From the NCBI GenBank assembly GCA_003987775.1, contig RXJD01000081.1, forward strand, positions 1 to 41,827: DNA of 41,827 nucleotides, written 5' to 3'. Positions 1 to 41,827 of the stretch are shown piece by piece. Each line of letters opens with the position of its first letter. Position 1 is the first letter of the stretch. The translations under genes and the position numbers were made by a program. The stretch comes from Mycobacterium sp. (GTDB lineage Bacteria > Actinomycetota > Actinomycetes > Mycobacteriales > Mycobacteriaceae). A model generated the notes under the pieces. That model was not told where the DNA came from. It worked only from the letters and a program-made list of their open reading frames with translations, and did no database searches.

Positions 1-95
1 AGGCTCGCCCGAGTGGTCTTCAATCACCTGCATACCGATCAACAAACCCGTCAAAAGCCTTGCCAACCGGCAGCGGCTTGACATAGGAGAAACGC
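1..95. other. Upstream region of the fadD31-like gene
   Basis: No gene can be supported in this short leader. A purine-rich ribosome binding site (AGGAGAAA) lies just before the ATG at 96 with a 3-4 base spacer. A TTGACA-like string followed by TAGGAG occurs at about 78-88, but it sits too close to the start to act as a normal -35. The real promoter is probably further upstream, outside the window. Confidence 0.5.
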
Positions 96-1922
96 ATGAA
101 TCGCGGTACCGGGTCGACGCCCGCGGCCCCTGATGGGTTGCTGCAGATCGAGGATTGCCTGGACGCGGACGGCAACATCGTCTTACCGCCGGACACCACG
201 CTGACCTCACTGATCGACCGCAACATCAGATATGTCGGAGACATCGTCGCCTACCGCTTTCTGGACTACAGCGGCGCGGGCGAAGCGCACGCCAACGAGG
301 TCACCTGGGAGGAGTTCGGTGTTCGCTTGCGAGCCGTCGCCGCGCACGTGCAGCAGCACGCGGGTCCCGGTGACCGGGTGGCCATTCTGGCGCCGCAAAG
401 CATCGATTGGGTGGTCGGCTATTACGCGGCCATCAAAGCCGGCACCATTGCGGTCCCGTTGTTCGCACCCGAATTGCCCGGTCACGCCGAGCGCCTGCAG
501 ACGGCGCTGCACGATTCTCAACCGACGGTCATCCTCACCACGGCGGCGGCCAAAGACGCCGTCGAAGCGTTCCTGGCCGGCCTCTCACAGCTGGACCGGC
601 CGCATGTGATGCTGATCGACGAGATCCCGGACGAAGCCGAACGCGACTTCGCACCCGTCCACCTGGACATGGATGCCGTCGCTTACCTGCAGTACACGTC
701 GGGCGCCACCCGACCGCCCATCGGTGTGGAAATCACGCACCGTGCGGTCGCCACCAATCTGGCGCAGATGATCTTGTCGATCGATCTACTGAACCGGAAC
801 ACCCACGGGGTCAGCTGGTTGCCGCTCTATCACGACATGGGTCTGTCGATGATCGGCTTCCCCGCGGTCTACGGAGGACACACCACCCTGATGTCCCCGA
901 CGGCGTTTGTTCGCCGCCCTCTTCGCTGGATCCAGGCTTTGTCGGAGAGTTCGAGAATCGGCCAAGTCGTCACCGCTGCACCGAATTTCGCCTACGAGTG
1001 GACTGCGCAACGCGGACTGCCCGGGGCCGGTGACGACATCGACCTCTCCAACGTGGTGCTCATCATCGGATCCGAACCGGTCAGCATCGACGCGGTGACG
1101 AACTTCAACAAGGCATTCGCGCCGTATGCGTTACCGCGCACGGCCTTCAAGCCGTCCTACGGAATTGCCGAGGCCACGCTGATGATCGCCACGATCGACC
1201 ACGCGGCCGAAACGTCGGTGATCTACCTCGACCGCGAGCAGCTGGGCGCGGGCCGGGCTGTTCGGGTTGCCGCTGATGCGCCCAATGCGGTGGGGCAGGT
1301 GTCGTGTGGTCAGGTGGCACGCAGCTTGTGGGCCGTGATCGTGGACCCGCAAACCGGCGCCGAGTTGCCCGATGGTCACGTCGGTGAACCCTGGCTGCAG
1401 GGCGACAATGTGGGCCGCGGCTACTGGGGGCGGCCCGCGGAGACGCGCCGGACGTTCGGCGCCAGGTTGAGCGCGACTCTCGGCGAAGGCAGCCATGCAG
1501 CCGGCGCCAAGATCGACGGCGACTGGCTGCGGACCGGCGACCTGGCGGTGTATCTCGACGGTGAGCTCTACGTGACCGGACGGATGGCCGATCTGATCAC
1601 CATCGCCGGGAAGAACCACTATCCGCAAGACATCGAAGCCACCGTCGCCGAAGCGTCGCCGCTGGTGCGCCGGGGATATGTGACGGCGTTCGCGGTGCCT
1701 GCCGGGTTGGTCGTCATCGCCGAGCGTGCTACCGGCACCAGCCGCGCCGACCCGCAACCCGCGATCGAAGCAATCCGGGCTGCGGTGCTGGCCCGGCACG
1801 GGCTGCCCCTGTCCGACGTCCGTTTTCTGCCGGCCGGCGCTATTCCGCGCACCACCAGCGGCAAACTTGCGCGGGTCGCCTGTCGCACCGAATACCTCGA
1901 CGGCACGCTGGGCGTCCACTGA
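96..1922 (+). CDS. fadD31: Fatty acyl-AMP ligase (FAAL), FadD31-like
   Basis: Adenylate-forming enzyme of 608 aa that should activate a fatty acid as acyl-AMP, usually for transfer to a polyketide synthase or another acceptor rather than to CoA. Visible motifs: the ATP-binding loop YTSGATRPP at about 200-208, the FAAL-type WLPLYHDMGL at 241-250, SYGIAEAT in the middle, WLRTGDLA, then GRMADLITIAGKNHYPQDIE and a C-terminal PRTTSGKL with the adenylation lysine. The glycine-rich loop has ATRPPIG where CoA ligases have TTGxPKG, which is typical of FAALs. From memory M. tuberculosis FadD31 is about 620 aa and lies a few genes before Rv1927/Rv1928c, matching the order here. No polyketide synthase partner lies in the window, so the acyl acceptor is unknown. 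It converges on the next gene with 5 bp between stops. Confidence 0.85.
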   Translation: MNRGTGSTPAAPDGLLQIEDCLDADGNIVLPPDTTLTSLIDRNIRYVGDIVAYRFLDYSGAGEAHANEVTWEEFGVRLRAVAAHVQQHAGPGDRVAILAPQSIDWVVGYYAAIKAGTIAVPLFAPELPGHAERLQTALHDSQPTVILTTAAAKDAVEAFLAGLSQLDRPHVMLIDEIPDEAERDFAPVHLDMDAVAYLQYTSGATRPPIGVEITHRAVATNLAQMILSIDLLNRNTHGVSWLPLYHDMGLSMIGFPAVYGGHTTLMSPTAFVRRPLRWIQALSESSRIGQVVTAAPNFAYEWTAQRGLPGAGDDIDLSNVVLIIGSEPVSIDAVTNFNKAFAPYALPRTAFKPSYGIAEATLMIATIDHAAETSVIYLDREQLGAGRAVRVAADAPNAVGQVSCGQVARSLWAVIVDPQTGAELPDGHVGEPWLQGDNVGRGYWGRPAETRRTFGARLSATLGEGSHAAGAKIDGDWLRTGDLAVYLDGELYVTGRMADLITIAGKNHYPQDIEATVAEASPLVRRGYVTAFAVPAGLVVIAERATGTSRADPQPAIEAIRAAVLARHGLPLSDVRFLPAGAIPRTTSGKLARVACRTEYLDGTLGVH

Positions 1923-1927
1923 GGTGT

Positions 1928-2428
1928 TCAGCCTCGCTGCAGAATGAACGCCTCGATTCGACGCTCACCTGCCCACTCCTGTTCTTTGGCAAGACCGGGG
2001 TAAATCGCAACGCCTTTGGACCAAATTGCCTGACGTTCGGCGGGATTCGCCAATCGCGCCGTGGCGGTCCACGTGTCTCCCTCGATCACCACCGTGGCGA
2101 CCGGATTCGCCTTCAGGTTGTAGTACCAGCTGGGATGCTTCTCATCGCCGTAATTGGCTGCCACGAAAGCGACACCGTCGGGATGGGGGATGCCGAGCAG
2201 GGCGACGGTGCGCGGCTGTCCGGTTCTGGCACCGGTAGTCGTCAGGATCACCGAGGGCAGGCCGGCCGCGACACCGGCGAAGCTGTACCTTCCGCCGGTG
2301 AGCTTGCTGAGGAGCTGGTCCAGTCGGTGCGCCGTCGGCCGGAACAACACCCGGCCGGCTTTCGTCGCAGCGAGGCGGCGCATCGAGCGGTGGAGGGCGT
2401 TGGCGTCGTTGAACGAAGTGGCCGGCAT
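1928..2428 (-). CDS. Deazaflavin (F420)-dependent nitroreductase family protein (DUF385/Ddn-like)
   Basis: Protein of 166 aa with the Ddn/DUF385 split-barrel signature: a hydrophobic strand then TTTGARTGQPRTV, followed by HPSWYYNLKANP, the usual cofactor-contacting motif of the family. Members bind F420H2 or related flavins and reduce quinones or other small molecules, often at the membrane. I chose the ATG at 2428 because GGAGAG lies about 9 bases upstream; an in-frame start at 2473 would add 15 residues with no good ribosome binding site. It is divergent from the sulfatase with about 68 bp between starts. The substrate cannot be read from the sequence. Confidence 0.8.
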   Translation of the reverse strand: MPATSFNDANALHRSMRRLAATKAGRVLFRPTAHRLDQLLSKLTGGRYSFAGVAAGLPSVILTTTGARTGQPRTVALLGIPHPDGVAFVAANYGDEKHPSWYYNLKANPVATVVIEGDTWTATARLANPAERQAIWSKGVAIYPGLAKEQEWAGERRIEAFILQRG

Positions 2429-2496
2429 AGCGGAATTCTCTCCGAATTCCGCCTGTCGCGTGAGACTATCCACGCGATCGGGAACAAGGAGGCACA

Positions 2497-4821
2497 GTGG
2501 TCGATCTGCCGCGCATAGCTGAACCGTTTACCGGGGTGATCAGCCCGTCGGTCGCTGAGTACACCCCGGTCAAACCGACCATCACCTATCCACCGCAGGG
2601 CGCCCCCAACGTCGTCGTCGTCCTGCTCGACGATGTCGGATTCGGGGCGGCATCGACATTCGGCGGTCCGGTGCCGACTCCAGCACTCGATCGGGTCGCC
2701 CAAACCGGATTGCGCTACAACCAATTTCACACCACAGCGCTCTGCTCGCCGACTCGCGCCGCATTACTGACCGGACGTAATCACCATAGCGCGCACATGG
2801 GTACGATATGCGAAATCGCCTATGGATTCCCGGGTTACGACAGCGTTCTGCCGCAGAGCACGGCCACCGTCGCGGAGATCCTGCGGCAGAACGGCTACAA
2901 CACCGCATTGTTCGGCAAGGCACACTTCACGCCGACGTGGGAATTGGGTCCCGCCGGGCCATTTGACCGCTGGCCCACCGGGCTGGGCTTTGAACGCTTC
3001 TACGGCTTCCTCGGTGGCGACACGTCGCAGTACGAGCCGGCGCTGTTCGACCAGACCACACCCGTCGAACCTTATCTCGGCCGCGGCGATTACCACCTCA
3101 CCGAAGATCTCGCCGACCGGGCGATCGATTGGATGAAACGTCAACAAACCTCGGCTCCCGGTAAACCGTTCTTCCTCTACTTCGCTCCGGGTGCTACCCA
3201 CAGCCCCCACCACGTATGGCCGGAGTGGTCTGACAGGTTCGCCGGGCAGTTCGACGACGGCTGGGATGCGTTGCGCGAGAGCATCTACGAGCGGCAGATC
3301 GAGCTGGGCATCATTCCGGCCGGTACCCGACTGACACCGCGACCGCAACAGATCCCCGCCTGGGCGGATTACGACGACCGCTACAAGCCGGTGGCCCGGC
3401 GTCTGATGGAGGTCTACGCCGGTTTCCTGGCCCACACCGACGCGCAGATCGGACGGGTCATCGACGCCATCGACGACCTGAACCAATGGGACAACACGCT
3501 GTTCATCTACATCTGCGGCGACAATGGGGCTTCGGCGGAAGGGACCATCCACGGCGCATGGAGCTCACCCTCATTTCAGAACGGTCTGCCCGAGGACCCC
3601 GAGTGGCTGCTTGCCCATCTGGATGACTTCGGAACAGCTCGGTGCGAGAACCACTACAACGTGGGTTGGGCCTGGGCGCTCGACGCCCCGTTTCAGTGGA
3701 TGAAGCAGGTGGCCTCCCACTTCGGCGGCACCCGCAACGGCTTTGCCATGTCATGGCCACGCGGCATCACGGCCAAGGGGGAGCAGCGCAGTCAGTTCCA
3801 CCACGTCATCGACGTGATGCCGACCATCCTCGAAGCCGCCGGCATCGAAATGCCGGCCCGCGTCAACGGCGTCGAGCAGAAGCCGGTCGAGGGAGTCAGC
3901 ATGCGCTACTCCTTCGACCATCCGGATGCCGAAAGCCGCAGAACCACGCAGTATTTCGAAATTTTCGGCAACCGGGCGATATACCACCAGGGCTGGATCG
4001 CGTCGTGCTTCCACGGCCGGCTGCCCTGGGTGCGCACCGGTCGTCACCCGTTCGGCGAGACCGAACGCTGGGAGCTCTACCACCTCGTCGACGACTACAG
4101 CCAGGGTGTCGATCTCGCCGCCCTACACCCGGACAAACTGGCCGAATTACAGGCCGTTTTCGACGCCGAGGCCCGCAAGTACGATGTGTACCCTCTCAGC
4201 GACGCCACTCTGGCCCGGGCCCTGCCGGTCAACCGGCCGAATCTGTTGGGTGACCGCACATCCGTCACGTATTACCCCAGTCACGTCCGCATCCCTGAGA
4301 CGGCGACCGTCACCTACACCAGCACGTCGTTCCGGTTGCGGGCGCAGCTGGTGATCCCGGCCGGCGGCGCGCAGGGCGTGGTCATCTGCATCGGCGGGGC
4401 GATGGCCGGGTGGAGTCTGTATCTGCAGTATGGCGTTCCGATGTTCACCTACAACTACCTCGGCCATGAACTCACGACGGTCAGCGCCATCGAACCGTTG
4501 CCGGAAGGCCCTGCCACCGTAGGCCTTTCGTTCGACTATGACGGTGGGGGGTTGGGCAAGGGGGCGACGATCTCGCTGCTTGTCGACGAGCACCCGGTGG
4601 CAAGTGGCCGCATCGAGCGCTCCGTCCCGTTCCGGTACTCGATGAGCGGCGAGACGCTGGACGTGGGGATCGATACCGGTTCGCCGGTCGCACCCTACGG
4701 GCATGCCTTCCGGTTCACGGGACGCATCGATCGGATCGAGGCCACCATCGATCCGCGTCCGGGCGACCTGGCGGCAGCGTTGGCCGAGGCGGAGATGCGT
4801 TCCGCGATGGGTTCGCAATAA
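2497..4821 (+). CDS. Arylsulfatase (type I sulfatase, AtsA/AtsD family)
   Basis: Sulfate ester hydrolase of 774 aa, close to the 787 aa I recall for mycobacterial AtsA and AtsD. Asp45-Asp46 (VVLLDDVGFG) are calcium ligands. The signature ALCSPTRAALLTGRN starts at about 81, and Cys83 should be converted to formylglycine by a sulfatase-modifying enzyme encoded elsewhere. GDNGAS near 340 and GTRNG near 410 supply further metal and sulfate-binding residues. The C-terminal 200 residues form a non-catalytic beta-rich domain as in AtsA/AtsD. Start is GTG at 2497, placed by AAGGAGG 4 bases upstream. There is no clear signal peptide. The next gene begins 2 bp after the stop, so the two are probably translationally coupled. 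Substrate unknown; a sulfated lipid or steroid sulfate is only a guess. Confidence 0.9.
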   Translation: MVDLPRIAEPFTGVISPSVAEYTPVKPTITYPPQGAPNVVVVLLDDVGFGAASTFGGPVPTPALDRVAQTGLRYNQFHTTALCSPTRAALLTGRNHHSAHMGTICEIAYGFPGYDSVLPQSTATVAEILRQNGYNTALFGKAHFTPTWELGPAGPFDRWPTGLGFERFYGFLGGDTSQYEPALFDQTTPVEPYLGRGDYHLTEDLADRAIDWMKRQQTSAPGKPFFLYFAPGATHSPHHVWPEWSDRFAGQFDDGWDALRESIYERQIELGIIPAGTRLTPRPQQIPAWADYDDRYKPVARRLMEVYAGFLAHTDAQIGRVIDAIDDLNQWDNTLFIYICGDNGASAEGTIHGAWSSPSFQNGLPEDPEWLLAHLDDFGTARCENHYNVGWAWALDAPFQWMKQVASHFGGTRNGFAMSWPRGITAKGEQRSQFHHVIDVMPTILEAAGIEMPARVNGVEQKPVEGVSMRYSFDHPDAESRRTTQYFEIFGNRAIYHQGWIASCFHGRLPWVRTGRHPFGETERWELYHLVDDYSQGVDLAALHPDKLAELQAVFDAEARKYDVYPLSDATLARALPVNRPNLLGDRTSVTYYPSHVRIPETATVTYTSTSFRLRAQLVIPAGGAQGVVICIGGAMAGWSLYLQYGVPMFTYNYLGHELTTVSAIEPLPEGPATVGLSFDYDGGGLGKGATISLLVDEHPVASGRIERSVPFRYSMSGETLDVGIDTGSPVAPYGHAFRFTGRIDRIEATIDPRPGDLAAALAEAEMRSAMGSQ

Positions 4822-4823
4822 CG

Positions 4824-5495
4824 GTGTGGAGCAGCCTCATCCCGCTGATTCTCGGCGGAGCACTGGAACCGATTGAAATCATGATCACGATCATGTTGCT
4901 GGGCACGCCTGCCGGTGCCCGGGCGGCGGGTGCGTGGATCTCCGGGCATGTCGGCACGAGGCTGCTACAGGGCCTCATATTCGGAACCATCCTGCATTGG
5001 GGGGCGCGCGGCGGCGACTCGAAACACTCCCATCACTGGGTCGTGTCGACCATTCTGCTCGTCGTCGCGGTGCTGTTACTGGTCACCGCCGCGCGGGAGT
5101 TGCTCAGCGACGACGATCCCAATGCGCCGCCACCGAAGTGGATCACGATGCTGAGGTCAGCGACACCCACCAAAGCCTTCTTCATCGGCGCCGGCGTCGT
5201 CACGGTGTCGGTGAAGGCATGGGTCTTCACCTTTGCGGCGATCGGCGTGATCGGCAGTTCGGAGATGGGGCGGGCCGGCCACATGACGTCGTACGTGGTG
5301 TTTGTCCTGCTCGCGACCAGCGTGAACCTATTAATCATTGCCGCCGCGGCCATATTCGGTGACCGGTCGCGGTCCGTACTGGAGCGGGTGCTGCGCTGGT
5401 TGCAGGACAACAACCGCCCGATCGTCGTTCTTGTCGGTTTGGTCTTCGGAATCTGGTTCGGGTTGAAGGCGCTGCGCGGCTTCGGGATTCTGTGA
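4824..5495 (+). CDS. GAP-family (Sap-like) membrane protein
   Basis: Polytopic membrane protein of 223 aa with about six hydrophobic segments (near 1-28, 40-56, 70-90, 112-140, 148-172, 195-215). The N-terminal LILGGALEPIEIMITIMLL and the LRSATPTKAFFIGAG segment match the GAP family of the LysE-like superfamily. Its known mycobacterial members include Sap (sulfolipid-1-addressing protein) and homologues that help place glycolipids on the cell surface. The start is GTG, 2 bp after the sulfatase stop, so it is likely made from the same message. The pairing suggests work on one sulfated or acylated envelope molecule, but this is inference. Confidence 0.75.
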   Translation: MWSSLIPLILGGALEPIEIMITIMLLGTPAGARAAGAWISGHVGTRLLQGLIFGTILHWGARGGDSKHSHHWVVSTILLVVAVLLLVTAARELLSDDDPNAPPPKWITMLRSATPTKAFFIGAGVVTVSVKAWVFTFAAIGVIGSSEMGRAGHMTSYVVFVLLATSVNLLIIAAAAIFGDRSRSVLERVLRWLQDNNRPIVVLVGLVFGIWFGLKALRGFGIL

Positions 5496-5498
5496 ATG

Positions 5499-6356
5499 TC
5501 AGGCGCGCGACGCGGCCCCGCGACGGCGTAGCCATCGCGTGTACAGCACACCGACCAACGCCGTGACCACGCCATAGAGCGCCACCGCCCCGCGTTCGTC
5601 GGCGTTGGGAAAATTCGCCGAGGCGATGGTCAGCGCGGTGGCCGGGTGGCGACAGGCGCTCGCGAAGGCCACCACCGCCGAGAACTGCCGGTCGGGCCCA
5701 CCGAGCACATGCCCGACGGCGAACGCGCCCACGACGAATATCACCATGGCGAGCAGCGTCACGTCGCCCAGTAGCTTCCACATCTGCGGCGCCGCGGCAA
5801 CCAGCAACACGATCATCGCGACCGGCAACGCCCAGCGTTGCGCGTGTCCGATGGGCCCTCCGATCCGCGAAGCCGCTGCGGGCCAGAACTTTCCGATCGC
5901 CATCCCGGTGACGAGTGGCAACAGCACCGAGAAAAGCAGCAGTTTGCCAACCGACCATGGACTCGTCACATACTCTCGCCCGAACAGGTCTCCCAGCACC
6001 CGCGCGGCCACGGAAATCCCCGGCACCGCAAGCACGGCCAGCACGATCACCAGTCCCAACCCGAATTGCACTTGTCCGCCGGCCTTTTCCCCACGCCGCG
6101 GGAGCAATGGCGGCAGCGGCGAAATGGCCAGTGTGACAAGCGCAATGGCAACTTGCGGGAGCAGGTTCACCACGTGGACCAGCAAGACTGCGAGGGCGGG
6201 TGTGATGATCAGTACGGCCAGGATTGCGCGCCCCAGCAATCCCGGGCGTTGCAGCACATATCGAACATCGGAGAATTGCGCCGTCAACCCGTAACCGAGA
6301 ATCACCACGAACAGACTTATCTGGAATGCGAGCTTCGCCGCTTCTGCCACCGTCAC
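5499..6356 (-). CDS. BASS-type (bile acid:Na+ symporter-like) transporter
   Basis: Integral membrane protein of 285 aa with eight to ten hydrophobic helices throughout. The spacing, the ISPLPPLLPRR segment and the FASACRHPATALTIASANFP crossover motif near the C terminus fit the BASS/sodium-dependent transporter family. Members import organic anions, or in some branches related small acids, with sodium. It stops 4 bp from the stop of the convergent GAP-family gene and runs in the same direction as the peroxiredoxin gene upstream, with about 33 bp between them, so the two may be cotranscribed. Substrate not predictable. Confidence 0.75.
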   Translation of the reverse strand: MTVAEAAKLAFQISLFVVILGYGLTAQFSDVRYVLQRPGLLGRAILAVLIITPALAVLLVHVVNLLPQVAIALVTLAISPLPPLLPRRGEKAGGQVQFGLGLVIVLAVLAVPGISVAARVLGDLFGREYVTSPWSVGKLLLFSVLLPLVTGMAIGKFWPAAASRIGGPIGHAQRWALPVAMIVLLVAAAPQMWKLLGDVTLLAMVIFVVGAFAVGHVLGGPDRQFSAVVAFASACRHPATALTIASANFPNADERGAVALYGVVTALVGVLYTRWLRRRGAASRA

Positions 6357-6389
6357 GACGGACAGCCTGCCACGGTGAAGGGGTTCAGA

Positions 6390-7130
6390 TCAGCCCATTC
6401 GCCCGTGCCCGCCGACCCGGATCGCGGATTCGATCTGCTCGGCGCTGATCTCTTTGGTGCAGAAGAACCAGTCTTCGCATGCGATGCCCTCGGCGTGGCC
6501 GTCCATGCGCTCCTTGGCGGTGCCACACGAGCCGGCAGGCGGCACGATGACCCGGTCTCCCGGACGCCAATCGGCGGGCGTCGCGACGTGGAAGTGATCG
6601 GCCGTCTGCAGTGCTTTGATGACCCGCAGCAGCTCGTCGAAGTTGCGGCCCAGGCTCAGCGGATAGTAGATGACAGCGCGGATCCTGCCTTCCGGGTCGA
6701 TGACGAAGACCGCGCGCACCGCCTTGGTGGAGTCCTCACCCGGCATGATCATCCCGTACTTCTTCGCGACCTCCATCGAAACGTCCTCGATCAGCGGGAA
6801 GGTGACCTCCACGTCATGCATGCCGCGGAAGGAGATCTTCTCTTTGATGGTGCGCAGCCATGCGATGTGGCTGTAGAGCCCGTCCACCGACAGCCCCACC
6901 AGCATGGTGTTGTAGGCGGCGAATTGCTGCTGCATCGACGCGAAGGTGATGAACTCGCTGGTGCACACCGGGGTGAAATCAGCCGGATGAGAGAAGAAGA
7001 TGATCCACTTACCGGCGTAGTCAGCCGGGAAGTTGATCGGCCCCTGAGTGGTGACGGCGGTGAATGGCGGTGCCGGGTCGCCGATGCGGGGCATACCAAC
7101 CGTCGTGGGGGAAGTCTCGGTCGTGGTCAT
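6390..7130 (-). CDS. Peroxiredoxin, Prx6-type
   Basis: Thiol peroxidase of 246 aa expected to reduce H2O2 or organic hydroperoxides in the cytoplasm. The active-site motif HPADFTPVCTSEF places the peroxidatic cysteine at residue 56. A long C-terminal arm holds two more cysteines (GSCGTAKER and DWFFCTKE), a layout seen in the archaeal-type Prx6 group where arm cysteines take part in disulfide cycling, unlike the strict 1-Cys human enzyme. Start chosen at ATG 7130, with GAAGGGA about 6-8 bases upstream; an in-frame ATG at 7160 has no comparable site. It lies directly before the BASS-type transporter gene on the same strand. Confidence 0.88.
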   Translation of the reverse strand: MTTTETSPTTVGMPRIGDPAPPFTAVTTQGPINFPADYAGKWIIFFSHPADFTPVCTSEFITFASMQQQFAAYNTMLVGLSVDGLYSHIAWLRTIKEKISFRGMHDVEVTFPLIEDVSMEVAKKYGMIMPGEDSTKAVRAVFVIDPEGRIRAVIYYPLSLGRNFDELLRVIKALQTADHFHVATPADWRPGDRVIVPPAGSCGTAKERMDGHAEGIACEDWFFCTKEISAEQIESAIRVGGHGRMG

Positions 7131-7227
7131 GGACGGTCCCTTCGCGTTGTATGGCACCATTGCACAGCGCGGACGGACGGGCGGATAGGGACTAACGCCC
7201 TCTGACGCGGGGCCGACCGTCGTCTAA

Positions 7228-7758
7228 TCAGGGACTGGTGGCCTGGTTGATGATCAGTGGCGGCGGCCCGGCTCCTTCGTGAGGATCAGCCTGGGTCTTG
7301 TAGAACGGCGGCAGGGTGCCCGCCCCGGACTCGAAGTGGTTCAGGTACTCGGCGTCGAATACCACGTGATACCACTGGATTCCGAGCGACGCGGAGACAT
7401 CCGGGTCGCTCGTGGGAGCATTGGTGATCGCGGTGACGCGGACGCACTTCAGGTGCTGACGCATGGTCGAGGAGAAGCTGGCGAGGCCGTCAGCGTCTTG
7501 TTCCGGTGCCGTCGCGCCATAGCTGGCACGCACCTGCCGCCCCAAGTAGCCCCAAGCGGTGAGGTAATCCTTCTCGTTGATCGCGGTGAAATAGTCGATC
7601 AGCACCTGCTGGCCCTTACCCGTGGCCCGCGCGTCCGGCTGCCCATTCGAGCATGCCGAATCGGCGGCAGCCTGCCCCGGCATGAGCATCGATACAGAGA
7701 GCGCCAGCGCGGCAAGCTGCCGATGCCAAGCCCATGTCAAACGAGTAGCCGCCCACAT
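7228..7758 (-). CDS. Secreted hypothetical protein with a possible NTF2-like fold
   Basis: Protein of 176 aa with a clear Sec signal peptide: basic start, hydrophobic core LAALALSVSMLM, and a likely cleavage after GQAAADS near residue 33. The mature part begins with a cysteine-containing ACSNGQ stretch and carries YFTAINEKDYLTAWGYL, which resembles the first helix of secreted NTF2-like domains, then a single later Cys (HLKCVRV) that could pair with the first. The tail is proline-rich. Start is the ATG at 7758, 76 bp from the divergent STAS-like gene. No enzymatic motif is visible and no function is assigned. Confidence 0.65.
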   Translation of the reverse strand: MWAATRLTWAWHRQLAALALSVSMLMPGQAAADSACSNGQPDARATGKGQQVLIDYFTAINEKDYLTAWGYLGRQVRASYGATAPEQDADGLASFSSTMRQHLKCVRVTAITNAPTSDPDVSASLGIQWYHVVFDAEYLNHFESGAGTLPPFYKTQADPHEGAGPPPLIINQATSP

Positions 7759-7834
7759 ATGGATGACTTTGGCCTCTTATCCGCCGGTGTCAAGAGTGCA
7801 ACCATGGCGACAGCCCGATACCGAGGAGCACTTC

Positions 7835-8206
7835 ATGATCGACTATGAACTCGACGCGGCCTCATCGGTGCTGCTGGTGCGACCGGAGTCGGCTTTGGAC
7901 AAGGACGATTTCGTTCGACTCGCGAAGGTGGTCGATCCCCACATCGAGGCGAACGGCGACCTGAACGGTCTCATCATCAGCGCCGCGAAATTCCCGGGAT
8001 GGGACAGTTTCGGCGCACTGGTCACTCACTTCCGCTTCGTCAGAGATCATCAGAAGCACATCAAAAAGGTGGCCGTGGTGACCGACTCCCACCTCGGAGA
8101 TGTCGCCGAACATCTCACCTCACATTTCGTGTCAGCCGAGATTCGCCACTTTCCCGCTGGGCAGGAGGACCAGGCCCGCCACTGGGTCACCGACGGCTCG
8201 CAATGA
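7835..8206 (+). CDS. STAS/SpoIIAA-like protein
   Basis: Cytoplasmic protein of 123 aa with the SpoIIAA-like pattern: an N-terminal strand ending in VRPESALDKDDFVRL, a helix, then the hydrophobic strand DLNGLIISAAKFPGWDSFGAL followed by a second strand KKVAVVTDSHLGD. Members resemble STAS anti-sigma antagonists but usually lack the phosphorylated serine context, and their roles are unclear. The open frame extends upstream to 7622, but the start at 7835 is favoured because GAGGAG lies 6 bases before it and the homologous fold begins there. It stands alone between divergent and co-directional neighbours. Confidence 0.7.
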   Translation: MIDYELDAASSVLLVRPESALDKDDFVRLAKVVDPHIEANGDLNGLIISAAKFPGWDSFGALVTHFRFVRDHQKHIKKVAVVTDSHLGDVAEHLTSHFVSAEIRHFPAGQEDQARHWVTDGSQ

Positions 8207-8260
8207 CAAGCGCCAAAACTTCGCCCGCCGCGTTCCCGGCATCCGTGTCACCATGGTGCG

Positions 8261-9031
8261 ATGACCGCCAGCCCTGACCTGCCGCACGCTGGGGCCGGCG
8301 GAAAGCCGGTCCTGGCCGGCTACCCGGTGACGCCGCCGCCACTGAGGCGTCCGGTCACCTTCGACCAGCGCTGGAGCGACGTGACATTCGTGCACTGGCC
8401 GGTGGCGCCGGAGAGCATCGCGCACCTGTATCCGCCCGGCACCCGTCCCGACGTCTTCGCCGACGAAACCTATGTCGGGCTGATTCCGTTCACGATGTCG
8501 TATACGAAACTCGGCACCGCGGTACCGCTTTCGTACTTCGGGCGATTCCACGAGACCAACGTCCGCCTGTACTCGGTCGACGACGCGGGCCGCCACGGCG
8601 TGCTGTTCCGGTCTCTGGAGACGGCGCGACTTGCGGTGGTACCCGTTACCCGGATCGGCCTCGGCGTCCCGTACACCTGGGCGAAGATGCGGCTGACCCG
8701 ATCCGGGCGCCAAATCACCTACCAGAGTGTGCGCCGGTGGCCCCGGCGCGGATTGCGAAGCCTGATGACGGTCACAGTCGGTGACGTCATCGAGCCGACA
8801 CCGCTGGAGGTGTGGCTCACGGCTCGCTGGGGTGCACACACCCGCAAGGCGGGCCGTACCTGGTGGGTCCCCAACGAACACGACGCATGGCCGTTGCACG
8901 AGGCCGAAATATCAGAGCTGCATGACGAATTGGTGGACGCGGCGGGGGTACAGCCGGCCGGTCACCGATTGCGGGCCCTGTATTCGCCGGGTGTGCAAAC
9001 CTATTTCGGCCGGCCCTGCCTGGTCCAGTAA
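8261..9031 (+). CDS. DUF2071 (YqjF-like) protein, Rv1927-like
   Basis: Protein of 256 aa, matching the 257 aa I recall for M. tuberculosis Rv1927 at the same place before Rv1928c. It shows the DUF2071 pattern: FDQRWSDVTFVHWPV near the start, then DVFADETYVGLIPF, SYFGRFHETNVRLY and a late tryptophan-rich segment (RTWWVPNEHDAWPL). The fold is a beta-barrel related to acetoacetate decarboxylase, but no catalytic lysine can be assigned with confidence and the function is unknown. It starts with ATG at 8261, about 54 bp after the STAS-like gene, and may share its message. Confidence 0.75.
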   Translation: MTASPDLPHAGAGGKPVLAGYPVTPPPLRRPVTFDQRWSDVTFVHWPVAPESIAHLYPPGTRPDVFADETYVGLIPFTMSYTKLGTAVPLSYFGRFHETNVRLYSVDDAGRHGVLFRSLETARLAVVPVTRIGLGVPYTWAKMRLTRSGRQITYQSVRRWPRRGLRSLMTVTVGDVIEPTPLEVWLTARWGAHTRKAGRTWWVPNEHDAWPLHEAEISELHDELVDAAGVQPAGHRLRALYSPGVQTYFGRPCLVQ

Positions 9032-9117
9032 GCCAGGGAGCCGAGCGTGAAATTCACGACGCAACACGCCGCGATGGCGTCGTGTGGTTCACAGTCGCTG
9101 CGGAAAATCGGGGCAAA

Positions 9118-9537
9118 TCAGTAAGCCAGCACGTGGAAATGTCGACGCGGGCAGTCACCTTCGACACCGCTGTACGGTTCGTCATCGAAAGTCCGCCAAT
9201 TCCAGTGCTCACCGCAGTAAGACGCCGCACAGTCCGGGCAATGGAACGGCGCATAGCTGTACCCGATGCGGTAAAGCGCCCCCGCGTCACGGGCGGCGAT
9301 CGCCTGGCTTACCGCTTCGATGCGCTCTGCCGACACGGGCGAACTGGTGACACCGAAGAAGCTCTGCACCAACACCGCCGCCTGCTCATCGGGGCGCTGC
9401 AGGACATCCAGCTCGGCCACCGCCTGCAGCGCCGGGCCGCAAGATTCGCCGACCGCATCGGCCGGGGTGACGAACTGCACGCGGCCCGCCACGGCGCCGC
9501 AGATTGCGCAGCGGAACTCAGGGGAGGCAGTAGCCAC
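9118..9537 (-). CDS. Small cysteine-rich protein, probable zinc ribbon
   Basis: Protein of 139 aa starting with GTG at 9537 inside the end of the SDR gene (20 bp overlap). Cysteines come as FRCAICG at residues 9-12 and FHCPDCAASYCGEHW near residues 99-107, so two CxxC pairs flank a helical middle. This is the usual look of a zinc-binding ribbon built from distant halves. No DNA-binding or enzymatic motif is visible. Because it overlaps the SDR stop it is probably translated from the SDR message. I cannot identify it; a relation to Rv1929c is suggested only by position. Confidence 0.6.
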   Translation of the reverse strand: MATASPEFRCAICGAVAGRVQFVTPADAVGESCGPALQAVAELDVLQRPDEQAAVLVQSFFGVTSSPVSAERIEAVSQAIAARDAGALYRIGYSYAPFHCPDCAASYCGEHWNWRTFDDEPYSGVEGDCPRRHFHVLAY

Positions 9538-10285
9538 CGTCGATCACCAGATCCGATCCGGTCATGTAGCTGGACGCCGCGCTGGCCAGGTACAGGTACA
9601 GACCGGTGAGCTCCTCCGGACGACCGATGCGGCCCATCGGAATCTTCGGCTCCCACTGCCGGTGGTATTCGGCGAGTGGTTCGACGAGCTCGGTCATGAT
9701 GTAGCCGGGGCTGATGCTGTTGACCCGGATGTTGTGCGGCGCGAACTCCACGGCCATCGCCTTGGTCAGATGGATGACCGCCGCCTTGGACGTGCAGTAG
9801 TGACCGACCTGCTGGGGGATGTTGATGATGTGGCCCGACATCGACGCGGTGGTGATGATGGACCCGCCCCTGCCCTGGGCGACCATCGCCCGGGCCGCTG
9901 CCTGCGCAGTGAGGAATACGCCCGTGACGTTGGTCTGCTGAATACGTTCGAACTCCTCGAGCGACATGTCCAGCATCGGGGTCACCGAAACGATTCCGGC
10001 ATTGCAGACCGCGATGTCGATCCCACCCAACTCGGCGGTCACCCGATCGACCATGGCGGTCACCTGGTCTTGCCGGGTCACGTCACACGCTATGGGGACG
10101 GCCTTGCCGCCGGCCGCCGCAACCTCGTCCGCAACAGCCTCTAGAGTATCCAGACTCCTTGCCGCAAGGGCTATTTCGGCACCCGCCTCAGCATAGGCCA
10201 ATGCCACCTTCTTGCCGATGCCGCTCGACGCCCCAGTCACCAGGGCCCTCTTACCGCGCAAGTCGAACAGGTCCAACACGCTCAT
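9518..10285 (-). CDS. Short-chain dehydrogenase/reductase, Rv1928c-like
   Basis: Classical SDR of 255 aa, equal to the length I recall for Rv1928c. It has the NAD(P)-binding TGASSGIG near 17-24, the CNAGI structural motif near 90, a catalytic serine in TTASMSGH, and YCTSK with the Tyr and Lys of the active site. An open frame extends another 102 codons upstream, but that part is the antisense of the divergent NTF2-like gene; homology begins at the ATG at 10285. There is no ribosome binding site, and CACACT sits 6 bases before the ATG, so the message may be leaderless. It would oxidise a hydroxyl or reduce a carbonyl; substrate unknown. Confidence 0.88.
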   Translation of the reverse strand: MSVLDLFDLRGKRALVTGASSGIGKKVALAYAEAGAEIALAARSLDTLEAVADEVAAAGGKAVPIACDVTRQDQVTAMVDRVTAELGGIDIAVCNAGIVSVTPMLDMSLEEFERIQQTNVTGVFLTAQAAARAMVAQGRGGSIITTASMSGHIINIPQQVGHYCTSKAAVIHLTKAMAVEFAPHNIRVNSISPGYIMTELVEPLAEYHRQWEPKIPMGRIGRPEELTGLYLYLASAASSYMTGSDLVIDGGYCLP

Positions 10286-10290
10286 ACCTC

Positions 10291-10296
10291 TAGTGT
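10291..10296 (+). promoter_or_regulatory. Candidate -10 box for a leaderless NTF2-like gene
   Basis: TAGTGT fits the mycobacterial TANNNT -10 pattern and ends 7 bases before the ATG at 10304, which would put transcription start at or next to the A of the ATG. It lies in the 18 bp between two divergent start codons, so a Shine-Dalgarno leader cannot fit for both genes. No -35 is convincing. Confidence 0.4.
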
Positions 10297-10303
10297 GTCC
10301 GGG

Positions 10304-10780
10304 ATGGGCAAGTTCGCCAAAGCAGAGATCGAAGAGGCCGTCCGGCACTACACCGAAGTCGTCGAAGGATGCAGCGCTTCGGGCGACTGGCGCCCGTTCG
10401 CCGACCTGTTCACCGAAGACGTGGTCTACACCGAACACCACTACGGCGTTTTCCACGGTCGTGAGGAGGTGCGTCAGTGGATTGTCGACGTGATGGCGCC
10501 GTTCCCGCACATGCGTTTTCCGTCGGACTGGACCGCCTACGACGAAGAGAACGACGCGGTCGTCATCATGATCAAGAACCTGCTCGACCACCCGACCGAC
10601 CCGGACGGGGAGCCGTTCTGGTTCCCCAACTGGACGCGATTGGTCTACGCCGGTGACGGCTTGTTCGCCAGCGAAGAGGACATCTACAACCCCAACCGGG
10701 ACGCGCCGCGCGTGGTCGGAGCGTGGATTCAGGCCGGCGGCAAACTGGCCACCGACGCGATTCCCGCGCCTAAACGCTGA
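10304..10780 (+). CDS. NTF2/SnoaL-like protein
   Basis: Cytoplasmic cone-fold protein of 158 aa. The pattern is typical of SnoaL-like domains: an N-terminal helix (VRHYTEVVEGCSASGDWRPF), then DLFTEDVVYTEHHYGVFHGREEV, then beta strands ending in EEDIYNP. These domains include isomerases, hydratases and non-enzymatic ligand-binding proteins, so no reaction is assigned. A GTG at 10295 would add three residues; ATG 10304 fits a candidate -10 box at 10291. The gene diverges from the SDR with start codons 18 bp apart, and its end overlaps the DJ-1 gene tail on the other strand by 11 bp. Confidence 0.8.
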   Translation: MGKFAKAEIEEAVRHYTEVVEGCSASGDWRPFADLFTEDVVYTEHHYGVFHGREEVRQWIVDVMAPFPHMRFPSDWTAYDEENDAVVIMIKNLLDHPTDPDGEPFWFPNWTRLVYAGDGLFASEEDIYNPNRDAPRVVGAWIQAGGKLATDAIPAPKR

Positions 10781-11507
10781 CGGCCGGGCGCTTGCGCCGA
10801 CGTGAACGTGCCGCCGCCAGCGCCTGCTTCCACGCCAGCAGTGTCGTGGCTTTGATGTTGTCCGGCTTCAGGCTGTCCTTGGACAGCAGCGCGGTGGCGG
10901 CGGCCTTCGTCGTCGCCGATGCCTTGGACATGTGACCGGAGTCGAACGGCGGCTGCGGGTCGTACTCGATGGCCAGCTGGATCGCTTTTGCGCGGCCCTC
11001 ACCGCCGAGCTGTGCGGCCAGCCACAGTGCGAGGTCGAGGCCGGCGGATACGCCGGCGCTGGTGATGATGTCGCCCTCATGCACGATCCGCTGGTCACTG
11101 ACTGGAATCACGCCGAAGGCTTTCAGCGCCGGCAGGGCGATCCAGTGCGAGGTGGCGCGCTTGTCCCGGAGCAGGCCGGCGGCCGCCAATATCACCGATC
11201 CGGAGCAGACCGAAGCGGTCCACTGGGCGCGCTGGTGAGCCTGGCGGAGCCACTCGAGCAGGTTCTCGTCGCGCGCATGTACCGGAGTGCCGGGACCTCC
11301 TGGCACGAGAATGACGTCGGGGGAGGGGGTTTCGGCAAACGAGTGGGTCGCTCCCAGTACGAGCACTCCGGAGTCAGCGGTGACCGGCCCGACCTCGTGC
11401 CAGACGAATCGCACGTCGGCATCCGGCAACTGGCGCAGCACCTCGTAGGGCCCGATCATGTCCAGCGCGGTGAAACCCGGGTAAGCCACGAACGCGATCT
11501 GTGTCAT
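10770..11507 (-). CDS. DJ-1/PfpI family protein, Rv1930c-like
   Basis: Protein of 245 aa with a flavodoxin-like DJ-1/PfpI core. Key parts are the N-terminal strand IAFVAYPGFTALDMIGPYEVL, DVILVPGGPGT near 64-74, and the nucleophile elbow ASVCSGS with Cys101, then a histidine in the SHW motif at 120-122. The subgroup includes isonitrile hydratase-like enzymes as well as oxidation sensors. After residue 195 comes a lysine- and arginine-rich tail (LLAWKQALAAARSRRRKR), unlike most members. Start ATG 11507, with an AAAGGAAA site upstream; the longer open frame is read-through of the GlxA-type gene in another frame. It follows the regulator gene by 13 bp, so the pair is an operon. Confidence 0.82.
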   Translation of the reverse strand: MTQIAFVAYPGFTALDMIGPYEVLRQLPDADVRFVWHEVGPVTADSGVLVLGATHSFAETPSPDVILVPGGPGTPVHARDENLLEWLRQAHQRAQWTASVCSGSVILAAAGLLRDKRATSHWIALPALKAFGVIPVSDQRIVHEGDIITSAGVSAGLDLALWLAAQLGGEGRAKAIQLAIEYDPQPPFDSGHMSKASATTKAAATALLSKDSLKPDNIKATTLLAWKQALAAARSRRRKRPAVSV

Positions 11508-11520
11508 CACCAATTTCCTT

Positions 11521-12471
11521 TCAGGCGAATGCTTTTCGGTACTGGTCAGGCGGGATGCCGACCCGTCGGATGAAGTTGCGCCGCATGGTTTCCGCGGTGC
11601 CGAAGCCACAGCGGGAGGCGATCGCCACCACGGTGTCGTCGGTCTCCTCCAACTGCCGGCGGGCCGCTTCGGTACGCACCCGCTCGACGTACTGCCCGGG
11701 CGCCTCACCGACCTCCTCGGTGAAGATGCGGGTGAAATGCCGCGGACTCATCGCCGCCCGGCGGGCGAGTTCCTCGACGCTGTGCGCGCCGCCCGGTTCG
11801 GCTTCGATGGCTTCCTGCACATCGCGGATGGACGGCCGTTTCGCGCGCGGCATCCATACCGGTGCGGCGAACTGCGTCTGCCCGCCGGGGCGGCGCAGAT
11901 AGAGCACCAGCCATCGGGCAACCGTCTGGGCAACTTCGGTGCCGTGGTCGTCTTCAACCAGGGACAGCGCGAGGTCGATGCCGGCGGCGACGCCGGCGGC
12001 CGTCCAGACGCGCTCGGAACTGCGGATGAAGATGGGATCCGGGTCGACCTCGATTTTCGGGAACTCAGCGGCCAGCTGGTCGGCGAAGGCCCAGTGCGTG
12101 GTGGCGCGATGCCCATCCAGCAATCCGGCTTCTGCGGCCAGAAACGCACCGGTGCATACGGTGACGACGCGACGCGCGGTGTGGGCGATCGCTGTGATCC
12201 AGTCCAGGAGTTGAGCGTCGGCCCGCGCGGCCTCGACCCCGAAGCCGCCCGGCAACACCACGGTGTCGACGTCTTCGTGCGGGTCCGGCAGCACTGCGGC
12301 GCTGAAACCCAGGCCGGCCGGCGTGGTGACGGGTTGTCCGTCGCGGGCGGCCACGACTACCTCATAACCGCCCCCGGTGAGCAGCGACGCACCGGTGAAG
12401 ACCTCATAGGGCCCCACCACGTCGAGTGCCTGGACCCCGGGAAAGCCGGCGATCACGACCTTGCGAGCCAT
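11521..12471 (-). CDS. GlxA-type AraC-family transcriptional regulator, Rv1931c-like
   Basis: Regulator of 316 aa in two parts. Residues 1-185 are a DJ-1/PfpI-like sensor domain (VVIAGFPGVQALDVVGPYEV, VVLPGGFG, and VTVCTGAFLAAEAG with a conserved cysteine). Residues 215-316 are an AraC-type pair of helix-turn-helix motifs (SVEELARRAAMSPRHFTRIF and VVAIASRCGFGTAETMRRNF). It probably controls the DJ-1 gene downstream and perhaps itself. The start could be the ATG at 12471 or a GTG at 12489; no ribosome binding site decides. AAGACT ends 6 bases before the ATG and would suit a leaderless start. M. tuberculosis Rv1931c holds the same position from memory. Confidence 0.85.
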   Translation of the reverse strand: MARKVVIAGFPGVQALDVVGPYEVFTGASLLTGGGYEVVVAARDGQPVTTPAGLGFSAAVLPDPHEDVDTVVLPGGFGVEAARADAQLLDWITAIAHTARRVVTVCTGAFLAAEAGLLDGHRATTHWAFADQLAAEFPKIEVDPDPIFIRSSERVWTAAGVAAGIDLALSLVEDDHGTEVAQTVARWLVLYLRRPGGQTQFAAPVWMPRAKRPSIRDVQEAIEAEPGGAHSVEELARRAAMSPRHFTRIFTEEVGEAPGQYVERVRTEAARRQLEETDDTVVAIASRCGFGTAETMRRNFIRRVGIPPDQYRKAFA

Positions 12472-12581
12472 GCACACAGTCTTGGCCACGGCAGGCGATG
12501 GCGTCTAGGCCATACATCCCACGAATCAGGACATCGGACCTACTCGCAGGTGGCGGCGAGGGCCTTTGGCAGACTGTCCCC

Positions 12582-13079
12582 ATGGCACAGATAACTTTGC
12601 GCGGAAATGCGATCAACACCGTCGGCGAGCTTCCGGCCGTCGGATCTCCGGCCCCCGCCTTCACGATGACCGGCGATGATCTGAGCCCCTTCGGCAGCGA
12701 CCAATTCAACGGTAAGCCGGTGCTGCTGAACATCTTTCCGTCCATTGACACCCCGGTGTGCGCCGCCAGCGTGCGTACCTTCAACGAGCGCGTCGCGGGC
12801 AGCGGTGCGTCGGTGGTCTGCGTATCCAACGACCTGCCGTTCGCGCAGAAGCGGTTCTGTGGCGCCGAGGGCATCGACAACGTCAGCGTGGCGTCGGCGT
12901 TCCGGGACAGCTTCGGCCAGGACTACGGCGTCACCATCGTCGACGGTCCGATGGCCGGGCTGCTGGCCCGGGCGGTCGTCGTGATCGGCGCCGACGGCAA
13001 GGTCGCGCACACCGAACTGGTGCCGGAGATCGCGCAGGAGCCCGATTACGATGCGGCGATCGCCGCGCTCGGCACCTAG
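12582..13079 (+). CDS. tpx: Thiol peroxidase Tpx
   Basis: Peroxiredoxin of the Tpx family, 165 aa, the same length as M. tuberculosis Tpx (Rv1932). The peroxidatic cysteine is Cys60 in SIDTPVCAAS, the resolving cysteine is Cys93 in KRFCGAEG, and the third conserved cysteine is Cys80. It reduces hydrogen and organic peroxides using thioredoxin. The open frame continues upstream of the ATG at 12582, but the conserved protein starts MAQITLRGN. No ribosome binding site precedes it; CAGACT ends 6 bases before the ATG, compatible with a leaderless transcript. It converges with the small lipoprotein gene, with 2 bp between stops. Confidence 0.95.
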   Translation: MAQITLRGNAINTVGELPAVGSPAPAFTMTGDDLSPFGSDQFNGKPVLLNIFPSIDTPVCAASVRTFNERVAGSGASVVCVSNDLPFAQKRFCGAEGIDNVSVASAFRDSFGQDYGVTIVDGPMAGLLARAVVVIGADGKVAHTELVPEIAQEPDYDAAIAALGT

Positions 13080-13081
13080 CC

Positions 13082-13234
13082 TCAGCGTCCCGGGTAGTCC
13101 ACAGATACGGCGGCGCGCGGCGCCAGGGGCGCTTGTGCACTGACCGGGCAGCCGGCCAGCATCATCCCTCCCGTCACGGTCATCACCAAGGCGAGCACCG
13201 CGCGGACGATCCGTACTCTATTTCTGTCACTCAT
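13082..13234 (-). CDS. Small lipoprotein, 50 aa
   Basis: Short gene read directly from the sequence. It encodes 50 residues: a basic start (MSDRNRVRIVR), a hydrophobic core (AVLALVMTVTGGMM) and the lipobox LAGC with the cysteine at residue 29, then a 21-residue mature part ending SVDYPGR. This is a full lipoprotein signal for Lgt/LspA processing and membrane anchoring. CTGGAG 6 to 7 bases before the ATG is a good ribosome binding site. The stop lies 2 bp from the tpx stop. The mature part is too short for an enzyme. Function unknown. Confidence 0.6.
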   Translation of the reverse strand: MSDRNRVRIVRAVLALVMTVTGGMMLAGCPVSAQAPLAPRAAVSVDYPGR

Positions 13235-13341
13235 GGCTTGCTCCAGGGCCGGCAGAACGTCGCAATGGCAGCGAGGTTAGCGCCGAATCGCGGCTGCGGG
13301 AAGTACCTTGCGGCGAAAATTGTTGCCGTGCAGCTGATTCG

Positions 13342-14991
13342 CTAGCGTTCACTGTCAACGGGTTTGACATTTTCCATCCCTGAGCCCACCAGTTGGGCCG
13401 CATGTACACGCAAGTCGACTTTGCGGACTTTCCCCGTCGCAGTCATCGGGAACGCGTCGACGATGTGGACGTAACGGGGGATCTTCTGGTGCGCGATCCG
13501 CCCGGAACAGAACTCCCGCACTGTCGCGGCGTCCAGCGCCGTCCGGCCCGGACGCATCACGATGCATGCGCAGACTTCTTCGCCATACCTGTCGTCGGGC
13601 ACGCCGACCACCTGCACGTCCTCGACGTCGGGGTGTGTGTGCAGGAAGTCCTCGATCTCCCGTGGTGACAGGTTCTCGCCACCACGAATGATCATGTCCT
13701 TGCTGCGCCCGGTCACCACGCAGTAGCCGTCCTCCCGCATGACGCCCAGGTCGCCGGTGTGCATCCAGCCGTCGTCGTCGACAGCGTCACGGGTTCGCTC
13801 CTCGTCGCGCCAGTAACCCAGCATCACCGAGTAGGCGCGGGTGCACAGTTCGCCGGTCTGTCCGCGCGGCACGATCCGGCCGGTGTCCGCGTCGATCACC
13901 TTGACCTCGACGTGGGGATGCACCCGGCCCACCGTCTCGGTGCGGCGCTCCAGGTCATCATCGACCGCGGTCTGGCAGGACACCGGTGATGTTTCGGTCA
14001 TCCCGTAGGCGATCGACACCTGCGGCATGTGGAGTTCGTCGATGCAGCGCTTCATCACCCGCACGGGGCAGGATGCACCGGCCATGATCCCGGTGCGCAG
14101 TGACGACACGTCCCGGCCGGCGAGGTCCGGGTGGTTGAGCAGGGCGATGAACATCGTCGGCACGCCGTACAACGCGGTGCACCGTTCGCGTTCGACCGCC
14201 CGCAGGGTCGCCGCGGCATCGAACCCCGGGGACGGGATCACCATGGTGGCGCCGTGGCTGGTACAGCCGAGATTGCCCATCACCATGCCGAAGCAGTGGT
14301 AGAACGGCACGGGTATGCACATCCGGTCTGCCGGTCCGAGCCCGATCTGCTCGGTGACGAAGAACCCGTTGTTGAGGATGTTTCGGTGCGACAAGGTGAC
14401 CCCTTTCGGGGAACCCGTTGTGCCGGAAGTGTATTGGATATTCACCGGATCGTTTGGTCGCAGGCCGGTCATCCTGTCCCGCAGTCTGGCACCGTCCGTC
14501 TCGGCCGCCCGCCCTAGCAGCCGCTCCCAGTCGCCGGTGCCCAGGAACACGACGTCGGTCAAATCCTCTGCCTGCGAACGCACTTCGCCGAGCATGCGCC
14601 GATAGTCGGATGTTTTGAACCTGGCGGCCGATACGAGCAGACGCGTGCCCGAATGACGCAACACATGGGACAACTCGTGGCTGCGATACGCCGGGTTGAT
14701 GCTGACCAGGATGGCGCCGATTTTGGCGGTCGCGTACTGCAGAACGGTCCACTCCGGGCAGTTTGGGGACCAGATGCCGACCCGGTCGCCGCGCTCGACG
14801 CCGGTGGCCAGCAGAGCCAGGGCCAGTCGGTCGACCTCGGCGTTGAATTCGGCATAGGTCCAGCGCCGCCCGCTCGCCACGTCGACCAGTGCCTCGATGT
14901 CAGGGTAGGTGCGCGTGGTGTGCTCGAGGTTGGCGCCGATGGTGTCCTCGATCAGCGGGATGTCGGCCGGGCCGGCCGCGTAGGAGTCCAC
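13342..14991 (-). CDS. Fatty-acid-CoA ligase, FadD35-like
   Basis: Acyl-CoA synthetase of 549 aa, close to the 547 aa I recall for FadD35. It has [16 protein letters not shown] (ATP-binding loop), [47 protein letters not shown] and the C-terminal TGKVRK with the catalytic lysine. Unlike the FAAL at the window start it has the standard TTGxPKG loop, so CoA thioesters are the expected product. The start is GTG at 14991, 2 bp after the fadE18 stop; the longer frame is the antisense-free overlap into fadE18 and lacks homology. It is the last gene of the echA13-fadE17-fadE18-fadD operon. From memory, this ligase is not in the M. tuberculosis operon. Confidence 0.88.
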
Positions 14992-14993
14992 CG

Positions 14994-16046
14994 CTAGAGT
15001 CCCGCGCGGTCGGCGAGCAGGGCGCGGTGGTCTGCGCCACTGCCCAACAGCGCCGCGGCGGTGGTGGCTCGGCGGAAATAGAGATGCAGGTCGTGCTCCC
15101 AGGTGAACGCGATGCCGCCGTGAATCTGGATCGCCGAGCCGGCGCACTGCACGAATGTGTCGGCGGCCTGCGCCTTGGCCAGCGGCGCGGCGATGTGCAA
15201 CTCGTCCCCTGCCGTCGCGCTCATCGCGGCGTACATCACCGCCGCACGGGTCGCGTCGATTTCGATCATCATCTCGGCACAGGCGTGTTTGACCGCCTGA
15301 AACGACCCGATCGGCCGGTCGAATTGCGTTCGGCGGCAGGCGTAGTCGACCGCCATGTCGAGGCATGCTTCCGCTCCGCCGAGCATCTCGGCGGCCAGCA
15401 GAACCCGCGCGACGTCGACTACCCTGTCGAAGTCGCCGGGGTTGCCCGCAGCCAGGGATTCGGCAGGGGCTTGCGAGAGTCGCAACCGTGCGACGGGGCG
15501 GGTGAGATCGAACGAGGGCAGTCGCTCGACAACCACCCCCGGCGCGTCGGCTCGCACGATGTGCGGGGTGACAACGCCATCGCGGCGGGCCGGCACGACG
15601 AACAGGTCGGCGACATGACCGTGCAACACCGGGCCGCATTGCCCGGTGAGCAGGCTGTCACCTACCGCATCCGCCACCTCCGGGCCGAAAGCCGCAAACG
15701 CCGCAACTCGTTCGCCGGACAGCAGCCCGGGCAGCACGGTCTTGCGCTGTTCCTCGTCGCCGGATCGCAGAATCGCTTCTATCGCAAATGCATTCGCCGC
15801 GAACGGGACTGGCGCCAGAGTTCGGCCCAGTTCGGTGCAGGCGATCGCGGTTTCGACGAGAGTGGCACCCGCGCCGCCATACTCCGCGGGAACGTGCAGC
15901 CCGGGCAGTTCCAGTTCACCGCACAGGCGCCGCCACATCTCGCCGTCGTGGCCGTCGGCCGAGCGCAGATCCGGCGCCTGATGACCCAGGAAGGCACGCA
16001 GCGCCGCACGGAAGTCGTCGTGTTCGGTGCTGTACTGGAAATCCAT
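14994..16046 (-). CDS. fadE18: Acyl-CoA dehydrogenase FadE18
   Basis: Acyl-CoA dehydrogenase subunit of 350 aa (about 363 in M. tuberculosis). The N-terminal helical domain includes [22 protein letters not shown]; the middle domain is short; the C-terminal domain has [22 protein letters not shown] and ends with [23 protein letters not shown]. This ending replaces the usual YxGTxxIQ motif and marks the small partner type of mycobacterial alpha2beta2 dehydrogenases, which form FAD sites together with an adjacent FadE. Its ATG follows the fadE17 stop with no gap, which suits equal production of both subunits. It should act in the first oxidation step on an acyl-CoA in the cytoplasm. Confidence 0.9.
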
Positions 16047-17276
16047 TCAGCGCACCCCCTCCCCGCGTGGCTCCCGCGGCAGCCCGAGCAGCCGCTCGCC
16101 GATCACATTGCGCTGGATCTGTGAGCTGCCGGCGTAGATTGTCGCGGCACGCGAATACAGCAGCTCGTCCATCCAGCACGAGGGGGAGTTGGGCGTGCCC
16201 GCCTCCGGCACCACCCGGGCGCCGCCGTTGCCGGGACCCGAGGGGCACAGCGCGTCGAGTCCGAGAATCTCGACGGCCAGATCGGTGTAACGGCGGAAGT
16301 ACTCGCTCCAGATCACCTTGCTGATCGCGGCGTCGGCGCCGGGCAACTGCCCGCGCAGCGACTGGGTGAGGCCGCGGTAGCCGCGATAGCGCATGATCTG
16401 GACGCGGGAATAGCACCACGCCAACGCATCCCGGATACGCGGTTCGGTGTTCACGCCGCGTTGCCGGGCCAGTGCGCACAGCCGATCCAAATCGCGGCCG
16501 AACTCGATCGCGACCGTGGTGACCGCGGAGCCGCGCTCGAAACCCAGCAGGGTCATCGCGGTCGGCCAGCCGTTGCCGACACCGCCCAGCACATTGCCCG
16601 ACGCTGTGCGGACATCGGTGAGGAAGACTTCGCTGAAGGACGAGTCGCCGGCCGCGTTGACGATCGGTCGCACTGTGACCCCGGGTTGGTCCATCGGAAC
16701 CAGCAACAGCGACAGGCCCTGATGTTTGGGCAGGCGCGAGTCGGTGCGCGCCAACAGAAATATCCAGTTCGCTGTCGTCCCCGCAGATGTCCAGATCTTC
16801 TGTCCGTTGATCACCCATCCATCCGCATCCAGCACGGCACGGGTTCGCACCGCCGCCAGGTCCGATCCGGCCTCGGGTTCGGAAAAACCCTGGCACCAGC
16901 GGTCTTCACCGGCGAGGATGCGCGGCAGAAATCGAGCCTTCTGCTCGTCGGTGCCCAGTGCGATGAGCGTGTTGCCCAGCAGGTCGATGCCCAGCAGGTC
17001 GTTCTCCGCGCGCTCGGGAGCCCCGGCGCGGGCGAACTCCTCGGCTAGCACCACCTGTTCGAGGGGGGACAGGCCGCCACCGCCGTACTCACGGGGCCAG
17101 GACACCGCGACCAATCCGGCGCGGGCAAGCTCCTGCCGCCACTCGCGCGCGAACGCCTCCCGCTCGCGGGCCGTCAGCGCACCGGGCCCGCGCCAGTCGG
17201 GGGGCAGGTGCTCGCCCAGAAAGGCGCGAATCCGGTTGCGAAACTCCTCCGCCTCGGGCGGGTAGGTGACATCCAC
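16047..17276 (-). CDS. fadE17: Acyl-CoA dehydrogenase FadE17
   Basis: Acyl-CoA dehydrogenase of 409 aa, the length I recall for M. tuberculosis FadE17. Motifs: [40 protein letters not shown] (substrate and FAD contact), [18 protein letters not shown], and the C-terminal [11 protein letters not shown]. In medium-chain dehydrogenases this last motif reads IYEGTSQIQR with the catalytic glutamate; here that position is alanine, so the base must lie elsewhere or come from the partner, as in known heterotetrameric FadE pairs. It follows echA13 by 12 bp and touches fadE18. Probably a subunit of a FadE17-FadE18 complex acting on a large acyl-CoA, possibly sterol-derived; the substrate is not shown by the sequence. 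Confidence 0.92.
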
Positions 17277-17288
17277 GCCGGGCCCGCG

Positions 17289-18239
17289 TCAGGGTTGCCG
17301 CTTGTCCGCAGCCCGGATTTCCGGCGCATCGCGCCAGTCCTCGAGCCCGTACTCGACGGTTCCATAGGAAAGCTTTCCGCCCGTCACCTCACCCCAGTGC
17401 GCATGGTTGAGCTGGTGGATCTTGAAGCAACCGTCCAGCGCGGTGGTGAATCCCATGGCGTCGACGGTCTGATTGACCGACTCCTTGATCAGCAGCGCCG
17501 CCATCGTCGGCACCTTGGCGACCCGCCGCGCGAACGCGATGGTGCTGTCCGTCAGATCATCGGCAGGGAACACCTTGCTGACCATGCCGAGCCGGTGCGC
17601 TTCGTCGGCTCCGATCGAATCCCCGGTCAGTAGCAGCTCCTTGGCCTTGCGCGGCCCGAACTCCCACGGATGGCCGAAGTATTCGACCCCACACATGCCC
17701 AACCGGGTGCCGACCACGTCGGCGAAGACCGTGTCCTCGCTCGCGACGATGAGATCGCAGCACCACGCCAACATCAGACCCGCCGACAGGACGGTGCCGT
17801 GCACCTGGGCGATGGTGATTTTGCGCAGGTTGCGCCACCGTTTGGTGTTTTCGAAGTAGTAGTGCCACTCCTGACGGTTGCGCGACTCGACGCCGCCGAA
17901 GGTTCCGCCGTTGCATCGATAAGTGGGGTGCTGGCCGGGTCCCGCGGTGCGTTCGCGCACGTCGTCGGACGAGCCGAGGTCGTGTCCGGCCGAGAATCCA
18001 GGGCCGGCACCGCGCAGGATCACCACCCGAACCGTGTCGTCGGCCTCCGCGAGCTCGAACGCCGCGCCCAGCTCCACCAGCAGTCCACGGGTCTGGGCGT
18101 TGCGCTGCTTCGGGCGGTCGAGGGTGATGATCGCAATCAGCCCGTCGTCGCACGTCTCGTAGCGGATGAAACGGAAGTCTCCGACGGGACGCTCCCCGTT
18201 GGACCGGTGATCGACCGGACCGATCCCGGTGACACTCAT
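17289..18239 (-). CDS. echA13: Crotonase-fold protein EchA13
   Basis: Crotonase superfamily protein of 316 aa (about 318 in M. tuberculosis). The oxyanion-hole segments are present: FSAGHDL near 82-88 and VHGTVLSAGLMLAWCCD near 147-162. Both glutamates of classic enoyl-CoA hydratases appear replaced: the GGGCE glutamate aligns with Met in SAGLML, and the PEI glutamate aligns with the VVG of ADVVGTRLGM. It may therefore do another crotonase reaction (isomerisation, hydrolysis or decarboxylation) or be non-catalytic. Start ATG 18239, with AAGGAG 6 bases upstream. It is the first gene of the leftward fadE operon and faces melF across the 228-bp Mce3R control region. Confidence 0.9.
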   Translation of the reverse strand: MSVTGIGPVDHRSNGERPVGDFRFIRYETCDDGLIAIITLDRPKQRNAQTRGLLVELGAAFELAEADDTVRVVILRGAGPGFSAGHDLGSSDDVRERTAGPGQHPTYRCNGGTFGGVESRNRQEWHYYFENTKRWRNLRKITIAQVHGTVLSAGLMLAWCCDLIVASEDTVFADVVGTRLGMCGVEYFGHPWEFGPRKAKELLLTGDSIGADEAHRLGMVSKVFPADDLTDSTIAFARRVAKVPTMAALLIKESVNQTVDAMGFTTALDGCFKIHQLNHAHWGEVTGGKLSYGTVEYGLEDWRDAPEIRAADKRQP

Positions 18240-18294
18240 GGCTACTCCTTGCTGCCGACTGCGTGACGTGTGCGAGGCTACGCGGAAGTTCCAC

Positions 18295-18300
18295 ATTATG
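18295..18300 (-). promoter_or_regulatory. Candidate -10 box for echA13
   Basis: On the minus strand this reads CATAAT, five of six bases of the consensus TATAAT, about 55 bases before the echA13 ATG. It overlaps the outer end (block 3) of the 88-bp element, so a repressor bound there would cover it. No convincing -35 lies 17 bases further up. Confidence 0.45.
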
Positions 18301-18385
18301 TCCATAGCCAATACGCCGATTCTGGACATCTTGGTCTGCGAATTACCAAGCAAAAAGCATCTTGTGTACAACGAAGTATCTTGCT
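18298..18385 (-). promoter_or_regulatory. Composite 88-bp element A, candidate Mce3R operator (echA13/melF)
   Basis: Read on the minus strand, the element has three blocks: AGCAAGATAC (positions 1-10), TTTTGCTTGGTAATT (31-45) and GCGTATTGGCTATGGACAT (70-88). The same three blocks at exactly the same spacing occur before yrbE3A (30376-30463); by hand count 61 of 88 bases agree, nearly all block positions among them. A and B point in opposite directions on the chromosome. Inside A, CAAGAT also recurs at element positions 22 and 53. It lies between the two divergent operons known in M. tuberculosis to be repressed by Mce3R. Binding is inferred, not shown. Confidence 0.65.
18377..18382 (+). promoter_or_regulatory. 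Candidate -10 box for melF
   Basis: TATCTT fits TANNNT and is the reverse complement of the core of element block 1. It would start transcription near 18389, leaving a leader of about 79 bases before the melF ATG. The same hexamer from block 1 of element C serves as a candidate -10 for the NTF2-like gene at 27224, which supports the idea. TACTGT at 18388-18393 is an alternative. Confidence 0.35.
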
Positions 18386-18467
18386 AGTACTGTGTTATAC
18401 CTAGATACGAGCCAACCGCGGCGCGCCGGAATCCCGGCCCGGGTACACACGACAAGAAGGGTTAACG

Positions 18468-19577
18468 ATGGAGATCGGAATCTTCCTGATGCCGGCCCAC
18501 CCACCGGAGCGCACTCTGTACGACGCGACCCAGTGGGACCTCGACATCATCGAGCTGGCCGACCAGCTCGGGTATGTCGAAGCCTGGGTGGGTGAACACT
18601 TCACTGTGCCCTGGGAGCCGATCTGCGCGCCCGATCTGTTACTGGCCCAGGCGCTGTTGCGCACCAAGCACATCAAGCTCGCGCCCGGTGCCCACCTGCT
18701 GCCGTACCACCACCCGGTCGAATTGGCGCACCGGGTAGCGTATTTCGACCATCTCGCCCAGGGCCGCTTCATGTTGGGCGTGGGCGCCAGCGGCATCCCC
18801 GGCGACTGGGCCCTGTATGACGTCGACGGCAAGAACGGCGAGCACCGCGAGATGACTCGCGAGGCACTGGAGATCATGCTGCGCATCTGGACCGAGGACC
18901 AGCCGTGGGAACACCGCGGAAAGTACTGGAACGCCAACGGGATTGCGCCGATGTTCGAAGGGCTGATGAAACGCCACATCAAGCCGTTCCAGAGTCCACA
19001 CCCGCCCATCGGGGTCACCGGTTTCAGCGCCGGCTCCGAAACGCTGAAGCTGGCAGGCGAACGGGGTTATCTGCCAATGAGTTTGGACCTCAACACCGAA
19101 TACGTCGCCACCCACTGGGATGCGGTGCTGGAGGGAGCCGAGCGCAGTGGGCGCACCCCGGACCGCCGCGACTGGCGCCTGGTGCGTGAGGTGCTGGTGG
19201 CCGAAACCGACGAACAGGCCTTCCGTTACGCCGTGGACGGCGCCATGGGCCGGGCCATGCGCGAGTACACGCTGCCCACCTTCCGGATGTTCGGCATGAC
19301 CAAGTTCTACAAACACCACCCGTCGGTGGCCGACGACGACGTGACCGCGGAATACCTGGCCGAGAACACCTTTGTGGTCGGCTCGGTGGAGACCGTCGTG
19401 GACAAACTCGAAGCAACCTATGACCAGGTCGGCGGGTTCGGCCACCTGTTGGTGCTCGGGTTCGACTACCGGGACGACCCGGGGCCGTGGAAAGAGTCAC
19501 TTCGCCTCCTGGCGGAAGAGGTCATGCCGAGACTCAACGCCCGCATCGCCAGGAAACCGGTGGCCCTGGTCGTCTAG
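18468..19577 (+). CDS. melF: Luciferase-like flavin-dependent monooxygenase MelF (Rv1936-like)
   Basis: LLM-class flavin monooxygenase of 369 aa, the length I recall for Rv1936/MelF. It starts with the TIM-barrel strand MEIGIFLMP, followed by VEAWVGEHF (the family's xxEHH-type active-site segment), RFMLGVGASGIPGDW, HPPIGVTGFSAGSETLKLAGERG and a late FVVGSVETVVDKLE. Such enzymes use reduced FMN and O2 supplied by a separate reductase to oxidise an organic substrate. The ATG at 18468 has AAGAAGG about 7 bases upstream. It is the first gene of the mel operon, which in M. marinum and M. tuberculosis is linked to resistance to oxidative and nitrosative stress. MelG or MelI may supply its reduced flavin. 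Confidence 0.9.
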   Translation: MEIGIFLMPAHPPERTLYDATQWDLDIIELADQLGYVEAWVGEHFTVPWEPICAPDLLLAQALLRTKHIKLAPGAHLLPYHHPVELAHRVAYFDHLAQGRFMLGVGASGIPGDWALYDVDGKNGEHREMTREALEIMLRIWTEDQPWEHRGKYWNANGIAPMFEGLMKRHIKPFQSPHPPIGVTGFSAGSETLKLAGERGYLPMSLDLNTEYVATHWDAVLEGAERSGRTPDRRDWRLVREVLVAETDEQAFRYAVDGAMGRAMREYTLPTFRMFGMTKFYKHHPSVADDDVTAEYLAENTFVVGSVETVVDKLEATYDQVGGFGHLLVLGFDYRDDPGPWKESLRLLAEEVMPRLNARIARKPVALVV

Positions 19578-19600
19578 CGCACTCTAGGAAGGGCACCGCA

Positions 19601-22126
19601 ATGTCGATTCCAACGTCGATTCGCCAAGTCACCGTCGGTTACGCGGACGGAACAGCCAGGACAATGCCCGTGCGGGCGGACCAGTCGATACTGGATGCCG
19701 CCGAAGAACACGGTGTTGCCATCGTCAACGAATGCCAGAGCGGCATCTGCGGCACCTGCGTGGCCAGTTGCCCCTCCGGGCAGTACGAGATGGGGCGCAC
19801 CGAGGGCCTGTCCGACGTGGAGCGTGCGGCACGAAAGATATTGACGTGCCAGACATTCGCCACCACGGACTGCCGCATCGAGCTGCAGTACCCGGCCGAC
19901 GACAACGCCGCGCACCTGGTCGCCGGCGACGGTGTGGTGACCGGCGTCGAGCTGGTGTCGTCCAGCACGGCCATCCTGACAGTTGACGTCTCCGGGCTGG
20001 GCACGCCGGTGCGTTACAAGGCCGGCCAGTTCGCACAGCTACAGGTGCCCGGCACCGACACCTGGCGGAACTACTCCTACGCCCATCCCGACGGCCGCTC
20101 TGAACTGGAGTTCATCATCCGGTTGCTGCCCGACGGCGTCATGTCGAACTATCTCCGCGATCGCGCCAAGCCCGGCGACCGAATCACCATGCGCTGCAGC
20201 AAGGGCAGCTTCTACCTACGTCCGGTCGCGCGACCGGTGATCCTGGTCGCCGGGGGCACGGGTCTGTCGGCGATCCTGGCGATGGCAGGCAGTCTGTCGC
20301 CGGACACCAACCAACCGGTCTATCTGCTCTACGGGGTCACTGCGGCCGATGATCTGTGCAAGCTCGACGAACTCACCGAGTTGCGGCGTCGCGTCGCCGC
20401 CCTCGAGGTGCACGTCATCGTCACGAACTCGGACGCCGGCTGGGACGGGCGAACCGGGATGGTGACCGACCTGCTCGACGAACGGATGCTGGCCGGCGGC
20501 GATGCCGACGTCTATCTGTGCGGTCCGGCAGCGATGGTTGAGGCTACTCGAAGATGGCTGGACGACAACGGTTTCCAGCGCGTCGGTCTCTACTACGAGA
20601 AGTTCGTTCCCAGTGGCGCCGCCCGCCGGCGCGCCCCGTCGCGCCTGGACTACGCAGCCGTGGACATCGGCGAGGTACGCCGGCGCGGCCGCGGCACCGC
20701 GGTCGTGATCGGCGGCAGCATCGCCGGCATCGCGGCGGCAAAGGTGTGCAGCGAAACCTTCGAACGCGTCATCGTGCTGGAGAAGGACGACCCACACCGC
20801 CGCCGCGAAGGCAGACCGGGTGCCGCGCAGGGCTGGCATCTACATCACCTGCTCACCGCCGGGCAGATCGAGCTGGAGCGATTCTTTCCCGGCATCGTCG
20901 ACGACATGGTCCGCGAGGGCGCGTTCAAGGTCGACATGGCAGCCCAGTACCGGATCCGGCTGGGCGGCTCGTGGAAGAAGCCCGGCACGAGTGACATCGA
21001 AATCGTCTGCGCCGGCAGGCCCCTGCTGGAATGGTGCGTACGGCGCCGGCTGGACGACGAACCGCGCGTCGACTTCCGTTACGAATCCGAGGTCACCGAC
21101 CTGGTGTTCGACCGTGAGAACAATGCCGTCATCGGCGTCGCCGTCGGCTCTGAATCCGAGGTGATCCCAGCGGAGTTCGTCGTCGACGCATCCGGCAAGA
21201 ACACTCGGGTGCCGGAATTCCTGGACCGCATCGGAATCGGCGCCCCCGAAGTCGAGCAGGACATCATCAATTGCTTCTACTCCACGATGCAGCACCACGT
21301 TCCACCCGAGCGGCAGTGGCAGGACAAGGTCATGGTGATCTGTTACGCGTATCGTCCGTTCGAGGACACGTACGCGGCGCAGTATTACATCGACAGCAGC
21401 CGCACGCTGTTGTCCACCTCGCTGGTGGCCTACAACTGCTATTCGCCACCGCGAACCGCCAAGGAGTTCCGCGAGTTCGCCGATATCATGCCGTCGCCGG
21501 TAGTGGGGGAGAACATCGACGGTCTGGAACCGGCCTCACCGATCTACAACTTCCGCTACCCGAACATGCTGCGGCTGCACTACGAGAAGAAGCGCAATCT
21601 GCCGCGCGCCCTGGTTGCCGTCGGTGACGCCTACACCAGCGCTGACCCAGTGTCGGGCCTGGGAATGAGCCTGGCGCTCAAGGAAGTCAGGGAGATGCAG
21701 CTGCTGCTGGCCAAGTACGGACCAGGGCACCGGGACCTGCCTCGCCGCTACTACCGGTCGATCGCCAAGATGGCCGACACCGCCTGGTTTGTGATCCGCG
21801 AACAGAACCTGCGGTTCGACTGGATGAAGGACGTGAACAAGAAGCGCCCGTTCTACTTCGGCGTGCTCACCTGGTACATGGACCGCCTGCTGGAGCTGGT
21901 GCACGACGACCTCGACGCCTACCGCGAGTTCCTCGCCGTGGTCCACCTGGTCAAGCCACCACTGGCACTGATGAAGCCGGGCATCGCCGGACGCGTCATC
22001 GGCAAATGGGCTCGCACCAGGCTCTCGGGGGAGAAGACCCTGATCGCCCGAAACTACGAAAACCGTTCGATACCAACTCAGCCCGCCCACGAGCTGGTGG
22101 GCGCGGCCGCAGGTGACGGACATTAA
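19601..22126 (+). CDS. melG: MelG: ferredoxin-reductase / flavoprotein monooxygenase fusion (Rv1937-like)
   Basis: Large redox protein of 841 aa (839 recalled for Rv1937). Residues 1-95 are a plant-type 2Fe-2S ferredoxin with Cys45, Cys50, Cys53 and Cys83. Residues 105-335 are a BenC-like reductase with the FAD motif RNYSY near 156-160, the NAD-binding VAGGTGLSA near 216-225 and YLCGPAAM near 305-312. Residues 365-841 are a second FAD domain with a Rossmann motif (VVIGGSIAGIAAA), DASGKNTRVPEF and the late GDAYTSADPVSGLGMS motif of halogenase/hydroxylase-type flavoproteins. It thus joins an electron-supply chain to a possible oxygenase. Start ATG 19601, preceded by AGGAAGGG; 23 bp after melF. 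Substrate unknown. Confidence 0.9.
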   Translation: MSIPTSIRQVTVGYADGTARTMPVRADQSILDAAEEHGVAIVNECQSGICGTCVASCPSGQYEMGRTEGLSDVERAARKILTCQTFATTDCRIELQYPADDNAAHLVAGDGVVTGVELVSSSTAILTVDVSGLGTPVRYKAGQFAQLQVPGTDTWRNYSYAHPDGRSELEFIIRLLPDGVMSNYLRDRAKPGDRITMRCSKGSFYLRPVARPVILVAGGTGLSAILAMAGSLSPDTNQPVYLLYGVTAADDLCKLDELTELRRRVAALEVHVIVTNSDAGWDGRTGMVTDLLDERMLAGGDADVYLCGPAAMVEATRRWLDDNGFQRVGLYYEKFVPSGAARRRAPSRLDYAAVDIGEVRRRGRGTAVVIGGSIAGIAAAKVCSETFERVIVLEKDDPHRRREGRPGAAQGWHLHHLLTAGQIELERFFPGIVDDMVREGAFKVDMAAQYRIRLGGSWKKPGTSDIEIVCAGRPLLEWCVRRRLDDEPRVDFRYESEVTDLVFDRENNAVIGVAVGSESEVIPAEFVVDASGKNTRVPEFLDRIGIGAPEVEQDIINCFYSTMQHHVPPERQWQDKVMVICYAYRPFEDTYAAQYYIDSSRTLLSTSLVAYNCYSPPRTAKEFREFADIMPSPVVGENIDGLEPASPIYNFRYPNMLRLHYEKKRNLPRALVAVGDAYTSADPVSGLGMSLALKEVREMQLLLAKYGPGHRDLPRRYYRSIAKMADTAWFVIREQNLRFDWMKDVNKKRPFYFGVLTWYMDRLLELVHDDLDAYREFLAVVHLVKPPLALMKPGIAGRVIGKWARTRLSGEKTLIARNYENRSIPTQPAHELVGAAAGDGH

Positions 22127-22139
22127 GGGAGACGTGAGC

Positions 22140-23201
22140 ATGCTGCATCGGATCTTGAACTGCCGGGGCACCCGGATCCACGCGGTGGAGGCCGGACCCC
22201 AGGATGCCGGGGCGCCGCTGGTGGTGCTGATTCACGGCTTTCCAGAGTCGTGGTACTCGTGGCGCCACCAGATTCCTGCTCTGGCCGCCGCCGGTTACCG
22301 GGTGGTTGCCATCGATCAACGCGGCTACGGACGTTCGTCGAAGTACTTCCTGAACTCCGCCTACCGCATTCACGAACTCGTCGGCGACATCGTCGGCGTC
22401 GTTGACGCCTACGGCGCGGACACCGCGTTCGTCGTCGGGCACGACTGGGGCGCACCGGTTGCCTGGACGTTCGCCTGGCTGCATCCACAGCGGTGCGCCG
22501 GTGTGGTCGGCATCAGCGTTCCCTTTGCCGGGCGCGGCGTGATCGGGTTGCCGGGCAGTCCTTTCGGTGAACACCGTCCCAACGACTACCACCTGGAACT
22601 GGCCGGCGAAGGGCGGGTCTGGTACCAGGATTACTTCTCCGCACAGGACGGCGTCATCGCCGAGATCGAAGAAGACGTCCGGTCCTGGCTCCTCGGCCTG
22701 ACGTACACGGTCTCCGGTGACGGGATGATCGCGGCGACCAAGGCCGCCGTCGATGCCGGCGTCGATCTGGCCGCCATGGACCCGATCGACGTGATCCGTG
22801 CGGGCCCGCTCTGCATGGCCGAAGGCGCGAAACTCAAAGACGCGTTCGTCTATCCCGAAACCATGCCGTCCTGGTTCACCGACACCGACCTCGACTTCTA
22901 TGCAGCGGAGTTCGAGCGCTCCGGCTTCGGCGGGCCGTTGAGCTTCTACCACAACATCGACAACGACTGGCACGACCTCGCAGACCAGGAAGGCAAACCG
23001 CTCACGCCACCGGCTCTGTTCATCGGCGGACAGTACGACGTCGGCACCACCTGGGGAGCCGAGGCCGTGGAGCGGGCGGACGAGGTCATGTCGGACTTCC
23101 GCGGCACCCACATGGTCGCCGATGTCGGTCACTGGATTCAGCAGGAAGCACCCGAGGAAACCAACCGGTTGCTGCTGAACTTCCTTGACGGAGTCCGCTA
23201 G
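22140..23201 (+). CDS. ephB: Epoxide hydrolase EphB / MelH (Rv1938-like)
   Basis: Alpha/beta-hydrolase fold epoxide hydrolase of 353 aa, very close in sequence and length to M. tuberculosis EphB (356 aa) as I recall it. The oxyanion segment is HGFPESW at 32-38; the nucleophile is Asp102 in GHDWGAP; the lid tyrosines are Tyr162 and Tyr270; the charge relay is Asp300 and His331. It opens epoxides to diols by way of an ester intermediate. The start is taken as ATG 22140, with AAGGGAG 8 bases before it; GTG 22134 and GTG 22113, which overlaps melG, are alternatives. In the mel operon it may detoxify epoxides formed by the flavin oxygenases or by lipid peroxidation. Confidence 0.95.
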   Translation: MLHRILNCRGTRIHAVEAGPQDAGAPLVVLIHGFPESWYSWRHQIPALAAAGYRVVAIDQRGYGRSSKYFLNSAYRIHELVGDIVGVVDAYGADTAFVVGHDWGAPVAWTFAWLHPQRCAGVVGISVPFAGRGVIGLPGSPFGEHRPNDYHLELAGEGRVWYQDYFSAQDGVIAEIEEDVRSWLLGLTYTVSGDGMIAATKAAVDAGVDLAAMDPIDVIRAGPLCMAEGAKLKDAFVYPETMPSWFTDTDLDFYAAEFERSGFGGPLSFYHNIDNDWHDLADQEGKPLTPPALFIGGQYDVGTTWGAEAVERADEVMSDFRGTHMVADVGHWIQQEAPEETNRLLLNFLDGVR

Positions 23202-23203
23202 TC

Positions 23204-23716
23204 ATGGTCGAGCTGACGGCCGATCGTCTCGACGGCACCGCGCTGCGCCGGGCCTTCGGTTGTTTCCCGTCCGGGGTGGTCGCGCTCTGCGCTGCCGAGA
23301 ACGGGGTCCCGGTCGGCATGGCCGCCAGTACTTTCACGGCGGTATCTCTTGAGCCCCCGCTGGTATCGGTCTGCATTCAGCGAAGTTCGACGACGTGGCC
23401 GCGGCTACGGGAGCGGCCTTTCCTGGGTGTCAGTGTGCTGGCCGAGGGACACGACGACGCATGTATCAGCCTGTCCCGCAAGACCGGAGACCGATTCACC
23501 GGAGTGCCGTGGATCGAGTTGCCCAGCGGGGCGGTGGTGGTCCACGGATCCGCGGCGCGGCTCGACTGTTGCCTGCGCGACGAGATCCCGGCCGGCGACC
23601 ACCTCATCGCCTTGCTCGAAATCCGTTCGCTGTGCGCCGATCCCGGCACCCCGCCGCTGGTCTTCCACGGCAGCCGATTTCACCGACTTGCAACTGCTGG
23701 GGGAGAAAGCACATGA
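23204..23716 (+). CDS. melI: Flavin reductase-like protein MelI (Rv1939-like)
   Basis: Protein of 170 aa (171 recalled for Rv1939) of the flavin reductase-like domain family. Landmarks are LRRAFGCFPSGVVALCA at about 10-26, GMAASTFTAVSLEPPLVSVCI with the flavin-contacting serine/threonine residues, FLGVSVLAEG, and a C-terminal PLVFHGSRFHRL. These enzymes reduce free FMN or FAD with NAD(P)H and pass it to a partner oxygenase, here most simply MelF. The ATG is 2 bp after the ephB stop, and the last codon overlaps the melJ start as ATGA, so translation is coupled on both sides. Confidence 0.88.
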   Translation: MVELTADRLDGTALRRAFGCFPSGVVALCAAENGVPVGMAASTFTAVSLEPPLVSVCIQRSSTTWPRLRERPFLGVSVLAEGHDDACISLSRKTGDRFTGVPWIELPSGAVVVHGSAARLDCCLRDEIPAGDHLIALLEIRSLCADPGTPPLVFHGSRFHRLATAGGEST

Positions 23717-24783
23717 AGACCACCGACGTGCGAGTCCGGCGTGCGATCACCGCGATCGCGGCCGGACAACCCGTCGTGCTCACCGACGGCACCGACGGTG
23801 ACGGTTTTCTGGCATTCGCCGCCGAAGCAGCCACGTCGAGCCTGCTGCACTTCGCGGTCCGCCACACCTCGGGCTATGTCCGAGTAGCGTTGCCGGGCAA
23901 CGAGTGTGAGCGACTGCAGCTGCCGCCGATGTGTCATGGCGACAGTCCGGACTGCGTCTCGGTCGACGTACGTGGAACGGGCACCGGCATCTCTGCGGCA
24001 GACCGGGCGAAAACCATTGCGGCACTGGGCTGTGCTGCTACCGTCGGCTCGGATCTGCAACGCCCGGGCCACGTCGTTCCGGTGCAGGCCAACGCAGACG
24101 GGGTGCTGCGACGGCGCGGCGCCGCCGAGGCCGCCGCCGACCTGGCGCGGCTGGCCGGCCGGAGGCCTGCGGCCGGCTTCTGCGAGATCGTCTCCCGCCG
24201 CAACCCCGTGCAGGTCGCCCGTGGTGGCGAGTTGGTCGAGTTCGCACTCGAATACGGGCTCGCGGTGGTCTCCATCTCCGAACTGGTGGCCTACCGGCGG
24301 CGGACCGAACCTCAGGTGGTGCGGCGTGCCGAAGCCGTATTGCCGACCTGGGCCGGGGATGCCCGGGTGCTCGGCTTCCGGGGCGTCCATGACGGAGGCG
24401 AGCATCTCGCGGTGATCATCGGTGCCGCGGATGCGGGCGTGCCGGTGCCGTTGCACGTGCACGTCGAGTGCCTGACCGGCGATGTGTTCGGCTCCAAAGC
24501 TTGTCGATGCAGTGGTGAACTCACCAGTGCACTCAACAGAATGTCGGCACAGGGCAGCGGGGTCGTACTGTACCTGCGCCCGGCCGGACCGCCGCGCGCC
24601 TGTGGCCTGTTCGCACGTGACGAATCCGCTGACCCCACCGCGGAAACCGTCGCCTGGATGCTGCGCGACCTCGGGGTATATGCCCTCAAACTCGCCGAGG
24701 ACATGCCAGGATTTGGGCTGGTGCTGTTCGGGGCGATCCGTGAGCACGGCGTGGATGCCCAACCGTGGGCAGCGGCCGGCTGA
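23713..24783 (+). CDS. ribA1: MelJ/RibA1, degenerate DHBP synthase-GTP cyclohydrolase II homologue
   Basis: Two-domain RibA homologue of 356 aa (353 recalled for RibA1, Rv1940). Residues 1-200 follow the DHBP synthase fold (DVRGTGTGISAADRAKTI, RPGHVVPVQANADGVL), but the acidic magnesium-binding loop, normally RENEGDL, reads TDGDGFL at 27-33, and GHTEA reads GAAEA at 136-140, losing the metal-binding His. Residues 205-356 follow GTP cyclohydrolase II with zinc cysteines Cys253, Cys264 and Cys266, but the RQEGRGIGL segment is PAGPPRACGL and about 30 residues after it are missing. Riboflavin synthesis by this protein is doubtful. ATGA overlap with melI. The longer upstream frame is melI in another frame. 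It might bind flavin or GTP. Confidence 0.88.
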   Translation: MKTTDVRVRRAITAIAAGQPVVLTDGTDGDGFLAFAAEAATSSLLHFAVRHTSGYVRVALPGNECERLQLPPMCHGDSPDCVSVDVRGTGTGISAADRAKTIAALGCAATVGSDLQRPGHVVPVQANADGVLRRRGAAEAAADLARLAGRRPAAGFCEIVSRRNPVQVARGGELVEFALEYGLAVVSISELVAYRRRTEPQVVRRAEAVLPTWAGDARVLGFRGVHDGGEHLAVIIGAADAGVPVPLHVHVECLTGDVFGSKACRCSGELTSALNRMSAQGSGVVLYLRPAGPPRACGLFARDESADPTAETVAWMLRDLGVYALKLAEDMPGFGLVLFGAIREHGVDAQPWAAAG

Positions 24784-24823
24784 GAACCGAAGTAAGACAC
24801 AGACATGAGGCAAAAAGAAGCAC

Positions 24824-25594
24824 ATGACGCATAAAGACCTGGCCGGCAAAGCGGCGATCGTCACCGGGGCGGGCGCAGGCATTGGCCTGGCGGTGGCGCA
24901 ACGGCTTGCCAGCGAGGGCTGTCAGGTGCTCTGCGCGGACATCGACGCCGCGGCAGCCGAAACCGCCGCGACGAAAATCGGTCATGGTGCCGTCGGTCAT
25001 CAAGCCGACGTCAGCGATGAAGAGCAGGTTATCGCCATGGTCCAGGCGTGCGTCACGTTGTTCGGCGGTGTGGACAAGCTCGTCGCCAATGCCGGTGTCG
25101 TTCATTTCGCTTCGCTCATCGACACCTCGGTCCAGGACTTCGACCGCGTCATCGGGATCAATTTGCGTGGGGCCTGGCTCTGCACGAAACACGCAGCGCC
25201 ACAGATGATCAAGCGCGGAGGCGGAGCGATCGTGAACATGTCGTCGCTGGCCGGACATATCGCGGTGGGCGGGTCCGGAGCGTATGGCATGTCCAAGGCC
25301 GCGATCAGCCATCTGAGCCGGATCACAGCCGCCGAGTTGCGTTCGTCCAACATCCGCGCCAATGCGCTGTTGCCCGCCTTCGTCGACACTCCGATGCAGC
25401 AGACAGCGATGACGATGTTCGACGAAGCACTCGGCGAGGGCGGCGCCCGCAGCATGATCGGCCGACTGCAGGGCCGGATGGCAGCACCCGAGGAGATGGC
25501 CAGCATCGTGGCCTTCCTGCTCTCCGACGACGCGTCGATGATCACCGGAACCACCCAGATCGCCGACGGCGGAACCGTCGCCGCGCTGTGGTGA
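24824..25594 (+). CDS. melK: Short-chain dehydrogenase/reductase MelK (Rv1941-like)
   Basis: Classical SDR of 256 aa, the same length as Rv1941 from memory. It has TGAGAGIG near 16-23, ADVSDEEQV, the ANAGV motif near 88, a catalytic serine in NMSSLAGH, and YGMSK with the Tyr-Lys pair. It ends ITGTTQIADGGTV, the usual SDR C terminus. Start ATG 24824, preceded by a purine run (AAAAAGAAG). It follows melJ by 40 bp and is the last mel gene. Its stop lies 3 bp from the convergent mce3R stop. It probably oxidises or reduces a product of the earlier mel enzymes. Confidence 0.9.
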   Translation: MTHKDLAGKAAIVTGAGAGIGLAVAQRLASEGCQVLCADIDAAAAETAATKIGHGAVGHQADVSDEEQVIAMVQACVTLFGGVDKLVANAGVVHFASLIDTSVQDFDRVIGINLRGAWLCTKHAAPQMIKRGGGAIVNMSSLAGHIAVGGSGAYGMSKAAISHLSRITAAELRSSNIRANALLPAFVDTPMQQTAMTMFDEALGEGGARSMIGRLQGRMAAPEEMASIVAFLLSDDASMITGTTQIADGGTVAALW

Positions 25595-25597
25595 AGC

Positions 25598-26776
25598 TCA
25601 GGACCGGCTGGTCAGGATGGACAGTGCGATCGCGGTGATCTCATCGGCAACCCCGGAATAGCGGGTGAGATGCCATGTGCGAGCGACGTCTTCGATAAAA
25701 CTGATTGCCGCGGCGACCAACAGCCGGCCCTCGACGACGGTCGGGGCGGGGATCAGATCGATCCACACCGACTCACGGTCAGCCTGGTTACGCAGGTAGC
25801 TCTCCCGCACTTCGGGGGATGCGTAGGACAACTCTGTGACGCAGACCGCCACCAGATCCGGCGCGTCCAGACTGATCCGGACATGGCCCTCCACCAGCCG
25901 CCGTAGACGTTGCGCCGCTTCCGATTCCGCGCGCAACGCGCGGATGGCCTCCAGGCTGCGCCACTCGTCGAGGCGGCGGATCAGCGCATCGAGGATCGCC
26001 TGCTTCGAGGAGAAGGAACGGTACAGTCCCGGGCCGGCGATACCGGCGCCCTTGGCGATCTCGCTGGTGCTGACCGCGGGATATCCCTGCGCGCGAAACA
26101 GCCGCGCGCCGGTGGCCAGCAGCGTTTCATAACGCGAGAACAACACGTCCACAACGGTGTCGGCCTCGAGCGGTTGCAGCCCGGCGACCGGAGGTGTCCG
26201 CGCCGCAGCCATACAGGCGTCATAGAGCAGGGTTCTGAGGTCCTCGGCGGGCAGTGTCAGATTGTGCCGGCCCAGGCTCGTCAGGGTGCTGGACACCGCC
26301 CAAGCCCGCAGCTCGGAATGCCGCGGGCTCAGTCCGGGTACCTCCAGCAGGACGCTTTCGCGCATGCCGGCGACGATCGCGTTGATTCGCCGGCGCACCT
26401 GAGCGCGGTCATCTTCGTTCAGATACCGAGCTTCTCGCTGCCACAGCACCGTCAGCACCCGGGAAGCCACGGCCGCGGCGATCAGATCTGGCAGGTCGAT
26501 GCCCAACGGCCGGGGCTCGGGCTCTGACTCACCATCGCTGAGCCGGCGCGCACTCTGGTACTGATCTTGTCCGGTCCGGATCGCCTCGGCGAGCAGGGCC
26601 TGCTTGTTGTCGTAATGCCGGTACAGCGCGCGGGCGGTGACGCCGGCCGCCTCCGCGATGTCCTCCAGCTTGACCGAATGGAAACCACGGTCGATGAACA
26701 GGCGGACAGCCTGGTCGAGGATCTGCTGCTTACGGTCTTTGGGTCGGCGGCGCACGGGCTGGACGGCGGTCTCCAT
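25598..26776 (-). CDS. mce3R: Double-TetR repressor Mce3R (Rv1963c-like)
   Basis: Regulator of 392 aa (about 406 in M. tuberculosis) made of two TetR units in one chain. The first helix-turn-helix lies at about 13-60 ([19 protein letters not shown]), the second at about 214-262 ([19 protein letters not shown]); each is followed by a helical ligand/dimer domain. In M. tuberculosis Mce3R represses mce3, the echA13/fadE genes and the mel genes; lipids are suspected ligands. Start ATG 26776, with AAAGGGG 9 bases upstream; a TTG codon sits just before it. It follows the NTF2-like gene by 55 bp on the same strand and is probably in its operon, under element C. Confidence 0.92.
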
Positions 26777-26831
26777 CAAGCCGAACCCCTTTCTGCGCCG
26801 CGGGACTTCAATCCTGCCAGAGAAGTATCGC

Positions 26832-27224
26832 CTAGAGCCGCAGGCCGCTCTGAGACTCGAAGTCCGCCAGGTCGAAGTAGTCGCTGAAGCGGGTGATCCT
26901 GCCGCCCTTCACTTCGAAAACGCCGGTGACCGGCAGTACGACTTTGCGACCGTCGTTCATGGTGAAGTAGTCGATGCGTTCGGCGAGCACCAGGCCCGGC
27001 GCGGCCGCCAGCGACACGATGTCCAGTTTGGCAGCCGAGAACGCGTCCAGGAATCCTTGGAAAGCGGCGCGGATTCCGTCGATGCCCTCGATCGGCTGGA
27101 CCGGCACATTGTGGTAGACGGCGTCTTGGGCGAAGCCGCTGCAGATGGTGTCGAGGTTGCGCGACTCCCAGGATCCGAGGAAGTCACGGACCAGCCGCTC
27201 GCTGATCTCCGTTGTGTCGGTCAT
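26832..27224 (-). CDS. NTF2/SnoaL-like protein upstream of mce3R
   Basis: Small cone-fold protein of 130 aa. [34 protein letters not shown] and the later [18 protein letters not shown]-like ending fit the limonene-epoxide-hydrolase/SnoaL group. Members may act on epoxides or steroid and polyketide intermediates; the exact reaction is open. The likely start is ATG 27224, because TATCTT on the minus strand ends exactly 6 bases before it, giving a leaderless transcript; an ATG at 27239 would add five residues but covers this box. It is probably cotranscribed with mce3R. I do not recall this gene beside mce3R in M. tuberculosis. Confidence 0.8.
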
Positions 27225-27227
27225 AAT

Positions 27228-27316
27228 CTCAAGATACATCAGCAGGGCAGAAACGGTCTATCACTTGCGGTTACGCCTCTTGTCGTCCCAATCCTAATGG
27301 TATTGGCTGTAGACTT
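27228..27316 (+). promoter_or_regulatory. Degenerate element C, candidate third Mce3R operator
   Basis: The three blocks of elements A and B recur in weaker form: CAAGATAC at 27230-27237 (8 of 10 of block 1), a CTTGcGGTTA segment near 27265-27274 (block 2, poor), and GTATTGGCTGTAGACTTAT at 27300-27318 (block 3, like GTATTGGCTATGGACAT). Blocks 2 and 3 keep their spacing; block 1 is shifted by one base. It lies immediately before the NTF2-like gene and so upstream of mce3R, which suggests autoregulation. Confidence 0.45.
27231..27236 (-). promoter_or_regulatory. Candidate -10 box for the NTF2-like/mce3R operon
   Basis: The minus strand reads TATCTT, matching TANNNT, followed by 6 bases and then the ATG at 27224, as expected for a leaderless mycobacterial transcript. 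The box is part of block 1 of element C. The rest of the 191-bp gap up to 27415 holds element C and no gene. Confidence 0.45.
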
Positions 27317-27415
27317 ATGCTTGCGCAGTGCATCGCGCCGAGCCTGCAACCCAGCAGTGCACGTGCGAGTAGGGCCGCCCAATCTCTTGGCCGGGCACCG
27401 CAGACGCATTGAGCC

Positions 27416-28594
27416 TCACCCCAAGTCGGGCACGCTGGCCAGTCGCACATACGCCGATGCGGCCTCCGCGCGGTTGGTCGCATTCAGCTTGCGCAGCACC
27501 CTTTTGACGTGTGACTTGACCGTGCCCGCAGAGATCACCAGCTCATCGGCGATCTGCTGGTTGGTGCGACCGGCCGCCATCAGTCGCAACACCTCCACTT
27601 CGCGACGGGTCAGCATCGCCATCACCCGCGTCTGTACCTCAGCCAAAGACCTTGCGGCGGGGCTTCGTTCGACCGGTTCGATCTTGCGCAGATCCAAATC
27701 CGCGTCCTGCATAGCACGGGCAGCTTCGTCAGCCGAGGCCAGCGCGCGCAGCACTTCGGCGTGCTGGCGGCGCATGCGCTCCAGCAATACCGTGCGCTCG
27801 TAGGCATAACCGAACCCTTCGGCGAAAGCCCACACCGTGTCGCGATCGATCTCGTCGACAATGCGCCCGGAGTAGAGCCGGTCGGCATGCAGGAACCCGA
27901 TCACCTTGCCCGTCGGCATCACCGGTGCGGCCACGTAGGAGTGCGTGAGCGAGAAGTCGACGATCGGCCGGTTCACCCGCGGATCGTTACGAGCGTCGCG
28001 CACGATGGCGGGCGCGTGCCGGCGGATCATCTGCGTCTCGATCAACATGTGATCCAGCGGCGGCGCCACCGACTGCGCGAAGGCCACCATCTTCTCCGCA
28101 CCAGTCGTGTCCTCACCGAAGTAGGCCGACTCCATGACCATTCGCCCTTCGTGCACACGAAACAGCACGGCGCGGTCGAATCCGCACGACTCCACCAGCT
28201 CGCGCGGCGCGCGGTCGACGATGGTCGCCACATCGTCGACTGCGCGCAATTTGCTCAACGCCTCCTGCACGGCCAACAGCGCGAAAGTCCGCCGCTTGGC
28301 ACCGTCCTCGATCAACTCCCGCTCCAGGGCGCACAAGTCCAGCAGCGATTCCAGCGCATCGGTTGCGGTCTCGCGCCCGATCGCCTCGAGCGCAGTGCGA
28401 ACAGCCGCGGCCTTGGCGTCGATGGCTTCGGCGACCACCGCCAGCGGGTCATCGGTGGGGTCGACCCCGCAGCCGTCGAACGCATCGCGGTAACGGCGGG
28501 CGGCGTCAGTCTCCCGCACCGGGTGCGAGCGCCACCCGGGGTGGTCTCCATCGGCCAGAGTTCCGAGAACCTGGTCATCGATCACGGTGCTCAC
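27416..28594 (-). CDS. GAF-domain LuxR-family transcriptional regulator
   Basis: Regulator of 392 aa. An N-terminal helical part (to about 110) is followed by a GAF-like sensor domain (about 120-280; [41 protein letters not shown]), then a C-terminal LuxR helix-turn-helix (about 325-385) with [36 protein letters not shown]. No receiver domain or phospho-acceptor is seen, so it should respond to a small ligand or redox state. Start GTG 28594 with GGGAGGA close upstream; a GTG at 28585 is also possible. It diverges from the P450 gene with 116 bp between them and probably controls it. Confidence 0.82.
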
Positions 28595-28635
28595 TGTCCT
28601 CCCGGAAGTGGACTGGCGCGAGAGAATCCGGAAAT

Positions 28636-28653
28636 TGCCCTCCTACGGGGGCA
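28636..28653. promoter_or_regulatory. Inverted repeat between the LuxR-type and P450 genes
   Basis: TGCCC, 8 bases, GGGCA form an 18-bp imperfect palindrome in the 116-bp divergent gap. A further CGGGGG repeat lies about 25 bases on. Its size and place suit an operator for the dimeric LuxR-type regulator, but in GC-rich DNA such a match can arise by chance. Confidence 0.3.
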
Positions 28654-28710
28654 GGAGTCCTCTCCATCGGGGGATCGCTTTGCCACCGCCGCTGCCCGAA
28701 GCTGATCGAC

Positions 28711-29955
28711 ATGTCTTTCACGACCGTCCCCGCCATCGAACTGCTCACCACACCCGAGGGCATCGCCAACCCGTATCCGCTGTATGACCAGCTCCGTGCA
28801 CTGTCTCCCGTTGCGGGATACCGGGATTGGCCGCCGGGGACGGTGCCCGGGGCAGACGAGCCCGTCACTGCGTGGGCCCTGTTCCGTTACGACCAGGTCC
28901 ACGCGGCGGCACGCGACAGCACCACATTCTCCTCGCGGGATCCGCTGCAGGAGGCCTCGTCAGCGCCCAGCCTGATGCTGGTCAACACCGATCCGCCCAA
29001 GCATGAGGTGGAGCGCAAACTGGTGAGCCAGGCATTCTCGCCGCGGCGCGTTAAACGTCTCGAGGGCTGGTTGGGCGAGTTGGTCCCGCGCCTGCTCGAC
29101 GCTCTCGGAGCCGGCGAGGTGGACGTGATGGAATTCGCCGCGGAGGTCCCCACCCGGGCCATGGTTCGACTGCTCGGCTTGCCCGACGGCGACCACGTAC
29201 GGTTCCGGCGCTGGGCCAACGCGTTCATGCTGTCGTCGACGCTGACGCCGCAGGAGCGCATGGCGAGCAACGAGGAGATGGTGGCGACGTTCGCCACGCG
29301 ACTTGCCGAGCACACGGCCCGGTTGGCACAGTGGCCGTCCGGAGCCGATGGCGAGGACGTGGAAGACGCCGAAGATCTGATCTCCGCCCTGCTGCGCGCC
29401 GAGGTCGACGGGCAACGGCTCACGCCGGAGGAAATCGTGCGCTTCTGCGTGACGCTGGTGGTCGCGGGCAGCGAAACCACCACCTTCCTCATCGGCAACC
29501 TGTTGCACGCCCTTGCGCGAGAACCTCACGTGCAGAAGCGGGTTCGCGCCGACCGCGCACTACTCAACATCTTCATCGAAGAGACGATGCGGCTCGACGG
29601 ACCACCGCAACGTCTCTTCCGCATCGCCACCCGCGACGTGGAGATCGACGGCAAGTCGATCCGTGCGGGGGACTGGGTGGCGCTGTTCTTCGGTTCGGCC
29701 AACCGCGATCCCGCGGTGTTTCCCGACCCCGACCGCCTCGACATCGACCGGCCCAACATTCGCCAGCAGCTGTCACTCGGTCACGGACTGCACTTCTGCC
29801 TCGGCGCAGCGCTGGCCAGGCTGGAGGTCATGTCGGTGCTCAACGCCGTACTGGATCGCTATTCGACCATCACGCTGACCGACGACCCCGGCACCAAGCA
29901 GACCGCCAGTCTGCTGACACACGCGTATGTCCGCCTGCCCCTTCACCTTTCATGA
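28711..29955 (+). CDS. Cytochrome P450
   Basis: Class I-type bacterial P450 of 414 aa. The I-helix is VVAGSETTTFL (about 250-260), the K-helix ExxR is EETMR (about 290), and the heme loop is LGHGLHFCLGAALARLE with the cysteine ligand near residue 365. There is no membrane anchor or fused reductase, and no ferredoxin gene adjoins it, so electrons must come from elsewhere. The open frame continues 116 codons upstream, but the ATG at 28711 begins the homologous part (MSFTTVPAIELL, NPYPLYDQLR). It is linked by an ATGA overlap to the following NTF2-like gene, an arrangement that suggests hydroxylation or epoxidation followed by a second step. The CYP family is not assigned. Confidence 0.92.
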   Translation: MSFTTVPAIELLTTPEGIANPYPLYDQLRALSPVAGYRDWPPGTVPGADEPVTAWALFRYDQVHAAARDSTTFSSRDPLQEASSAPSLMLVNTDPPKHEVERKLVSQAFSPRRVKRLEGWLGELVPRLLDALGAGEVDVMEFAAEVPTRAMVRLLGLPDGDHVRFRRWANAFMLSSTLTPQERMASNEEMVATFATRLAEHTARLAQWPSGADGEDVEDAEDLISALLRAEVDGQRLTPEEIVRFCVTLVVAGSETTTFLIGNLLHALAREPHVQKRVRADRALLNIFIEETMRLDGPPQRLFRIATRDVEIDGKSIRAGDWVALFFGSANRDPAVFPDPDRLDIDRPNIRQQLSLGHGLHFCLGAALARLEVMSVLNAVLDRYSTITLTDDPGTKQTASLLTHAYVRLPLHLS

Positions 29956-30356
29956 CGAACGCCGCACGCAACATCGCAGCGACCAAGGCGGTTTACGCCG
30001 CGGTTCCGGCGGGCGACCTGCAGACTGCGCTGGCCCACCTGGATCCCGAGGTCCGCATCACCTACTACGGCACCGAAAGCATCCCGTATGCCGGCGAGTA
30101 TCGGGGCATCGACGAAGCGGTGACGTTCTTCACCACGGTCGGTCAGCACATCGAGATCGTCGAGATGCAGGCATGGAAGTTCATCGCCGAAGGTGACGAC
30201 CTGGCCGCCTGGGGACGCCAGCGGTTCCGCCGGCTTGCCACCGGACACGAATGGGAGTCGGAGTTCGCCCACATCATCACCCTGCGCGACGGTCGCTGGC
30301 TGCACTTCCGTGACTTCATGAACTCGGCGCTCACATTGCAAGCGTTCACCTCATGA
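29952..30356 (+). CDS. NTF2/SnoaL-like protein coupled to the P450
   Basis: Protein of 134 aa with the SnoaL-like pattern: VYAAVPAGDLQTALAHLDPEVRITYYG near the start, then IPYAGEYRGIDEAVTFFTTVG, then EFAHIITLRDGRWLHFRDFMNS. Trp, Tyr and Asp residues in these places line the pocket in this fold. It starts at 29952 by a 4-base overlap with the P450 stop, so the pair is translated together. It may hydrate or isomerise the P450 product, or simply bind it. It is not closely alike in sequence to the other two NTF2-like proteins of the window by eye. Confidence 0.82.
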   Translation: MTNAARNIAATKAVYAAVPAGDLQTALAHLDPEVRITYYGTESIPYAGEYRGIDEAVTFFTTVGQHIEIVEMQAWKFIAEGDDLAAWGRQRFRRLATGHEWESEFAHIITLRDGRWLHFRDFMNSALTLQAFTS

Positions 30357-30375
30357 TCTGCCAGATTCCGATATC

Positions 30376-30463
30376 AGCAAGATACATGCTTGCAGATAAT
30401 CAGTGTTTTGCTTGGTAATTTGCCGTACGTCATGCGAAATATGAGCGTATCGTCTATGGACAT
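30376..30463 (+). promoter_or_regulatory. Composite 88-bp element B, candidate Mce3R operator (mce3)
   Basis: Copy of element A in plus orientation, with AGCAAGATAC at 30376-30385, TTTTGCTTGGTAATT at 30406-30420 and GCGTATCGTCTATGGACAT at 30445-30463. Block 1 continues as GCAAG-N7-CTTGC, a small inverted repeat. The spacers differ from A while the blocks do not, as expected for protein contacts selected across about eight helical turns. Its downstream end lies 72 bases before the yrbE3A ATG. Confidence 0.65.
30448..30453 (+). promoter_or_regulatory. Candidate -10 box for the mce3 operon
   Basis: TATCGT fits TANNNT and lies inside block 3 of element B. Transcription would begin near 30460, just before the ATG of the short leader frame at 30462 and about 76 bases before yrbE3A. 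No clear -35 is seen; the promoter may depend on context or on loss of repressor. Confidence 0.35.
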
Positions 30464-30542
30464 GAGCGCTGCGTTCCGCGTACCCTCGCGGATGTCACAC
30501 GTCCACTTCGATCAGCCCGGGGGGTGCGCGGCGACATGGTGA
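30462..30542 (+). CDS. Possible 26-aa leader peptide before yrbE3A
   Basis: An open frame starts with ATG at the last bases of element B (MSAAFRVPSRMSHV...) and ends with TGA at 30540-30542, so its stop overlaps the first codons of yrbE3A. If transcription starts near 30460 it would be an almost leaderless upstream frame and could couple translation into yrbE3A, whose own ribosome binding site is weak. There is no sequence homology I recognise. It may equally be chance. Confidence 0.3.
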   Translation: MSAAFRVPSRMSHVHFDQPGGCAATW

Positions 30543-31309
30543 TCGCGATCGGCCAAGCGGCCAAACCGGTCCGCGCGATCGGCGATTTCTTCGCGATTTC
30601 CCTGGATACGTTCCTGGCCACCTTCCGTGCGCCGTTCGCCTGGCGCGAGTACCTGCTGCAGTGCTGGTTCGTCGCGCGGGTATCGACCCTGCCCGGCATC
30701 CTGATGACCATCCCGTGGGCCGTCATTTCGGGATTCCTCTTCAACGTATTGCTGACCGACATCGGCGCCGCCGACTTCTCTGGCACCGGATGCGCGATCT
30801 TCACCGTGGACCAGAGCGCCCCGATCGTCACCGTCCTGGTCGTCGCCGGCGCCGGATCCACCGCCATGTGTGCCGATCTGGGGGCCCGCACCATCCGGGA
30901 GGAACTCGACGCGCTGCGGGTGATGGGTATCAATCCGATTCAGGCACTTGCGGTTCCCCGCGTGCTGGCGGCCACCACCATCTCGCTGGCCCTCAGTTCG
31001 ATCGTGACTGCGACAGGATTGATCGGAGCCTTCTTCTGCTCGGTGTTCCTCATGCACGTATCGGCGGGCGCCTGGGTGAGCGGACTCACCACCCTGACCC
31101 ACACCATCGACGTGATCATCTCGATGATCAAGGCGACGCTGTTCGGCCTGATGGCAGGACTGATCGCCTGCTACAAGGGCATGTCGGTAGGCGGCGGCCC
31201 CGCCGGCGTGGGGCGTGCGGTCAACGAGACGGTGGTGTTCGCCTTCATCGTCCTGTTCGTCATCAACATCATCGTCACCGCAGTCGGCATGCCGTTCATG
31301 GTGTCGTGA
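30536..31309 (+). CDS. yrbE3A: Mce3 permease subunit YrbE3A
   Basis: Integral membrane MlaE-type permease of 257 aa (265 in M. tuberculosis), one of the two subunits of the Mce3 ABC-like lipid importer in the inner membrane. Five to six hydrophobic helices are seen; the conserved EELDALRVMGINPIQAL loop near 125-142 is the MlaE signature thought to contact the ATPase (MceG, encoded elsewhere). Segments such as FAWREYLLQCWFVARVSTLP are nearly the same as the M. tuberculosis protein as I recall it. Start is ATG 30536; GTG 30524 is possible. The gene is the first full gene of the operon under element B. Confidence 0.94.
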   Translation: MVIAIGQAAKPVRAIGDFFAISLDTFLATFRAPFAWREYLLQCWFVARVSTLPGILMTIPWAVISGFLFNVLLTDIGAADFSGTGCAIFTVDQSAPIVTVLVVAGAGSTAMCADLGARTIREELDALRVMGINPIQALAVPRVLAATTISLALSSIVTATGLIGAFFCSVFLMHVSAGAWVSGLTTLTHTIDVIISMIKATLFGLMAGLIACYKGMSVGGGPAGVGRAVNETVVFAFIVLFVINIIVTAVGMPFMVS

Positions 31310-31313
31310 GATC

Positions 31314-32129
31314 ATGACAATGACGCAAAGCGTTGCAGCCGAATGGAATCGGCTGGGAGCACAGATGCGGTTCTACGTCAGCACCCTGACAGGGATCCCC
31401 GATGCCATACTGCACTACCGGGGCGAACTACTGCGCGTGATCGCGCAGATGGGTTTAGGTGTCGGCACACTCGCGGTGATCGGCGGAACGGTCGTCATCG
31501 TCGGTTTCCTGGCGATGACCACCGGCGCAATCGTTGCGGTGCAGGGCTACAACCAGTTCGCATCGGTGGGGGTGGAGGCCCTTACCGGTTTCGCGTCCGC
31601 CTTCTTCAACACCCGCGAGATCCAGCCGGGAACCGTGATGGTCGCACTGGCGGCCACCGTCGGTGCCGGTGCCACGGCGCAGTTGGGCGCCATGCGGATC
31701 AACGAGGAGATCGACGCGCTCGAGGTGATCGGCATCCGCAGCGTCAGCTACCTGGCCAGCACCCGGGTGCTGGCCGGCGTGGTCGTGGCAGTGCCGCTGT
31801 TCTGCGTCGGGCTGATGACGGCGTACATGGCCGCCCGGCTGGGCACCACGGCCGTCTACGGGCAGGGCTCCGGAGTCTACGACCACTACTTCAACACTTT
31901 TCTTCGTCCCACCGACGTGCTCTGGTCGTCGTTCGAGGTCGTCGTCGTGGCCCTGCTGATCATGCTGGTGTGTACCTACTACGGCTACACCGCGCACGGC
32001 GGTCCGGCGGGGGTGGGCGAGGCGGTCGGCCGGGCGGTGCGGGCCTCGATGGTCATGGCCTCGATCGCCATCGTCATCATGACGCTCGCCATCTACGGCC
32101 AGTCCCCGAACTTCCACCTCGCGAGCTAG
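31314..32129 (+). CDS. yrbE3B: Mce3 permease subunit YrbE3B
   Basis: Second MlaE-type permease subunit, 271 aa, equal to M. tuberculosis YrbE3B. Hydrophobic helices surround the signature INEEIDALEVIGIRSVSYL near 125-143, and the C-terminal helix ends YGQSPNFHLAS. It pairs with YrbE3A to form the channel through which lipid passes from the Mce protein tunnel to the cytoplasmic side. The start is ATG 31314, 4 bp after the yrbE3A stop. The longer open frame that covers it is the end of yrbE3A out of frame. Confidence 0.94.
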   Translation: MTMTQSVAAEWNRLGAQMRFYVSTLTGIPDAILHYRGELLRVIAQMGLGVGTLAVIGGTVVIVGFLAMTTGAIVAVQGYNQFASVGVEALTGFASAFFNTREIQPGTVMVALAATVGAGATAQLGAMRINEEIDALEVIGIRSVSYLASTRVLAGVVVAVPLFCVGLMTAYMAARLGTTAVYGQGSGVYDHYFNTFLRPTDVLWSSFEVVVVALLIMLVCTYYGYTAHGGPAGVGEAVGRAVRASMVMASIAIVIMTLAIYGQSPNFHLAS

Positions 32130-32133
32130 CGAC

Positions 32134-33471
32134 ATGAGCCGCGGTCCGGGTCGACACCGTCTGCACGACGGCTGGTGGACGCTGATCCTGTTGACCACCA
32201 TCGGGATTGTCGTCCTGGTGACTGCGGTGTCGTTCGACGGGACCTTGCACACGCACGTACCGGTGACATTGACCGCGGACCGCTCCGGGCTGGTGATGGA
32301 CACCGACGCCAAGGTCATGATGCGCGGCGTGCAGGTAGGCCGGGTCAGCCAGATCGCCGACGACAAATCGGGTACCCGGCTCGGCCTGCAACTCGAGCCC
32401 GATCAAATGCGTTACATCCCAGCCAATGTCGAGGCACGGATCAGTGCCACCACCGCTTTCGGCGCCAAGTTCGTCGAGTTGGTCGTGCCGCAACAGCCGA
32501 GCCGGGCACGACTGGCCGCCGGGGCGGTTCTGCACTCCACGAACGTCGCCACGGAGATCAACACCGTCTTCGAGAATGTGGTGAGCCTGCTCAACGTCAT
32601 CGACCCTCTGAAGCTCAACGCCGTGCTGACCGCGGTGGCCGACGCCGTAAGGGGACAGGGTGAGCGAATCGGCAGGGCCACCACTGATCTCAATGAAGTG
32701 CTGACGGCCCTCAACGACCGCAGCGAGAACATCCGCCGGGACTGGAAGTCGTTGAAAAACTTCTCCGACACCTATGACGCCGCCGCCCGGGACATCCTGA
32801 CCATCCTGGACGCCGCCAGCACCACCAGCACCACGATCACCCATCACGCCAAGGAGTTGGATTCCCTGCTGCTCAACGTCATCGGCCTGTCAAGCTCTGG
32901 AACCACCCTGTTGGGGAGAAGTAGGGACAATCTCGTCGCCGGAGTCAACCTTCTGGAACCGACGACCCGACTGCTGGGCAAGTACAGCCCCGAGTACACC
33001 TGCTTCCTGCAGGGCGTCACGTGGTACCTCAACAACGGCGGTTACGAGGCATGGGGCGGCGCCGACGGCCGCACACTGCAACTCGATGTCGCTCTGCTGC
33101 TGGGCAACGACCCCTACGCCTTCCCTGACAATCTGCCGTTGGTGGCCGCCAAGGGTGGCCCCGGCGGACGACCCGGATGCGGATCGCTGCCCGATGCCAG
33201 CAAGAACTTCCCGGTGCGCGAACTGGTCACCAATACCGGTTGGGGCACCGGCATCGACATCCGGCCCAATCCCGGTCTCGGACATCCGTGTTGGGCCGAC
33301 TATTTCCCGGTGACTCGCGCGGTGCCTGAGCCGCCCTCGATCCGGCAGTGCATTCCCGGCCCGGCGGTCGGCCCCAACCCGGGCGGCCCGCCATACGGTG
33401 CGGCGCTGTACGGCCCCGGGGGAGTACCGCTGTGGCCCGGGGTACCACCGGCAGCACCTGGCCCACCGTGA
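32134..33471 (+). CDS. mce3A: Mce3A
   Basis: Mce-family protein of 445 aa (about 425 in M. tuberculosis). One N-terminal membrane helix (about 15-35, LILLTTIGIVVLVTAVSF) anchors it; the MCE domain spans about 42-125 (VTLTADRSGLVMDTDAKVMMRGVQVGRV), then a long helical region to about 300 that builds the periplasmic tunnel in the Mce hexamer, and a Cys-containing C-terminal domain. The last 40 residues are proline- and glycine-rich, making this copy longer than the M. tuberculosis one. ATG 32134 follows yrbE3B by 4 bp. Confidence 0.93.
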   Translation: MSRGPGRHRLHDGWWTLILLTTIGIVVLVTAVSFDGTLHTHVPVTLTADRSGLVMDTDAKVMMRGVQVGRVSQIADDKSGTRLGLQLEPDQMRYIPANVEARISATTAFGAKFVELVVPQQPSRARLAAGAVLHSTNVATEINTVFENVVSLLNVIDPLKLNAVLTAVADAVRGQGERIGRATTDLNEVLTALNDRSENIRRDWKSLKNFSDTYDAAARDILTILDAASTTSTTITHHAKELDSLLLNVIGLSSSGTTLLGRSRDNLVAGVNLLEPTTRLLGKYSPEYTCFLQGVTWYLNNGGYEAWGGADGRTLQLDVALLLGNDPYAFPDNLPLVAAKGGPGGRPGCGSLPDASKNFPVRELVTNTGWGTGIDIRPNPGLGHPCWADYFPVTRAVPEPPSIRQCIPGPAVGPNPGGPPYGAALYGPGGVPLWPGVPPAAPGPP

Positions 33472-33505
33472 TCGGCCGAGAAACCACCAGAGCAGGAGAG
33501 CAACC

Positions 33506-34534
33506 ATGCGGGACAGTCTGAGAGGCACCGTGCTGCGCCTCGGTGTCTTCTTCGCGGTGTGCCTGCTGACCGCTTTCGTGCTGATCGCCGTCTTCGGAGA
33601 GGTGCGGTTCACCGACGGCAAAACCTACTTCGCCGATTTCACGAACGTTTCAAACCTGCGGCAGGGCAAACTCGTTCGCATTGCCGGGGTGGAAGTCGGC
33701 AAGGTCACCAAGATTTCCATCAATCCCGATGCAACGGTGCACGTCGAGTTCACAGCAGAGGACTCGGTCACGCTCACCGAAGGGACGCAGGCCGTCATCC
33801 GCTACGACAATCTGTTTGGTGACCGCTATCTGGCCCTGGAGGAAGGCGCCGGTAACCTCACCGTTCTGCGCCCCGGACAGACGATTCCCCTGGCGCGCAC
33901 CAAACCCGCCCTGGATCTCGACGCCCTGATCGGCGGCTTCAAACCACTTTTCCGCGCCCTCAACCCGGACCAGGTCAACGCGCTGAGCGATCAACTCCTG
34001 CAGGCTTTCCAGGGACAGGGGCCCACGATCACCTCATTCCTCGATCAGGCCGCGGTGCTGACCAACACGCTGGCCGACCGCGATCAGTTGATCGGGCAGG
34101 TCATCGGCAACCTCAACGTCGTCCTGGGTTCGCTTGGCGGCCAGAGCGATCGACTCGATCAGGCAGTCCTCTCACTGTCACAACTGGTGCGCGGACTTGC
34201 CGAACGCAAAAACGAGATCTCGAATGCGGTGGCCTACACCAACGCCGCGTCGGGTTCCATCGCCGACCTGCTGGCACAGGCGCGTGCGCCGCTCACCAAA
34301 GTGGTGCACGAAACCGGCCGCGTCGCAGACATCGCGCTGGCCGACCACGACTATCTCGACAACCTGCTCAACACGCTGCCAGATAAGTATCAGGCGCTGG
34401 TACGCCAGGGCATGTACGGCGACTTCTTCGCCTTCTATCTGTGCGACGTGGTGCTCAAGGTCAACGGCAAAGGCGGACAACCGGTGTACGTCAAGGTCGC
34501 CGGGCAGCAGACGGGACGGTGCGCGCCGAAATGA
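33506..34534 (+). CDS. mce3B: Mce3B
   Basis: Mce-family protein of 342 aa, the same length as M. tuberculosis Mce3B. Membrane helix at about 10-30 (GVFFAVCLLTAFVLIAVF), MCE domain about 38-115 (YFADFTNVSNLRQGKLVRIAGVEVGKV), then helices with regular hydrophobic spacing to about 300. A short C-terminal tail holds a Cys pair (YLCDVV and GRCAPK) that may form a disulfide. Start ATG 33506 with AGGAGAG upstream; the gap from mce3A is 34 bp, the widest within the mce3A-F run. Its stop overlaps mce3C as ATGA. Confidence 0.94.
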   Translation: MRDSLRGTVLRLGVFFAVCLLTAFVLIAVFGEVRFTDGKTYFADFTNVSNLRQGKLVRIAGVEVGKVTKISINPDATVHVEFTAEDSVTLTEGTQAVIRYDNLFGDRYLALEEGAGNLTVLRPGQTIPLARTKPALDLDALIGGFKPLFRALNPDQVNALSDQLLQAFQGQGPTITSFLDQAAVLTNTLADRDQLIGQVIGNLNVVLGSLGGQSDRLDQAVLSLSQLVRGLAERKNEISNAVAYTNAASGSIADLLAQARAPLTKVVHETGRVADIALADHDYLDNLLNTLPDKYQALVRQGMYGDFFAFYLCDVVLKVNGKGGQPVYVKVAGQQTGRCAPK

Positions 34535-35763
34535 GAAGCTTCGCCGAACGCAACCGGCTTGTCCTCGGCACGGTCGGCATCGCTGCCGTGACCGCAGCGG
34601 TGGTGGGCGCCCTGCAATACCAACATCTTCCGTTCTTCGACCACGGCACGCGCGTCTCAGCCTACTTCGCCGACGCCGGCGGGCTCAGGACCGACAACAC
34701 CGTCGAGGTGTCCGGCTATCCGGTGGGCAAGGTGTCCTCCATCGAGCTCGACGGACCCGGCGTACTGGTCACCTTCACCATCGACAACGACATCCGGCTC
34801 GGTGACCGCACGGAGGCGGCGATCAAGACCAAGGGCCTACTGGGCAGCAAGTTTCTCGATGTCCTGCCGCGCGGCGGGGGCCGGCTCACCGGACCGATCC
34901 CGATCGAGCGGACCATGTCGCCCTACCAATTGCCAGATGCGCTAGGCGATTTGGCGACCACGATCAGCGGCCTCAACACCAGCCAGCTGTCGGCGTCGCT
35001 GGACATGCTGTCGCAGACCTTCGCCGACACACCGGCAGATTTCCGGAACGCCGTCAAGGGAGTAGCCCGGCTCGCGCAGACCCTCGACGAGCGCGATACC
35101 CAGCTGCGCAACCTGCTCGACAATGCGGCCAAAGCGACGCGGGTGCTGGCCAAGCGCACTGACCAGATCGTCGACCTGGTGCGCGACACGAATGCCGTCC
35201 TCGCGCAACTGCGAACCCAGAGCACAGCGCTGGACCAACTGTGGGCGAACATCTCGGCGGTGTCGAAACAGTTGCAGGGCTTCATCGCCGAGAATCGGCA
35301 GCAACTACGCCCGGCACTGGACAAGCTCAATGGCGTACTCACCATCGTCGAGAACCGCAAAGAGCGCCTCCAACAGGCCCTTCCCTTGCTCAACTCCTAT
35401 GTCATGTCGCTGGGTGAATCACTGTCGTCGGGACCGTTTTTCAAGGCCTACGTGGTCAATCTGCTGCCTGGCCAGTTCGTGCAGCCGTTCATCAGCGCCG
35501 CGTTCTCCGATCTGGGATTGGATCCGGCGACTCTGCTCCCCTCGCAACTGACCGACCCCCCGACCGGTCAGCCGGGCACGCCGGCCTTGCCTGTTCCGTA
35601 CCCGCGGACGGGGCAGGGCGGCGAACCGCGACTGAATCTGCCCGACGCCATCACCGGCAACCCCGGCGATCCGCGCTACCCGTACCGTCCGGAACCACCG
35701 GCTCCGCCACCCGGTGGACCGCCGCCCGGCCCGCCGGCGCAGCAACCGGGAGGCACTCCGTGA
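34531..35763 (+). CDS. mce3C: Mce3C
   Basis: Mce-family protein of 410 aa, equal to M. tuberculosis Mce3C. Membrane helix about 10-30 (LVLGTVGIAAVTAAVVGAL), MCE domain about 38-118 (AYFADAGGLRTDNTVEVSGYPVGKV), helical tunnel region to about 300 with repeated LDERDTQLRNLL-type heptads, then a proline-rich C terminus (PPAPPPGGPPPGPPAQQPGG) that may cross or bind the peptidoglycan layer. It begins inside the mce3B stop and ends by a GTGA overlap with mce3D. Confidence 0.94.
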   Translation: MRSFAERNRLVLGTVGIAAVTAAVVGALQYQHLPFFDHGTRVSAYFADAGGLRTDNTVEVSGYPVGKVSSIELDGPGVLVTFTIDNDIRLGDRTEAAIKTKGLLGSKFLDVLPRGGGRLTGPIPIERTMSPYQLPDALGDLATTISGLNTSQLSASLDMLSQTFADTPADFRNAVKGVARLAQTLDERDTQLRNLLDNAAKATRVLAKRTDQIVDLVRDTNAVLAQLRTQSTALDQLWANISAVSKQLQGFIAENRQQLRPALDKLNGVLTIVENRKERLQQALPLLNSYVMSLGESLSSGPFFKAYVVNLLPGQFVQPFISAAFSDLGLDPATLLPSQLTDPPTGQPGTPALPVPYPRTGQGGEPRLNLPDAITGNPGDPRYPYRPEPPAPPPGGPPPGPPAQQPGGTP

Positions 35764-37013
35764 CAACGAGATTGCGGCGTGCCCGCTCGGTCCTGGCGAC
35801 CACCCTTGCGCTGGTGTTCGTGGCGGGGGTCATCGTCGCGATGCGGACCGCGGGGGACACCGGCCGGACGGTCGTGGTCGCCTACTTCGACAACAGCAGC
35901 GGCCTGTTCGCCGGAGACGACATCCGCATCCGCGGAGTGCCGGTAGGGAAGATCCTCAAGATCGAACCCCAACCACTGCGGTCCAAGATCACCTTCTGGT
36001 TCGACCAGCGGCACAAGGTTCCCGCCGATGCGAAGGCAGCGATCCTGTCACCGCAACTGGTGACCGGCCGGGCGATTCAACTGACGCCTCCCTACCACGG
36101 CGGCCCCACCATGGTCGACGGTGCGGTCATTCCACAGGACCGCACCGCGGTGCCGGTCGAGTGGGACGATCTGCGCAATCAGCTACAACGGCTCACCGAA
36201 CTGCTGAAACCCACCCGGCCCGGCGGTGTCAGCACGCTCGGCGCCCTCATCAACACCGCCGCCGACAACCTGCGCGGCCAGGGCTCCACCATCCGCGACA
36301 CCATCCTCAAACTGTCCCAGGCGGTCTCGGCGCTGGGCGACCACAGCAACGACATCTTCGCCACCCTGAAGAACTTGTCGACCTTGGTGACGGCGTTGCA
36401 CGACAGCGCAGATCTGCTTGAGCAACTCAACCGGAATTTGGCTTCGGTCTCCGCACTGCTGGCCGACGATCCCCACAAGGTCGCCGCGGCGGCCGAGGAT
36501 CTGAACGCCGTCGTCGCCGACGTTCAAAGTTTCGCCGCCGATAACCGCGAGGCGGTCGGGACGGCATCGGACAAACTGTCGTCGATCACCCAGGCGCTGG
36601 TGGCCAGCCTCGACGACATCAAGCAGACCCTGCACATCAGCCCGACCGTGCTGCAGAACTTCAACAACATCTTCGAGCCGGCAAACGGATCGCTGACCGG
36701 AGCTCTGGCCGGTACCAATATGGCCAATCCAATCGCGTTCCTGTGCGGGGCAATTCAGGCGGCCTCACGACTCGGCGGGGAGCAGGCAGCGAAGCTCTGC
36801 GCGCAGTACATGGCCCCGATCGTCAAGAACCGTCAGTACAACTTCCCGCCGCTGGGGGAGAACCTGTTCGTCGGGGCGCAGGCCAGACCTAACGAGATCA
36901 CCTACAGCGAGGACTGGATGCGTCCCGACTTCGTGCCGCCCGGTGCGCCGGTACACCCCGATCCCGCCGCCGGCCTTCCCGGACTGATGTTGCCGCCCGG
37001 AGCCGGCTCATGA
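35760..37013 (+). CDS. mce3D: Mce3D
   Basis: Mce-family protein of 417 aa (423 in M. tuberculosis). Start GTG 35760 overlaps the mce3C stop. Membrane helix about 9-28 (SVLATTLALVFVAGVIV), MCE domain about 38-118 (VAYFDNSSGLFAGDDIRIRGVPVGKI), long helical part with LSQAVSALGDHSNDIFATLKNL-like heptads, and a C-terminal domain with two cysteines (FLCGAI, KLCAQY) before a Pro-rich end. Its last codon overlaps the lprM start as ATGA. Confidence 0.94.
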   Translation: MTTRLRRARSVLATTLALVFVAGVIVAMRTAGDTGRTVVVAYFDNSSGLFAGDDIRIRGVPVGKILKIEPQPLRSKITFWFDQRHKVPADAKAAILSPQLVTGRAIQLTPPYHGGPTMVDGAVIPQDRTAVPVEWDDLRNQLQRLTELLKPTRPGGVSTLGALINTAADNLRGQGSTIRDTILKLSQAVSALGDHSNDIFATLKNLSTLVTALHDSADLLEQLNRNLASVSALLADDPHKVAAAAEDLNAVVADVQSFAADNREAVGTASDKLSSITQALVASLDDIKQTLHISPTVLQNFNNIFEPANGSLTGALAGTNMANPIAFLCGAIQAASRLGGEQAAKLCAQYMAPIVKNRQYNFPPLGENLFVGAQARPNEITYSEDWMRPDFVPPGAPVHPDPAAGLPGLMLPPGAGS

Positions 37014-38152
37014 AAAGACTGGTGACGCTCGTAGCGGCGCTTGCAATCGTGGCCGGCGTTTCCGGATGTGGCTGGCACGGGCTGAACTCACTGCCACTAC
37101 CCGGCACGGAGGGCAATGGACCCGGCTCATTCGTGATCGCCGTGCAGATGCCCGACGTCAACAACATCCAGGCGAATTCACGGGTGCGCGTCGCGGACGT
37201 GACAGTCGGTCACGTCACCAAAATCGAGCGGCAGGGCTGGCACGCGCTGGTCACCATGCGCCTCAACAGTGATGTCGCGCTGCCCGAAAACGCTACGGCA
37301 AAAATCGGCACCACCAGCCTGCTGGGCTCATATCACATCGAGCTGGCGCCACCGAAAACCGAAGCACCCCAGGGTAAGTTGCGTGCCGGATCAGTCATTC
37401 CGCTCTCACGCGGCAGTGCCTATCCGAGTACCGAGCAGACGTTGGCAGCGTTGTCCCTGGTACTGAACGGCGGCGGCCTGGGCCAGATCCAGGACATCAC
37501 CGAGGCATTGAGTACTGCGTTCCGCGGCCGTGAGCATGACGTGCGCAGCTTGATCGGGCAACTGGACCGCTTCTCGGCCTACCTCAACGATCAGTCCGGC
37601 GACATCATCGCCGCTACCGACAGTTTGAACAGGGTGGTCGGCAAGTTCGCCACCCAGCAACCCGTACTGGACCGCGCGTTGGCGACCATCCCTGAAGCAC
37701 TCGCGGTGCTCAACGACGAACGCGACAAGCTCGTCGAGGCCGCCGATCAGTTGAGCAAATTCAGCGCCCTGACGACGGACTCGGTCAACAAAACCAAAGC
37801 CAGCCTGGTCAGCGAATTATCACAGTTGGGACCGGTTTTGGAGTCACTGGCCAATGCCGGACCGAGTCTGACGCGGTCGCTATCGCTACTGGGCACCTTC
37901 CCGTTCCCTAATGAGACGTTCCAGAACTTCCAGCGCGGCGACTACGCCAACCTGACGGCGATCGTCGACCTGACGCTCAGCCGGATCGACCAGGGCATCT
38001 TCACCGGCACCCGGTGGGAGTGCCATCTCACCCAACTCGAACTGCAGTGGGGCCGCACCATCGGCCAGTTCCCCAGTCCGTGTACCGGTGGCTTCCGGGG
38101 CACGCCAGGTAATCCGCTGACGGCCCCCTACCACTTTGAGCAGGGGCCCTAG
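37010..38152 (+). CDS. lprM: Mce3E lipoprotein LprM
   Basis: The lipoprotein member of the Mce3 hexamer, 380 aa (377 in M. tuberculosis). Signal peptide MKRLVTLVAALAIVAGVSGC with the lipobox VSGC and lipidated Cys20, in place of the membrane helix of the other five. MCE domain about 42-120 (VIAVQMPDVNNIQANSRVRVADVTVGHV), helices to about 290, and a C-terminal domain with two cysteines (WECHLT, SPCTGGF). The last base of its stop is the first base of the mce3F GTG. Confidence 0.94.
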   Translation: MKRLVTLVAALAIVAGVSGCGWHGLNSLPLPGTEGNGPGSFVIAVQMPDVNNIQANSRVRVADVTVGHVTKIERQGWHALVTMRLNSDVALPENATAKIGTTSLLGSYHIELAPPKTEAPQGKLRAGSVIPLSRGSAYPSTEQTLAALSLVLNGGGLGQIQDITEALSTAFRGREHDVRSLIGQLDRFSAYLNDQSGDIIAATDSLNRVVGKFATQQPVLDRALATIPEALAVLNDERDKLVEAADQLSKFSALTTDSVNKTKASLVSELSQLGPVLESLANAGPSLTRSLSLLGTFPFPNETFQNFQRGDYANLTAIVDLTLSRIDQGIFTGTRWECHLTQLELQWGRTIGQFPSPCTGGFRGTPGNPLTAPYHFEQGP

Positions 38153-39606
38153 TGCTACACCTGCCGCGGCGAATCATCGTCCAATTGGTCATCTTCGGCG
38201 TCATCGCCCTGAGCGTGCTGGCAGTGACGTTCTTGCACTTCGTCAGATTGCCGGCCATGTTGTTCGGGGTCGGCCGATATACGGTGACGATGCAGCTGCC
38301 GGAATCGGGCGGACTCTACGGAACCGGCAACGTCACCTACCGCGGATTCGAGGTGGGCCGAGTGGAATCCGTGCGACTGACCGAGTCCGGCGTCGAAGCG
38401 GTGCTGTCTTTGAAATCCGGCATCGACATCCCGTCCGACCTCAAGGCGGAGGTACACAGCCACACCGCGATCGGTGAATCCTACGTCGAGTTGCTGCCCC
38501 GCAACGGCACCTCACCGCCACTCAAAGACGGCGACGTGATTGCGCTGTCCAACACCTCGGTGCCGCCCGACATCAATGGATTGCTCAGCTCCGCCAACTC
38601 GGCCATCGCTGCGATACCTCGCGACAACCTGCAGACCGTCGTCGACGAGTCATACACCGCCGTCGGTGGCCTGGGGCCCGAACTTTCGCGACTGGTAGCA
38701 GGTTCGACGACCTTGGCCACCGACGCCCGCCGCAATCTCGATCCGCTGTTGACGCTGATCGACCGCACGCCAGCGGTGCTTGACACCCAGACCCAGACCT
38801 CGGATGCGATCGCGGGTTGGGCCTCGCACCTGGCGGCCGTCACCGCCGATCTACAGGCGCACGACGGCGCGGTCAGCGGCATCCTCGAGCACGGCGGCCC
38901 GGCCCTGCAGGAAGTGCGTCAGCTGATCGACCGCGTGCAACCGACCCTGCCGGTTCTCCTGGCCAACCTGGTCAGCGTCGGCCAGGTGGCGTTGACCTAT
39001 CAGAACGACATCGAGCAACTCCTCGTCGTGTTCCCACGCTCGATCGAGGCCGAACAGGCGGGCATTCTCGCCAACCTCAACACCAAGCAGGACTATCGAG
39101 GGCAGTACTTGAGTTTCAACCTGAACCTCAATCTGCCACCGCCGTGTACCACCGGCTTCCTGCCAGCCCAGCAGCAGCGCATCCCGACGTTCGAGGACTA
39201 TCCGGGCCGACCGGCCGGTGACCTGTACTGCCGGGTGCCGCAGGACTCACCGCTGAATGTTCGCGGCGCGCGAAACATCCCATGCGAAACCGTGGCCGGA
39301 AAGCGGGCGCCCACGGTCAAACTCTGCGAGAGCGCCGAGCAGTACGTGCCGCTCAATGACGGCTTCAACTGGAAGGGCGACCCGAACGCCACGATGTCGG
39401 GGCAGGCGGTCCCGCAGTTGCCACCCGGATCCGCGCCCCTGCCGACGCCCCCACCCGCGCCCCCGCCGCCGGCCGCGGCCGAATACGACCCTGCCACCGG
39501 CACTTACACCGGACCCGACGGGCACCAGTACACCCGATCGGATCTCGCTCAAACCGCACCGAAGGACAAGACATGGCAATCGATGCTGCTGCCGCCGGGC
39601 AGCTGA
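38152..39606 (+). CDS. mce3F: Mce3F
   Basis: Last Mce protein of the hexamer, 484 aa (about 437 in M. tuberculosis). Start GTG 38152 in a TAGTG overlap. Membrane helix about 7-30 (IIVQLVIFGVIALSVLAVTFL), MCE domain about 42-125 (TVTMQLPESGGLYGTGNVTYRGFEVGRV), helices to about 300, a cysteine-bearing domain (PPPCTTGF, YCRVP, IPCETV, LCESA), and a proline-rich linker near 425-440 leading to a YDPATGTYTGPDGHQYT segment common at the C terminus of Mce F proteins. The extra length is mostly this tail. It overlaps the next gene by 34 bp. Confidence 0.94.
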   Translation: MLHLPRRIIVQLVIFGVIALSVLAVTFLHFVRLPAMLFGVGRYTVTMQLPESGGLYGTGNVTYRGFEVGRVESVRLTESGVEAVLSLKSGIDIPSDLKAEVHSHTAIGESYVELLPRNGTSPPLKDGDVIALSNTSVPPDINGLLSSANSAIAAIPRDNLQTVVDESYTAVGGLGPELSRLVAGSTTLATDARRNLDPLLTLIDRTPAVLDTQTQTSDAIAGWASHLAAVTADLQAHDGAVSGILEHGGPALQEVRQLIDRVQPTLPVLLANLVSVGQVALTYQNDIEQLLVVFPRSIEAEQAGILANLNTKQDYRGQYLSFNLNLNLPPPCTTGFLPAQQQRIPTFEDYPGRPAGDLYCRVPQDSPLNVRGARNIPCETVAGKRAPTVKLCESAEQYVPLNDGFNWKGDPNATMSGQAVPQLPPGSAPLPTPPPAPPPPAAAEYDPATGTYTGPDGHQYTRSDLAQTAPKDKTWQSMLLPPGS

Positions 39607-40148
39607 CAGCGGAATCCGTTGCAGCTGAGGATGAATCCCCGGTGCCGATGCGAGGGAGACGGACTCTTTCCACCCAAGGGTGGTCGACGGTGTTCGGTGT
39701 GCTTGCAGTGGTCGCCTTGACGACACTGACTTGCTGGCTCGGAATGCGCTGCCATCAGTCGCGCAACGCTCAGGTCCAGCGCAGTCAGTTCCTTCAGGTG
39801 GCCCGGCAGGGTGCACTGAACCTGACGACCATCGATTGGCAGCACGCCGACGTGGATGTGCGGCGAATACTCGACGGCGCCACGGGGGAGTTCTACAACG
39901 ACTTCGCCAGGCGGTCAGGCCCGTTCATCGAGGTGCTGCAACAGGCCAAGGCCGCGACGGTCGGCACCATCACCGAGGCGGGGCTGGAGTCAGAGGCCGC
40001 CGATTCCGCCCAGGCGTTGGTGGAAGTGTCCGTACAGACCTCGAATGCCGGCGAAGTTGAACCGGTTCCCCGGATATGGCGAATGCGGGTCACAGTTGCC
40101 AAAATCGGCGATCAAGTCAAGGTCTCCAACGTAGGATTCGTGCCATGA
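39573..40148 (+). CDS. Mce-associated membrane protein (Rv1972-like)
   Basis: Protein of 191 aa, the length I recall for Rv1972. A cytoplasmic N-terminal part (about 1-36) leads to one membrane helix (about 37-57, STVFGVLAVVALTTLTCWLG), then a periplasmic domain of NTF2-like character (FLQVARQGALNLTTIDWQ, DVRRILDGATGEFYNDFA). Such Mam proteins are cotranscribed with mce genes and are thought to stabilise the transporter. It starts inside mce3F and ends by ATGA overlap with the next gene. Confidence 0.9.
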   Translation: MAIDAAAAGQLTAESVAAEDESPVPMRGRRTLSTQGWSTVFGVLAVVALTTLTCWLGMRCHQSRNAQVQRSQFLQVARQGALNLTTIDWQHADVDVRRILDGATGEFYNDFARRSGPFIEVLQQAKAATVGTITEAGLESEAADSAQALVEVSVQTSNAGEVEPVPRIWRMRVTVAKIGDQVKVSNVGFVP

Positions 40149-40636
40149 GCGCGATCAAATGGTCGCGGGTGCTCACCTACGGACTGCTGCCGGCGGTGGC
40201 GTTGTCGCTGGCGGCGGCTGCTGGCTGGCTGAAGTGGCAGGACACATCGGTCCGCGACGGAATCGTGGCTCGCACCGAATCGATACGTGCCGCCACCGAA
40301 GGCACCGTCGCGTTATTGTCCTACAAGCCCGACACCGTGCAGCAGGATCTCGACGCCGCGCGCGGTCGGTTGACCGGTACGTTCCTCAGCGCCTACACCC
40401 AACTCACCCACGATGTGGTGATCCCCGGCGCCAAGCAGAAGCAAATCTCCGCCGTCGCGACCGTTCCGGGAGCCGCGTCGGTTTCGGCGACCGCTGACCA
40501 TGCCGTGGTTCTGTTGTTCGTGAGCCAGACTGTCACCGTCGGCCATGACGCACCGACCAGCACCGCGTCCAACGTCCGGGTCACCCTCGACAAACGCGGC
40601 GGGCGTTGGCTGATCTCGCAGTTCGATCCGGTCTGA
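40145..40636 (+). CDS. Mce-associated membrane protein (Rv1973-like)
   Basis: Protein of 163 aa (about 160 for Rv1973). One membrane helix at about 12-30 (GLLPAVALSLAAAAGWL) and a periplasmic NTF2-like domain (TVALLSYKPDTVQQDLDAARGRLTGTFLSAY; later RWLISQFDPV). The fold matches the previous gene, so the two form a tandem Mam pair and may act as a heteromer beside the Mce3 complex. Start ATG 40145 by 4-base overlap. Confidence 0.9.
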   Translation: MSAIKWSRVLTYGLLPAVALSLAAAAGWLKWQDTSVRDGIVARTESIRAATEGTVALLSYKPDTVQQDLDAARGRLTGTFLSAYTQLTHDVVIPGAKQKQISAVATVPGAASVSATADHAVVLLFVSQTVTVGHDAPTSTASNVRVTLDKRGGRWLISQFDPV

Positions 40637-40646
40637 GGTGATGCCG

Positions 40647-40991
40647 ATGCGCCGCTTCGCTTCTCTCATCGTATTGGCCGGCTCGTTGCTGGTCGTCGGC
40701 GCGCAACCACAGGCTCACGCTGATGCTGTCGCCTACCTGGTGAACGTGACGATGCGGCCCGGATACGGCTTCGCCAATGCCGATGAGGCTTTGCAGTACG
40801 GAAATGGTCTGTGCGACAGGGCTTCTGAGGGACGCAGCTATGCGCTGTTGATCGGCGATATCAAGACCGACTTCAACACAGCCGACGAGTATCAAGCGTC
40901 TTATCTATTGAGCCAGGCCGTCAACGAGTTGTGCCCTGCCCTGATTTGGCAACTACGCAACTCTGCGGCCAACTATCGGATTGGAGGCTGA
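40647..40991 (+). CDS. Secreted DUF732 protein (Rv1974-like)
   Basis: Small exported protein of 114 aa. Signal peptide MRRFASLIVLAGSLLVVGAQPQAHA with cleavage near AHA-DA, then a DUF732 domain: AYLVNVTMRPGYGFANADEALQYGNGLCD, with a second cysteine in ELCPALIW for a likely disulfide. Function unknown for the family. Starts at 40638 and 40641 are also in frame; ATG 40647 is favoured because GAGGTG lies 6 bases upstream. It follows the Rv1973-like gene by 10 bp and precedes the CAP gene by 1 bp. Confidence 0.82.
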   Translation: MRRFASLIVLAGSLLVVGAQPQAHADAVAYLVNVTMRPGYGFANADEALQYGNGLCDRASEGRSYALLIGDIKTDFNTADEYQASYLLSQAVNELCPALIWQLRNSAANYRIGG

Positions 40992-40992
40992 G

Positions 40993-41634
40993 ATGCGACG
41001 GCTCGTACTCACACTTTCCACACTCTCACTGGGCGTGGTGTCCGGTATGGCCACAGCGCATGCGGACAATAAGCGCCTCAACGACAGCGTGGTCGCGAAT
41101 GTGTTCACCGTGCAACACCAGGCCGGCTGCAAAAACGATGTAAGAATCAACCCCCAGCTGCAGTTTGCCGCTCAACGGCACACGCTGGATGTCCTGAACA
41201 ACCGAAACCTTAATGGCGACATCGGCTCCGACGGTTCCACACCCCAGGACCGAGCCGCCGCTGCAGGCTATCGCGGCAAGGTCGCCGAAACGGTGGCAAT
41301 AAATCCCGCCATGGCGATCAGCGGGGTCGAGTTGCTCAACCAGTGGTATTACGAGCCCGCATATTTCGCGATCATGTCGAACTGCGCCAACAGTCAGATT
41401 GGCGTGTGGTCGGAGAACAGCCCGGACCGGACTGTTGTGGTAGCGGTCTACGGCCAGCCTGACGCCCCCACTGTCAACCCACCCCGGTCGCCATCCGCCG
41501 TAGCGGCGCAGGAGAACATTCCGCTTGATCCCCGGCCGGATTACGACGCCACCGACGAGATCGAGTACGCGGTCGATTGGTTTCCCTGGATCCTGCGCGG
41601 CGTGAACCCGCCGCCTGGAATTCCGCCGGAGTAG
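40993..41634 (+). CDS. Secreted CAP/SCP-domain protein (Rv1975-like)
   Basis: Exported protein of 213 aa (221 recalled for Rv1975). Signal peptide MRRLVLTLSTLSLGVVSGMATAHA, then a CAP-like domain: INPQLQFAAQRHTLDVLNN (the family helix with His), GDIGSDGSTPQDRAAAAGY, AETVAINPA, and SNCANSQIGVW. Two cysteines (AGCKND, SNCANS) probably pair. CAP proteins of this kind bind lipids or cell-wall parts. ATG 40993 has GGAGG 5-6 bases upstream. It is the last gene of the mce3 run; the tail is Pro-rich. Confidence 0.85.
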   Translation: MRRLVLTLSTLSLGVVSGMATAHADNKRLNDSVVANVFTVQHQAGCKNDVRINPQLQFAAQRHTLDVLNNRNLNGDIGSDGSTPQDRAAAAGYRGKVAETVAINPAMAISGVELLNQWYYEPAYFAIMSNCANSQIGVWSENSPDRTVVVAVYGQPDAPTVNPPRSPSAVAAQENIPLDPRPDYDATDEIEYAVDWFPWILRGVNPPPGIPPE

Positions 41635-41740
41635 AGGAGCAGTGCGGCGCAACCGTTGAGCATCAGATAAGCTTATTTATCAAGGCCTTTCGTCCTCGTC
41701 GCGATCCGAACTTGTCGGTGGTCCTTCGTAGAATTCGGGT
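41635..41740. other. Intergenic region between the mce3 operon and the 13E12-like gene
   Basis: This 106-bp gap holds an AT-rich stretch with the perfect palindrome ATAAGCTTAT at 41667-41676, inside a looser GATAA/TTATC pair. There is no stem with a T-run, so I do not call a terminator. A GAAC at about 41708 followed by a CGGT resembles one good and one worn half of a LexA box. Confidence 0.4.
41729..41734 (+). promoter_or_regulatory. -10 box of the 13E12-like gene
   Basis: TAGAAT matches TATAAT at five of six positions and ends exactly 6 bases before the ATG at 41741, the spacing expected for a leaderless transcript. No ribosome binding site is present, which agrees. Confidence 0.55.
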
Positions 41741-41827
41741 ATGTCATCGAGTTCGCTTGAGGAGATCGTGGAGGTCTTCGACGCGTCCGAGGAGGTGCAG
41801 GACCGGCTGTGCGCGTTGAGCTTTGAC
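41741..41827 (+). CDS. Probable 13E12/DUF222 family protein, 5' fragment
   Basis: The frame begins MSSSSLEEIVEVFDASEEVQ and runs open to the window end (29 codons), ending in CALSFD. Mycobacterial 13E12 repeat proteins (DUF222 with an HNH endonuclease domain) often start this way, with EVFD and LSFDAL and with a leaderless TAGAAT promoter. The rest of the gene, including any HNH motif, lies outside, so the identity is tentative. 13E12 copies also lie in this chromosomal neighbourhood of M. tuberculosis (Rv1945, from memory). Confidence 0.5.
   Translation, partial: MSSSSLEEIVEVFDASEEVQDRLCALSFD

What the first reader, a model, noticed from the sequence alone, without database searches (positions are those of the whole stretch)
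18298..30463. 88-bp three-block element shared by the echA13/melF and yrbE3A control regions, with identical block spacing
Seen directly: AGCAAGATAC, TTTTGCTTGGTAATT and GCGTATnGnCTATGGACAT occur at element positions 1, 31 and 70 in both 18298-18385 (minus) and 30376-30463 (plus). By hand 61 of 88 bases agree, nearly all within the blocks, while spacers are random. Fixed spacing over about eight turns suggests one large protein assembly rather than a single TetR dimer. Known: Mce3R represses both gene sets in M. tuberculosis. Inferred: this is the Mce3R operator, bidirectional and asymmetric.
Basis: partly seen in the sequence, partly recalled or inferred. Interest (0 to 1): 0.8.

Follow-up and report, generated by a model that had tools for sequence, protein, structure and literature searches.

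The report
Shared Mce3R repressor operator, three blocks
Two control regions in this mycobacterium carry the same 88-base, three-part DNA element, which is likely the already described docking site of the repressor Mce3R and is predicted to shut off lipid-handling genes by covering their promoters.

Summary
In detail: 61 of 88 bases agree (1000 shuffles: mean 37, maximum 44), with blocks at positions 1, 31 and 70. It is most likely an orthologous form of the Mce3R operator. A 2024 paper describes three conserved asymmetric regions upstream of M. tuberculosis yrbE3A, with Mce3R on regions 1 and 3; a 2009 study, known to me through that paper, predicted motifs at Rv1935c-Rv1936 too. The mce3R orthologue lies inside the window (25598-26779). 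Additions here: (1) blocks 1 and 3 belong to two direct repeats of one 17-bp motif, 76 or 77 bp apart; (2) block 3 holds a TGGACA box exactly 18 bp before a TANNNT box in 64 of 66 rows, so the strong site likely covers the -35 of the echA13 and yrbE3A promoters; (3) a weak third copy lies upstream of the mce3R gene cluster; (4) the element occurs in 57 of 297 Mycobacterium genomes, the same 57 that have a full-length Mce3R orthologue; (5) block 2 is conserved less strongly, is not among the published binding sites and has no known function. The 'one large assembly' idea is not supported. Mostly known; block 2 and the spacing remain open.

The parts
18298..18385 (-). the 88-base element between echA13 and melF
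   Evidence: 61 of 88 with 30376-30463; R1 match 18272-18396, 91.9 bits, a training sequence of R1
18374..18390 (-). repeat 1 (element -4 to 12), likely the upstream Mce3R site
   Evidence: direct repeat of block 3 at offset 76; corresponds to published region 1 by inference
18340..18366 (-). block 2 region (element 20-46), role unknown
   Evidence: 60% identity between the two elements of a genome against 30% in the spacer, 14 genomes
18298..18316 (-). block 3 (element 70-88), likely the strong Mce3R site; holds TGGACA at 18299-18304
   Evidence: 89% identity between the two elements of a genome; published region 3 by inference
18275..18280 (-). predicted -10 box TAGCCT of echA13
   Evidence: TANNNT at this distance in 66 of 66 rows; strict promoter scan found none
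   Evidence: PF00378 E 3.8e-38; start chosen by eye with AAGGAG upstream
18468..19577 (+). luciferase-family monooxygenase gene (melF)
   Evidence: PF00296 E 1.3e-41
25598..26779 (-). mce3R orthologue, double-TetR repressor, 393 aa
   Evidence: two TetR_N stretches; PDB 9b7y Mce3R, E 9.3e-206
26832..27239 (-). LEH/SnoaL-like gene between the third copy and mce3R (longest reading frame; the true start may lie inside)
   Evidence: PF07858 E 6.8e-19
27223..27316 (+). weak third copy of the element, likely for autoregulation of mce3R
   Evidence: R1 13.6 bits, E 0.0018 over the window, 0.31 over the genome; read by eye
30376..30463 (+). the 88-base element upstream of yrbE3A
   Evidence: R1 73.2 bits, a training sequence of R1
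30371..30387 (+). repeat 1, likely the upstream Mce3R site; its 5' half departs from the usual GTACT
30395..30421 (+). block 2 region, role unknown
30445..30463 (+). block 3, likely the strong Mce3R site; holds TGGACA at 30457-30462
30481..30486 (+). predicted -10 box TACCCT of yrbE3A
   Evidence: TANNNT in 66 of 66 rows; strict promoter scan found none
30524..31309 (+). yrbE3A, MlaE-family permease gene, first gene of the mce3-like operon (start codon uncertain)
   Evidence: PF02405 E 1.2e-52

Best explanation
This is most likely the orthologous Mce3R operator: two direct-repeat copies of one 17-bp asymmetric motif, 76 bp apart, each likely bound by one double-TetR Mce3R monomer, the downstream copy holding the predicted -35 box of the echA13 or yrbE3A promoter, so that bound repressor would keep RNA polymerase off until a ligand, probably lipid-derived, releases it. 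Shown here: the sequence anatomy, its conservation, the orthologue in the window, the fixed distance to a TANNNT box. Shown in print for M. tuberculosis: Mce3R binds regions 1 and 3 of the yrbE3A operator and represses mce3. Inferred: that the window's protein binds these copies, that block 3 carries the -35, that the third copy serves autoregulation, and the nature of the ligand. Block 2 has no assigned role; I favour a helper or spacer role in cooperative binding of sites 1 and 3, with low confidence.
For: Orthologue of solved Mce3R in the window. Published three-region operator with Mce3R on regions 1 and 3, 25 bp each with 53 bp between (PMC11667970, parts 1-5 of 7 read); that is 78 bp start to start, close to the 76-77 bp repeat distance found here. 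Repeat 1 against block 3: mean 9.96 of 17 at offset 76 or 77, other offsets mean 4.14, sd 1.23, 46 elements. TANNNT 18 bp after TGGACA: 66 of 66 and 64 of 66 rows. A start codon 11 bases after the start of the -10 in 35 of 39 yrbE3A-side rows fits a leaderless start. Element in 57 of 297 genomes, the same 57 with a full Mce3R orthologue. Both HTH segments 98% and 91% conserved against 77% overall, 37 orthologues.
Against: No binding test exists for this species or, in what I read, for the echA13/melF copy. Co-occurrence is confounded because gene and operators are neighbours and melF shows the same pattern. TGGACA was part of the pattern used to find the elements, and TANNNT was part of profile R1 used to find 20 of the 66 rows, so those rates are partly by selection; the 46 rows were found without using TANNNT. 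A strict TATAAT-type promoter scan found nothing in either region. 76-77 bp is not a whole number of helical turns. Block 2 is unexplained.
Confidence: 0.85

Rival explanations
1. Block 2 is the site of a second, unidentified protein (activator, co-repressor or nucleoid protein), so the element is a two-protein switch rather than an Mce3R operator alone.
For: Block 2 is kept above the spacer level in both elements (60%, core 67%, against 30%), keeps its place relative to block 1 (single gap column lies between blocks 2 and 3), and in M. tuberculosis is conserved but neither footprinted nor in the density.
Against: Weaker conservation than the Mce3R repeats (84% and 89%); no clear symmetry or known motif; no candidate protein. 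The published probes never altered region 2 alone, in the parts read.
Confidence: 0.27
2. One Mce3R dimer or larger assembly holds sites 1 and 3 of the same element at once, bending the DNA between them, which is why the spacing is kept.
For: Direct repeats kept at 76 or 77 bp; Mce3R dimers in the cryo-EM structure hold two DNA duplexes, and region 1 strengthens binding about twentyfold (2.4 against 49-59 nM).
Against: The authors state that their probes, which span both sites, are too short to loop. Spacing varies by one base.
Confidence: 0.15
3. The shared sequence is a recent copy or gene conversion of one promoter region by the other and is not kept by selection.
For: Block 2 is identical over 15 bases in the window's two copies, more than in most of the 14 genomes compared.
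Against: Spacers differ at about chance level while blocks are kept across slow and rapid growers. The two elements of one genome are not clearly more alike than elements of different genomes for any of six segments.
Confidence: 0.04

Closest known systems
Mce3R operator of the M. tuberculosis yrbE3A (mce3) promoter (PMC11667970, parts 1-5 of 7 read)
   Same: Three conserved asymmetric regions over about 104 bp upstream of yrbE3A; two Mce3R sites about 78 bp apart start to start; stronger site downstream; same double-TetR protein family.
   Different: Another species. Here the downstream repeat, the -35/-10 placement, the weak third copy and the echA13-side copy are laid out across many species; the letters were not compared with the published probe, which was not available as text.
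Operators of single-domain TetR repressors such as KstR2 and Fad35R
   Same: DNA-binding domains related by sequence: 4g12 and KstR2 chains are among the hits.
   Different: Classical TetR operators are short palindromes bound by homodimers (stated in PMC11667970 and PMC4482099 passages); the repeats here are asymmetric and lie head to tail.

Membership tests
Mce3R operator | Lies upstream of yrbE3A in a genome that encodes Mce3R | tested here: met
   Window element 30376-30463 and mce3R 25598-26779; strong element in 19 of 22 sequences with a yrbE3A hit
Mce3R operator | Three conserved asymmetric regions, the outer two about 78 bp apart start to start | tested here: met
   Blocks at 1, 31, 70; repeats 76 or 77 bp apart in 46 elements
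Mce3R operator | Same letters as the published M. tuberculosis probe | not tested
Mce3R operator | Bound by Mce3R | not testable with these tools
   Needs EMSA or footprint; only the M. tuberculosis protein on its own operator is published in what I read
Classical palindromic TetR operator | Palindromic site of about 15-28 bp | tested here: not met
   No dyad stands out: best centres score 0.42-0.44 at several places (mean 0.25, sd 0.07) and none is special to one block
Mycobacterial housekeeping-type promoter | TANNNT box with a -35-like hexamer 16-19 bp upstream | tested here: met
   66 of 66 rows TANNNT, 64 of 66 TGGACA, 18-bp spacer (the TANNNT rule is recalled); against: strict TATAAT-type scan found none

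The most novel reading that the evidence does not exclude
Block 2 is the docking site of a second, still unknown regulator that works with Mce3R in a rigidly spaced complex, so the mce3 and echA13/melF switch is a two-input device rather than a simple ligand-released repressor.
Probability: 0.27. Interest if true: 0.55.

Novelty: already known. Interest (0 to 1): 0.34.

Why it matters
Mce3R controls genes implicated in cholesterol metabolism, lipid transport and oxidative-stress resistance in M. tuberculosis (PMC11667970). The cross-species map turns the published operator into a precise promoter model (strong site on the predicted -35, a direct-repeat partner 76-77 bp upstream) and isolates the one conserved part, block 2, that the published binding data do not explain. 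It also shows the system in species whose records bear the name Mycolicibacterium, whereas the 2024 paper calls mce3R exclusive to a subset of pathogenic mycobacteria.

Tried and rejected
Block 2 as a palindrome: CAAG-N10-CTTG is striking in some rapid growers, but its dyad score (0.43 and 0.42 at centres 28.5 and 30.5) is matched by dyads elsewhere in the element, so I do not claim it. Block 2 as an inverted third Mce3R site: mean 7.7 of 17 against 4.4 (sd 1.2), about the same as self-overlap offsets. Gene conversion: no clear within-genome excess. Assigning half-sites to the M1 or M2 HTH through Pseudonocardia homologues (M1 HTH 82% kept, M2 46-50%): only two and one weak motif hits in the two loci, inconclusive. 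A melF promoter box: by eye I saw no TANNNT at a constant place; no script tested this. Coding test of the mini-ORF: synonymous share 0.38 against 0.25 expected, no third-position excess, too weak to call.

Row handling: one L006 element that the script filed under yrbE3A (816 bp away) was moved out before the counts of 19 and 46. Two frameshifted rows (L088, L091) were left out of the coding test only. L043 (partial hit) and L040/L042 (Pseudonocardia) gave no element. The 39 yrbE3A-side rows join 19 with 20 that I picked and fetched. I took those 20 as yrbE3A-side because they are not next to melF; the gene was not checked in each. At least two (L095, L097) lie on contigs of the same length as L005 and L012 and are probably the same sequences. 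The genus searches cover 297 genomes drawn from a larger group; one search used stricter filters, which lose weak matches. The names echA13 and melF, and their equation with Rv1935c and Rv1936, come from the finding and from recall; calls give only Pfam families.
Full report
Observation. They align without gaps at 61 of 88 positions, with three shared blocks at element positions 1, 31 and 70. In 1000 pairs of dinucleotide-preserving shuffles of the two intergenic regions the best 88-base match averaged 37.2 (sd 1.7) and never exceeded 44. Chance is excluded.

Setting. The plus-strand copy lies before an MlaE permease gene (yrbE3A), which is followed by an Mce gene. Between them, at 25598-26779 (minus), is a protein with two TetR_N stretches that matches the solved chain 9b7y, 'Transcriptional repressor Mce3R', over residues 4-391 with E 9.3e-206. 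The whole module is therefore in one window.

What is in print. PMC11667970 (parts 1-5 of 7 read) reports that MEME on the yrbE3A upstream regions of M. tuberculosis, M. bovis and M. marinum gives a 104-bp sequence with three conserved asymmetric regions of about 25 bp; that Mce3R binds regions 1 and 3, each 25 bp and separated by 53 bp; that region 3 is the strong site; that the double-TetR monomer binds region 3 with both HTHs; and that regions 1 and 2 show no density in the structure. It also says that Santangelo et al. 2009 (not held) footprinted two regions of about 33 and 32 bp there and predicted motifs in the mce3R-yrbE3A and Rv1935c-Rv1936 intergenic regions. PMC2277422 (part 1 of 4 read) shows repression of mce3 and autoregulation. 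PMC4482099 (passages only) notes that the Mce3R motif is large, complex, in multiple copies and not a classical palindrome. PMC10843139 (word search of the text only) had nothing on the operator. Its picture of one assembly over the whole element is not what these data show.

Conservation. Mce3R was used to fetch 40 loci from the species genomes: 37 mycobacterial orthologues, two Pseudonocardia homologues at 38-39% identity and one partial hit. With the window there are 27 sequences with an echA13 hit, and 27 of 27 carry the element upstream (33-42 of 42 block letters); of 22 with a yrbE3A hit, 19 carry a strong element (32-42 of 42). The other three (L020, L024, L026) have yrbE3A hits of only 68-71% identity; two of them have a weak element there. 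The two Pseudonocardia loci have no element. The 46 strong elements align in 128 columns with one gap column, between blocks 2 and 3, filled in 12 of 46, all 12 on the echA13 side.

Anatomy. Block 1 is often preceded by AGTACT. Positions -4 to 12 (commonest form GTACTAGCAAGATACAT) and 72-88 (GTATTGGCTATGGACAT) agree at 11 of 17 positions as direct repeats. Over the 46 elements the agreement averages 9.96 of 17 at an offset of 76 bp (77 in the longer form), against a mean of 4.14 (sd 1.23) over offsets 20-109 and 7.07 for the runner-up. This fits one asymmetric recognition unit used twice, and the published 78 bp start to start.

Promoter. After block 3 comes a conserved CGCGTAnnnT. A TANNNT box lies at the same distance in 66 of 66 rows (27 echA13-side, 39 yrbE3A-side) and is preceded, 18 bp upstream and inside block 3, by TGGACA in 64 of 66. 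Some of this is by selection: TGGACA was in the search pattern, and TANNNT was in profile R1, which found 20 of the 66. The inference is that the strong Mce3R site sits on the -35 of both promoters, so repression is by blocking RNA polymerase. The stricter scan tool found no promoter in either region; the -10 boxes are far from its TATAAT. On the yrbE3A side a start codon lies exactly 11 bases after the start of the -10 in 35 of 39 rows, which suggests a leaderless start and supports the promoter map.

Regulon. A sequence-only profile (R1) finds three copies in the window's genome at E up to 1, all in the window: the two elements (both in its training set) and a weak third at 27224-27320, E 0.0018 over the window and 0.31 over the genome. 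The third precedes an LEH/SnoaL-like gene and mce3R. Similar weak copies upstream of mce3R were picked up in 21 of the 40 loci (counting the L006 one; in L020 and L024 the copy lies between mce3R and yrbE3A and could serve either), which supports it more than its E-value does. Over 297 genomes of the genus, 57 have the element at E up to 0.01, 58 a Mce3R hit at E up to 1e-50 and 58 a melF hit at E up to 1e-100. The same 57 are in all three lists; the extra Mce3R hit (G280, 41% identity, residues 7-316) and the extra melF hit (G054, 49%) come without the element. Because gene and operators sit together, this shows a module that travels as one, not binding by itself.

Block 2. Comparing the two elements of the same genome (14 genomes), repeat 1 agrees at 84%, block 3 at 89%, the -10 region at 86%, block 2 at 60% (core 67%), the spacer after block 2 at 30% and the far upstream at 34%. 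Block 2 is therefore under constraint, but less than the Mce3R repeats, and the window's perfect 15 of 15 is above average. Paired elements are not clearly more alike than unpaired ones, so conversion is unlikely. No symmetry test gave block 2 a clear form. Its function is the real open question.

Protein side. Over 37 orthologues the M1 and M2 HTH segments (28 residues each) are 98% and 91% identical to the window's, against 77% overall, as expected for a constant operator.

Verdict. Real, old within the genus, and already known in kind. The additions are the direct-repeat layout, the promoter placement, the wide distribution, the weak third copy, and the isolation of block 2 as unexplained. 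The search listings and passages I saw (and the papers above) showed nothing on the direct-repeat layout or the -35 overlap, but the 2009 paper was not readable here and most hits were seen as listings only, so I claim no priority.

Noticed in passing
30492-30542, and the 39 rows: A mini-ORF starts 11 bases after the start of the predicted -10 of yrbE3A (start codon in 35 of 39 rows), reading MS..HFD.SGG-like; in many relatives it has 13 codons and its stop overlaps a following GTGA or ATGA, in others it runs on in frame. In the window it has 16 codons and its stop overlaps the likely yrbE3A start. It may be a leaderless leader peptide, but the coding signal is weak and two rows are frameshifted.
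   Followed up: partly
27416-28594: A LuxR/GAF regulator gene lies between mce3R and yrbE3A in the window and in several slow growers.
   Followed up: no
L040 and L042: Pseudonocardia homologues of Mce3R (38-39%) keep the M1 HTH (82%) but not the M2 HTH (46-50%), which suggests that one half-site is kept and the other changed.
   Followed up: partly
G075 and G292: The melF match is read with a TGA stop inside in G075 and in two pieces, one with a TGA, in G292, while the operator and mce3R matches are kept.
   Followed up: no
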